A stretch of DNA of 44,701 bases from the NCBI GenBank assembly GCA_020051775.1, contig JAGVQJ010000061.1, forward strand, positions 1 through 44,701, in the 5' to 3' direction. The number at the start of each line of letters is the position of its first letter. Within the stretch, counting starts at the first letter, position 1. Made by a program: the position numbers and the translations under genes. Below are positions 1 through 44,701 of the stretch, in pieces. The stretch is from Calditrichota bacterium. GTDB lineage: Bacteria; Electryoneota; B3-LCP. Under the pieces are notes generated by a model. The model was not told the origin of the DNA and did no database searches. It saw only the letters and a program-made list of their open reading frames with translations.

Positions 1-99
1 CTGATCAGCCCCATCGCTATGGAAGAGGGCTTGCGCTTCGCCATCCGCGAAGGCGGCCGCACCATCGGCGCCGGCGCCGTCACCAAGATTCTGGAGTAA
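1..99 (+). CDS. tuf: Elongation factor Tu, C-terminal end (partial)
   Basis: Only the last 32 codons are present, because the gene begins before the window. The translation contains [18 protein letters not shown] followed by [10 protein letters not shown], which is the near-invariant end of domain 3 of EF-Tu, the GTPase that delivers aminoacyl-tRNA to the ribosome. A tuf gene directly before rpsJ is the usual arrangement in the str-S10 region of many bacteria, so it is probably cotranscribed with the ribosomal genes that follow. No terminator is visible in the 85 bases before rpsJ, which supports read-through. Confidence 0.95.
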
Positions 100-141
100 A
101 GGCACAAAGTTTCCTCTTAAAGAGTGGAGCAAAACTTCGTC

Positions 142-165
142 GTCGGGGTCGCCCCCGACCCCGAC
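142..165. repeat. GTCGGGG palindrome, copy 1
   Basis: Inverted repeat with arms GTCGGGG and CCCCGAC, 19 bases before the rpsJ start. It is one of about seven related palindromes in the window, most of them in ribosomal-operon spacers. It lacks a T-run, so it is not an obvious terminator. Confidence 0.7.
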
Positions 166-184
166 ATTCTGGAGTAGTGTAGAG

Positions 185-493
185 ATGGCCGGACAGAATA
201 TTCGCATTCGCTTGAAGGCTTACGATCACAATTTGATTGATAAGTCCGCAGAAAAGATCATCCGCACCGCCCGGTCTACCGGAGCTATTATCTCCGGCCC
301 GGTTCCGCTGCCTACGAAAAAGACGATCTACACCGTCCTCCGTTCTCCCCACGTGGACAAGAAGTCTCGCGAGCAATTCGAGACTCGCATCCACAAGCGG
401 CTGATCGAAATCCTGAATTCCAACACCCGGACGATTGACGCTCTGATGAAATTAGAGCTTCCCGCCGGTGTGGACATTGAGATAAAAACATGA
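185..493 (+). CDS. rpsJ: 30S ribosomal protein S10 (uS10)
   Basis: This 102-residue protein has the usual length of S10. It shows the family sequence [14 protein letters not shown] near the start and [20 protein letters not shown] in the middle, where the loop reaches into the 30S head. S10 is a small-subunit head protein and also the NusE partner in antitermination. The ATG at 185 gives the standard N-terminus. It is the first gene of the S10 cluster and follows tuf. The 121 bases after it, up to rplC, hold no gene. Confidence 0.97.
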
Positions 494-614
494 TAACCCG
501 CTTGTCGGCAGGAGCCTAAATTTCTGCTTGCCGACGAGTGATACTTCGCCTGCCGCTAATGGTTGGATAGAGCTTTTACTCTCCCTATTACGGCGATTGA
601 TGACGGAAACAGCT

Positions 615-1241
615 ATGAGTTTTTCCCTGGGTAAAAAGCTGGGCATGACCCGAATATTCGACGAGCAGGGCAATCATATCCCTTGCACATTGATTCAAAT
701 CGGGCCCTGTTGGGTGACGCAGGTAAAAGATGTCGTCACCGACGGCTATACCGCCGTCCAGGTCGGATTCCAGTTGATCAAAGCCAAATCGGTTCCGAAA
801 GCGCAGATCAACCACCTGAAGAAAGCCGGCGTCGAACCCGTTCGTTTCGTGCGCGAATTCCGCACTGATGAGGTATCCGGGTATAAGCCTGGTGAACTAT
901 TGGCCAATGACCGCTTCAAAGCCGGCCAACTTGTACATGTGGTGGGCATTTCTAAGGGACGCGGTTTTGCCGGTGTGATCAAACGCCACGGCTTCCACGG
1001 CCCCAACGCCTCTCACGGAACTCATGAGTACCACCGCCATCCCGGTGCGGTGGGCGCACACACCGATCCAGGCCGTTTGTGGAAGGGTTTGAAACTTCCC
1101 GGCCACATGGGCACCGCACGAGTTAAAGCCAAAAACCTCCAGATCATCAAGGTGGATTCCGAACAAAACCTGATGCTGGTCAAAGGCGCGGTTCCCGGCC
1201 CTCGTAATTCGCTGGTTGAAATTGTTCTTTCCGGCACGTAA
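615..1241 (+). CDS. rplC: 50S ribosomal protein L3 (uL3)
   Basis: The protein is 208 residues from the ATG at 615, beginning MSFSLGKKLGMTRIF, the typical L3 start. The frame is open upstream to 528, but that part (with LLLSLLRRLM) does not resemble L3. A GGAAA stretch precedes the ATG at 615, so I chose this start. The middle carries the GRGFAGVIKRHGFHGPNASHGTHEYHR region, given here as positions about 117-143, which forms the loop reaching towards the peptidyl transferase centre. L3 is one of the first proteins to bind 23S rRNA. It lies five bases before rplD. Confidence 0.96.
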   Translation: MSFSLGKKLGMTRIFDEQGNHIPCTLIQIGPCWVTQVKDVVTDGYTAVQVGFQLIKAKSVPKAQINHLKKAGVEPVRFVREFRTDEVSGYKPGELLANDRFKAGQLVHVVGISKGRGFAGVIKRHGFHGPNASHGTHEYHRHPGAVGAHTDPGRLWKGLKLPGHMGTARVKAKNLQIIKVDSEQNLMLVKGAVPGPRNSLVEIVLSGT

Positions 1242-1246
1242 AGACC

Positions 1247-1876
1247 ATGAAATTCCCAGTATATGACACCAAGGGCAATCCTTCCGGACAGGAAGTAGAA
1301 CTGCCCGATGATTTAGTCCAAATTGAGCCTCATGAACATGCCATTTATTTGGCCGTGAAGAGGCAGTTGGCTCGTTCCCGTCAGGGTACCTCCAAAACCA
1401 AGGGCCGCAGCGAGGTGCGCGGCGGCGGTAAAAGACCCTGGAAGCAGAAGGGCACCGGTCGCGCTCGCGCGGGCACTACGCGCTCTCCTATCTGGAGAGG
1501 CGGTGGCCGCACCTTTGGTCCCTTGCCGCGAGTGTATGACGTGATTCTACCGGCCAAAGTCCTGAAGTTGGCTCGGAGATCCGCTTTCGCTCTGAAGGCC
1601 AATCGCGATGCTCTGCGCATCGTCGAAGATTTCAAAATGGACAACCCTAAGACCAAAGAACTCTTCGGTATCCTGAAGAACTTTCAGGCGGAAGGTTCCT
1701 GCCTGGTGTTGCTTCCCGAATACGATAAAACCATGCACTTGTCGGCGCGTAATATCCCCTATTGCTGCGCACAGAAATCCACTGCTGTGTCCACCTATGA
1801 TCTCATGAAACACCGCATGATCCTGTTGCAGCGCAGCGCCGTCGAACCCTTGATCGAGGTGTTGAAACGTGCCTAA
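1247..1876 (+). CDS. rplD: 50S ribosomal protein L4 (uL4)
   Basis: The 209-residue L4 has the basic extended loop with [19 protein letters not shown] and the following [13 protein letters not shown], which lines the peptide exit tunnel. In E. coli L4 also represses its own S10 operon; whether it does so here cannot be seen. The start ATG is five bases after rplC stops. The last eight bases overlap the GTG start of rplW, pointing to translational coupling. Confidence 0.96.
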
Positions 1877-2159
1877 GGAGAGAATCATTCTGATCCGGCC
1901 CCTGTTGACGGAAAAATCCACCGATGCGAAAGATAAATTGAATCACGTCGCCTTTGAAGTGGATCCCGGGGCCAACAAACTCCAGATCCAAAAGGCGGTG
2001 GAGAAACGCTTCAACGTCAAGGTGACCGGAGTGCGCACCATGAACTTCATGGGTAAGTTAAAGCGCCAGGGTCGTTTCGAGGGGCGCCGCAAATCCTGGA
2101 AGAAAGCCGTTGTCATGCTGGCGGAAGGCCAGAAGATCGAATTCTTCGAGAATCAGTAA
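1869..2159 (+). CDS. rplW: 50S ribosomal protein L23 (uL23)
   Basis: The 96-residue product starts with GTG at 1869 inside the end of rplD and reads [20 protein letters not shown], the usual L23 opening. The middle has [20 protein letters not shown] and the end [20 protein letters not shown]23 sits at the exit of the polypeptide tunnel, where trigger factor and SRP dock. Only two bases separate it from rplB. Length and order are standard for the family. Confidence 0.95.
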
Positions 2160-2161
2160 AT

Positions 2162-2989
2162 ATGGCACTCAAGACCTACAATCCCACGACTCCCAGCCGC
2201 CGCTTCATGATCAAGCTGGATAACAGCGAACTGACGAAGAAGGCGCCTGAGAAGTCCCTAATTGAGCCCAACAAGAGCACTGGCGGCCGCAATAACCAGG
2301 GCCGCTTGACCGTGCGTCATCGCGGTGGCGGCAATAAACGCGCCTACCGCATTATTGATTTCAAGCGCGACAAGCACGGCATCCCCGCCACGGTAGCCGC
2401 CATCGAGTATGATCCCAATCGCACGGCTCGCATCGCCCTGTTGCATTACGCCGACGGCGAGAAGCGCTACATCATCGCCCCCAACGGTTTGAAAGCCGGT
2501 GATAAGGTCATGTCGGGCGAAAGCGCCGAAATACGCTTGGGAAACTGTCTGGCGCTAAAAGATATCCCCCTGGGAACCAATGTACACAATATCGAGCTGC
2601 GCAAGGGAGCCGGAGGACAGTTAGTGCGCACCGCCGGTGGATCCGCCCAGCTCCTGGCACGCGACGGCAATTATGCCAATCTGCGCCTCCCCTCCGGAGA
2701 AGTCCACAAGGTCCACATTGACTGTATGGCCACGATCGGACAGGTGGGAAACGAAGATCATGGCAATATCTCCCTCGGTAAAGCCGGTATCAATCGTTTC
2801 CTGGGGCGGCGTCCCCGAGTGCGCGGCGTTGCCATGAACCCCATTGATCACCCGATGGGCGGCGGTGAAGGCAGAAGCTCAGGCGGACGGCACCCCTGTT
2901 CGCCTAAAGGTATGCCGGCTAAAGGGTATCGCACGCGCAAGAAGAGTCGTTCCACCAAGCTGATCGTTAAGTCACGTCACTCAAAGTAG
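2162..2989 (+). CDS. rplB: 50S ribosomal protein L2 (uL2)
   Basis: L2 is 275 residues, the normal length. Visible family landmarks are [20 protein letters not shown] near residue 40, [21 protein letters not shown], and the C-terminal [19 protein letters not shown] with the conserved histidine region implicated in peptidyl transferase centre assembly. L2 binds 23S rRNA and bridges the subunits. The gene is tightly packed behind rplW. A GTCGGGG-type palindrome lies between its stop and rpsS. Confidence 0.97.
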
Positions 2990-2999
2990 ATAACCGGTA

Positions 3000-3023
3000 G
3001 TCGGGGTAATCCCCGACCCCGAC
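3000..3023. repeat. GTCGGGG palindrome, copy 2
   Basis: Inverted repeat with arms TCGGGG and CCCCGA, placed 13 bases before the rpsS ATG. It is closely related in sequence to copy 1 before rpsJ. There is no T-run. Confidence 0.7.
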
Positions 3024-3036
3024 AAACTGAGACGCC

Positions 3037-3324
3037 ATGCCCAGATCCGTAAAAAAAGGCCCGTACATTGATGCGGACCTGATGTCCAAGGTCGAGGAGA
3101 TGAACGTCAAGGGACAGAAGAAAGTCCTTAAGACTTGGTCTCGCCGTTCCGTCATCCCGCCGCAGTTCGTGGGGCATACCCTGGCCATCCACAATGGCAA
3201 GAAGTTTCTGCCCGTGTTTATAACCGAAAACATGGTGGGCCATAAATTGGGCGAATTCGCACCCACCAGAACGTTCCGCGGTCACGGCGGCAAAAAGGCC
3301 GACCGAACCAGCAAAGTATCCTAA
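3037..3324 (+). CDS. rpsS: 30S ribosomal protein S19 (uS19)
   Basis: The 95-residue protein starts [20 protein letters not shown] and contains [21 protein letters not shown] and [20 protein letters not shown], all diagnostic of S19. S19 forms a complex with S13 in the head of the 30S subunit near the A and P site tRNAs. The start ATG follows a spacer containing a palindromic repeat, with no strong Shine-Dalgarno visible. rplV follows after 17 bases. Confidence 0.96.
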
Positions 3325-3341
3325 CCGGCAGGTTGTAAGCT

Positions 3342-3680
3342 ATGGAATCCCGAGCGATAGCTCGATATGTCCGCATCGCGCCCCGCAAGATGGTCCTGGT
3401 GGCGGATCTGGTTCGAGGCAAGAAAGTCAATGAGGCGTTGGGCATTCTGCACTTCGCGCCCAAGCGTTCTTCCCTGGTCGTCGAAAAGACCATCCGATCC
3501 GCATTGGCCAACATGATGAATCGCGATGAGGCTAAAAATATCAACCCGGATGACGCCGTAGTTAAAGAAATCCGGGTCAACGAAGGCACTACCTGGAAAC
3601 GTTGGTCGCCGCGCGCTATGGGCCGCGCCACGCGCATCCGCAAGCGTACCAGTTATCTTCACGTAACATTGTCCGTTTAA
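3342..3680 (+). CDS. rplV: 50S ribosomal protein L22 (uL22)
   Basis: The 112-residue protein opens MESRAIARYVRIAPRKMVLVADLVRGK, given here as the first 27 residues, which is the L22 signature. It ends with the beta-hairpin region RWSPRAMGRATRIRKRTSYL, which extends into the peptide exit tunnel and is where macrolide-resistance changes occur in other species. Length and order are standard. A GGTCGAGGAG sequence after its stop serves as ribosome binding site for rpsC. Confidence 0.96.
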   Translation: MESRAIARYVRIAPRKMVLVADLVRGKKVNEALGILHFAPKRSSLVVEKTIRSALANMMNRDEAKNINPDDAVVKEIRVNEGTTWKRWSPRAMGRATRIRKRTSYLHVTLSV

Positions 3681-3695
3681 GGTCGAGGAGTTACT

Positions 3696-4346
3696 TTGGG
3701 ACAAAAGGCCAATCCAGTCGGTTTGCGGCTGGGCATCAACAAGACCTGGTTCTCGAACTGGTTTGATGAGAAAAACTTTTCCGAAAAATTGAAGGAAGAT
3801 CTTCTGCTGCGCCGCTATATCAAGCAGCGCCTCCAGAACGCTGGAGTAGCCGCCATTCTCATCGAACGGACGCCCAAGCGCATCGTGCTGACGGTCACCA
3901 CCGCCCGTCCCGGCATCGTCATCGGCCAGAAAGGGCGCAATGTGGACATCCTGAAGAATGAGCTCAAAACGCTTACTTCCAAGGAAGTCCAGTTGAATAT
4001 CGTGGAAATCAAGCGGCCCGAAATGGAAGCGCAACTGGTCGCCGACGGCATTGCTCGACAATTGGAAGGACGCGTGTCGTTCCGCCGCGCCATGAAGAAA
4101 GCCATCATGTCCACTCGCCGTATGGGCGCTGAAGGCATCAAGATCGTCTGCTCTGGTCGTCTGGGCGGCGCCGAAATGGCCCGCACCGAACAATATAAGG
4201 AAGGGCGTATACCCCTGCACACCCTGAGAGCGGACATTGATTACGCTACCTCTACCTCCAACACCACTTACGGCACCATCGGAGTGAAGGTATGGATCTG
4301 CAAAGGCGAGATCCTGGGTAAAGAAAAAGTCGTCGAAATCGCCTGA
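3696..4346 (+). CDS. rpsC: 30S ribosomal protein S3 (uS3)
   Basis: S3 has 216 residues and starts with TTG at 3696, decided by the GAGGAG nine bases before it and by the family start [13 protein letters not shown]. The KH domain contains the GXXG-type loop in [16 protein letters not shown]. The C-terminal part has the family motif [22 protein letters not shown], here about residues 166-187. S3 lines the mRNA entry channel. It is followed by a 70-base gap before rplP. Confidence 0.96.
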
Positions 4347-4416
4347 AATTAATTCCTCCCCCACTGCCAGCCTGTTGCCGGCGGTAGGGGAATCAATGTA
4401 TGGATTTGGAATTGAC

Positions 4417-4830
4417 ATGTTAGCGCCGAAAAGAATCAAGCATCGCAAGCAGCAACGGGGTCGAATGACCGGGACCGCCACTCGAGGCAGTGAAATCAGC
4501 TTCGGGCAGTTCGGGTTGAAAGCCCTGGAACCCTGCTGGATGACCAACCGTCAAATCGAAGCCGCCCGCGTGGCCATCACTCGCCATATCAAACGCGGCG
4601 GTAAGGTTTGGATTCGCATCTTCCCCGATAAACCGATCACGCAGAAGCCGGCGGAAACCCGCATGGGTAAAGGCAAGGGAAACCCCGAATTCTGGGTCGC
4701 CGTGATTCACCCGGGACGCATCCTGTTCGAGGTTGAAGGAGTCCCGGTGGATATCGCCCGTGAAGCCATGCGTCTGGCCGCGAATAAACTACCCATCAAG
4801 ACCAAGTTCGTCGAGAGGGAGGCCATTTAA
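4417..4830 (+). CDS. rplP: 50S ribosomal protein L16 (uL16)
   Basis: L16 is 137 residues from the ATG at 4417, beginning [19 protein letters not shown]. The frame is open from 4375, but those 14 extra codons do not resemble the family. Landmarks include [16 protein letters not shown], the [20 protein letters not shown] region (about 20 residues) and [20 protein letters not shown]. The conserved arginine after the KAL stretch region binds near the A site. L16 is needed for tRNA accommodation. rpmC follows after one base. Confidence 0.95.
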
Positions 4831-4831
4831 G

Positions 4832-5053
4832 ATGAAGATGCACGACATTCGCCAACTCTCCCTTGAAGAGGTCAATCAGCGTCTACGCGATGCCCGAGAA
4901 GAATTGCATAACCTGAATTTTCAGCTGGCCACGCATCAGTTGGACAATCAGGTCAAAGTGCACATTGCCCGTAAAGACGTGGCCAGACTGATGACCGTCA
5001 TTCATGAATTTGAACTGGGTCTCCGTAGCGAGCCCGAAAAGACGGGTAAATAA
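4832..5053 (+). CDS. rpmC: 50S ribosomal protein L29 (uL29)
   Basis: A 73-residue protein starting [18 protein letters not shown], with two predicted helices and the family sequence [22 protein letters not shown] (about 22 residues near 28-49). I chose the ATG at 4832 because the longer open frame from 4733 overlaps rplP and gives unrelated sequence. L29 lies at the tunnel exit next to L23. It sits between rplP and rpsQ, as expected. Confidence 0.93.
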
Positions 5054-5055
5054 CC

Positions 5056-5322
5056 ATGCCCCAGACTGTTGAAAGAAAACCGCGCAAGACCAAGATCGGT
5101 TTGGTCGTTAGCGATAAGATGCAAAAGACCATCAATGTCGCCGTGGAACGGCGGGTCCAGCATCCCCTCTACAAAAAATACTTCCGCCGCACACAGAGAT
5201 TCATGGCCCACGATCCGGAAAGTTCGGCCCATGTGGGCGATAAAGTACGCATCATGGAATGTCGGCCGCTATCCAAGAATAAAACCTGGCGATTGGTGGA
5301 AGTTATCGAGAGAGCGAAATGA
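5056..5322 (+). CDS. rpsQ: 30S ribosomal protein S17 (uS17)
   Basis: The 88-residue protein has the OB-fold S17 pattern [18 protein letters not shown], then [18 protein letters not shown] and [21 protein letters not shown]17 is a primary 16S rRNA binder. The gene begins two bases after rpmC, and its TGA overlaps the ATG of rplN by four bases (ATGA), a translational-coupling arrangement. Confidence 0.96.
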
Positions 5323-5687
5323 TTCAGGAATACACCAGATTGAACGTCGCCGACAACACCGGTGCTAAACGTGTCATGTGCTTCCGGATCCTGGGCGGCA
5401 CCAAACGGCGCTATGCCTCTTTGGGCGATATTATCGTTGCTTCGGTTAAATCCGCTATTCCCAATTCACCCGTAAAAAAAGGTGAGGTGGTGAAAGCAGT
5501 CGTCGTGCGCACAGCCAAAGAGGTTCGTCGTCCGGACGGATCTTATATCCGCTTCGATGACAATGCCGTCGTCTTACTGGACGAAAAACAGGAACCGCGC
5601 GGCACGCGCATCTTCGGCCCTGTCGCTCGCGAATTGCGCGACAAGCAATTTATGAAAATCGTCTCGCTGGCCCCTGAGGTCATCTAA
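5319..5687 (+). CDS. rplN: 50S ribosomal protein L14 (uL14)
   Basis: L14 has 122 residues and the typical start [20 protein letters not shown]. It also shows [24 protein letters not shown] and the end [21 protein letters not shown]14 contacts the 30S subunit and is the docking site of RsfS. Its ATG overlaps the rpsQ stop. The following 109-base gap before rplX contains GC-rich inverted repeats but no gene. Confidence 0.97.
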
Positions 5688-5796
5688 AACAATATGGTAG
5701 GGCAAGCAGCTGGGTACGGACGTAACCAACGCCCCTGTTTGTCGAGATGAACCACCGGCGGGGACGCCGGTACTACCAACTTTACCGAGAAACGCA

Positions 5797-6114
5797 ATGC
5801 ACGTTAGAAAAGATGATACTGTTCTGATCCTTGCCGGAAATGAACGGGGTAAAAGAGGCCGTGTTCTGAAGGTCTACCCCAACAAGAACAGCCTGATCGT
5901 GGAAGGCGTCCGTTTTATCAAACGCCATCAGAAACCTTCGGCAAAGAATACCACCGGCGGCATCATTCAGAAGGAAGCGCCCATTCAGGCTTCCAATGTC
6001 ATGGTGGTCTGTTCCAAATGCGGCGAACCCACGCGCACCAAGCGACGGGAAATCCGGGATGAAGGCAAGCTAAGCCATACCCGGGCCTGCGTCAAATGTG
6101 GCGAAGTTTTTTAG
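5797..6114 (+). CDS. rplX: 50S ribosomal protein L24 (uL24)
   Basis: The 105-residue product begins MHVRKDDTVLILAGNERGKRG, the KOW motif of L24, followed by RFIKRHQKPSAKNTTGGIIQKEAPI. The C-terminal part carries two CxxC pairs (CSKCGEP and CVKCGEVF), the zinc-ribbon-like form seen in many L24 proteins. L24 initiates 50S assembly. The start ATG at 5797 lies after a 109-base spacer with the palindromic CCGGCGGGGACGCCGG near 5754-5769. Confidence 0.95.
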   Translation: MHVRKDDTVLILAGNERGKRGRVLKVYPNKNSLIVEGVRFIKRHQKPSAKNTTGGIIQKEAPIQASNVMVVCSKCGEPTRTKRREIRDEGKLSHTRACVKCGEVF

Positions 6115-6167
6115 AAATTCAAGAAGAAGCAGGTATCCATAACCTGTATTAACTAAGAGCTTACGAG

Positions 6168-7022
6168 ATGTTCATCCAGGAAGACGATAATCCCAACGCG
6201 GAATCCGCGGCCCCACAGGATGGTTCAATTCCGGCTCCGGAGGAAAAACCGGAGAAACCGGTAAAACCGGCTAAACCCAAGAAGGAAGCCGCCGCCAAGG
6301 AAGGTAAAGAAGGCAAGCCCGCCTCGCTCAAGAAAGAGAAGGGGAAAAAGGGCGAACAGGCCGAAGCTCAAGCAGCCTCAGACGAGAAATCCGGCGGCAA
6401 GAAAAAGAAAGATAAGGCTGGCGCTGGTGATATTGCCATTCCCGCCGGCTATCTTCCCCGCCTGATGACTTTCTACCGGGAACAAGCTGTTCCCCAGCTC
6501 ATGAAGCGCTTCAATTATAGTACCGTCATGATGGTGCCCCGTCTGGAGAAAGTTGTCCTCAACGTTGGCGTCGGTGAAGCCTCGCAGAATCCCAAACTTC
6601 TGGAATCTTCCGCGCAGGAACTGGGCCAGATCACCGGACGCAAAGCCTCCATCACCCGGGCGCGTAAATCCATCTCCAATTTCAAGCTGCGCAAAGGCAT
6701 GTCCATTGGTTGCCGCGTGACTCTGCGTCGCTGGGTCATGTACGAATTTTTAGATCGCTTCTTGAACGTGGCAATTCCCCGTATCCGCGATTTCCGCGGC
6801 TTGTCGGACCGCTCTTTCGATGGTCGAGGCAGCTACACCATTGGCCTGAAGGAACAAATCATCTTTCCGGAAATTGACATAGATAAGATCGAGCGCGTGC
6901 ACGGCATGGACATCACCTTCGTGACCACCGCCCGTACCGATGAAGAAGCGCAGGCGCTGCTGCAAGTGATGGGAGTGCCCTTCCGCAAACACAGCGGCGA
7001 GGGTCGCGAGACAACCCTGTAA
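6168..7022 (+). CDS. rplE: 50S ribosomal protein L5 (uL5) with long basic N-terminal extension
   Basis: The protein is 284 residues, about 100 longer than usual L5. The L5 domain begins near residue 98 with [20 protein letters not shown] and continues through [16 protein letters not shown] and [20 protein letters not shown], which binds 5S rRNA. Residues 1-97 are low-complexity, rich in Lys, Pro, Ala and Glu, for example [20 protein letters not shown]. No ATG, GTG or TTG codon sits at the conserved domain start, and the frame is open from the ATG at 6168, so the extension looks real. It could be a disordered RNA- or protein-binding tail. The alternative is a shorter start at the Met inside RLMTF, which would clip the domain. 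Confidence 0.92.
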
Positions 7023-7033
7023 AGAGACGATTA

Positions 7034-7219
7034 ATGGCCAAGAAATCAATGATAGCCAAGGCGCGCCGCAAACCGAAATTCGAAGTGCGGCAGGTTCACC
7101 GTTGCAATCGCTGTGGCCGACCTCGCGCCTACATGCGCAAGTTCGGTCTGTGCCGCATTTGCTTCCGCGAGCTGGCATTGCAGGGAATGATCCCCGGCGT
7201 CGTCAAAGCCAGTTGGTGA
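7034..7219 (+). CDS. rpsN: 30S ribosomal protein S14 type Z (uS14)
   Basis: The 61-residue protein is the short zinc-binding form of S14. It has [20 protein letters not shown], with two CxxC pairs as zinc ligands, and the typical end [12 protein letters not shown]-like tail (here [17 protein letters not shown]). S14 assembles late into the 30S head. The 98 bases up to rpsH contain a small hairpin (TTCCCT...AGGGAA, 7277-7294) and no gene. Confidence 0.96.
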
Positions 7220-7317
7220 TATCCTGAGTCCTTGACCGCCTCCCCTGTTAAGAGGTGCCAGGGATCAAAATCTGACTTCCCTCTTCACAGGGAAAAACAA
7301 AATACAAGGTTTTCGGT

Positions 7318-7716
7318 ATGACGATCACAGATCCTATTGCGGATTACTTGACTTGCGTTCGCAATGCCACCCGAGCGCGCAAGAAACGGGTGGACATCCC
7401 TGCCTCCCGCCTGAAACGGGACATCACTCGCATTCTGAAGCGCAATCGCCTGATCGAGGACTACGCGATCATAGACGACGGCAAGAGCGGCCTCATCCGC
7501 GTTCTGCTGAAATACACTCCGGACGGCGACAGCGTCATCGAAGGCATTCAACGAATCAGTAGACCGGGACTGCGTAAATATGTGAGCAAGGACGCCATCC
7601 CTCGCGTGCGCAATAATGTCGGCCTGGCCATCATCTCTACGTCCCAGGGATTGATGACCGGTGCCCGCGCCCGCAAATTGGGTATCGGCGGCGAAGTGCT
7701 CTGCTATATCTGGTAG
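7318..7716 (+). CDS. rpsH: 30S ribosomal protein S8 (uS8)
   Basis: S8 has 132 residues and the start MTITDPIADYLTCVRNATRA. The end KLGIGGEVLCYIW matches the conserved rRNA-binding C-terminus (GGEVLCxxW). SRPGLRKYV near residue 83 is also typical. S8 binds the central domain of 16S rRNA and in E. coli represses the spc operon. rplF begins eight bases later. Confidence 0.96.
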   Translation: MTITDPIADYLTCVRNATRARKKRVDIPASRLKRDITRILKRNRLIEDYAIIDDGKSGLIRVLLKYTPDGDSVIEGIQRISRPGLRKYVSKDAIPRVRNNVGLAIISTSQGLMTGARARKLGIGGEVLCYIW

Positions 7717-7724
7717 GTAATATC

Positions 7725-8261
7725 GTGTCACGGATCGGCAAACTACCCATTACAATACCGTCCGGTGTGGCGGTAACTTTGGACGGGAATAAAATCACGG
7801 TCAAGGGACCCAAAGGGACTCTGGGCCGTCAGGTTCACCCGGCCATAGCCGTTAAAGTGGAGGAGGGTCATATCCTGATCTCTCGCAAAAGTGACGAGCG
7901 ACAGGATCGCGCCCTGCATGGCCTGACCCGCGCCCTGGTGGCCAATATGGTCAAGGGAGTCGCGGAAGGTTACCGCACCTCCATGGAAATTGTGGGAGTC
8001 GGCTACAAGGTCGAACCACGGGATAAATCTCTGCAATTCAGCCTGGGTTTCTCGCATCCAGTCCTGCTGCAGCCGCCCCCAGGCATTACCTTCGAAATTG
8101 AAAAGCCGACCATCTTTCACATCGTCGGTACGGATAAAGAACTCGTCGGACAAATGGCCGCCAAAGCCCGGGGGATCAGGCCTCCCGATGCCTACAAAGG
8201 CAAAGGAGTGCGTTATGCCGGGGAAACGATCCGATTGAAAGCCGGAAAGACGTCGAAGTAG
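7725..8261 (+). CDS. rplF: 50S ribosomal protein L6 (uL6)
   Basis: L6 is 178 residues and starts with GTG at 7725: SRIGKLPITIPSGVAVTLDG. The C-terminal half contains the conserved ARGIRPPDAYKGKGVRYAGE, part of the L6 signature. L6 sits near the sarcin-ricin loop and EF-G site. The GTG start is supported by the universal SRIGK N-terminus. rplR starts three bases after the stop. Confidence 0.96.
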   Translation: MSRIGKLPITIPSGVAVTLDGNKITVKGPKGTLGRQVHPAIAVKVEEGHILISRKSDERQDRALHGLTRALVANMVKGVAEGYRTSMEIVGVGYKVEPRDKSLQFSLGFSHPVLLQPPPGITFEIEKPTIFHIVGTDKELVGQMAAKARGIRPPDAYKGKGVRYAGETIRLKAGKTSK

Positions 8262-8264
8262 CCC

Positions 8265-8627
8265 ATGGAAAATAAAACCAAAGCAAGATTCAAGGCGCGC
8301 CTACGTCGCAAGAAGCACATTCGTAAGATAGTGCACGGTTCAACCCAGCGGCCTCGCCTGGTCGTGTATCGTAGTCTGAAGGCTGTTTACGCCCAGATCG
8401 TGGACGACAGCACGGGTCAGATTTTGATGGGATTGTCCAGCGGAAAACTGGATCATGGCGACGCCAAGGGAAAGATCGCCCAGAGTACTGCCCTGGGCAA
8501 AGCTATCGCCTCGCGCGCCAAAGAAAAAGGCATCGAACAGGTGGTATTTGACCGCAACGGTTACCTCTATCACGGTCGCGTGAAGGCTGTGGCTGAAGGC
8601 GCCCGCGAAGGCGGATTGATCTTATAG
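8265..8627 (+). CDS. rplR: 50S ribosomal protein L18 (uL18)
   Basis: The 120-residue protein has the L18 pattern [20 protein letters not shown] followed by [13 protein letters not shown] and the end [20 protein letters not shown] with AREGGL. L18 binds 5S rRNA together with L5 and L25. The order rplF-rplR-rpsE is standard. The 74-base gap after it holds two palindromic repeats. Confidence 0.96.
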
Positions 8628-8629
8628 TC

Positions 8630-8689
8630 GTGGTTGGGGGTTATCCCCACCTCGAAAAAGTTGTAATCGGGGTCGTCCCTGACCCCGAT
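8630..8689. repeat. Two adjacent GTCGGGG-family palindromes
   Basis: A degenerate copy (GTGGTTGGGGG...CCCCACC, about 8630-8652) is followed by a clearer copy with arms ATCGGGGTC and GACCCCGAT (8666-8689), ending 12 bases before the rpsE ATG. The position just ahead of a start codon matches the other copies. Confidence 0.65.
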
Positions 8690-8701
8690 ATAGGAGCTTG
8701 A

Positions 8702-9274
8702 ATGCCAGAAGAATCCCGCCCGGCACGGCCGAGCAGAGACAGGGAAAGATCCCGGGACCGCGATCAGGAAAACGCACCGGGCGAATTTGCTTTGATTGAG
8801 CGCGTGGTGCACATCAACCGCGTAGCCAAGGTGGTTAAAGGCGGCCGTAATTTCTCCTTCAACGCCATTGTCGTTGTGGGCGACGGACAAGGGCAGGTTG
8901 GCCAGGCTTTGGGTAAGGCCAATGAAGTCACCGACGCCATAAACAAGGGCACTGAGCTGGCGAAAAGAGCTATGAAGCCGATTCCACTCCGCGGTACGAC
9001 CATTCCTCATGCCATTATTGGCCGATACGGCGCCGCCAAAGTGCTGATGAAACCGGCCTCGCCCGGTACTGGCGTGATTGCCGGCGGCGCAGTGCGGGCT
9101 ATCATGGAAGCCGTGGGCGTTAAAGACATCCTGACCAAGGTGTTGGGAACCAACAATCCACATAACGTAGTCAAGGCTGCTATCAGCGGACTGACTCAAC
9201 TTCGTGATCTGCGTGATGCTGCTCGTCAACGCGGCACGTCTGTGAGAAATATCCTGGAATTGGATGGGATATAG
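8702..9274 (+). CDS. rpsE: 30S ribosomal protein S5 (uS5)
   Basis: S5 has 190 residues. A charged N-terminal stretch rich in Arg, Ser and Asp (residues 1-30) precedes the dsRNA-binding-like domain with [19 protein letters not shown] and [20 protein letters not shown]. It then has the C-terminal domain with [20 protein letters not shown] and [20 protein letters not shown]5 affects decoding accuracy and mRNA entry. The 76-base gap to rpmD contains another GGAACC/GGTTCC-type imperfect palindrome and no gene. Confidence 0.96.
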
Positions 9275-9350
9275 CGCCCCTGTCGTTCCGGCTGAAGCTC
9301 ACTCTGTGGGTTCCGGAATCACCTTTTGAAATAATGGAATTTGATGCGCC

Positions 9351-9536
9351 ATGAGTAAGTTGAAAATTACCTACGTCCGTAGCGCCATTCATTGCCCTGT
9401 GACACACAAACGTGTCATCGAGTCGCTGGGCCTGCGCAAGCTGAATCAAACCGTTGAACAACCGGATAATCCGGCTATCCGCGGCATGGTGCGTAAAGTG
9501 AATTATCTGCTGTGCGTGGAGGAAATCAATGAGTAA
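9351..9536 (+). CDS. rpmD: 50S ribosomal protein L30 (uL30)
   Basis: The 61-residue product reads KLKITYVRSAIHCPVTHKRV then LGLRKLNQTVEQPDNPAIRG, the compact bacterial L30 family. It lies between rpsE and rplO as expected. The last eight bases overlap the rplO start (ATGAGTAA), which suggests coupled translation. Confidence 0.95.
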   Translation: MSKLKITYVRSAIHCPVTHKRVIESLGLRKLNQTVEQPDNPAIRGMVRKVNYLLCVEEINE

Positions 9537-10005
9537 CGACAGCACGCGCCATGAGATCGGCTTGGATTCCCTGAAACCGGCTCCGGGAGGCACTACCCGC
9601 GATCGCCGCCTGGGACGCGGCACCGCCGGCGGTCAGGGTCGCACCTGCGGCAAGGGCCATAAGGGTCAAAAAGCTCGCGCCGGTTACTCTTACAAACCCG
9701 GCTTTGAAGGTGGGCAGATGCCCATCCAGCGTCGCTTGCCCAAGCGCGGATTCAGCAACTATCCTTTTCGTAAAATCTATCAGGTGGTCAACCTGAAGCA
9801 ATTGGATAGCGTCTTCACAGCGGGGCAGGAAGTCAGCCCGGAAACCTTGTTGAAAGCCGGTCTGATTACCAGCGCCAGACTGCCGGTTAAGATGTTGGGT
9901 GACGGCGACGTCAAAGTCGCGTTAAAGCTGCATGTGCATGCTGCTTCTCAGAGCGCCGCGGAAAAAATCAAGGCATCCGGAGGTGAGGTCGAACTGATAT
10001 GCTGA
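9529..10005 (+). CDS. rplO: 50S ribosomal protein L15 (uL15)
   Basis: L15 is 158 residues. Its glycine-rich N-terminal extension contains RRLGRGTAGGQGRTCGKGHK and GQKARAGYSYKPGFEGGQMP, which threads into 23S rRNA. The C-terminal globular part ends KIKASGGEVELIC. It overlaps rpmD by eight bases at its start and secY by seven at its end, so three genes are chained without gaps. Confidence 0.96.
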   Translation: MSNDSTRHEIGLDSLKPAPGGTTRDRRLGRGTAGGQGRTCGKGHKGQKARAGYSYKPGFEGGQMPIQRRLPKRGFSNYPFRKIYQVVNLKQLDSVFTAGQEVSPETLLKAGLITSARLPVKMLGDGDVKVALKLHVHAASQSAAEKIKASGGEVELIC

Positions 10006-11327
10006 AAGGCTTTCAATCCGTATTCCGCATTCCGGAACTGCGGCGGCGCATCCTGTTCACTCTGGGCGTTTTTATCGTGTACCGCATCGGCGGCCATATC
10101 CCCTCTCCCGGCGTCAATGCCGAAGCCCTGGGTGAATTCTTCCGCATGCAGCAGAACACGCTTTTCGGTCTTTATGACCTTTTTGCCGGTGGCGCTTTCG
10201 GTAAAGCCACCATCTTCGCCCTGGGAATCATGCCCTACATCTCCGCGTCCATTATTATTCAGCTCATGGGCACGGTAGTTCCCTTTTTCCAGAAATTACA
10301 AAAACAGGGCGAAGAAGGCCGAAAGAAAATAAATCAGTACACCCGCTATGGGACCGTAGGCATCAGCGCCATGCAAGCGCTGGGTGTCACCATCTTTCTC
10401 GAATCCATCGTCACGCCCTCCGGGGTTGCGGCGGTTCCATTCCCGGGAATTGCATTTCGTTTGATGACCATGTTAACCCTGACCACAGGCACTGTGTTCA
10501 TCATGTGGTTAGGGGAACAAATCACCGAACGCGGCTTGGGTAACGGTATCTCCCTGATCATCTTTATCGGCATCGTAGACCGCCTGCCCTTTGCCGTAAT
10601 AGACGAGGTTCGGCAGTTCATCTCCGGCAATCGGTCGCTGATCATGATGCTGTTCATGGTCTGTCTGTTCCTGGGAGTGACTGGAGCCGTGGTGCTCCTG
10701 ACCCAGGGAACGCGAAAAATTGCCGTGCAATACGCCAAGAAGGTAGTCGGGCGAAAAGTTTACGGCGGACAGCGGACGCACATTCCTTTACGCGTAAACA
10801 CCGCCGGCGTGATGCCCATCATCTTCGCCCAGTCCATTATGTTCGTCCCTTCGACCGTGGCCACGTTTCTTCCCGAGTCGTGGATGAAAGACTGGTTGAA
10901 CAGCGCCTTTAATTTTGAATCCGTGACCTATATGTTGGTTTATGGCGTGCTGATCATCTTCTTCACCTACTTCTACACGGCTGTGGCCTTCAATCCTGTT
11001 GATGTTGCCGACAACATGAAGAAATATGGCGGATTTATCCCCGGCATTCGTCCCGGGAAAGCCACCAGCGATTTCATGGATAACATCCTGACAAAAATCA
11101 CTCTACCGGGATCCATTTTCCTTGGGTTTATTGCTATTATCCCCAGTCTGATTTCCCGGTATACCAATATCAGCTATAATTTTGCCTCGTTCTTCGGAGG
11201 TACAACCCTGCTGATTGTCGTTGGTGTGGCTCTGGATACCCTCCAGCAAATGGAATCCCATTTGTTGATGCGGCATTATGAGGGGTTTATGAAATCCGGC
11301 CACATCCGGGGACGTCGCCGGATGTAA
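9999..11327 (+). CDS. secY: Preprotein translocase subunit SecY
   Basis: This 442-residue membrane protein starts MLKGFQSVFRIPELRRRILF and has about ten hydrophobic segments. Family motifs include GGHIPSPGVN, the plug-region sequence FGLYDLFAGGAFGKATIFALG, PYISASIIIQL, and the cytoplasmic loop GQRTHIPLRVNTAGVMPIIFA. It forms the SecYEG channel that exports or inserts proteins, and it is needed for the exported proteins coded downstream. The gene sits in its usual place at the end of the spc block, before adk and map. Confidence 0.97.
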   Translation: MLKGFQSVFRIPELRRRILFTLGVFIVYRIGGHIPSPGVNAEALGEFFRMQQNTLFGLYDLFAGGAFGKATIFALGIMPYISASIIIQLMGTVVPFFQKLQKQGEEGRKKINQYTRYGTVGISAMQALGVTIFLESIVTPSGVAAVPFPGIAFRLMTMLTLTTGTVFIMWLGEQITERGLGNGISLIIFIGIVDRLPFAVIDEVRQFISGNRSLIMMLFMVCLFLGVTGAVVLLTQGTRKIAVQYAKKVVGRKVYGGQRTHIPLRVNTAGVMPIIFAQSIMFVPSTVATFLPESWMKDWLNSAFNFESVTYMLVYGVLIIFFTYFYTAVAFNPVDVADNMKKYGGFIPGIRPGKATSDFMDNILTKITLPGSIFLGFIAIIPSLISRYTNISYNFASFFGGTTLLIVVGVALDTLQQMESHLLMRHYEGFMKSGHIRGRRRM

Positions 11328-11339
11328 CAGGACCAGGTG

Positions 11340-12008
11340 ATGAATTTAACTTTACTAGGCGGTCCCGGAGCCGGGAAAGGGACCCAAGCCAAAAGATTAC
11401 TTGAAAAATACCGCCTTCTGCACATTTCCACCGGCGATATTCTTCGCCAGGCCATCAAGGATGGAACACCGCTGGGATTGCAGGCCGAACGGTACCTCAA
11501 GTCCGGAGAATTGGTGCCGGATGCCATCATGCTTGGCATTATCGAAGAGCGCCTGGCGCAGCCTGATGCCGCTGCCGGAGCCATCTTCGACGGGTTCCCC
11601 CGCACTTTGCCGCAGGCCGACGGCTTGGAAGCTCTCTTGCGAAAACGGAAGAGCCGCTTGAATCTGTGCCTGAGCCTGGAGGTTCCGGACGAGCTGATTA
11701 TCAAACGGCTGAGTTCAAGGCGTATCTGCAACCAATGCGGAGCTGATTACAACGTCATCAGCAATCCACCCCCGGCTGACGGCAAGTGCCTCAAATGCGG
11801 CGGTCAGATCATACAACGAGCCGACGACTTTGAAGAGACCATCCGCAACCGCCTGGCTGTCTATCGGCGCCAAACCAAACCGTTGCAGGATTACTATTCC
11901 GGCCGCGGTCTGTTGCGCGTTGTGGATGGCAACCAAACTGTAGACGATATCTTCGCCAAGCTCTGCCAAACGATAGATGATCACCTTAAAGAATCAGCGG
12001 GAAATTGA
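11340..12008 (+). CDS. adk: Adenylate kinase, zinc-binding lid type
   Basis: Adenylate kinase (222 residues) interconverts ATP plus AMP and two ADP. The P-loop is GGPGAGKGTQ at about residues 7-16, followed by HISTGDILRQAI (AMP site) and DGFPRTLPQADGL. The lid domain has four cysteines in CNQCGADY and CLKCGG, the zinc-binding long form. I placed the start at the ATG at 11340; a GTG directly before it is also in frame. The last 32 bases overlap map. It lies in the common secY-adk-map-infA order. Confidence 0.96.
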   Translation: MNLTLLGGPGAGKGTQAKRLLEKYRLLHISTGDILRQAIKDGTPLGLQAERYLKSGELVPDAIMLGIIEERLAQPDAAAGAIFDGFPRTLPQADGLEALLRKRKSRLNLCLSLEVPDELIIKRLSSRRICNQCGADYNVISNPPPADGKCLKCGGQIIQRADDFEETIRNRLAVYRRQTKPLQDYYSGRGLLRVVDGNQTVDDIFAKLCQTIDDHLKESAGN

Positions 12009-12738
12009 GCTTATTGGCAGGGCCTGCCAGATCTTAAAGGACGCATTCCAAGAAGTATCGCCGCTGATGGTGCCCGGAACCCGTGCCGAAGACATTGACC
12101 GAGCGGTCGAAAAGGCCATCAGGCTCCGCGGCGGTCGTCCCGCTTTCAAAGGTTTTATTGGCGTGGAACCGGATAGCCCCTTTCCCGCAAGTGTCTGTTT
12201 GTCCATTGGCGCGGAAGTGGTACACGGTATCCCCGATGGCAGAGTTTTACAAGCAGGCGAAATAGTCGGCTTGGACATTGGGGTGGAATATCAGGGTTAT
12301 TATGGCGATGCCGCCCGGACCTATTTAATAGGACCTGTCCCCGAAGAAGCCAAAAGGTTGGTTCGAGTGACGCTCGAAAGCCTGGAGCTGGGAATTGATC
12401 AGGCGCGCAAAGGACGGCGGGTTTCGGATATATCGCACGCCATCCAGAGTCATGTCGAACGGCAAGGTTTCTCAGTAGTGCGCGAATTGACCGGGCACGG
12501 GATCGGAAAATCGCTGCACGAAGATCCGCAAATCCCCAATTTTGGGGGGGCGGGGCGAGGACCGAAGTTGCAGCCGGGCATGGTGCTGGCGATTGAACCC
12601 ATGATCAACATGGGCGGCAAAGACGTCGTCACTTTGGAAGATGGGTGGACCATCGTCACTTCCGACAATCTGCCCTCCGCACATTGGGAAGAAACCGTGG
12701 TGGTGACCGATAGTGATCCCTTGATTTTAACGAGGTAA
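11977..12738 (+). CDS. map: Methionine aminopeptidase type I
   Basis: The 253-residue enzyme removes the initiator methionine from new proteins. The five metal ligands of the pita-bread fold are visible: Asp100 (VGLDIGVE), Asp111 (YGDAARTY), His174 (LTGHGIG), Glu207 (LAIEPM) and Glu238 (HWEETVVV). His83 in VVHGIPDG is also conserved. There is no N-terminal SH3 or zinc extension, so it is the short type Ia form. The ATG lies inside the end of adk, giving a 32-base overlap. Confidence 0.96.
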   Translation: MITLKNQREIELIGRACQILKDAFQEVSPLMVPGTRAEDIDRAVEKAIRLRGGRPAFKGFIGVEPDSPFPASVCLSIGAEVVHGIPDGRVLQAGEIVGLDIGVEYQGYYGDAARTYLIGPVPEEAKRLVRVTLESLELGIDQARKGRRVSDISHAIQSHVERQGFSVVRELTGHGIGKSLHEDPQIPNFGGAGRGPKLQPGMVLAIEPMINMGGKDVVTLEDGWTIVTSDNLPSAHWEETVVVTDSDPLILTR

Positions 12739-12745
12739 TATCGTG

Positions 12746-12769
12746 GTCGGGGTCTTCTCCGACTCCTGA
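12746..12769. repeat. GTCGGGG palindrome, degenerate copy
   Basis: Imperfect inverted repeat GTCGGGGTC...GACTCCTGA located 16 bases before the infA GTG start. The right arm has diverged from CCCCGAC, so the stem is weaker than in copies 1 and 2. Confidence 0.55.
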
Positions 12770-12784
12770 GATCCAGAGGTTCAT

Positions 12785-13003
12785 GTGGCAAAGGAAGAGG
12801 CCATTAAAATTGATGGTACCGTCTTGGAAACCCTGCCCAACGCCACCTTCCGGGTGCAGTTGGAAAATGGGCATCCCGTCCTGGCCCATATCTCCGGTAA
12901 AATGCGCATGCACTTCATTAAGATACTGCCTGGGGACAAAGTCACAGTGGAACTTTCCCCCTATGATTTGAACCGAGGTCGGATCGTATATCGCTATAAA
13001 TGA
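12785..13003 (+). CDS. infA: Translation initiation factor IF-1
   Basis: IF-1 has 72 residues and reads [19 protein letters not shown] then [20 protein letters not shown], the S1/OB-fold family. It occupies the A site during initiation. The start is GTG at 12785; an ATG one base out of phase at 12783 does not give this protein. It precedes rpmJ, as in most bacteria. The 97-base gap that follows carries a palindromic repeat. Confidence 0.96.
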
Positions 13004-13055
13004 TATTTGTTTCTAATAGCCCTTTTTATCAGAGGCTGTAGAGGAATCAAATAAG

Positions 13056-13088
13056 ATCCTGGATTCCGGGTCCATCCCGGAATGACAG
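13056..13088. repeat. CTGGATTCC...GGAATGACAG palindrome
   Basis: Inverted repeat CTGGATTCCGGG and CCCGGAATGACAG, directly upstream of the rpmJ ribosome binding site. A related but longer element occurs inside dnaE2 near 23226-23281. This belongs to a widespread kind of intergenic palindrome in bacterial genomes. Confidence 0.65.
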
Positions 13089-13100
13089 AGGAGATTTCCG

Positions 13101-13214
13101 ATGAAAGTCCGCGCATCAGTAAAGAAAATGTGTGACAACTGCAAGATCATCCGCCGCCACGGTGTAGTACGGATCATCTGCAAGAATCCCAAGCATAAAC
13201 AGCGTCAGGGGTAA
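13101..13214 (+). CDS. rpmJ: 50S ribosomal protein L36 (bL36), zinc type
   Basis: A 37-residue protein, [20 protein letters not shown] followed by [17 protein letters not shown]. The zinc ligands Cys11, Cys14, Cys27 and His32 are all present (CDNC, CKNPKH). L36 is the smallest large-subunit protein. A GGAG ribosome binding site lies just before the ATG. It is in the expected place between infA and rpsM. Confidence 0.97.
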
Positions 13215-13253
13215 TCCACCTACACCCGGTGGAACCCGCATTCAGGAGGTTTT

Positions 13254-13622
13254 GTGGCAAGAATTGCCGGTATTGACCTTCCCAAGGATAAACGGATTGA
13301 AGTCGCCCTGCAGTACGTCTACGGCATAGGGCCGGCTACGGCTAAATCCATTCTGGAAAAAACGGGTATCAATCCCAGTACGCGCGTCAACGCCATCAGC
13401 GAAGAAGACGCGTACAAGATCAACAGCCTGCTGGCGGCTGAGTATAAAGTCGAAGGCCCTTTGCGTACCGAAGTCATGATGAACATCAAGCGTCTCATGG
13501 ACATCGGTTGCTATCGCGGCATCAGACACCGTCGCGGATTGCCCGTTCGAGGTCAGAATACCAAGAATAACTCCCGCACCCGCAAGGGAAAGAAGCGGGC
13601 TTCGCCGTCTCGCAAGAAATAA
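13254..13622 (+). CDS. rpsM: 30S ribosomal protein S13 (uS13)
   Basis: S13 is 122 residues, starting with GTG at 13254 after a strong [26 protein letters not shown]. It continues with the helix-two-turn-helix part and [20 protein letters not shown], then a basic tail ([10 protein letters not shown]-like). S13 contacts P-site tRNA and the B1 intersubunit bridges. It is followed after 16 bases by rpsK. Confidence 0.96.
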
Positions 13623-13638
13623 TCGGAGGCTTTAAAAC

Positions 13639-14022
13639 TTGGCCCGAGTCAAACGTAAAACCAAGAAAGAACGAGTGGACGCCAACGGCGTCGCTCACAT
13701 CAAGGCGTCCTTTAACAACACTATTATTTCCCTGACGGACGTCTATGGCAATGTCGTGGCTCAGTCTTCCGCCGGTCACCAGGGCTTTAAGGGGTCGCGC
13801 AAGAATACTCCTTTTGCCGCTACTCAAGCGGCGGCCGCTGCCGCCAAGACCGCACTGGATCTGGGTATGCGCAAAGTCATGGTCAATGTCAAGGGCCCCG
13901 GCGCCGGCCGGGATAGCGCCATTCGTTCTTTGCAGGCCACCGGTCTGCAAGTCATCGCCATCCGCGACGTCACGCCCATCCCTCACAATGGATGCCGGCC
14001 CCGGAAAAAACGCCGCGTATAA
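13639..14022 (+). CDS. rpsK: 30S ribosomal protein S11 (uS11)
   Basis: S11 has 127 residues. The TTG start at 13639 is supported by a CGGAGG ending ten bases upstream and gives [20 protein letters not shown]. Family motifs follow: [40 protein letters not shown] and the end [19 protein letters not shown]11 forms the platform near the E-site mRNA path. The alpha-operon order S13-S11-S4-RpoA-L17 is preserved. Confidence 0.96.
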
Positions 14023-14043
14023 AGAAATCAGGAGTCTTAGTTC

Positions 14044-14673
14044 ATGGCAAGATACATCGGTCCCGTGTGCAAGCTCTGCCGTCGTGAAGGCGACAAGCTT
14101 TTCTTGAAGGGCGATAGATGCGCCTCCGGCAAGTGTGCCTTGGATAAACGCGAGCACCCGCCCGGACAGCATGGCCGCGATCGTCGCTTCAAACGGTCCG
14201 AATATGGCAACCAGTTGCGTGAAAAGCAGCGCATCAAACGCAGCTATGGCATGCTGGAAAGCCAATTCCGCAACTTCTACGAAAGAGCCGCCCAGGCCAA
14301 GGGAATCACGGGCGAGCAACTGCTAACCCTGCTGGAAAGCCGTCTGGACAACATCGTCTACCGAATCGGCTTCGCTCCGGGTCGCATCGCCGCTAGAATG
14401 TTGATTACCCACAGGCATATTGAGGTGAACGGCAGAACAGTGGACATCCCTTCCTATATCATGAAGCCCGGCGACGTTGTCAAGGTCCGGGAGAGATCCC
14501 GCAAAATGCTCATGATCCACGACGCCATGAAACGCGTCAAGGAAGGCCGACTCGTGCCGTACCTGGAACTGGACAAGGCTAAAATGGAAGGCCGCTTCCT
14601 CTCCTATCCGGCTCGCGAAGATATCCCCATGCGCGCTCGCGAACAGATGGTGGTGGAACTTTACTCGAAATAG
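14044..14673 (+). CDS. rpsD: 30S ribosomal protein S4 (uS4), zinc-containing form
   Basis: S4 has 209 residues. The N-terminal part carries the cysteine set CKLCRREG...CASGKC, a zinc-finger version of S4, followed by REHPPGQHGRDRRFKRSEYG. The S4 RNA-binding domain is seen in LLTLLESRLDNIVYRIGFAP and RQARQ-like HRHIEVNGRTVDIPSYIMKP. S4 nucleates 30S assembly and in E. coli represses the alpha operon. A 97-base spacer with two GC-rich hairpins (14687-14745 region) separates it from rpoA. Confidence 0.96.
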   Translation: MARYIGPVCKLCRREGDKLFLKGDRCASGKCALDKREHPPGQHGRDRRFKRSEYGNQLREKQRIKRSYGMLESQFRNFYERAAQAKGITGEQLLTLLESRLDNIVYRIGFAPGRIAARMLITHRHIEVNGRTVDIPSYIMKPGDVVKVRERSRKMLMIHDAMKRVKEGRLVPYLELDKAKMEGRFLSYPAREDIPMRAREQMVVELYSK

Positions 14674-14770
14674 TGACAGCCTCGGCAGGCGAATTTGCCT
14701 GTCCTACTAACTTTTTGTCAAGGACCGGCCAATTTGCCGGTCGAGAGGAATTTAACTGGAGGCAAATGCA

Positions 14771-15769
14771 ATGAATGGCTCCAATTTCCAAATGCCCGAA
14801 GCGGTGGAATTAGATGAAGCGTCCTACTCTTCTACATTCGGACGCTTTATTCTCCAACCACTGGAACGGGGGTATGGAGTCACCATCGGCAATGCCATGC
14901 GGCGCGTCCTTCTGGCTTCGCTGCCGGGAGCCGCGATCGTCTCATTGAAGATTGATGGGGTCCTGCACGAATTCTCCACTATCCCCGGGGTGGTTGAGGA
15001 CGTATCCGACATTCTGCTGAACATGAAAGCCATCCGGCTAAAGTTGATGAACCGTAAACCGGATAAAGTGCTTCTGCACCTGAAGGGACCGGGGACCATC
15101 ACCGCCGCCGATATCCAAAAAGGCAATACGGATTTTGAGATCCTGAATCCGGATCTGCATCTTGCCACCCTCGAAGACGAAGCCGACCTGAACCTGGAAC
15201 TGCTGATTCGCCGCGGCCGTGGTTATATCCCCGCCGAAGAAAATCGCATTCCCGATCAACCCATTGGCACGATTCCCTTAGACGCCATCTATTCTCCGAT
15301 CCGCAATGTTACCTATACGGTTGAAAATACCCGTATCGGACAACGGACCGATTATGAGAAGCTGATTCTGGAAATCACGACCGACGGTTCCATCACTCCG
15401 GATGATGCGCTCTCCGTAGCCGGTCGCATCATTCGGGATCATATCCAGCTCTTCATTAACTTCGATATCAAAGCGCGTGATGAAGAACGTGATCAGGAGA
15501 TTGATGAAGAAGTGCTGCGTATTCGCAAGCTCTTGAAGAAACCGGTAGACGAACTGGAACTCTCCGTACGTAGCGCCAATTGCTTGAAGGAAGCAAAGAT
15601 CCGCACCATCGCGGACTTAGTGCGTCGCGATGAAGCTGAAATGTTGAAATTCAAGAACTTCGGCCGTAAGTCGCTCACCGAATTGACAGAAATCCTGAAG
15701 GAACACGGCCTGGAATTCGGCATGGATGTAGATCGCTACCTGGGCCCTGAAGCGCGCCGGCGCATGTAA
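14771..15769 (+). CDS. rpoA: RNA polymerase alpha subunit
   Basis: The 332-residue subunit has the N-terminal dimerisation domain with FGRFILQPLERGYGVTIGNA and MRRVLLASLPGAAIVSLKID, and the C-terminal domain with ELSVRSANCLKEAKIRTIAD and FKNFGRKSLTELTEILKEHG, which contacts UP elements and activators. A TGGAGG lies 8 bases before the ATG. It is placed between rpsD and rplQ as in nearly all bacteria. Confidence 0.97.
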   Translation: MNGSNFQMPEAVELDEASYSSTFGRFILQPLERGYGVTIGNAMRRVLLASLPGAAIVSLKIDGVLHEFSTIPGVVEDVSDILLNMKAIRLKLMNRKPDKVLLHLKGPGTITAADIQKGNTDFEILNPDLHLATLEDEADLNLELLIRRGRGYIPAEENRIPDQPIGTIPLDAIYSPIRNVTYTVENTRIGQRTDYEKLILEITTDGSITPDDALSVAGRIIRDHIQLFINFDIKARDEERDQEIDEEVLRIRKLLKKPVDELELSVRSANCLKEAKIRTIADLVRRDEAEMLKFKNFGRKSLTELTEILKEHGLEFGMDVDRYLGPEARRRM

Positions 15770-15836
15770 AGATCAATCGTCTCGGTTTCAAGGAATACTC
15801 TGATTCGTAATAGATTTTAGACACTTTTGAAATGTA

Positions 15837-15860
15837 GTCGGGATCGTTCGCGATCCTGAC
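15837..15860. repeat. GTCGGGATC palindrome before rplQ
   Basis: Inverted repeat with arms GTCGGGATCG and CGATCCTGAC, 22 bases upstream of the rplQ start. It is a variant of the family found before rpsJ, rpsS, rpsE and infA. Confidence 0.6.
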
Positions 15861-15882
15861 AGTAAATAACGGCGAAGCACCC

Positions 15883-16368
15883 ATGAGACACGGATACAAA
15901 AAACCCCTTCTGAATCGCACGGCCAGCCATCGCAAAGCGCTTTACGCCAATATGGCTTGTGCCCTGTTCAAGGAACGTCAAATACGCACTACGTTGGCCA
16001 AAGCTAAAGCACTGCGCCCGTTTGTCGAACGCATGATCACTTTCGCTAAAAAAGGCGATTTGGCCAGTCGGCGTCACGTGCAATCCCACATAGGGCAGAA
16101 ATCCGTGGTCAAAGAGCTGTTTGATAACCTGGCGCCTCACTATGCCGAACGCAACGGCGGGTACACCCGCATCCTGAAACTTGGGTTCCGTCGCGGCGAT
16201 GCTGCGCCTACGGCCATCATCGAATTGGTGGATCGGGAGGCTCTGCCGGGCGAGAAGGAGAAGGTGAAGAAGGACCAGGAAAAGAAAACCTCTAAAAAGA
16301 AAAGCGCCGAGAAGACTCCCGCCGAACCCAAGGCCAAAGCGGAAGCTGCCGGCAGCGAATCCCGGTAG
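15883..16368 (+). CDS. rplQ: 50S ribosomal protein L17 (bL17) with basic C-terminal tail
   Basis: L17 is 161 residues. The conserved domain is MRHGYKKPLLNRTASHRKAL, TLAKAKALRPFVERMITFAK and GGYTRILKLGFRRGDAAPTA. After residue about 124 comes a tail rich in Lys, Glu and Ala (for example KKTSKKKSAEKTPAEPKAKA) that is not part of the family core and is probably disordered. It is the last gene of the ribosomal cluster, with a strong terminator 25 bases downstream. Confidence 0.95.
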   Translation: MRHGYKKPLLNRTASHRKALYANMACALFKERQIRTTLAKAKALRPFVERMITFAKKGDLASRRHVQSHIGQKSVVKELFDNLAPHYAERNGGYTRILKLGFRRGDAAPTAIIELVDREALPGEKEKVKKDQEKKTSKKKSAEKTPAEPKAKAEAAGSESR

Positions 16369-16392
16369 ATGAGATGGCAGCGAAATAACTTC

Positions 16393-16424
16393 AAAAGCAA
16401 CTCCCCGGAGTTGCTTTTTATTTA
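16393..16424 (+). terminator. Rho-independent terminator after rplQ
   Basis: Stem AAAAGCAACTCC and GGAGTTGCTTTT with a CC loop and a T-rich tail, 25 bases after the rplQ stop. The A-run on the left means it could also terminate the convergent HD-GYP gene. Confidence 0.9.
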
Positions 16425-16442
16425 GGATCAGAGATTGCGAGT

Positions 16443-16505
16443 AACAAGGGGTTTCAACCCCTTGAGTTTCGGTTACAGTCAGTAACAAGGGGTTTCAACC
16501 CCTTG
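16443..16505. repeat. Pair of AACAAGGGG palindromes
   Basis: Two 22-base copies (16443-16464 and 16484-16505) have arms AACAAGGGG and CCCCTTG around TTTCAA, separated by 19 bases. Three more copies of this family lie at 24129-24152, 30064-30085 and 30108-30131, all between genes. The identical spacing of CAAGGGG arms makes them one family. Confidence 0.8.
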
Positions 16506-16527
16506 CTGTAACGGATTGCGTTTTAAT

Positions 16528-17691
16528 CTAAAGCACCAGCTCCAATCGCGCGTTTTCGTCGCCTTGAAGCGATAGGGGTCTGGCGGGGATGCGATCGCCC
16601 CGGTTATCATGCGACAAGATCATCTCAACCCGGTGGGGGTTGTTCTGGTTGATCTTGGTGACGATTCCGCGGTATTGGTGCCAGTTCTTCGATGATTCGT
16701 TTATGATTCTGATCTGGCAACCCACAGGGAAAATCTGGATCACTCGAGCCAGCATTTTGAGGACGTGAGGATTGAATTCAGTCCCATTGCGCTGGATCAG
16801 GTTTATCAAAGCGGCTTCCGGGGAAAGCGGCTGGCCGTAGGCCCCGGAGGTTAAGACGTCATAGGCGTCTGCCACTGCGATGATTTCCGCCAGCCGGTAG
16901 ATGCTTCCCGGGTGATAAGCACGGCCTTGTTGCGGCAGTTTGCCTTCGCCTTTCAAGCCCAAAGGGAATCCGTTGCCGTCTTGCCGCTCGTGATGCTGTT
17001 GGATGGCAGCGCATTCGATATAGGCATCGTCGCTGCCGGCCAAAAGCAGCAGGCCGCCGGCTTGAGGATGTTCCTTGTAGCGCGGATGATCTGGGCTGAT
17101 ATTATCTTCTCCCGGCCCGATCAGAAAGCTCTTACCGATATCGTGCAACATAGCGGCCAGCGCCAATTGTCGTAATTCCCGGTATAAAAAGCGAAAGTTG
17201 ACGCCCAGCAAGATGGAAACGATCATGGTATCCATGCCGTGCTGAACCTGGTAGCGACTCTGTGATTTCAGAAGCAGGCAAGGGAGTTGTGTTTGGAACT
17301 GATCCAGGACGTCTTGCACGATCTGGTTTACTTGCGTACGGATTTTACCCAGAGGCAAAGCTTTGGTCAGTTCGGGGTGGTTATCTAAGCTCAGATCCAG
17401 GGAGGTGTTTAAATCCTCCGACAAATTTGCATCGGCTAATTTTTCGAAGCAGTCGCTAAGCAGGACTTCTGTCGAAGCCCGCAAGGCGCCATCGAGGATC
17501 TGTTGCGGTTCCACACTCTCGAATCCCGCCTCTTCGATGTACGCTCCGGGGAAACCCAGGCGACTGAGGCGGGCAATAAAATAATCATCCAGCGCCTGGC
17601 CGGCAGCCAGCAGCAGATCCCCGTTGAACGCGTAGATGGGATGACCCAAAGTCATTCCCGGAGCGAGTTCAGATAGTGAGCAGTAACGCAT
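16528..17691 (-). CDS. HD-GYP domain cyclic-di-GMP phosphodiesterase
   Basis: The 387-residue protein has a DUF3391-like N-terminal part (residues 1-130) without membrane segments, and an HD-GYP domain at about 140-330. Visible metal and signature residues are His151, the HD pair His183-Asp184 (LHDIGKS), HPQAGG, HHERQDGNGFP at 233-243 (the HHExxDGxGYP motif with Phe for Tyr) and Asp275/Asp278 in VADAYDVLTS. The C-terminal 60 residues look PilZ-like or beta-rich but I cannot name them. The family hydrolyses cyclic di-GMP. It stands alone, divergent from lepA, with its own promoter. Confidence 0.88.
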   Translation of the reverse strand: MRYCSLSELAPGMTLGHPIYAFNGDLLLAAGQALDDYFIARLSRLGFPGAYIEEAGFESVEPQQILDGALRASTEVLLSDCFEKLADANLSEDLNTSLDLSLDNHPELTKALPLGKIRTQVNQIVQDVLDQFQTQLPCLLLKSQSRYQVQHGMDTMIVSILLGVNFRFLYRELRQLALAAMLHDIGKSFLIGPGEDNISPDHPRYKEHPQAGGLLLLAGSDDAYIECAAIQQHHERQDGNGFPLGLKGEGKLPQQGRAYHPGSIYRLAEIIAVADAYDVLTSGAYGQPLSPEAALINLIQRNGTEFNPHVLKMLARVIQIFPVGCQIRIINESSKNWHQYRGIVTKINQNNPHRVEMILSHDNRGDRIPARPLSLQGDENARLELVL

Positions 17692-17799
17692 CGTATCCTA
17701 TTGGTTCCGGGGGAGGTTTGACGGTATTGCCGAACCTAATGATTAATCGGGAAACCGTCAGAAGGGTATTCCCTCCCAGGTTGAACATGCTAATACCAT

Positions 17800-17828
17800 A
17801 TTATAGTGATATTCATCACATAAATCAA
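17800..17828 (-). promoter_or_regulatory. Sigma-70-type promoter for the HD-GYP gene
   Basis: On the minus strand, TTGATT (17823-17828) and a perfect TATAAT (17800-17805) are separated by 17 bases. The expected transcript would have a leader of about 100 bases before the ATG at 17691. The region between the divergent genes is 172 bases long. Confidence 0.75.
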
Positions 17829-17863
17829 GCAAAATTTGCCGGATTCTAACCTTCCCCGCCGCC

Positions 17864-19663
17864 ATGCAGAATATCCGTAACTTTTGTATCATTGCGCACA
17901 TAGATCATGGGAAATCCACGCTGGCCGACCGTTTGTTGGAAATAACCGGTACAATATCGTCCCAGCAAGCTCACGGCCAGGTCTTGGATAATATGGATCT
18001 GGAACAGGAGCGCGGTATCACAATCAAGGCTCATGCCGTGACCATGAATTACCAGGATCCGGAGCTGGGGGCTTTCGTCCTGAACCTGATAGACACTCCC
18101 GGACACGTGGATTTCACCTATGAAGTCAGCCGCAGCCTGGCCGCCTGCGAAGGAGCTTTGCTGATCGTGGACGCCTCTCAAGGCGTTCAAGCGCAAACCC
18201 TGTCGAACCTCTACTTGGCCCTGGGACACGATTTGACCATCATCCCCGTGATCAACAAAATAGACCTCCCCTCCGCTCAGCTTGATGTCACCATCGCGCA
18301 GATCGTGGACTTGTTGGGATGCGAAGCCTCCGAGATTCTGGCCGTCAGCGCCAAGCAGGGGTTGGGAATTCCGGAGGTATTAAGTGCGGTCGTGCGGCGC
18401 ATCCCCGCGCCTAAAGGCGATCCGACAGCTCCCGTGCGCGCCCTGATCTTCGATTCCATTTTCGATACTTACCGCGGAGCGGTTCCCTACATTCGCGTTT
18501 TCGATGGGACCCTAAGAAAGGGCATGCCCATCCTTTTCGTCCACAATCAGAAACAGTACCAAGCGGAGGAGTTGGGCACCATGACCCTGGGTCGCAGACC
18601 CAAGGAAAGCCTATCCGCCGGCGAGGTGGGATACATCATTCCCGGCTGCAAGAATGTCCGCGAGACCCGCGTCGGTGATACCATTACCGGAGCGCGCGAA
18701 CCCACCGACAATCCTTTACCCGGCTACAAGCTCGTCAAGCCGATGGTTTTTGCCGGGCTTTACCCCGCCGCAAGCGAGGATTACACCAACCTGCGCGACT
18801 CCTTGGAAAAATTGGCTCTGAATGACGCCTCTTTCACTTGGGAACCGGAAACCTCGATGGCGCTGGGCTTCGGGTTCCGCTGCGGGTTCCTAGGGTTGTT
18901 GCACATGGAAGTAGTGCAGGAACGGCTGGAGAGGGAGTTCAACCTGAACCTGATCACGACCCTGCCCACGGTGGAATATCAGGTCACATTAGAAGACGGC
19001 CAGGTCGTCCTGATCGAGAGTCCCGCCAAGATGCCCGTCTTGAGCCGCCAGGTCACCGTCGAAGAACCGTTCATCAGTGCGGAGATCATCACCCCCGCCG
19101 AATATTTCGGCGCCATCATGAAACTGGCGTTGGATCGCCGCGGCGTTTACAAGAGCACCGAATATCTGGAAGGCAACCGCCAAACCCTGCACTACGATTT
19201 TCCTCTGGCCGAGGTCATTTACGACTTTTATGATCGGCTGAAATCCATCTCCCGAGGTTACGCCTCGTTAGACTACGAATTTATAGGCTACCGGCAATCG
19301 GATATCATCCGCCTGGACATCATGTTGAATGGCGAAATAGTGGACGCCCTGTCCATCATCGTGCACAAAGACAAGGCTTTCGAATGGGGTCAGCGCTTGA
19401 CTTCCAAGCTGAAGGAGTTGATTCCCCGCCAGCTCTTCGACGTGGCCATCCAGGCCTCCATCGGCAGCAAGATTATCGCTCGCACCAATGTGCGCGCCCT
19501 GCGCAAGAACGTCACCGCCAAATGCTATGGCGGAGACATCACCCGCAAACGCAAATTGTTGGAAAAGCAGCGTGAAGGCAAGCGCCGCATGAAGCAGATC
19601 GGTTCGGTGGAAATCCCTCAGGAAGCGTTTATGGCGCTGCTTAGGGTAGATGATGATCGGTAA
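17864..19663 (+). CDS. lepA: Elongation factor 4 (LepA), ribosome back-translocase GTPase
   Basis: LepA has 599 residues, the usual length. GTPase motifs are [16 protein letters not shown] (P-loop), [13 protein letters not shown] (G2), [16 protein letters not shown] (G3) and NKIDLPSA (G4). The LepA-specific C-terminal domain includes [20 protein letters not shown] and ends [20 protein letters not shown]. It acts on stalled ribosomes and in 30S maturation. No convincing promoter is visible in its short upstream region. A strong terminator follows, so it appears to be a single-gene unit. Confidence 0.96.
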
Positions 19664-19708
19664 TGGTAGGCCAGGCGTCACTGCCTGCTAAAAACTGGGG
19701 TGATCGTG

Positions 19709-19738
19709 GTGGCAGACATCCTTGTCTGCCACTTTTTT
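19709..19738 (+). terminator. Terminator after lepA
   Basis: Perfect stem GTGGCAGACA and TGTCTGCCAC with a four-base loop, followed by six Ts (19733-19738). It lies 46 bases after the lepA stop. Confidence 0.9.
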
Positions 19739-19947
19739 ATTTGGGGGTGGGGAGGAGCTAATCGTCCGAGGGTTCGTTTTTTTCTATAGTTGTTCTTGAA
19801 ACTAATCTCCCATCCGGGGGGTTCGCCTCCGGTTATTCAAATTTGATCCGTCTACCGACGGATCATTCCTTCTTCCTTCTCCCGTCTTCAATCTCCATTT
19901 TCCAATTAACTTTGCGGATCGGCACAAGGCCGACCCCAACACGAGGA
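19739..19947. other. Intergenic region between lepA and dnaE2 ends
   Basis: No gene is seen here. It contains a perfect hairpin GATCCGTC/GACGGATC (19845-19864) and a GATCGG...CCGACC inverted repeat near 19917-19936. Neither is followed by a clear T-run on the minus strand, so the dnaE2 terminator is uncertain. Confidence 0.5.
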
Positions 19948-22900
19948 CTACAAATACCTCATCTCCTCCACCGTCAACGTCACCGCGCCGTGATCCTCCT
20001 CCACCAATCCCCGCAGGATGAAAGGCCGGGTGCGGCTGAGCATGTGGCAGTAGCGGTCGTAAACCCTGGGGAAGAAGACCGCCTCGATCAAGCCGTCCAG
20101 ATCTTCGAAGGTGAGAAATTCCATCAGCTCCTTATTCTTCGTTGATACGATCTTTCCGGTCAGCAGCCAACCCACCATCCGAATGCGCTTGCCGATGTGC
20201 CGGTCCAGATCGCGCGAGGAGACCAGACCCAAACCCCGCAGCCGGTCAGCGTACAGTTCCAGCGGGTGGCGGCTGATGAGAAAACCAAACGACTCCTGCT
20301 CCTGCCGCAGCCGGGTCTTCTCGTCGTAGGGAGGCATGGCGGGCAATCCGGCGGGGCGGGTGTCGAAAAGGGGAAGGGTCTCACCGCCCCGCCCGTTTTG
20401 TCCGGGAATAAATTCCCGAACCGCCACCATTCTATCCGTCAGCTGACGGATGTTTTTTTCGTCCTTTTGGACTGAAGGTCTGTAGCCCGGGAATTCATTC
20501 CCGGGCGGGCGGGCAGCGGCAGCAAGCTGCTGCTCTACCGCGCCTGTCGAAAACCGCTTCGCTTCAATTCCGGCAGGAACGGAAATTTCCTCGCTCCGCC
20601 CACCGCTAAAGCGATGGGCTACATCTATTGAAACCCCCATAAACGGGGCTGTGTTGAGGTTGGAGACAACCCCGATTACGGATTGACGAGTCCCCTTCCA
20701 GGGGGCTTTGTTCGTAGATGTAGCCCCGTCCTTGAGGGCGGGGCGGTGGGGGGCATGTTTCTGGTGTGTTGTGTTTACACAGCGAAGCATGTCAGCAGTC
20801 TCACAGCATGCTTCGTCCAGCAAAAGGCGCTGGCCAGAAGCATGCCACCCCACAGTTGTCTGCATCGCCGATATAACGGATGAAACGGATCGAACGGATT
20901 TGTTTCTCTGCGTTCTCTGTGTCTCTGTGGTGAAATTTTCCTCCACCGTCATCTTCCACATCATCCCTGCGCGCCGCTCCCGTCCTTCCAGCGCATCGAA
21001 TGCTCCCGCCTTGATCAGCGCCTTCGTGTCGGACGGATCCAGCCCGGCACGGCGCAGAAAATCATCGAAAGTCGCGAACGGTCCCCCTCCGTTCCGCTCC
21101 GCCATCACCCTCTCCATCGCCTTCGTTGTCAACCCCTTGATCTGCATGAAGCCCACGCGGATAGCCCTATCCTTTCCCCACCAGCGCACGCGGCTGCTGT
21201 TGATATCCGGCGGCAGGATAGCCAAGCCCATGCGCCGCGACTCCGACATATAGGCGAAGGTGGAATAGAAGCCGCCCTGGTTGGAGATCACCGCCGCCAT
21301 GAACTCGGCAGGATAGTGAGCCCGCAGCCAGGCGCTTTTGAAACTGACCAGTGCGAACGAGGCCGAGTGCGGTTTGCAGAAGGAGTACCCGGCAAACGAC
21401 AGGATCATCTCCCAGACGGCGCGGATGGCGTCCTGCTTGACGCTGCGATCCAAAGCTCCCTGCACGAACTTGCGCTGCAAGTCCATCAGCCGTTTCTGCT
21501 TGTGCTTCTTGGAGAGGATCTTGCGCAGTTCGTCGGCTTCGATGGAGTCGAATCCCGCCAGCGCCATAGCCACTTTCGAGACGTCCTCCTGGTAGATCAT
21601 GATGCCGTAGGTTTCTCCCAGGATGTCGTTTAGCAGCGGGTGCAGAGGTTCGTAGGGCTTGCCCTTCAGGCGTTCCAGATACAGGTGGATGTATGGATTG
21701 GCCGCCGGGCGGATAATGGAACTGTGCAGCACTGCGTGCTCGAAATCGCCCACGCGCGCCTTCTTTTCCAGCAGACGGGTGGCAGGTGATTCAATGTAGA
21801 AGACGCCCATGGTGTCGCCTTTGGCGATCAGCTCCTGCGTAGCCTCGTCGTCAATGGGATTCCAACGAGCAAACTCGATGCGCGGGCCGCCGTTGATTTC
21901 GATCATCATCAGCGCGTCGCGGATGACGCCCAGTGAACGATTGCCCAGCAGGTCAATCTTCACCAAGCCGGCATCTTCGGCTTGATCTTTTTCCCAATGG
22001 ATGATATTTACCGGCTTGACGGCCCGCTGCACCGGAACGTGATCCCACACCGGCCCCGGCGTGATGATGACGCCGCCGCAATGTACCGACAAGTGGCGAG
22101 GAATATCGTGCAGGCGTTGCGCCACCTGCAGGATCTCTGGCCAGGGAGGATCGAAGTCGTGATAGCGCAGCGAGGGATTCTTCATGACGTCGTCCACATG
22201 ATCATCCCAATAACCGGACATCTTCTTGGTGACGGCGGTGATTTCGGTTTCGGGCAGACCGTAAACTTTGGCCACTTCGTGGATGGCGGCGCGCGGCTGG
22301 AAGGTGACATGATTGCTGATCATGGCGGTATGATCGTTGCCGTATTTACGGAAGACGTAGTCCAGCACGGCGTCGCGCTCGTCCCAGGCGAAGTCCACGT
22401 CAATGTCGGGCGGATCTTTGCGGCCGGGATTTAAGAACCGCTCGAAGTAGAGTTTGTGGCGCAACGGTTCCACGTGAGTGATTTCCAGGCAGTAGGAAAC
22501 GATGCTGGCCGCCGCCGACCCTCGCCCGCAGGTGCGCGGCGACTGTTTGACGATATCCTGCACCACCAGGAAGATCGAGGCGAAATTCATGCGGCGAATC
22601 ATGTCTAACTCGTACTCCAGGCGTTCACGCACCGCCGGAGTAATCTCGCCGTAACGTTTGGCCGCTCCTTTGTATGCCTCTTCGCGCAGGCGCTCGCAGG
22701 TCTGGTCCGGCGTCATCCCCTCGAACTGCGGAACGACCATGGGAAACTGCGGCGTCCAGTCGCACTGCTCCGCGATGACTTGCGTGTTCAGAATGGCTTC
22801 CGGGCAGAAGAAGAAGTATTCCTCCATCGCTTTAGGTGTCTTCAGCCAGGCGCTTTCCGGCTCGACCTCGGATTCGAGGAGGCGCGACAGCGTGGTGTTC

Positions 22901-23928
22901 AGATCAATGGCGCGCAATAGACAATGGAGAGAATAGTCCTCCTTAGCCAGGAAATGCACGCGGTTGGTGGCGACGGGAGGGATGCCCATCGCGCGGGCGT
23001 TTTTTAGCAGCTCATGGACGCCGGGGCCGGGAGTCAATTCGGCGTAGAGGTGTTCCACCTTGCCGCTGAGGGCGCGGAGCAGCGGCAGGTCGGAGGTGAG
23101 GATAACCAAACCCTCGCCGTGTGAGATGAGTTCGTTGGTGAGATCAAAGCTCCCGTCGGTTTCCCCGGGAATGAATTCCCGGGCTATCTTGTTGCAGTCC
23201 ACTGAAGTGGACGCTCGCTCCGCAGTGTCATTCCAGCGGTCGGCACGACCGCCCGTGCCGGGCGAAAGCTGGAATCCTGGAAATACTGTAGTCGCGGCCT
23301 GCGGTCTCGGTGTTTGCGACCGTGTGACCTGACACTCCCCGGCGTCTTGATCCTCGCCTTGCCCCTGAAAGATTCCCCTCTGCCCTCCCTTTTTAAGGAG
23401 GGGTAAATAATCTCCTGCGCTCGAGAGCCCCCCCTTATTAAGGGGGGTTGGGGGGATTTTTTGAAGGGATATCTGCGACAAATGATATTCCGATAATATC
23501 CGGCAGAGGTTGGCGTAGCCGGTTTGGGAATGGACGAGAAGGGTGGCGCGTGACCCCAATGCCCACCGCTGAAGCGATGGGCTACCTCTATTAGAAGCCC
23601 CGTAAACGGGGCTGTCGGAGTCGAAAGCGATCCCGACTATGGTGTCGGGAGCCCCCTTCCAGGGGGCTTTTCTCATAGCCGTAGCCCCGTCCTTGAGGGC
23701 GGGGCGTGGGGGTAATGTGGTACCCGCCCTCACCTCCGCTCCCACGATAGGCCTTAGTCCCTGCTCCTTCGCCGCTTCCAGGAACAGCAACAGCCCGTAG
23801 AGGCCGTTGGTGTCGGTCAGAGCGACGCTGGTCATACCCGCCGCCTTGACCGCCGCGCAGAGCGCTTCCGGCGACGCCGTCCCCCGCAGGAGGGAGTAGT
23901 GGGAGTGGGTGTTTAAGTGGATGAACAC
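19948..23928 (-). CDS. dnaE2: Error-prone DNA polymerase III alpha subunit, DnaE2/ImuC type, with in-frame repeat insertions
   Basis: The protein is about 1326 residues from a GTG at 23928, giving FIHLNTHSHYSLLRGTAS, the usual start. The frame is open to a TTG at 24051 through a repeat. The PHP domain has HSH at residues 8-10. The polymerase core has PDIDVDF at 507-513, holding two catalytic Asp, and LVKIDLLG with the third. Helix-hairpin-helix and OB domains follow, and it ends soon after the OB fold, as in DnaE2. Three insertions of repeat-derived sequence (full-frame residues about 113-164, 196-297 and 1040-1222) add some 330 residues; without them the length matches DnaE2. TLPLF just after the third could bind the clamp. 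It is probably induced by DNA damage with imuB. Confidence 0.9.
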   Translation of the reverse strand: MFIHLNTHSHYSLLRGTASPEALCAAVKAAGMTSVALTDTNGLYGLLLFLEAAKEQGLRPIVGAEVRAGTTLPPRPALKDGATAMRKAPWKGAPDTIVGIAFDSDSPVYGASNRGSPSLQRWALGSRATLLVHSQTGYANLCRILSEYHLSQISLQKIPPTPLNKGGLSSAGDYLPLLKKGGQRGIFQGQGEDQDAGECQVTRSQTPRPQAATTVFPGFQLSPGTGGRADRWNDTAERASTSVDCNKIAREFIPGETDGSFDLTNELISHGEGLVILTSDLPLLRALSGKVEHLYAELTPGPGVHELLKNARAMGIPPVATNRVHFLAKEDYSLHCLLRAIDLNTTLSRLLESEVEPESAWLKTPKAMEEYFFFCPEAILNTQVIAEQCDWTPQFPMVVPQFEGMTPDQTCERLREEAYKGAAKRYGEITPAVRERLEYELDMIRRMNFASIFLVVQDIVKQSPRTCGRGSAAASIVSYCLEITHVEPLRHKLYFERFLNPGRKDPPDIDVDFAWDERDAVLDYVFRKYGNDHTAMISNHVTFQPRAAIHEVAKVYGLPETEITAVTKKMSGYWDDHVDDVMKNPSLRYHDFDPPWPEILQVAQRLHDIPRHLSVHCGGVIITPGPVWDHVPVQRAVKPVNIIHWEKDQAEDAGLVKIDLLGNRSLGVIRDALMMIEINGGPRIEFARWNPIDDEATQELIAKGDTMGVFYIESPATRLLEKKARVGDFEHAVLHSSIIRPAANPYIHLYLERLKGKPYEPLHPLLNDILGETYGIMIYQEDVSKVAMALAGFDSIEADELRKILSKKHKQKRLMDLQRKFVQGALDRSVKQDAIRAVWEMILSFAGYSFCKPHSASFALVSFKSAWLRAHYPAEFMAAVISNQGGFYSTFAYMSESRRMGLAILPPDINSSRVRWWGKDRAIRVGFMQIKGLTTKAMERVMAERNGGGPFATFDDFLRRAGLDPSDTKALIKAGAFDALEGRERRAGMMWKMTVEENFTTETQRTQRNKSVRSVSSVISAMQTTVGWHASGQRLLLDEACCETADMLRCVNTTHQKHAPHRPALKDGATSTNKAPWKGTRQSVIGVVSNLNTAPFMGVSIDVAHRFSGGRSEEISVPAGIEAKRFSTGAVEQQLAAAARPPGNEFPGYRPSVQKDEKNIRQLTDRMVAVREFIPGQNGRGGETLPLFDTRPAGLPAMPPYDEKTRLRQEQESFGFLISRHPLELYADRLRGLGLVSSRDLDRHIGKRIRMVGWLLTGKIVSTKNKELMEFLTFEDLDGLIEAVFFPRVYDRYCHMLSRTRPFILRGLVEEDHGAVTLTVEEMRYL
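20400..20506 (-). repeat. Composite palindromic element inside dnaE2, copy C
   Basis: About 107 bases built from three palindromes: TCCGGGAAT...ATTCCCGA, the perfect ATCCGTCAGCTGACGGAT (20434-20451), and CCCGGGAATTCATTCCCGGG with the CGTCC/GGACT arms between. A second copy with the same order lies at 23943-24049. Here it is translated as GNEFPGYRPSVQKDEKNIRQ. Confidence 0.8.
20599..20750 (-). repeat. 150-base multi-hairpin element inside dnaE2, copy 2
   Basis: It contains several hairpins in a row: CCCACCGCT/AGCGATGGG, CCCCATAAACGGGG, CCCCTTCCAGGGGG and GCCCCGTCCTTGAGGGCGGGGC. It matches 23561-23711 in order, length and much of the sequence. It is read in frame as HRPALKDGATSTNKAPWKGT in the DnaE2 protein. 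Confidence 0.8.
20781..20845. repeat. GCATGCTTC inverted repeat inside dnaE2
   Basis: Arms AGCATGCTTCGTCCAGC and GCTGGCCAGAAGCATGC (20806-20845) form a long near-perfect hairpin. A further AGCGAAGCATG arm lies at 20781. It is part of the third insertion cluster of the dnaE2 reading frame. Confidence 0.6.
20870..20935 (-). repeat. ACGGAT tandem repeat and CACAGAGAC-type repeat inside dnaE2
   Basis: 20870-20902 has successive ACGGATGAAACGGATCGAAC units. 20903-20935 is the complement of CACAGAGACACAGAGAACGC, a sequence known to recur between genes in many bacterial assemblies. In frame it gives FTTETQRTQRNKSV, which has no counterpart in DnaE proteins. Confidence 0.7.
23164..23281. repeat. Cluster of palindromes inside the PHP region of dnaE2
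   Basis: Successive inverted repeats: CCCGGGAATGAATTCCCGGG (23164-23183), GTCCACTGAAGTGGAC (near 23197-23212), and GTCATTCCAGC...GCTGGAATCCTGG (about 23226-23281). The last resembles the element before rpmJ. All are translated without a stop. Confidence 0.7.
23374..23465. repeat. Inverted pair of CCCCTTNTTAAGGGG elements inside dnaE2
   Basis: Two copies face each other: 23374-23406 (CCCTCCCTTTTTAAGGAGGG) and 23427-23465 (CCCCCCTTATTAAGGGGGG). The second is translated as KIPPTPLNKGG and the first as PLLKKGGQRGIF. This kind of repeat is found between genes in many phyla. Confidence 0.75.
23561..23711 (-). repeat. 150-base multi-hairpin element inside dnaE2, copy 1
   Basis: Same element as 20599-20750, in the same orientation and reading frame (PPRPALKDGATAMRKAPWKG in protein). 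It lies between GAEVRAGT and the RATLLVHSQTGYANLC strand of the PHP domain, replacing or lengthening a surface loop. Confidence 0.8.
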
Positions 23929-23942
23929 GGATCTTCGCCTTG

Positions 23943-24049
23943 CCCGGAAATGAATTTCTAAGGCTACCTTGATTCTATCCGTCAGCTGACGGATGTTTTT
24001 TACGTCCTTTTGGACTGAAACTTGGTAGTCCGGGAATTCATTCCCGGAC
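23943..24049 (-). repeat. Composite palindromic element in the dnaE2 leader, copy N
   Basis: Same order of palindromes as 20400-20506: a decayed CCGGAAATGAATTTC, then ATCCGTCAGCTGACGGAT, CGTCC/GGACT, and CCGGGAATTCATTCCCGG. It sits between the promoter and the GTG start of dnaE2 and is open in the dnaE2 frame. Confidence 0.8.
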
Positions 24050-24073
24050 AATAACTGTTCGTATGTACACTAT

Positions 24074-24102
24074 AATATACGCAACAAATGTGCACTTGTC
24101 AA
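24074..24102 (-). promoter_or_regulatory. dnaE2 promoter with probable repressor site
   Basis: TTGACA (24097-24102) and TATATT (24074-24079) with a 17-base spacer. The spacer begins AGTGCACATTTGT, which also occurs, with one change, in the imuB promoter at 31303-31332. A repressor such as LexA bound there would block polymerase; this last point is inference. Confidence 0.75.
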
Positions 24103-24128
24103 GGGGGAAGAGGGAGAATTTAGAGTGC

Positions 24129-24152
24129 AACAAGGGGCTAAAGCCCCTTGTT
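24129..24152. repeat. AACAAGGGG palindrome
   Basis: Arms AACAAGGGGCT and AGCCCCTTGTT around AA, between the dnaE2 promoter and the end of the propeller gene. It belongs to the family at 16443-16505. Confidence 0.75.
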
Positions 24153-24217
24153 CTGTTCCTGCTGGAATAGTCAGCCGCCAGGAACCGCTGCGCTTTAAAC
24201 CTGGCGGCAACCTAATG

Positions 24218-26044
24218 CTATTTCAGCAACACCATTTTACCGGAGGCGGTGTTCTGTCCGGCAGTGAGACGGTAGAGGTAAACACCAGAGGGGAGGTTGC
24301 TTCCATCGAAGGTCACATCATGCGCACCGGCCTCCTGCCAACCACCAACCAGCGTTGTCACCAACCTCCCGGCGGTATCCCAAATCGCCAACCTAATGTG
24401 GCTTGGAGCTTGAAGCTTGAAGCTGATAGCTGTCGTGGGATTGAAGGGATTGGGGGAAACCACCAGTGCCGGACTCGAAGGGATAAAAGCGGTCTGTGAC
24501 CACTCACCGTCAAACGATTCGCCGGTATTTGCCCAATCGCCGATCAGAGGGCCGCTGCCGGTAGTCAGCTTGGTATAAATCAGAGTATCCGAACTCCAGA
24601 TAGTATTGGGGTAAATCCCGGCATAGCCTATGTATTTATACTCGCCGGGTGGAGCGCTTCCAGGCACATTCTGATGTCGCAACCACCCTGTAGTGCCGGG
24701 CGGGAGACTTACAGTAAAGGGACCCAGGATTGGACCGGTGATGGTGCTGTCTGGCAGAATCTGTTTCGTCCAGAGGGTCACATTGGTGTTGATTGAATCT
24801 TCATTTGAGACAAAGGCGTAAAAGCTGAAACTGCCGCCGCTGGCGGGGATGAGGATGGGGAGGGTGAAGGGGATGAGGTCTAAAGAAATGTTTGCAGGAA
24901 AAAAGTCTGGTTCGGTTTTGATGAGATAAACCTGATTGTCAGCGCCAAAGGAATCCGTGTATCCGGCAACAATATATCCACAGTCCTGGGTTTGTCGTAC
25001 GTCATACCCATAATCGTGACCAGCACCTCCGAAAGTGCTCTGCCACACAAGATTGCCGGCCGTATCTATTTTAAGGAGATAAACATCCGGTATTGCAGTT
25101 ATCGAGGCTTCAGCATAACCCGCAACTATATATCCGCCATCCAGGGTTTGTTGTACACTGCGGCCGAAGTCATTGTTGATCCCACCATAACTGTTCTGCC
25201 AAATGGGATGACCCATGGAATCGGTTTTGATGACGTATACATCATAATGATTCTCTCCCGTATCCCCTGCAATGATATACCCTCCATCAGTAGTTTGCTG
25301 CACACTGAAACCATATTCGTTAAAAACTGAGCCGAAAGTGCGCTGCCAGAGGAGATTTCCATGATAATCCGTTTTAATCATTAAGATGTCGGAACCACCA
25401 GCGCCGGGAACCATGATGAATCCGGTAATGATGTACCCACCATCTAATGTTTGACACACGTACCGTCCCACCTCTTCACTATTATCACCACCGTAACCCT
25501 GTTGCCAAACCAAAGCTCCGACAGCATTAGTTTTCACCAGGTAGGCATCCATACTCGGCCCGAACATTCCTGTTTCGCCGGTGACAATATAACCGCCGTC
25601 CGTCGTTTGTTGCACGCAATATCCACATTCGAATGACGGCGTACCGCCAAAATATGTCTGCCAAATCTGATTTCCAAAGCCATCGGTTTTGACCAGGTAC
25701 AACTCGCCCGAAGGCATAAACGAATGGGTTTTTCCGGCGATGATGTAGCCGCCATCGCTGGTTTGTTGTACGCTATAACCCCAGTCTGTAAGATCCCCGC
25801 CGTAGGTTTGTTGCCAGACCTGATTGCCATGAACATCGGTCTTGATCAGATAAACCTGGTAATAACTACTGTATTCAATTGTCGTACCGGCAATGATATA
25901 CCCTCCATCTGCGGTTTGTTGCACACAATAGCCATAATCGTTGGAACGCGCTCCGTATGTTCTCGTCCAGAGCGTATCCGGCGGTTGGGCGGCAGCGAGG
26001 AGGGGGAGTAAAGCAGTGAGTATAAAAGCGATGTAGCTCTTCAT
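24218..26044 (-). CDS. Secreted seven-repeat beta-propeller protein with type IX sorting domain (paralog 1)
   Basis: From the ATG at 26044 (after GGAGGTT) the protein has 608 residues, with a signal peptide (MKSYIAFILTALLPLLAAAQ). Seven repeats of about 50 residues follow, each with a core like VQQTTDGGYIIAGDT, then YLIKTD..GN..WQ..YGG, to about residue 370. This is the pattern of predicted seven-bladed propellers. An Ig-like middle part with PASGGSFSFYAFVSNED leads to a C-terminal sorting domain (NPFNPTTAISFKLQ, then NLPSGVYLYRL and SGKMVLLK). It is likely exported by type IX secretion and surface-attached or released. Function unknown. It is in tandem with, and probably cotranscribed after, its paralog. 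Confidence 0.85.
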   Translation of the reverse strand: MKSYIAFILTALLPLLAAAQPPDTLWTRTYGARSNDYGYCVQQTADGGYIIAGTTIEYSSYYQVYLIKTDVHGNQVWQQTYGGDLTDWGYSVQQTSDGGYIIAGKTHSFMPSGELYLVKTDGFGNQIWQTYFGGTPSFECGYCVQQTTDGGYIVTGETGMFGPSMDAYLVKTNAVGALVWQQGYGGDNSEEVGRYVCQTLDGGYIITGFIMVPGAGGSDILMIKTDYHGNLLWQRTFGSVFNEYGFSVQQTTDGGYIIAGDTGENHYDVYVIKTDSMGHPIWQNSYGGINNDFGRSVQQTLDGGYIVAGYAEASITAIPDVYLLKIDTAGNLVWQSTFGGAGHDYGYDVRQTQDCGYIVAGYTDSFGADNQVYLIKTEPDFFPANISLDLIPFTLPILIPASGGSFSFYAFVSNEDSINTNVTLWTKQILPDSTITGPILGPFTVSLPPGTTGWLRHQNVPGSAPPGEYKYIGYAGIYPNTIWSSDTLIYTKLTTGSGPLIGDWANTGESFDGEWSQTAFIPSSPALVVSPNPFNPTTAISFKLQAPSHIRLAIWDTAGRLVTTLVGGWQEAGAHDVTFDGSNLPSGVYLYRLTAGQNTASGKMVLLK

Positions 26045-26078
26045 AATAACCTCCATTGATCCCATTTTGATATTTCCT

Positions 26079-27899
26079 CTATTTCAGCAGCACCATCTTT
26101 CCCGAGGCGGTGTTCTGTCCGGTAGCGAGACGGTAGAGGTAAACACCAGAGGGGAGGTTGCTTCCATCGAAGGTCACCTCATGCGCCCCCGCCTCCCGCC
26201 AGCCATCCACCAGGGTGGTCACAAGCCTCCCGGCAGTATCCCAAATCGCCAACCTGATGTGGCTTGGAGCTTGAAGCTTGAAGCTGATGGCTGTCGTGGG
26301 ATTGAAGGGATTGGGATGGGAAGGATGAAGTATAATAGAGGAAGGATAAATCTCTTCGGTCGAAGTATTTTCCCCAAAGAAGGGATCGCCTGTATTGGCC
26401 CAATCACCAATCAGTGGGCCGTCACCGGTGGTTAATTTGGTATAGGTAATGGTATCTGTACTCCAAACGGCATTAGGGTATACGCCCGCGTAGCCGATAT
26501 ACTTATACTCCCCGGGAGGGGCACTTCCGGGCACGTTTTGATTGCGGAACCAGCATCTGGTGCCTGTCGTGAGGTTCACTGTATACGGCCCCAGGATGGC
26601 GGGCGTCAGAGTGCCATTCGGCAGAATCTGTCGAGTCCATAGAGCCACATTGGCGTTGGCGGTGTCCTCATTGGTAGCGAAAGCATAGAAACTGAAACTG
26701 CCACCGCTGGCGGGGATTTGGATGGGGAGGATAAAAGGAACTACGCTCAACGTTATTGTGGAAGGATTAAATAGATCCGGTTCTGTTTTTATCAGGTACA
26801 CTTGGTTACCGTTGCCAAATGAAGCTGTTCTACCTGTAATAACAAATCCATTTTCCGTAGTTTGTTGAACGCAATAGCCTACATCACTACTCCAACCACC
26901 GATTGTTTCGTGCCAAATTTCATTACCATTTTCATCAATTTTAATAAGAATTACATCATAATTGCCTGCGCCGAAAGAATTCGTAAATCCAGCAGCGATA
27001 TAACCGCCATCTTCAGTCTGCCGAATGCTGCGGCCTTCGTCCCAGTCGCCATAGTTAAATATGCGTTCCCACATCAAGTTGCCTAGATCATCAGTTTTGA
27101 TTAAATAAATGTCAGTGTAACTGTATTTTCCTGCTATAATATATCCTCCATCCGTTGTTTGCTGAACACTGTATCCCATATCATGTCCGGTTCCTCCATA
27201 AGTGTTTTGCCAAATTAAATTTCCGAGACTGTCAATCTTAATTAGATAAACATCATAATCTCCTGCCCCGTAGGACATGGTTGCTCCGGCAATTATATAG
27301 CCGCCATCCGCAGTTTGTTGGCCATAATGACCATAATCCTCATTAGTGCCTCCGTAAGTGTGAGCCCATGTCTGAATGCCGGATGCGTCCGTTTTAATTA
27401 ACCAGACGTCTCCCAAACCACCAACAAGACAACGTGCGAACAAAATATACCCACCGTTGTTGGTCTGCTGAGCACAATATCCTTGATCTGTAATACTAGG
27501 CCATCCGAAAGTCTGCTGCCAGATCAAGTTACCGAGACTATCAGTTTTTATCAGCAGTGCGTCACCCGCGCCACCATTAGCATCCCCGGCGAGTATATAC
27601 CCGCCATCAGAAGTTTGTTGAACCGATTTGGCATAATCTCGTAGGTTTCCTCCAAAGGTCTGCTGCCAGATCTGGTTTCCATTAACATCTGTTTTGACGA
27701 GATAGACATCACCATCCCCATAGTATGATGAATATCCCATGCCGGCGACGATATATCCCCCATCAGCGGTCTGCTGTACACAGTAACCGATATCATCAAC
27801 ATTACCTCCAAATGTCCTCGTCCATAGCGTATCTGGCGCTTGGGCGGTGGCAGCGAACGCTAGCAACAGCGTGATGAACAGAGCAATTGACGTCTTCAT
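26079..27899 (-). CDS. Secreted seven-repeat beta-propeller protein with type IX sorting domain (paralog 2)
   Basis: The 606-residue protein starts at the ATG at 27899, after AGGAGA. The frame is open to 27956, but the extra 19 codons overlap the leader. It has a signal peptide ending AFAATAQ, seven DGGYI-type repeats (variants NNGGYIL and ENGFVIT), the same Ig-like linker and a sorting domain nearly identical to its neighbour's. The propeller halves have diverged much more than the last 70 residues. It has its own promoter at 27960-27988 and lies 34 bases upstream of paralog 1, so both are probably one operon. Confidence 0.85.
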   Translation of the reverse strand: MKTSIALFITLLLAFAATAQAPDTLWTRTFGGNVDDIGYCVQQTADGGYIVAGMGYSSYYGDGDVYLVKTDVNGNQIWQQTFGGNLRDYAKSVQQTSDGGYILAGDANGGAGDALLIKTDSLGNLIWQQTFGWPSITDQGYCAQQTNNGGYILFARCLVGGLGDVWLIKTDASGIQTWAHTYGGTNEDYGHYGQQTADGGYIIAGATMSYGAGDYDVYLIKIDSLGNLIWQNTYGGTGHDMGYSVQQTTDGGYIIAGKYSYTDIYLIKTDDLGNLMWERIFNYGDWDEGRSIRQTEDGGYIAAGFTNSFGAGNYDVILIKIDENGNEIWHETIGGWSSDVGYCVQQTTENGFVITGRTASFGNGNQVYLIKTEPDLFNPSTITLSVVPFILPIQIPASGGSFSFYAFATNEDTANANVALWTRQILPNGTLTPAILGPYTVNLTTGTRCWFRNQNVPGSAPPGEYKYIGYAGVYPNAVWSTDTITYTKLTTGDGPLIGDWANTGDPFFGENTSTEEIYPSSIILHPSHPNPFNPTTAISFKLQAPSHIRLAIWDTAGRLVTTLVDGWREAGAHEVTFDGSNLPSGVYLYRLATGQNTASGKMVLLK

Positions 27900-27959
27900 T
27901 TCCGGGTCTCCTGCGGTTGTTAAGGATTTAGTAGGATGGAGTATTGTCAAAATCACTCT

Positions 27960-27988
27960 AATATAATCAATGTTTATCGGAAAGTCAA
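27960..27988 (-). promoter_or_regulatory. Promoter of the propeller gene pair
   Basis: TTGACT (27983-27988) and TATATT (27960-27965) with exactly 17 bases between, giving a leader of about 54 bases before the ATG at 27899. Confidence 0.75.
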
Positions 27989-28034
27989 GGAATAAATCAC
28001 GGTGAATACAGTTATTTGACTATTGGCGATCTGA

Positions 28035-28052
28035 GTCGGGGACGACCCCGAC
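28035..28052. repeat. GTCGGGG palindrome between ltaS-like and propeller genes
   Basis: Perfect inverted repeat with arms GTCGGGG and CCCCGAC around ACGA, the most compact member of the family seen in the ribosomal cluster. Confidence 0.7.
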
Positions 28053-28113
28053 TACCGTCACGGTAATCGGTTTTTCTGTTTTCTGTTCCCTGTTTTCGGT
28101 GCACAATGCACGA

Positions 28114-30054
28114 TTAACGCTTCACGGAAAGTTCATCATCCACCATCCTGTTCTTATACTGCTGGAGAATGGCCAGCAGATAGCGTTCCATGTCAGATTG
28201 CAGGGCGGGATTTTGTCCGGCGAGGTTGCGAGTCAGGCGGCTATCCGTGCGCAGGTCGTACAGGGACGAGACCTGCCTCCCGTCGTAAATAAGGAAGTGA
28301 CCGTCCTTATAGAGCCGGTAGGAGTTACCCAGGTTGTTGAAGGCGAAGTTGGGAGCCTGCGGATCGAACAAGTCTTTTCCAAAAGCGATATAGTCACCCT
28401 CGAAACCGACGTAATTCAACACGGTGGGCATGATGTCAATCTGCTGAGCGAAGGTCAATGTGTCCAATCCCGTCAGGTCGCTGCCAGGCTGGTAGAAAAT
28501 AATCGGCACGGAGAAATAACCCAAGTCATTCTTGAACTCCGGTCTCTGATTAGTAGAGACATGGTCGGCGGTGATGACGAACAGCGTGCTGGCGAACCAG
28601 GGGTTGCTGGAGGCGGTTTGGAAGAATTTACGCAGGGCAAAATCGGTGTAGCCCACGCACTCCTGCAAGGGGAAATCGCCCTTGGGGAACTTGTCCTTAT
28701 ATTGGTGCGGAACCTTGAAAGGGTGGTGTGATGACACCGTGAACAACGCCGCCATGAACGGCTCCGGGAAACTGTCCAGTGAGTGGGCAAAAAACTGCAA
28801 AAATGGCTCGTCCCAGACGCCCCACAAACCGTCGAAATCAGCGGGATTGCCGTACTCGGTAGCGCCGTAATAATTCTCGATGCCGATAGACCGAGTAAAT
28901 GCCTTAAATCCCATGGAGCCATTGGGCGCGCCGTGGAAGAAAGCCGTCTTATAACCTATTCTCTGTAAAAGTCGGGGCAGACTCTCGAGGTGATTAGTAT
29001 AATGAGGACTTAAGACGAACGGCATCTCCACCGCCGGGATGCCGGCCAGGATCGAGGGTAGCGCTTCGATGGACTTGCGGCCATTGGCCACCGACCAGCG
29101 CCAAGTTTTCCCCACACTCACTAAAGAATCCAGGAACGGCGTGTACCCTGCGTAATGGCCGCCATCCAGATCCCGGTTCAAACTACCCAGGAACTCCCGG
29201 TTCAAGCTTTCCACAATAATGATCACGACATTGAGGCTGCGCGGCGTTCGGGTTTTGCCTCGCTGCTGAGGGGTATAGACGTTATCCAGGTCTGTCTCGG
29301 AGGCGAAATAGCTCATCCGGCTATAATGTGGAACGCTGACGCTGCGGATTAAAGTGAAGGGGGTGTTGAGCACCAGCGCCATCTGGTCAGGATCGGACAC
29401 GAATTCCCCGGCATTGCTCATGGTGATGGGCCGCGTGCTGTAGCGAAATCCGCCGCGAGCGCCTCCAATACAGAGTCCGATGGCTACTATAAACACCAGC
29501 AGAGAAGCGGAATAATAGATCTGCCACCGAATCCGCGCTTCCGGCGCAGGTTTCACCCGGCGGTACAGCCAGACCATGATCGCCACCAAGGCGGCAAAGA
29601 ACACCGCAGTCACCCAGTAATCGAGAATGATTCGGAACGTCAATTTGGCCAGGTGCGCTTCATTCCGAAATTCGCTGAAAATATCGAAAGTCGTGCGCTG
29701 CAGAACGAAGTCGTAGTAGGGAATGTCAATGCAGTTGGCCGCCAGAGCGAGACCGTTGGGGACAAAGTAAATTACTGCCAGCATTCGTTGGTAATTTCGG
29801 TGGGAACGCAGGCGCAGCGGGATGAGACTGAAGAATATGAACAGCAAATTAGTGTAGACGATAGCAGAACTGTCGAATAGCAATCCGCCTCGAAACACGT
29901 CCCACAGCTCCTTCCCGCCCAGTCCGCGAAAATGATCGAGATTGTAAACGTAAAAGGCTACTCTACATAGAAAGTATAGCAGGTAGACAATTAGAATCCT
30001 GTAGAGCAGGAGAGCTATCTGATTACTGGAGATGATTCGTTTAAGGTGGCGCAT
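28114..30054 (-). CDS. LtaS-like membrane sulfatase-fold phosphoglycerol/phosphoethanolamine transferase
   Basis: From the ATG at 30054 the protein has 646 residues. The frame is open upstream to 30090, but that part is translated palindrome (MRKGLKPLVEK). About five membrane segments occupy residues 10-200. An extracytoplasmic alkaline-phosphatase-like domain follows: VVIIIVESLNREF (metal Glu), NGRKSIEALPSILAG, where Ser or Thr would be the nucleophile, SSHHPFKVP, and FVITADHVS (metal Asp-His). Such enzymes transfer headgroups from phospholipids to lipoteichoic acid, glycans or lipid A. The substrate here is unknown. It lies downstream of imuB and could be cotranscribed. Confidence 0.85.
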   Translation of the reverse strand: MRHLKRIISSNQIALLLYRILIVYLLYFLCRVAFYVYNLDHFRGLGGKELWDVFRGGLLFDSSAIVYTNLLFIFFSLIPLRLRSHRNYQRMLAVIYFVPNGLALAANCIDIPYYDFVLQRTTFDIFSEFRNEAHLAKLTFRIILDYWVTAVFFAALVAIMVWLYRRVKPAPEARIRWQIYYSASLLVFIVAIGLCIGGARGGFRYSTRPITMSNAGEFVSDPDQMALVLNTPFTLIRSVSVPHYSRMSYFASETDLDNVYTPQQRGKTRTPRSLNVVIIIVESLNREFLGSLNRDLDGGHYAGYTPFLDSLVSVGKTWRWSVANGRKSIEALPSILAGIPAVEMPFVLSPHYTNHLESLPRLLQRIGYKTAFFHGAPNGSMGFKAFTRSIGIENYYGATEYGNPADFDGLWGVWDEPFLQFFAHSLDSFPEPFMAALFTVSSHHPFKVPHQYKDKFPKGDFPLQECVGYTDFALRKFFQTASSNPWFASTLFVITADHVSTNQRPEFKNDLGYFSVPIIFYQPGSDLTGLDTLTFAQQIDIMPTVLNYVGFEGDYIAFGKDLFDPQAPNFAFNNLGNSYRLYKDGHFLIYDGRQVSSLYDLRTDSRLTRNLAGQNPALQSDMERYLLAILQQYKNRMVDDELSVKR

Positions 30055-30063
30055 GGTCTTTTC

Positions 30064-30131
30064 AACAAGGGGCTTCAGCCCCTTGCGCATCGGGATTGAG
30101 CGCTGACAACAAGGGGCTTAAGCCCCTTGTT
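30064..30131. repeat. Pair of AACAAGGGG palindromes between imuB and ltaS-like gene
   Basis: Two copies (30064-30085 and 30108-30131) with arms AACAAGGGGCTT and AGCCCCTTG, fill most of the 85-base gap. The first is open in the ltaS frame and can mislead start-codon choice. Confidence 0.8.
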
Positions 30132-30139
30132 ACTAACCG

Positions 30140-31297
30140 TCACTTCGCAAAGCTTACCACCTTGATGCCAAAACGTTCCCGCACCTGATCCAGCGACTTC
30201 GTCAGGCGGATTTCCCGGCTGTCCGCCGGACTCTCAAACAACCCCAGTTGCCATCCCGCCTCCACCTGAAAATCGCGGAAGTCAACTTCCAAGGCGCGTA
30301 CCCGGATGCGGCGGGTTAGGATCTGCAAGAGCAGACCTTCAGCTTCGGTGGACCAGGTCGAAAGTTGGCTGCTCCCCTTGCGCAGCAGTCGCTCGCCGCG
30401 AGCGGTCTTGAAGTCGGAATAGAGCAGATTCAACTGCAGCCGGCGGGCTGATCGGCTGCTCTGGCGCAGCTCGGTCAGCGCCTCCTCGATCAGATGGAAC
30501 AGCTCTCGTTTCAGGACGGCCAGATCGTTGCTGTCTTCGGCCAGCTCAAAGCGCCGCAACAGGTGCGGCACAGCAGAGGGTGGAGTCACAGGACTGTAAT
30601 CCTGCCCCAAGGCCTGCCGGTGCAGCAGCAAGCCTCGCCGCCCAAAAGCCGCTTCCAGGTGTGCCGATTCCATCCCCGCCACCTGCTGTACGATCTGGAA
30701 GTTTAATTCCAGCAATTGCCGGTAAAGCGGACGATCCACGCTCGGTAGCACGTGGACTTTTAATGGCGCCAGAAAGGACTGTTCATCGCCTTCGGGCACA
30801 CGGATGAATTCGCGCGGCGGCGATTGCTTCCCCGCCACCAGACTGACCAATTTGTTACCTCCCAAACCAGCGGACGGATCCAGCTTGAGCTGCTGGCTAA
30901 TCTCGCGTTCGGCGCGCCTGGCGATATCACCGGCGCCGCCGAAGAGCTTCTGGCTGCCGGTAACGTCCAGGTAAGCGCCCCCCAATCGGAAGGGTTCCAC
31001 CAATGGAGTGTACTGGGACAAGAGGCGTAAAATAGCCGCTTCAGCGCGAGCATACAGGGGTGGATTGGGGGGGAGGATGCCTAAGTCCGGGCAGAGCTTG
31101 CGGGCTTCGTTCACCCTCATGCCCGGCCGGATGCCGGCTTTGCGTGCTTCGGCGGAGACCTCTTGCACCAATGCCCGAACCGAATCGGGTGGAGCGATCA
31201 CCAGAGGGCGTTCCCGCAGCTTCGGGCGGCAGGCGCGTTCCACCGCCACTCCGAAGGTGGGGATGCGCAGGAAGAATATGGAGCGGTTTGTCAGCAC
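30140..31297 (-). CDS. imuB: ImuB-like inactive Y-family polymerase
   Basis: About 385 residues from a GTG at 31297, which would be close to the transcription start and so nearly leaderless. The frame is open to 31360 through the promoter. The fold is that of Y-family polymerases, but the active-site acids are gone: FLRIPTF replaces VDMDAFF, and RLGGAYLD (around residues 104-111) replaces SIDEAYLD. This loss is characteristic of ImuB, which scaffolds DnaE2 on the sliding clamp. QLGLF at about 350-354 fits the clamp-binding motif. Its promoter resembles that of dnaE2. No ImuA is seen. The name rests on these features, not on a database search. Confidence 0.82.
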   Translation of the reverse strand: MLTNRSIFFLRIPTFGVAVERACRPKLRERPLVIAPPDSVRALVQEVSAEARKAGIRPGMRVNEARKLCPDLGILPPNPPLYARAEAAILRLLSQYTPLVEPFRLGGAYLDVTGSQKLFGGAGDIARRAEREISQQLKLDPSAGLGGNKLVSLVAGKQSPPREFIRVPEGDEQSFLAPLKVHVLPSVDRPLYRQLLELNFQIVQQVAGMESAHLEAAFGRRGLLLHRQALGQDYSPVTPPSAVPHLLRRFELAEDSNDLAVLKRELFHLIEEALTELRQSSRSARRLQLNLLYSDFKTARGERLLRKGSSQLSTWSTEAEGLLLQILTRRIRVRALEVDFRDFQVEAGWQLGLFESPADSREIRLTKSLDQVRERFGIKVVSFAK

Positions 31298-31302
31298 GTT
31301 AT

Positions 31303-31332
31303 AATATAAGTATACAAACGTGCACTTGTCAA
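31303..31332 (-). promoter_or_regulatory. imuB promoter with probable repressor site
   Basis: TTGACA (31327-31332) and TATATT (31303-31308, 18-base spacer) with AGTGCACGTTTGTATACT between. This stretch is an imperfect palindrome (AGTGCAC-N4-GTATACT). Its first half is shared with the dnaE2 promoter. Confidence 0.75.
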
Positions 31333-31368
31333 GGGATTTCCAGACTTTCGACATATTCAATATTTCTG

Positions 31369-31397
31369 TTGAAATGACGCAAAGAATTCATTAACTT
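31369..31397 (+). promoter_or_regulatory. Possible promoter for the KimA-like gene
   Basis: TTGAAA (31369-31374) and TAACTT (31392-31397) with 17 bases between, about 30 bases before the ATG at 31434. The -10 box is poor, so this is tentative. Confidence 0.35.
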
Positions 31398-31433
31398 ACC
31401 ATTTATCCCCAATAATAGGATTACTGCTGCTTC

Positions 31434-33425
31434 ATGGAATTTCAGCCCCGCCCCAACTGGATTCGGCGCTTAAAGACATTGTTGATCGGCGGTTCCCGCA
31501 ATCTGCAGGACCGTACCATCTTCCATAAGCTCTCCTTGATTGCTTTCTTCGCTTGGGTGGGGTTGGGTGCAGACGGACTCTCCTCCTCCTGTTACGGTCC
31601 GGAAGAAGCTTTCAAGGCGCTGGCGGGACACCATTACCTGGCCATTTTCGTGGCTCTGGGGACAGCGCTGACCATCTTCGTCATCAGCGGCAGTTATTCT
31701 CAGATCGTGGAGTTGTTCCCTTCCGGCGGCGGCGGTTACCTGGTAGCCAGCAAGCTGTTAGGACCTGGCTTCGGGATGGTGGCCGGTTGCGCTCTACTGA
31801 TTGACTACGTTCTTACCATCGCCATCTCCATCGCCAGCGGAGCGGATGCGCTATTCAGTTACTTTCCCATCGGTTATCAAAATTTAAAACTTCCGTTTGC
31901 GCTGTTAGGTGTGGCGCTGTTGACACTCTTGAACCTGCGCGGCGTTAAAGAATCCGTCCTGCCGCTGGTGCCCATCTTTTTGACTTTCGTCGTCACTCAC
32001 CTTATCGGCATTATCTACGCCCTGACCGATCACCTGCTGAATTTCAAAGAAGTCTATTCTGAAACGGTTGTTGACGTTCAGAGCACCTATACTGAACTTG
32101 GTTTGCTCGGAATGATCCTCCTAGTGCTGCGAGCCTACAGCATGGGCGCAGGAACCTATACTGGCATTGAGGCCATCAGCAACGGTATGCCCATCCTGCG
32201 CGAACCTAAAGTAGCGACCGCCAAACGCACTATGGCTTACATGGCCGCTTCACTGGCTATAACCGTCCTCGGTTTGATGTTCGCTTATCTGCTCTATGGC
32301 ATCAGTCCGCAGGAAGGCAAAACGTTGAACGCCTCCCTTTTTGGAGCCATAACCAGTCAATGGGCAGTCTGGGGGAGCCTATTTGTCCTGGTGGCGCTTA
32401 TTTCTGAAACTTTCATTCTGTTTATTGCAGCGCAGGGTGGTTTTTTGGCTGGCCCTCGCGTGCTGGCGAATATGGCTTTGGATCGTTGGATGCCCGGCCG
32501 CTTTGCCACTTTAAGCGACCGGTTGGTAACTAAAAACGGCATCCTGTTGATGGGACTGGCAGCTCTAATTACCGTCCTGGCCACGGGAGGGTCGGTAGCT
32601 TTCTTGATAGTGCTTTATAGTATTAACGTGTTCATTACTTTTGTCCTTTCCCAAGCCGGCATGGTGCGGCACTGGTGGCAAGTTCGCCGGAAAATACGCC
32701 ATTGGCGTCATCGCATGGCGATTAATTTCGTCGGCTTGGTGCTCTGTATTTTTATTCTTGCATCGGTGACCGTAGTGAAGTTCTATGAAGGCGGTTGGAT
32801 AACCTTGGTCATTACCGGTATCGCCGTTCTAATCGTCGTGGCTATCCGGCAGCACTACAATCGTACCTATCAGCTGCTGACCAAGCTGGATGATCTGGCT
32901 CGAGTGGCCGAACTCGAACCGCTACCGGAAGCCAGCGCGGCTGTCCCCGCTAAATTGGAACCTGATCCACACTCTAAAACTGCCGTGTTGTTTGTCAATG
33001 GATTCAACGGTCTGGGATTGCACACGCTCTTCAGTATCGCGAGAATGTTTTCCGGAACGTTTAAAAACTTCGTGTTCGTGCAGGTGGGCATCATTGACGC
33101 CGGAAATTTCAAAGGCGCCGAAGAGGTGGAGCGGCAGGAACAGCATGTGCGTAGCGAGGTTAATCGTTATGTGGATTATATGCAGAAGCGTGGTTTCTAT
33201 GCTGAGTCTTATTGGTCGGTGGGGATTGACGTGGTAGATGAAGTTATGGGAATCGCGCCAAAAATCTTAGAGAAATTCCCGCAAGCAGTATTCTTCGGTG
33301 GACAGTTGGTATTCCCGGAAGAATCCATTTTTACCCGTTTATTGCACAATAACATCGTCTTCGCTCTGCAGCGAAAATTCTATCAGAGTGGAATTCCTTT
33401 AGTGATTCTGCCGATTCGAGTATAA
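31434..33425 (+). CDS. APC-superfamily transporter, KimA-like potassium importer
   Basis: The 663-residue protein has about 12 membrane segments in residues 30-480, with the APC-type start FFAWVGLGADGLSSSCYGPE and SGGGGYLVASKLLGPGFGMV. A cytoplasmic C-terminal region of about 170 residues (VLFVNGFNGLGLHTLFSIAR onwards) resembles a UspA-like regulatory domain. This layout fits KimA-type K+/proton symporters, annotated often as amino acid permeases. KimA of Bacillus is controlled by cyclic di-AMP; no riboswitch is visible in the short leader here. It is divergent from imuB and convergent with the NtrC-type gene. Confidence 0.75.
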   Translation: MEFQPRPNWIRRLKTLLIGGSRNLQDRTIFHKLSLIAFFAWVGLGADGLSSSCYGPEEAFKALAGHHYLAIFVALGTALTIFVISGSYSQIVELFPSGGGGYLVASKLLGPGFGMVAGCALLIDYVLTIAISIASGADALFSYFPIGYQNLKLPFALLGVALLTLLNLRGVKESVLPLVPIFLTFVVTHLIGIIYALTDHLLNFKEVYSETVVDVQSTYTELGLLGMILLVLRAYSMGAGTYTGIEAISNGMPILREPKVATAKRTMAYMAASLAITVLGLMFAYLLYGISPQEGKTLNASLFGAITSQWAVWGSLFVLVALISETFILFIAAQGGFLAGPRVLANMALDRWMPGRFATLSDRLVTKNGILLMGLAALITVLATGGSVAFLIVLYSINVFITFVLSQAGMVRHWWQVRRKIRHWRHRMAINFVGLVLCIFILASVTVVKFYEGGWITLVITGIAVLIVVAIRQHYNRTYQLLTKLDDLARVAELEPLPEASAAVPAKLEPDPHSKTAVLFVNGFNGLGLHTLFSIARMFSGTFKNFVFVQVGIIDAGNFKGAEEVERQEQHVRSEVNRYVDYMQKRGFYAESYWSVGIDVVDEVMGIAPKILEKFPQAVFFGGQLVFPEESIFTRLLHNNIVFALQRKFYQSGIPLVILPIRV

Positions 33426-33440
33426 TCTTCCCAACTATTC

Positions 33441-34853
33441 CTATGCCTCTGCTTCTTGTTTAATCCCGTGCCTCGCCATGCGGTACCTCAGCGTCTGCCG
33501 AGTAAGCCGCAGGAACCGCGCCGTCCTACAAACGTTCCATCCACATTTTTCCAGAGCCGTTAATATGGCTTCGCGTTCGAGATCATTTAAAGAAATCCCT
33601 TCCTCGGGCAAATTCAGCAGCTTGCCACTATCAGGATGGCCCACTGATGGGGATGAATCGCGCGGAATCAACCGTCTTTCAATATTGAGATCGCGAGATG
33701 TGACCCACCCCGTGGTATTTATCATGACGGCGCGCTCGACGGCGTTGCGCAATTCCCGCACATTACCCGGCCAGGGATAAGCGCCCAACAGGTGAGTGGC
33801 TTCATCATCGAACCCTTGCACTTTGCGGCGATAGGAACGATTGAAGTGGTCCAGGAAATTTTGTGCCAGCAGGTAGATGTCATCACCGCGTTCCCGCAGC
33901 GGCGGCAAATGAATGCCGATGACGTTCAGACGATAGTAAAGATCGGCGCGAAAATGGCCCTCGTCCACCTTGCGCGCCAGGTCGGAGTTGGTTGCAGTAA
34001 TTAAACGCAGATCCACCTGCAAATTCTTGACGCCTCCCACGCGGCGGAAGCTGCGATCCTCCAGGACGCGAAGTAACTTGGTTTGCAAATTTAACGGCAT
34101 CTCGCCGATTTCATCCAGGAGGAAGGAACCTCCATCCGCTAATTCCAACAATCCCTGTTTGCGCGTTTTCGCGTCGGTAAAAGCTCCGCGCTCATGCCCG
34201 AAGAGCTCGGATTCCATCAGCGTATCGGGCACCGCGGTGCAGTTCAATTCGAGGAACGGCTTCTGGCGTTGCGGGCTGAAATAATGGATGGCTTTGGCAA
34301 TAACTTCTTTGCCCGTGCCGGACTCACCCGTGATAAGCACTGTCGAAGCCGGCGAAGCAGCCACTGTCTGTACCGTTTGCATGACCGTTTGCATGGCGGG
34401 GCACTGGCCGATCACCGCTTCCTGGCGGAATACTTGTTCTCGTTCTGCCTGTAAATAGGTCAGAGTAAGTTCCAGCCGGCGTTCGTTGAGTGCTTTCTCG
34501 ACGGCCAGAATTAACGTCTCCATATTGGCCGGTTTGCGCAAATATTCGCAGGCGCCCCCCTTTATCGCCTTGATGGCAGGTTCCAGTTCGGATTGAGCTG
34601 AAATTACAATCACCGGGTGGTGCGGATCGCGAGCCTTCATCTGCTCCAGAATCTGCAAGCCTGACTGCCCCGGCAGGTTAATGTCCAAAATGGAAAGTTC
34701 CGGAACGCGACGATCGAACAATTCCAGCGCACGGTGGCCGTCTTCAGCTTGGATTACTTCGAAATCTCGTCTTCGCAGATATTCGCAAATGAGATTTCTC
34801 ACTTCCAAATCGTCATCAACAACCAGGATACTGTGTTGCTTGGCTGAATTCAT
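33441..34853 (-). CDS. NtrC-family sigma-54-dependent response regulator
   Basis: 470 residues from the ATG at 34853; the open frame reaches 34934, but only this start gives a normal receiver domain (HSILVVDDDLEVRNL). The receiver has Asp13-Asp14 and phosphorylation site Asp57 (LDINLPG). The AAA+ domain has Walker A GESGTGKE (176-183), GAFTDA (223-228, the sigma-54 contact loop with Asp for Gly) and DEIGE (247-251). The C-terminal Fis-type helix-turn-helix reads LEKCGWNVCRTARFLRLTRQ. It activates sigma-54 promoters when phosphorylated by an unseen sensor kinase. No kinase gene is adjacent. Confidence 0.93.
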   Translation of the reverse strand: MNSAKQHSILVVDDDLEVRNLICEYLRRRDFEVIQAEDGHRALELFDRRVPELSILDINLPGQSGLQILEQMKARDPHHPVIVISAQSELEPAIKAIKGGACEYLRKPANMETLILAVEKALNERRLELTLTYLQAEREQVFRQEAVIGQCPAMQTVMQTVQTVAASPASTVLITGESGTGKEVIAKAIHYFSPQRQKPFLELNCTAVPDTLMESELFGHERGAFTDAKTRKQGLLELADGGSFLLDEIGEMPLNLQTKLLRVLEDRSFRRVGGVKNLQVDLRLITATNSDLARKVDEGHFRADLYYRLNVIGIHLPPLRERGDDIYLLAQNFLDHFNRSYRRKVQGFDDEATHLLGAYPWPGNVRELRNAVERAVMINTTGWVTSRDLNIERRLIPRDSSPSVGHPDSGKLLNLPEEGISLNDLEREAILTALEKCGWNVCRTARFLRLTRQTLRYRMARHGIKQEAEA

Positions 34854-35551
34854 TGAATTTAAAGTGAAATTTGTATGCCCTATATTGGATGGGTGCGCAG
34901 AGTGATTGGCAATATAGACAAAGATGCTGCGCAAATCAATAAAAAAGGCGATATTCAGAGGGGTTACTGGTTATTTCGTGGCAGTAAATACCGCTTTATC
35001 TAATGACACTTGTTCGGGAAAAGCAATAGCAATGTGCTCCAGCGCACATCATTGGCTGATGTTTCACCATGAATTTCACTTGACTCGGCTCTTGGAATAT
35101 CTTAAATTGATTGTGAACCGTATTATCCATTGGGTGCAACAACCCGATTTGAAGATCTTGGGACTTTGATTTCTTTCATCAGGAAAATAATTGAATTTTT
35201 TTCAGACGGGGACAAACGCTTTGTGAGATATTTAACGTACCAATTGCAGTATCAATAATCCATCCTTGGAATTTCATATTAAGTATTATGTCGCTGTATT
35301 GATATGCCATACTTTAGGAAATGATACACAATGTATCGGGATAGTAGGCAAGATTTACCCAGTATCGGCAGTATTTAGTCGTTAATTTAATCGTTGAGTT
35401 TAAGGGTAAAAAAAGTAAAAAAACTTAAAAAGAGCTTGACTTTCATCTTTCTGTACAGTAACTTAATAGCAAGTGAAAGTATGCTCGTGATAAATACTGT
35501 AGAAACTTGAGAATTAATGCGCATAATATCGCTTAACGGGAGGAATGGCCT
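34854..35551. other. AT-rich intergenic region
   Basis: About 700 bases, clearly richer in A and T than the flanking genes. An open frame at 34924-35169 (81 codons) has no recognisable family or ribosome binding site and is not called. Visible items are the palindrome ATGTGC...GCACAT (35032-35049) and a promoter-like pair at 35436-35464. No sigma-54 box was found. Confidence 0.5.
35436..35464 (+). promoter_or_regulatory. Possible promoter for the Cys-rich protein gene
   Basis: TTGACT (35436-35441) and TAACTT (35459-35464), 17 bases apart, preceded by A-rich tracts that could act as an UP element. The leader would be about 80 bases. Confidence 0.45.
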
Positions 35552-36565
35552 ATGTTGAAAACTCTACGATTTTTTGCTATCGGTGTGTTCGCTATTGGTC
35601 TTCTTATCGGTCTATATCTATGGCCGACGGGAGATGTCGTCAGCGAACCCGGAAATTCACCACTGTACACCGCATCCTTGAATAGCACGACCAACCAACT
35701 CGGTGGTTCGGGCACTCCGACTGATCCGATCAGGAACAGCGACGGCAAGGGTGGCGGAGAAGGTAATTTCATCACGTGTGAAACTACCTGCGGTCCCACT
35801 TGCAATCAAACCACATGCGGTCAGACTTGTGTGGCCACATGTGCTGCAACTTGTGCTAATACTTGCGGGCAGACCACCTGCAATTCGACTTGCGTAGCGA
35901 CCTGCGAAGCAACTTGCGCCAACACCTGCTCCCAGCCTACGTGCGAATCCACCTGCGTCATCACCTGCTCCTTCACCTGTGAAGAGCCTATTACGCTGGT
36001 TGATTTCACCGCAGCCCCGCAGGGTGAGAATATCGCCCTGAATTGGACGACCGGCTCAGAAGTTGACAACTACTGCTTCCGTCTGTGGCGTTCCACCAAT
36101 CCTGATGGCGAGTTCACCGATGTCTCGGGTGAAATCCCCGCTCAGGCTCAAGGACCGGGAATGACCGCTTACAGCTACGTGGATCACAACGTAGTTCCTG
36201 GGACAACCTACTTCTACAAAATCCAGGACATTTCACTGTACGGCTACCAGACGATGCATCAGGCTGTAGCCAGCGCCACTGTGGCCGCCGGCTATGTACT
36301 GGCGCAGAATTATCCCAATCCTTTCAATCCGGAAACCGTCATCCGCTTCGTTCTGCCTTCGAGCGCCCAGACCCGTCTGGCCGTCTACGACATGAGTGGT
36401 CGTTTGGTTCGGACGCTGGTGAACGGAACCGTTGACGCCGGTCCCCACCAAGTTTCCTGGAATGCCACGGATGAAGCTGGCCAGATTCTGCCCAGCGGGA
36501 TGTATATTTATCGTCTCTCCGCCGGTGCAATCAAAACTAGTGGTAAGATGGTATTTGTCAAGTAA
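35552..36565 (+). CDS. Secreted protein with regular Thr-Cys repeat and type IX sorting domain
   Basis: 337 residues after a strong GGGAGG site. A signal anchor or signal peptide (residues 1-26, FFAIGVFAIGLLIGLYLW) is followed by a spacer. Residues 76-143 hold 17 cysteines, each preceded by Thr and spaced four residues apart (xxTC), with three five-residue steps. A 21-residue higher repeat is visible (QTTC..TCVATC..TCANTC). Then come a fibronectin-III-like domain (about 145-250) and a sorting domain (NYPNPFNPETVIRF to SGKMVFVK). The varied Thr and Cys codons suggest selection on the protein. The function is unknown; it could be a disulfide-stacked or modified repeat displayed outside the cell. 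Confidence 0.85.
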   Translation: MLKTLRFFAIGVFAIGLLIGLYLWPTGDVVSEPGNSPLYTASLNSTTNQLGGSGTPTDPIRNSDGKGGGEGNFITCETTCGPTCNQTTCGQTCVATCAATCANTCGQTTCNSTCVATCEATCANTCSQPTCESTCVITCSFTCEEPITLVDFTAAPQGENIALNWTTGSEVDNYCFRLWRSTNPDGEFTDVSGEIPAQAQGPGMTAYSYVDHNVVPGTTYFYKIQDISLYGYQTMHQAVASATVAAGYVLAQNYPNPFNPETVIRFVLPSSAQTRLAVYDMSGRLVRTLVNGTVDAGPHQVSWNATDEAGQILPSGMYIYRLSAGAIKTSGKMVFVK

Positions 36566-36603
36566 GCACACCGTTGCAATTTTCCAAGGCCTAAGTCTTC
36601 CCG

Positions 36604-36648
36604 AAAGACCATTATCCGGTTGCTTCGAGCCCGGATAATGGTCTTTTT
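36604..36648 (+). terminator. Strong terminator between the Cys-rich and C25 genes
   Basis: Perfect 16-base stem (AAAGACCATTATCCGG) with an 11-base loop and a T-run to 36648, only 17 bases before the ATG of the C25 peptidase. Confidence 0.92.
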
Positions 36649-36665
36649 ATATCCAGGATAAAAAC

Positions 36666-39600
36666 ATGGGAATAACTTCTGAGAAATACTGGATTTCAAC
36701 TTTGATTTTTCCAGTGCTGTCTCTCTTAATGACCCTCCCTGCGCTGATCCCCACCAGATCTGCGATCTGTGCTGCTCCGGCAGGAGTGACCTTGATTTCC
36801 TGCGATCAAAGCGGCGCGGTAATTGAAGTCAATCTCCCCGAACTCAAGTTCTCCACATTGCAGCGCCAGGATCGTAGCTTCACAGATCTCGACGCACCGG
36901 GGTGGCCTCGCCTGAGTGAGGAAGGCAAACCGGCTTTACCGTCTAATGCGGTTTTATTGGCGATTCCTCCCGGCGCTAAAGCATCCCTGGCGGTTGAAGC
37001 CATTGACGTCTATACCCTGTCAGCTCCCGATCCGTTGCCCGCTCCAACTGTCAGTGTGAATCTCCCCGGCACTCAAGTAGATAACCGGTTCCTTCCGGAT
37101 CCAGCGGTTTATACCGCTTCTACCTCCTGGCCGCCATCATGGGCGTCCTTGAGCGAGCCGGTGCAAATGCGGACCTATTGGGCGATCCCGGTTCGCCTCA
37201 CTCCCGTGCGCGCCACGCCGAGTCAAGGCCAAGTCCAGGTGGCTAAGAAGCTGCGGTTGCGAATCACCTTCCAGGGCGGACGCACCGGCCACTTCATCAC
37301 CGATCCTTATGGCGAACCATTGGCCCGAGCCACTCTGCTCAATTTCCAACAAGCTCGTTCCTGGCAGGAAAAATCGGTTTCCTCTCTGAAAACTCTCGAC
37401 TCTCAATCCTATGGCAAATATAAAATTTACGTCAATAACGACGGCTTGCGCATCATCACCCACGACGACTTGGTCGCCGCCGGTATCTCTCCGGATACTC
37501 TGGCAACCTTAAATCCAGCTACGCTTAAACTACAAGTCAAAGCGCGACAGGGACAAATCGATACGTTGATCCAGGTTCCGGCTTGGGTGGAGGGAGAGTG
37601 GGATGGCCGCTTCGATCCCCAGGACTACATTTTATTTTTCGGCAATTTCGCGCGCGGCCAATATACCTATGAAAATCCCTTCGTTCGCGCCAACACCTAC
37701 TGGCTGGATTGGGGTGGATCGCCAGGAATGCGCTTGCAGACTAAAACCGCAACTCCAAGCACCGCGGTGCCGGTTGCCAAATTTCGAACGCACACCCGCG
37801 TCGAGTACGATACCCTTTACGAAAAGTTCGGATTTGCGAACGAAATCGGCGCTGACACCATTGACCATTGGTTGTGGCACCGTTTGGATTCACAGTTCAA
37901 TCCCAACCTGACCTTCCTCCAATGGATGCCCGGTCACCTGGTGCTGCCAGGGTACAATTATTCACTGACAGTATCTGTGCGCGGCTACACCTTGGATTCG
38001 CTGATCTATCCCGATCACCCCTTCTCAGTTACCTGGAATGACCATCTGGCTATTGACGATACGATGGATCAGCAGAATCCTCGTATCGTCACCGCAGTAA
38101 TCCCCCCAGAATGGGTTTCTGCGCCTGAGAATGCTCCCGCGGAAATCACGGTGCACGCACCGCCGGTCCCTGGCATGATCTTGGGCAATTCCTTCTATTT
38201 GGATTGGATTCGCGTAGACTACTGGCGCAATTTATCTGTAATCGGCGACACCTTGTTGTTCCAGAAACCGCAGGATATGGCGCCCTTGGGTGAATTCCGT
38301 TATCAATTGACAGGACTTCAAGAGCAGGATACTTCGGACATCGAAGTATGGAATCTGACGAGAAATTTACGTTTGCGGGGATTCACGCTGAATGGGGGTA
38401 CTCTCACATTCCAGGATTCGTCATTAACGGACAGCACGGTGTACTACCTGGCGGCTCGAAACCGCTGGTTGCCACCCGACAGCATCGTTCGTGACGAACC
38501 CAGTGACTGGAGGAGCGTCGCTCATCATTACGACTATCTCATCATCACTTACGAGGATTTCTATGCGGCTATGAGTCCCTTGGTGGATCACTACGCCTCC
38601 CAGGGGATGGACGTGGCTTTAATTAAACTCGGAGACGTCTACGATGAATTCAATTACGGCCTGAAAAGTCCGCAGGCCATTTATGAATTCATACAATATG
38701 CCTTCTTTAATTATCCCGGAGGTCCTCCGGCGTATTGTCTGTTAGTCGGCGACGCTTCCTGGGATTACAAAAATTATGAGTATTTACCATATATAGACTA
38801 TTGCCCGACTTTCCATTTCTGGACGAGGAAATGGGGTGAGACCGCCTCCGACAACTTTTTCGTGGCCGTCTCGGGCAATGACGTAGTCCCTGATCTTTAT
38901 GTGGGACGAATGCCGGTTAATACTGTTGATGAACTTGATTTGATGATACAGAAGAGCCTGACCTACGCCCAGGCTCCCCAGGGGAATTGGCGCAGCACCG
39001 TTATTTTCTCCAACGGCGCCATTGATTCCGCCAGCGCTGTGGAATTCGACGGTTACGTGGATATGTGGGTGGAGAATTATTTTCCGCCCTGGTATGAGCC
39101 AACCCTGCTTTATAAAAACCCCTCGGCGGGCCACGAGCAATACCAAAGCACCAATGAAGAGCTGATACGCGCCATCAATCAAGGCGCCATGTGCGTGAAT
39201 TATCAGGGTCATGCCGGCAATCAGATCTGGGAGACCATGACGTTGGAAGGTATCGCTTCGCTCACCAATGGTATCAAACTTCCCTTCGTAATGGGGTATT
39301 CCTGCTTTACGGGAATATTCTCCAATACGCGCGGCTTTGGTGAAGCATTCATACTCCAGCCTGGCGGCGGGGCAGTGGCGTATTTCTCCAACGGCGCGGT
39401 AGGTTATAGCGGCACCAACGCCATCATGGACAGTTGTATGCTCCGACAACTTTTCATGCCTCCGGATACCACTCAACCCGTCACCTTCGGACTGGCCATG
39501 ACACAGGCCAAGGTCAGTTACTTTGCACATCTATTCTATCAGCAGTCGGTAGTGGAGACCTTTGTGCTGTTGGGTGATCCCGCCTGCCAGTCGGTTTACC

Positions 39601-40307
39601 AGACGCCCAATCCCGCCGATACCCTGGACGATGAGGCGCCGCAGATCCACATTGCCTTCAACGGTGAAGGCGGCCCCGGATTTCGAGACGGCGATTTCGT
39701 CAATAATCCGGTGCAATTCACTTGCATGGTATCCGACTGTACAACCATAGATACCACCTCGCTGTACCTGAAACTAACGCATCTGGCGGATGCCGAAGGA
39801 TCCCCGCTGACAGATTCACTTTCCTGGAGTTGGTGGCCAAATACGCCGTATCCGCCGGGATTCAGTTCTACCTCGCCCGACACCCAGCATTTCAATATGA
39901 CTTACACCGATAGCCTTGCCGAAGGCGAATGGCAGTTCATTGTCCGCGTCTCTGATTTCTTCAACAACGGGCCAGCCTCGGATACCGTGGTCTTCAACCT
40001 CAGCCAGGGAACCCTTGCATTGGAAAATGCCTTGAACTGGCCGAATCCTTTTCAGGATCGCACCAGTTTCGCTTTCGACTTGCTCTTTTCCCATGATGCG
40101 GAAGTGACCATTAAGATCTTCACGGTGGCTGGACGGTTGGTGCGCATTCTGCAAGATCAAGCGCAACCGGGATACAACCTGGTGGAGTGGGATGGCCGCG
40201 ACAGTCGCGGCGACCCGCTCTCCAATGGAGTGTATCTGTACAAAATCATTGCGCACACCGCCGACCAGCAAGCAGAAAAGATCGGTAAACTGGCCAAGTT
40301 GAAATAG
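36666..40307 (+). CDS. C25 (gingipain-type) cysteine peptidase, possible PorU-like sortase
   Basis: 1213 residues with a signal peptide (residues 1-37), a long N-terminal propeptide-like beta-rich region (to about 600), a C25 catalytic domain (about 615-980) and a C-terminal sorting domain (NWPNPFQDRTSFAF to SNGVYLYKI). The catalytic His849 (NYQGHAGNQIWE) and Cys880 (MGYSCFTGIF) are both present, so it should be active. Size and layout fit PorU, the sortase of type IX secretion, but secreted C25 proteases share it. It may process the sorting-domain proteins of this window. Its promoter is not visible; read-through of the terminator ahead of it is possible. Confidence 0.85.
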   Translation: MGITSEKYWISTLIFPVLSLLMTLPALIPTRSAICAAPAGVTLISCDQSGAVIEVNLPELKFSTLQRQDRSFTDLDAPGWPRLSEEGKPALPSNAVLLAIPPGAKASLAVEAIDVYTLSAPDPLPAPTVSVNLPGTQVDNRFLPDPAVYTASTSWPPSWASLSEPVQMRTYWAIPVRLTPVRATPSQGQVQVAKKLRLRITFQGGRTGHFITDPYGEPLARATLLNFQQARSWQEKSVSSLKTLDSQSYGKYKIYVNNDGLRIITHDDLVAAGISPDTLATLNPATLKLQVKARQGQIDTLIQVPAWVEGEWDGRFDPQDYILFFGNFARGQYTYENPFVRANTYWLDWGGSPGMRLQTKTATPSTAVPVAKFRTHTRVEYDTLYEKFGFANEIGADTIDHWLWHRLDSQFNPNLTFLQWMPGHLVLPGYNYSLTVSVRGYTLDSLIYPDHPFSVTWNDHLAIDDTMDQQNPRIVTAVIPPEWVSAPENAPAEITVHAPPVPGMILGNSFYLDWIRVDYWRNLSVIGDTLLFQKPQDMAPLGEFRYQLTGLQEQDTSDIEVWNLTRNLRLRGFTLNGGTLTFQDSSLTDSTVYYLAARNRWLPPDSIVRDEPSDWRSVAHHYDYLIITYEDFYAAMSPLVDHYASQGMDVALIKLGDVYDEFNYGLKSPQAIYEFIQYAFFNYPGGPPAYCLLVGDASWDYKNYEYLPYIDYCPTFHFWTRKWGETASDNFFVAVSGNDVVPDLYVGRMPVNTVDELDLMIQKSLTYAQAPQGNWRSTVIFSNGAIDSASAVEFDGYVDMWVENYFPPWYEPTLLYKNPSAGHEQYQSTNEELIRAINQGAMCVNYQGHAGNQIWETMTLEGIASLTNGIKLPFVMGYSCFTGIFSNTRGFGEAFILQPGGGAVAYFSNGAVGYSGTNAIMDSCMLRQLFMPPDTTQPVTFGLAMTQAKVSYFAHLFYQQSVVETFVLLGDPACQSVYQTPNPADTLDDEAPQIHIAFNGEGGPGFRDGDFVNNPVQFTCMVSDCTTIDTTSLYLKLTHLADAEGSPLTDSLSWSWWPNTPYPPGFSSTSPDTQHFNMTYTDSLAEGEWQFIVRVSDFFNNGPASDTVVFNLSQGTLALENALNWPNPFQDRTSFAFDLLFSHDAEVTIKIFTVAGRLVRILQDQAQPGYNLVEWDGRDSRGDPLSNGVYLYKIIAHTADQQAEKIGKLAKLK

Positions 40308-40330
40308 CCGAAGATGAATAATTAGTTGCA

Positions 40331-40371
40331 CCGCAGAGACGCACCTGAGTGAGTCTCTGCGGTATTTTTTT
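40331..40371 (+). terminator. Terminator after the C25 peptidase gene
   Basis: Stem CCGCAGAGAC and GTCTCTGCGG with a 12-base loop, followed by TATTTTTTT. It lies 23 bases after the stop codon. The gap from here to 40662 holds the promoter and small frame listed next. Confidence 0.9.
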
Positions 40372-40449
40372 ACCCATTCGTAATCCTCCCTAAAAACTTC
40401 TACCACCCCCGCGAAAATTGCCGAAGGGTTTAAATCCGGCAAAAATTAC

Positions 40450-40478
40450 TTGACATCCCGCCAAAAATGTGATATTAT
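40450..40478 (+). promoter_or_regulatory. Consensus sigma-70-type promoter before the TPR genes
   Basis: TTGACA (40450-40455) and TATTAT (40473-40478) with exactly 17 bases between. Transcription would begin near 40485, about 178 bases before the TPR gene. Confidence 0.85.
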
Positions 40479-40493
40479 TTACGCACGAAAAAC

Positions 40494-40646
40494 ATGCAAG
40501 ACCAATGGGGGGAAAGAAATAATGGTTTTGCCGGTGTAGACGATCTCTCTGTTTCCGATCATATCCGGACCATTATTTGGGGGGCATTTATCGTTGCACT
40601 GAGCCTCCGTAACCTCCCTTTCATTGCCGAGCCTCACCACCATTAA
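40494..40646 (+). CDS. Possible 50-residue membrane peptide
   Basis: This short frame starts at ATG 40494, only about 9 bases after the predicted transcription start, and ends 16 bases before the first TPR gene. It encodes a polar start, then a hydrophobic stretch (IIWGAFIVALSLRNLPFIA) and a PHHH end. No Shine-Dalgarno precedes it, so translation would be leaderless or absent. It may simply be a leader region. I do not recognise the sequence. Confidence 0.3.
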   Translation: MQDQWGERNNGFAGVDDLSVSDHIRTIIWGAFIVALSLRNLPFIAEPHHH

Positions 40647-40662
40647 TCGTTAGTACAAGACC

Positions 40663-42846
40663 ATGCGCCAGAAACGTCAGCTTAGAGCCATTACGGCGCG
40701 CCTTGCTATTATGGCAGGGACGCTCTGCTGCCTGACACTCAGTGGTTCAGGCTCGACAGCCGGTGGGCGAGTTGCCGGCGATCCCTCCTCGTACCAGGAA
40801 ATGTCGGATCTCTATTTCTTGGATCGTAGTCTGGAATTTGCCCGGGAACTGCTCCTGAAGGAGGAGTACCTGCGCGAACTATACGATTGCACGGGGCAGG
40901 AACTTAAAGCTCGCCGTTCAGAAGGCTTGGATCCATCGTTACTTGAAAGCCCGCTATGGGAACTCCAGACACCCCAGGTCCAACAAGACGATACCACGCA
41001 GACGCGGCCTCAACGCTTTAAACTCTGGACAGATTACGAGAATCAGGAATTTCAACGTCGTCTGGGATTGATTCGGCAGGTGCGGTTACAGTTGATTAAG
41101 GCCGGATCCGAAGACCAAAACCAGCGAATGTTCCAGCGTGAATTGAAACGGGCCATACGCTATTATGGCAAAGAAGATTGGGATCTTGCGCGCCTGTTAT
41201 TCGATCATCTATTGGAAGATTATCATTATCAACAGATAGATGATATCCTCTACTATCAAGCACAAACCTGCATTCAACTGCAATTGCTGGATCGCGCTTT
41301 GGACGCTTTGAATCATTTGCTCACAGCTTGCCCTCAATCCTCCTACCGAGCCAAAGCTTACGATCAAGCCACCGCCATACTGGAAGCGTTCGGGAGCGGA
41401 TATCAAATCCGCAAAATCTATAGCAGGTATATTGAAGATGGAGCACCCGGAGATCCCGAAAAAATGGGGGGCGTTTACGTGCGCACGGCGCGCGCCGAGA
41501 TCACGCTGGGACATTACGAGCCGGCAGTGGAAATGCTGACTCAAGTTCACGCAAAAAGTCAGTACTACCTAGCTTCACAGTATCTCCTGGCTGATTGCTA
41601 CACGGCGTTGGAAAATTGGCCCCAGGCCGTGAACGTGCTGTCAGCCATGGCCACCGTCGAGCAGCAGGCCATGCCTTACGAGCGTTGGAGAATGTTAAAG
41701 GACGAAGCCGCCATCAAGTTGGCGTTTATCTATTACCAATGGGGGGATTTTACCAAATCCGCGGAGTTATTCAGCCAATTAAAATCCAACTCCCCCTTCT
41801 TTGACCGGGTGATGATGGGCAAAGCCTGGATTGCCTTCCAACTGGAAGATTATGAAGGCGCTATCTCCAAGACTGAGGAGATGTTGAAAATTTATCCCCT
41901 TTCGACGGAGATCTATGAAGCTAACTCGCTGGCGGGATACTGTTGCGAGCAATTAGGACAGGACGCGGCTGCAACGGCTCACTTTCTCCAAGTGCTGGAC
42001 GCCGGCGCGGGTCGTACGGATCTGCAGAGTTTCCTGGAAGAGCGGCGCCGCATCAATGAATCAATGGCCGATCTGCAAGCGCTGGAAGAGGATGTGTTCA
42101 GTTTGGGCGACCCGCAACTGTTTTCGGATTATCGCCGCGCCCGCAACCAGCTTTGGATCTGTCAGCAGCGGATTGCCCTGGCCGAATTGTTGCAGGTCAA
42201 CTCACAAATGCGCGCCCTGGTGGAAGAACGCATCGCGCTGGACAATTTGATCAAAGATCATACCCAACTTGAAGAGCAGATAACTCAACAAGGGGATCAC
42301 AGCCTGATCGCGCAGTTTCTCGCCATTGACGAGCGTATCTGGCTAAGTATGGATCACTTGAAACGCCTGGGACAAGAGCAAGTCAAATCCACGCCTCTTT
42401 ATTATAAAGAAGCTCAGGTGGGTTATCTGAATGCACGCGCCGACAGCCTGGCCGTTCGCTTAGAAGCCGAAATTAATCAATTATCGCAGACCGCCGCAGC
42501 TACGAATGATTTACAGGCTGCCGCTTTATTAGGAAACAATCTGGATGAATATTTGCGCTTGAGTCTGCGCATGGATCGTCTGGATCAGACCCTTGATCAA
42601 ACCGATCTCAACCTGTCGCTGGCGGAAAACTCCCGCCGCCCGGTGCTTCATACTCGCGTAGATCGGTGGTCGGATTTCAGTTTCAACCGCTATGCTATGG
42701 GCGGCATGAATCTGGAGCAGTTGGATCGAAAATATGAACGATTGCGGCAAGTGGAAGATTTTATCTCCACCCTGGATGAAATGATCACGCAGAAAAATAC
42801 GACCCCCTCGCAGGATCAGATTGAGTTGCAGAATTCGCAGAAATAA
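40663..42846 (+). CDS. Exported TPR-repeat protein
   Basis: 727 residues with an N-terminal signal peptide (LAIMAGTLCCLTLSGSGSTA). The middle (about 155-465) is a series of tetratricopeptide-like helical pairs, for example LLEDYHYQQIDDILYYQAQT, LDRALDALNHLLTACPQSSY and AWIAFQLEDYEGAISKTEEM. The last 250 residues are predicted coiled coil (LEEQITQQGDHSLIAQFLAI and following). Such proteins often act as periplasmic scaffolds. It forms an operon with the next TPR gene, 14 bases downstream, under the promoter at 40450-40478. Confidence 0.8.
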   Translation: MRQKRQLRAITARLAIMAGTLCCLTLSGSGSTAGGRVAGDPSSYQEMSDLYFLDRSLEFARELLLKEEYLRELYDCTGQELKARRSEGLDPSLLESPLWELQTPQVQQDDTTQTRPQRFKLWTDYENQEFQRRLGLIRQVRLQLIKAGSEDQNQRMFQRELKRAIRYYGKEDWDLARLLFDHLLEDYHYQQIDDILYYQAQTCIQLQLLDRALDALNHLLTACPQSSYRAKAYDQATAILEAFGSGYQIRKIYSRYIEDGAPGDPEKMGGVYVRTARAEITLGHYEPAVEMLTQVHAKSQYYLASQYLLADCYTALENWPQAVNVLSAMATVEQQAMPYERWRMLKDEAAIKLAFIYYQWGDFTKSAELFSQLKSNSPFFDRVMMGKAWIAFQLEDYEGAISKTEEMLKIYPLSTEIYEANSLAGYCCEQLGQDAAATAHFLQVLDAGAGRTDLQSFLEERRRINESMADLQALEEDVFSLGDPQLFSDYRRARNQLWICQQRIALAELLQVNSQMRALVEERIALDNLIKDHTQLEEQITQQGDHSLIAQFLAIDERIWLSMDHLKRLGQEQVKSTPLYYKEAQVGYLNARADSLAVRLEAEINQLSQTAAATNDLQAAALLGNNLDEYLRLSLRMDRLDQTLDQTDLNLSLAENSRRPVLHTRVDRWSDFSFNRYAMGGMNLEQLDRKYERLRQVEDFISTLDEMITQKNTTPSQDQIELQNSQK

Positions 42847-42860
42847 CTGTAATTTTAAGC

Positions 42861-44701
42861 ATGAGTGAGCCGGTGAGATACCATTTGATATCAAGGATTC
42901 AGGAAGCCGCCAAGAGTCCCCCGTTACGGACCGGTTTCCCAATCCCGACAGCGGCAGTCTGGTGTGCTGTTTTCCTGCTGGCTTGTGCTCTTTCCGCAAA
43001 CGCCGGCCGACCTAGGGAAGCGCTACCCGCTGATCTGATGGAGCAATGGCAGATGATCAAAACCGACAGCCCGGATACCGGCATGGTCGCCGGTCTCATG
43101 GAAGAGGGCGAAAGGATCATTCTGCGTTTGGAGGAGTTGAACGACCTGCGCCGCGATCCCCAAAATCCACCCGGTGAAGGATTGAATCAGCGCATTGATC
43201 TCCTACAAGATCGTTTTAAAGAATTGCTGCGCAAAATCGAGCTGGCCCGCGTGTCGCACTTGCCCGACAGCGAATTGGGAGCGTTACGGACTCGTTATGA
43301 ACAGGAACGAGTTCGGTTGCAAACCGAGACCCGTGCCTTGGAAGACACGATCATTGCTCGCGGCGAGAATTTTTTAGCGACTTATAAAGAGAACGTCAAC
43401 TTCACACACTATATCAGCAAACAGGAAATGATAGTGGATTTCCTTTATCGTTTGGCCGAAATTTACTATCAACGAGGCGAAGATCAGTTCTTCTCCAGCA
43501 ATGATGTATCCGCTTTCAAACCCGCCCTGGAAAAATATCAGCGCATCATAGATGAATTTCCGGCTTCGGAGTATGTGGATGACGCGCTGTACAATATCGC
43601 TTATGTAAAAATTAGTTCTCAGACCCCTGATGATCAGCAAGAGGCCCTGAAGTTATACCGCACTCTGATTGAGAAATACGCGGGATCGCCCTTCGTTCCG
43701 GAAGCCTACTGGCGCGTGGGCGAATATTACTTCTATCAGGATCCTCCGCGGATGGACGATGCCTGGCCGTGTTATCAGGCGTTGACAGGCTATCCCGATA
43801 CGCATTGGTATGCGCGGGGTTTGTACAAAATGGGGTGGTGCCGGTTTCGGCAATCAGATTATACCGGGGCGGTGGAATATTTCACTCAAACCGTGGAAGC
43901 CAGCTTGGACAGCGCCTCCGGTCAGGATATGATCTATACGAGTATGCTGGACGAAGCGCTGGAGTACATCAGCGTCTGTTTCGCTCAGGATCCGTCGGAA
44001 TGGAGCGGAGCGGGCGTAGCGAGCGCCGTAGCCTTTGTGCAGACTGATTCTTTAGGGCAGGGACACCGCCGCAGTTATGGCGGGCAAATTCTGGAGTATT
44101 TGGGGGACATTTACAAACTTCAGATCGGTAAGTATGTTCAGGCCAATGAGGCTTACCAAGCTTATCTGGCATTATATCCCCTATCGCCGAAAGCTCCATT
44201 GATTCGGGAGAAGGTGGTAAACACCTACGCCGTCAATCTGCGTGACTTCAGCAGAGCCTACCAGGAAAAGGATTCGCTCTACCAGCTATATCGAGCGGGC
44301 ACGGAGTGGGCCCAGGCGAATCCTGAGGCGCTGGTGCGGGCTGAGACCGATTCCATTGTGGAAAAATATTATTTCCAGAATATTGGTGAAACCATTGGGC
44401 GCTCCCTGAAGCAGGATCCAGGATCTTCAGCGTCTGACTCCGAATCCCAATTGCAGCAGTCCGTGCAGTTATCCCGCAACTACCTGGAAACTTTCCCCAC
44501 AGGGCCTAATGCCTATATCGTGAATTTCAATCTCGCCGTCTTGCTGGAAAATCACCTCGGCGATGACGAGGGAGCCTACGAAGAGTTCATGAAGGTGTCG
44601 CGCGACTATGCCGACGACAGCCATCGCAAAGAGTCGGCGGTGAATGCGGCCATCATCGCTCAGAAAATGATCAATGAATCACGAACTGGAACGGCAGCGC
44701 C
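42861..44701 (+). CDS. Exported TPR-repeat protein, 3' end beyond window (partial)
   Basis: An open frame of 613 codons from ATG 42861 to the window end, with no stop. An N-terminal hydrophobic segment (AVWCAVFLLACALSANAG, about residues 33-50) marks export. A coiled-coil part (about 85-160) is followed by TPR or Sel1-like units such as FKPALEKYQRIIDEFPASEY, EALKLYRTLIEKYAGSPFVP and YKMGWCRFRQSDYTGAVEYF, the YbgF/BamD style. It could take part in an outer-membrane assembly or surface complex, but nothing in the sequence fixes this. It is cotranscribed with the TPR gene before it. Confidence 0.82.
   Translation, partial: MSEPVRYHLISRIQEAAKSPPLRTGFPIPTAAVWCAVFLLACALSANAGRPREALPADLMEQWQMIKTDSPDTGMVAGLMEEGERIILRLEELNDLRRDPQNPPGEGLNQRIDLLQDRFKELLRKIELARVSHLPDSELGALRTRYEQERVRLQTETRALEDTIIARGENFLATYKENVNFTHYISKQEMIVDFLYRLAEIYYQRGEDQFFSSNDVSAFKPALEKYQRIIDEFPASEYVDDALYNIAYVKISSQTPDDQQEALKLYRTLIEKYAGSPFVPEAYWRVGEYYFYQDPPRMDDAWPCYQALTGYPDTHWYARGLYKMGWCRFRQSDYTGAVEYFTQTVEASLDSASGQDMIYTSMLDEALEYISVCFAQDPSEWSGAGVASAVAFVQTDSLGQGHRRSYGGQILEYLGDIYKLQIGKYVQANEAYQAYLALYPLSPKAPLIREKVVNTYAVNLRDFSRAYQEKDSLYQLYRAGTEWAQANPEALVRAETDSIVEKYYFQNIGETIGRSLKQDPGSSASDSESQLQQSVQLSRNYLETFPTGPNAYIVNFNLAVLLENHLGDDEGAYEEFMKVSRDYADDSHRKESAVNAAIIAQKMINESRTGTAA

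Follow-up and report, generated by a model that had tools for sequence, protein, structure and literature searches.

What an exported protein might do with a threonine-cysteine pair at every fourth or fifth residue throughout a 69-residue stretch is the question raised by a gene (hereafter the TC-array gene) in the window, by which the whole analysed stretch of 44,701 nucleotides is meant. The explanation preferred here, with a rough probability of just under one half (about 0.48), is that the array is an exported, surface-displayed and disulfide-cross-linked repeat module acting as a rigid spacer or scaffold. The coordinates of the gene, of the parts of its protein and of its neighbours are collected in Table 1.

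Table 1. Features of the TC-array locus, in window positions.
Feature	Position	Strand	Remarks
TC-array protein, 337 aa, open reading frame including stop codon	35552..36565	+	Full-length orthologues in four other genera
Signal-peptide-like N-terminus, residues 1-31	35552..35644	+	V-x-S|E invariant in five genera (alignment); judged by eye
SPLF box, residues 36-43 (SPLYTASL)	35657..35680	+	Found in all complete members, four lineages
TC array, residues 75-143, 17 Thr-Cys pairs, steps 4 and 5, 21-residue super-repeat	35774..35980	+	
Fn3-like domain, about residues 145-245	35984..36286	+	Beta-rich, pLDDT about 77-88; Foldseek Fn3 matches; similar stretches in other cargo of the genome
Type IX type A sorting domain (FlgD-like), residues 254-334	36311..36553	+	TIGR04183, PF13860 and PF18962 over cut-off
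Intrinsic terminator hairpin, then T run	36603..36647	+	Conserved in five genera
Neighbour: C25 peptidase, propeptide and sorting domain, PorU-like	36666..40307	+	Adjoins the TC gene in five genera
Neighbour: TPR protein	40663..42846	+	Order conserved in three other genera
Neighbour: TPR protein, weak PorW/SprE resemblance	42861..44701	+	Runs off the window

The TC-array protein and the conservation of its array

The open reading frame proposed in a sequence-only reading of this locus was confirmed at 337 residues. Its C-terminus scored 38.3 bits against TIGR04183 (cut-off 23) and 27.7 bits against PF18962 (cut-off 27), which places the protein above the curated sorting-domain cut-off by which type IX cargo is recognised; display outside the cell, which had been proposed from the signal peptide and the sorting domain together, is very likely given the TIGR04183 score and a signal peptide recognised by eye. 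The Fn3-like middle and the tail are 34-40% identical to other cargo proteins of the same genome. Ordinary type IX cargo of the host has the same C-terminal modules (Fn3-like domain and FlgD-like tail) as the TC-array protein but lacks the array, the profile of which matches only the TC locus in the genome. When the array itself was searched against Pfam and NCBIfam, no model exceeded its cut-off, in agreement with the earlier remark that no named family has this pattern. The sorting-domain part gave at least 150 matches in the 4.07 Mb host genome, which amounts to a large type IX-like cargo set. On the reverse strand of the window, at 24218-27956, two adjoining proteins of 615 and 625 residues resemble each other at the start, end in the same sorting domain and are possibly a tandem duplication.

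The array contains 17 cysteines, and each of them is preceded by threonine. The count of 17 pairs and the rule of threonine before cysteine had both been noticed from the sequence and both stood, whereas the uniform four-residue step claimed at the same time did not: the Cys-to-Cys steps run 4,4,5,4,4,4,4,5,4,4,4,4,5,4,4,4, with 13 steps of four residues and three of five, and it is this order that yields the 21-residue super-repeat (4+4+4+4+5). The super-repeat, likewise proposed beforehand, was recovered outside the Thr-Cys pairs, where lag-21 matches number 10 of 24 in the window protein, a value reached by none of 20,000 shuffles, and it was also found in four orthologues with p values of 0.0001 to 0.009. 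Nine occurrences of three in-frame TC units in a row were counted in the window, every one of them within the TC gene, and none in 100 shuffles; Tandem Repeats Finder reported only short 12-bp arrays with 76-83% matches in the window.

Of the five other genera in the host family, four were found to have full-length orthologues. Across the resulting five genera (window and four orthologues) the length of the array and all 16 steps are identical, and all 17 threonines and all 17 cysteines are invariant, compared with 5 of 16 and 7 of 19 of the positions in between. Codon use in the gene is mixed (Thr ACC 9, ACT 7, ACG 2, ACA 2; Cys TGC 12, TGT 5), and 16-26 of the 35-37 shared Thr and Cys codons differ between pairs of orthologues, for which dN is 0.12-0.16 and dS is saturated in all ten comparisons but one, where it is 1.9. 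The mixed codon counts and the saturated dS bear out the earlier statement that synonymous codons vary and that the repeat is kept at the level of the protein. Other cysteines in the mature protein of the orthologues number 0-2 and lie at non-conserved places. One of the relatives also has a second, partial TC-array paralogue (L282:3-782, G003:C179) with 14 TC pairs, Fn3-like and sorting domains, which is cut by the start of its contig.

The SPLF box and relatives in other phyla

A collection of 84,980 species genomes was scanned for (TCxx)4TC, a search that gives a lower bound for the distribution. The majority of the matches listed were near-exact repeats or microsatellites at the DNA level. 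Arrays that are in frame, vary in their spacers and belong to plausible exported proteins were identified in at least the Bacillota genome THP_Bin_8, two Clostridia-type Bacillota, one Coriobacteriia and one Theionarchaea genome; a search for the repeat, as suggested in the sequence-only reading, has brought out further protein-level TC arrays in other phyla. The THP_Bin_8 protein (L045) has 42 TC pairs up to the end of its contig, and a second THP-class genome (G622) encodes, at L313:6168-8582, an exported protein of 804 residues with 78 Thr-Cys pairs, an SPMF box and a PD40 beta-propeller; in both THP-class genomes the TC gene is preceded by a related gene whose product has DUF4350 and ABC-auxiliary-like domains. 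In the Theionarchaea genome (G062), eight family loci on eight contigs (L265-L272) encode small exported proteins in which an [ST]PL[FY]xxRM box is combined with a Cys-rich tail containing TC pairs. The smaller Theionarchaea members have a few TC pairs only, and the arrays of the larger relatives comprise 17-78 pairs. Several relatives are metagenome bins, in which single contigs may be contaminants.

The archaeal search was positive in one of 115 genomes, the Theionarchaea genome named above, and negative in the 114 others searched of its phylum. With the window array profile, 5 of 386 genomes were matched, all of the window's own family, a count in which the composition correction of HMMER may hide Cys-rich relatives, and weak matches were obtained in the order of the Clostridia-type member. 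No relative was returned by tblastn of phages and plasmids, and none was confirmed in profile searches of viral contigs; no description of TC-array proteins was found in the literature. Three virus contigs (L152, L176, L232) have open reading frames with CY[NDQ]TC or C[KN][ND]TC repeats, for example YQTCYNTCYNTCYDTC, which look like a separate type of cysteine repeat.

All members with a complete N-terminus, from four lineages, have the box [ST]P[LM][FY]xx[SR][LMV] (the SPLF box) soon after the signal peptide. This count includes five orthologues of the window family, two Clostridia-type, two THP-class and eight archaeal members; the Coriobacteriia member and the partial paralogue in G003, both with a cut N-terminus, were left out of it. 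No Pfam or NCBIfam model covers the box. In other long open reading frames the four-residue core of the box occurs at 3.5e-5 per residue, or 0.0014 per 40 residues, and the chance of its arising independently in four lineages would be near 4e-12, a figure that serves as a guide only, the motif having been noticed afterwards. The family was delimited by a box after the signal peptide and by an in-frame array with steps mostly of 4, also of 5 or 6, and with varied codons and spacers, and both were found in the protein of the window. The plan of box plus array is carried on different C-terminal parts, namely a type IX tail, SLH, CWB2, a PD40 propeller or, in the archaeal members, none. Box and array together point to one family, inherited or transferred, rather than to four inventions and, judged by sequence, the TC-array proteins of bacteria and of at least one archaeal genome are an uncatalogued family, which is easy to find by the N-terminal box common to its members. 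It is tentatively suggested, as a possibility short of even odds, that these proteins form a cross-domain class of exported cysteine-ladder modules mounted on lineage-specific C-terminal parts; their fold or chemistry, whether the ladder is one of disulfides, of metal or of thiols and sulfur, would then be new, and the SPLF box would be a signal for maturation or docking common to the class.

Fold, neighbourhood and competing explanations

Steps between cysteines are of 4 or 6 residues only in THP_Bin_8, almost only of 4 or 6 in the Clostridia-type arrays and of 4, 5 and 6 elsewhere; if the chain were extended, steps of 4 and 6 would place the cysteines on one face. Glycine occupies the first spacer position in 14 of 14 Clostridia-type units and proline is present in 16 of 53 archaeal units, which disfavours a helix across the family. 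Structure prediction, proposed as a check in the sequence-only reading, was carried out using AlphaFold and gave two models of low confidence that contradict each other, so that the fold is not settled by them: with the whole protein and the full alignment the array was modelled as beta strands (pLDDT about 40-50), and with the array alone as a helical hairpin (block pLDDT 56-79, mean 67; 46 to 67 over the five models). Foldseek matched the whole-protein model mainly to PorU and to Fn3- or Ig-like structures, and found no usable PDB match for the helical model of the array alone. The window array profile had no match in the PDB. The Clostridia-type array with 6-residue steps had as its best PDB match 1ezg, an antifreeze protein of a beetle (E = 7e-4), but the composition bias of this match, 42 bits, exceeds its score; 1ezg is a beta-helix with a 12-residue repeat, in each coil of which a disulfide joins Cys 2 to Cys 8 (PMC8038014). 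Taken together, the steps of 4 and 6, the analogy to the 1ezg type and the glycine and proline that speak against a helix favour, with moderate confidence, an extended module stapled by disulfides.

In such a module, the signal peptide would take the protein across the inner membrane and the sorting domain would take it across the outer membrane via the type IX route. Outside the cell, the SPLF box would be close to the N-terminus of the mature protein, and an Fn3-like stalk would bear the 69-residue array, in which cysteines at fixed steps would meet partners in neighbouring coils, strands or subunits of a solenoid-like or hairpin fold. The disulfides would staple the array into a rigid, protease-resistant spacer or surface lattice with a structural role. 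The invariance of all 17 pairs and 16 steps in five genera, at a dS saturated in nine of ten pairs, argues for a module of this kind, as do the surface or extracellular C-terminal parts of the relatives (SLH, CWB2, PD40 propeller), and a five-residue step at every fifth cysteine is what one would expect if each coil or hairpin of the module has the same length. The odd number of 17 cysteines, with 0-2 unconserved extra ones, counts against a purely intramolecular set of disulfides, since at least one thiol would be free or intermolecular in some orthologues. Further points against disulfides are that no VKOR was found in four TC carriers and that the lineages of several relatives are usually anaerobic, a condition in which disulfides are harder to make. 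The haem-copper oxidase subunit COX1 is present in the host genome and absent from one TC carrier (G004), and the array and the oxidase are therefore not strictly found together.

The main rival to a disulfide-stapled module, and a serious one although its probability is low, is a metal-thiolate array. The cysteines would then not be oxidised, and soft metals such as Cu(I) or Zn(II) would be bound by them so as to be stored, detoxified or captured at the cell surface, much as by the CxxxC helices of copper storage proteins. In the Csp proteins CxxxC is the Cu(I)-binding motif, there are 18-19 cysteines per monomer and Csp1 is exported (PMC5171941); an odd number of cysteines is accordingly no obstacle to a metal-thiolate array. 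All array cysteines are invariant, and the helical hairpin predicted for the array alone would give each helix a CxxxC stripe as in those proteins. However, that model has no counterpart in the PDB, helices are disfavoured by the threonine in every unit and by the Gly/Pro spacers of the relatives, no Csp or metallothionein family matched over cut-off, and no metal-handling gene adjoins the TC gene in the neighbourhoods examined.

The next gene downstream of the TC gene encodes a C25 peptidase that is closest to the type IX sortase PorU, with 314 bits against a model cut-off of 420. The order TC-C25-TPR-TPR is found in the window and in three other genera (G003, G004 and G005) and TC-C25 in a fourth (G002), and in the sixth genus (G001) C25-TPR-TPR is kept with no TC gene upstream of C25. 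Between the TC and C25 genes a strong terminator hairpin is present in all five genera, with stem changes that preserve pairing; one arm of the stem, the 13 bases GACCATTATCCGG, is unchanged or differs by a single base in three genera despite saturated synonymous sites, and the hairpin is possibly more than a terminator. A TC-C25 operon was considered and is weakened by this terminator and by the arrangement in G001, which make the link between the two genes positional rather than that of a simple operon. The same two observations, together with the different neighbourhoods of TC arrays in other phyla, make it unlikely that the TC protein serves the PorU-like peptidase or the type IX pathway as partner, substrate or sensor, with the array only as its ectodomain, even though the two genes directly adjoin each other in five genera and there is a precedent in the cargo-type signalling protein PorA, a sorting-domain protein that influences type IX gene expression (PMC7712824).

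A little less probable again is an interface for thiol or sulfur chemistry, in which a dense surface of reactive cysteines would bind sulfide minerals, elemental sulfur or polysulfides, or would buffer redox at the cell surface. The density of cysteines, their display at the surface, the usually anoxic settings of several relatives' lineages and the VKOR result in the four carriers would suit such an interface, but no sequence feature is specific to it and the host of the window has a haem-copper oxidase.

Modification of the Thr-Cys pairs by a maturation enzyme, through thioethers or in another RiPP-type manner, had been raised in the sequence-only reading and is now very improbable. The regularity of the pairs and a short shared box before the array, readable as a recognition site, are in its favour; against it, the arrays lie within large Sec-type exported multi-domain proteins, and the position of the box after the signal peptide makes the role of a cytosolic leader awkward. 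The look for radical SAM genes near the TC gene that had been suggested gave no radical-SAM-like motif in the open reading frames around it in five genomes, which speaks against a RiPP cluster with maturation genes adjacent to the TC gene, and at the loci of the relatives it yielded only a MiaB-like methylthiotransferase and, in one Bacillota genome, one radical SAM open reading frame about 4 kb downstream of the TC gene. A functionless DNA-level or microsatellite expansion can be set aside with near certainty, for codons vary in this gene, and spacing, threonines and cysteines are invariant in five genera while synonymous sites are saturated; microsatellites do account for the majority of (TCxx)5 matches in public genomes.

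Comparison with known systems

A strict Thr-Cys rhythm and the same box in distant bacteria and in an archaeal genome, missing from Pfam and NCBIfam, point to a means of making cysteine-dense surface material in prokaryotes that has gone unrecognised. Should its chemistry be that of a disulfide ladder, the array would rank as a very compact repeat scaffold of natural origin; a metal or sulfur ladder would instead be of relevance to extracellular metal or sulfur handling.

Among known systems, the hyperactive antifreeze protein of the beetle Tenebrio (TmAFP, 1ezg) is likewise an exported Thr-Cys-rich repeat protein, and shares a 6-residue Cys step with the Clostridia-type arrays. It differs in its 12-residue TCTxSxNCxxAx repeat with ice-binding TxT ranks (PMC8038014), as the window array runs 4/4/4/4/5 and has no TCT motif. 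Neither P0001 nor profile A4 gave an antifreeze match, and ice binding is not claimed. The copper storage proteins Csp1 and Csp3 resemble the array in their many cysteines, including CxxxC, and Csp1 in being exported, but they are four-helix bundles, to which the Thr, Gly and Pro of the TC units are ill-suited; the array had no match to them in Pfam, and the helical hairpin that would recall them was modelled at low confidence. The cysteine-rich CxxxC repeat C_tripleX (PF02363) has its cysteines at 4-residue steps, as in the window array, which scored 12.6 bits against a gathering cut-off of 22.9; to our knowledge, C_tripleX has no threonine rule, no SPLF box and no sorting domain. Keratin-associated proteins are animal proteins built of a pentapeptide with CC pairs, and in both respects differ from the TC array, but as a lead only they offer CCQPT-type repeats, CxPTC-like units and a structural role that depends on disulfide cross-links.
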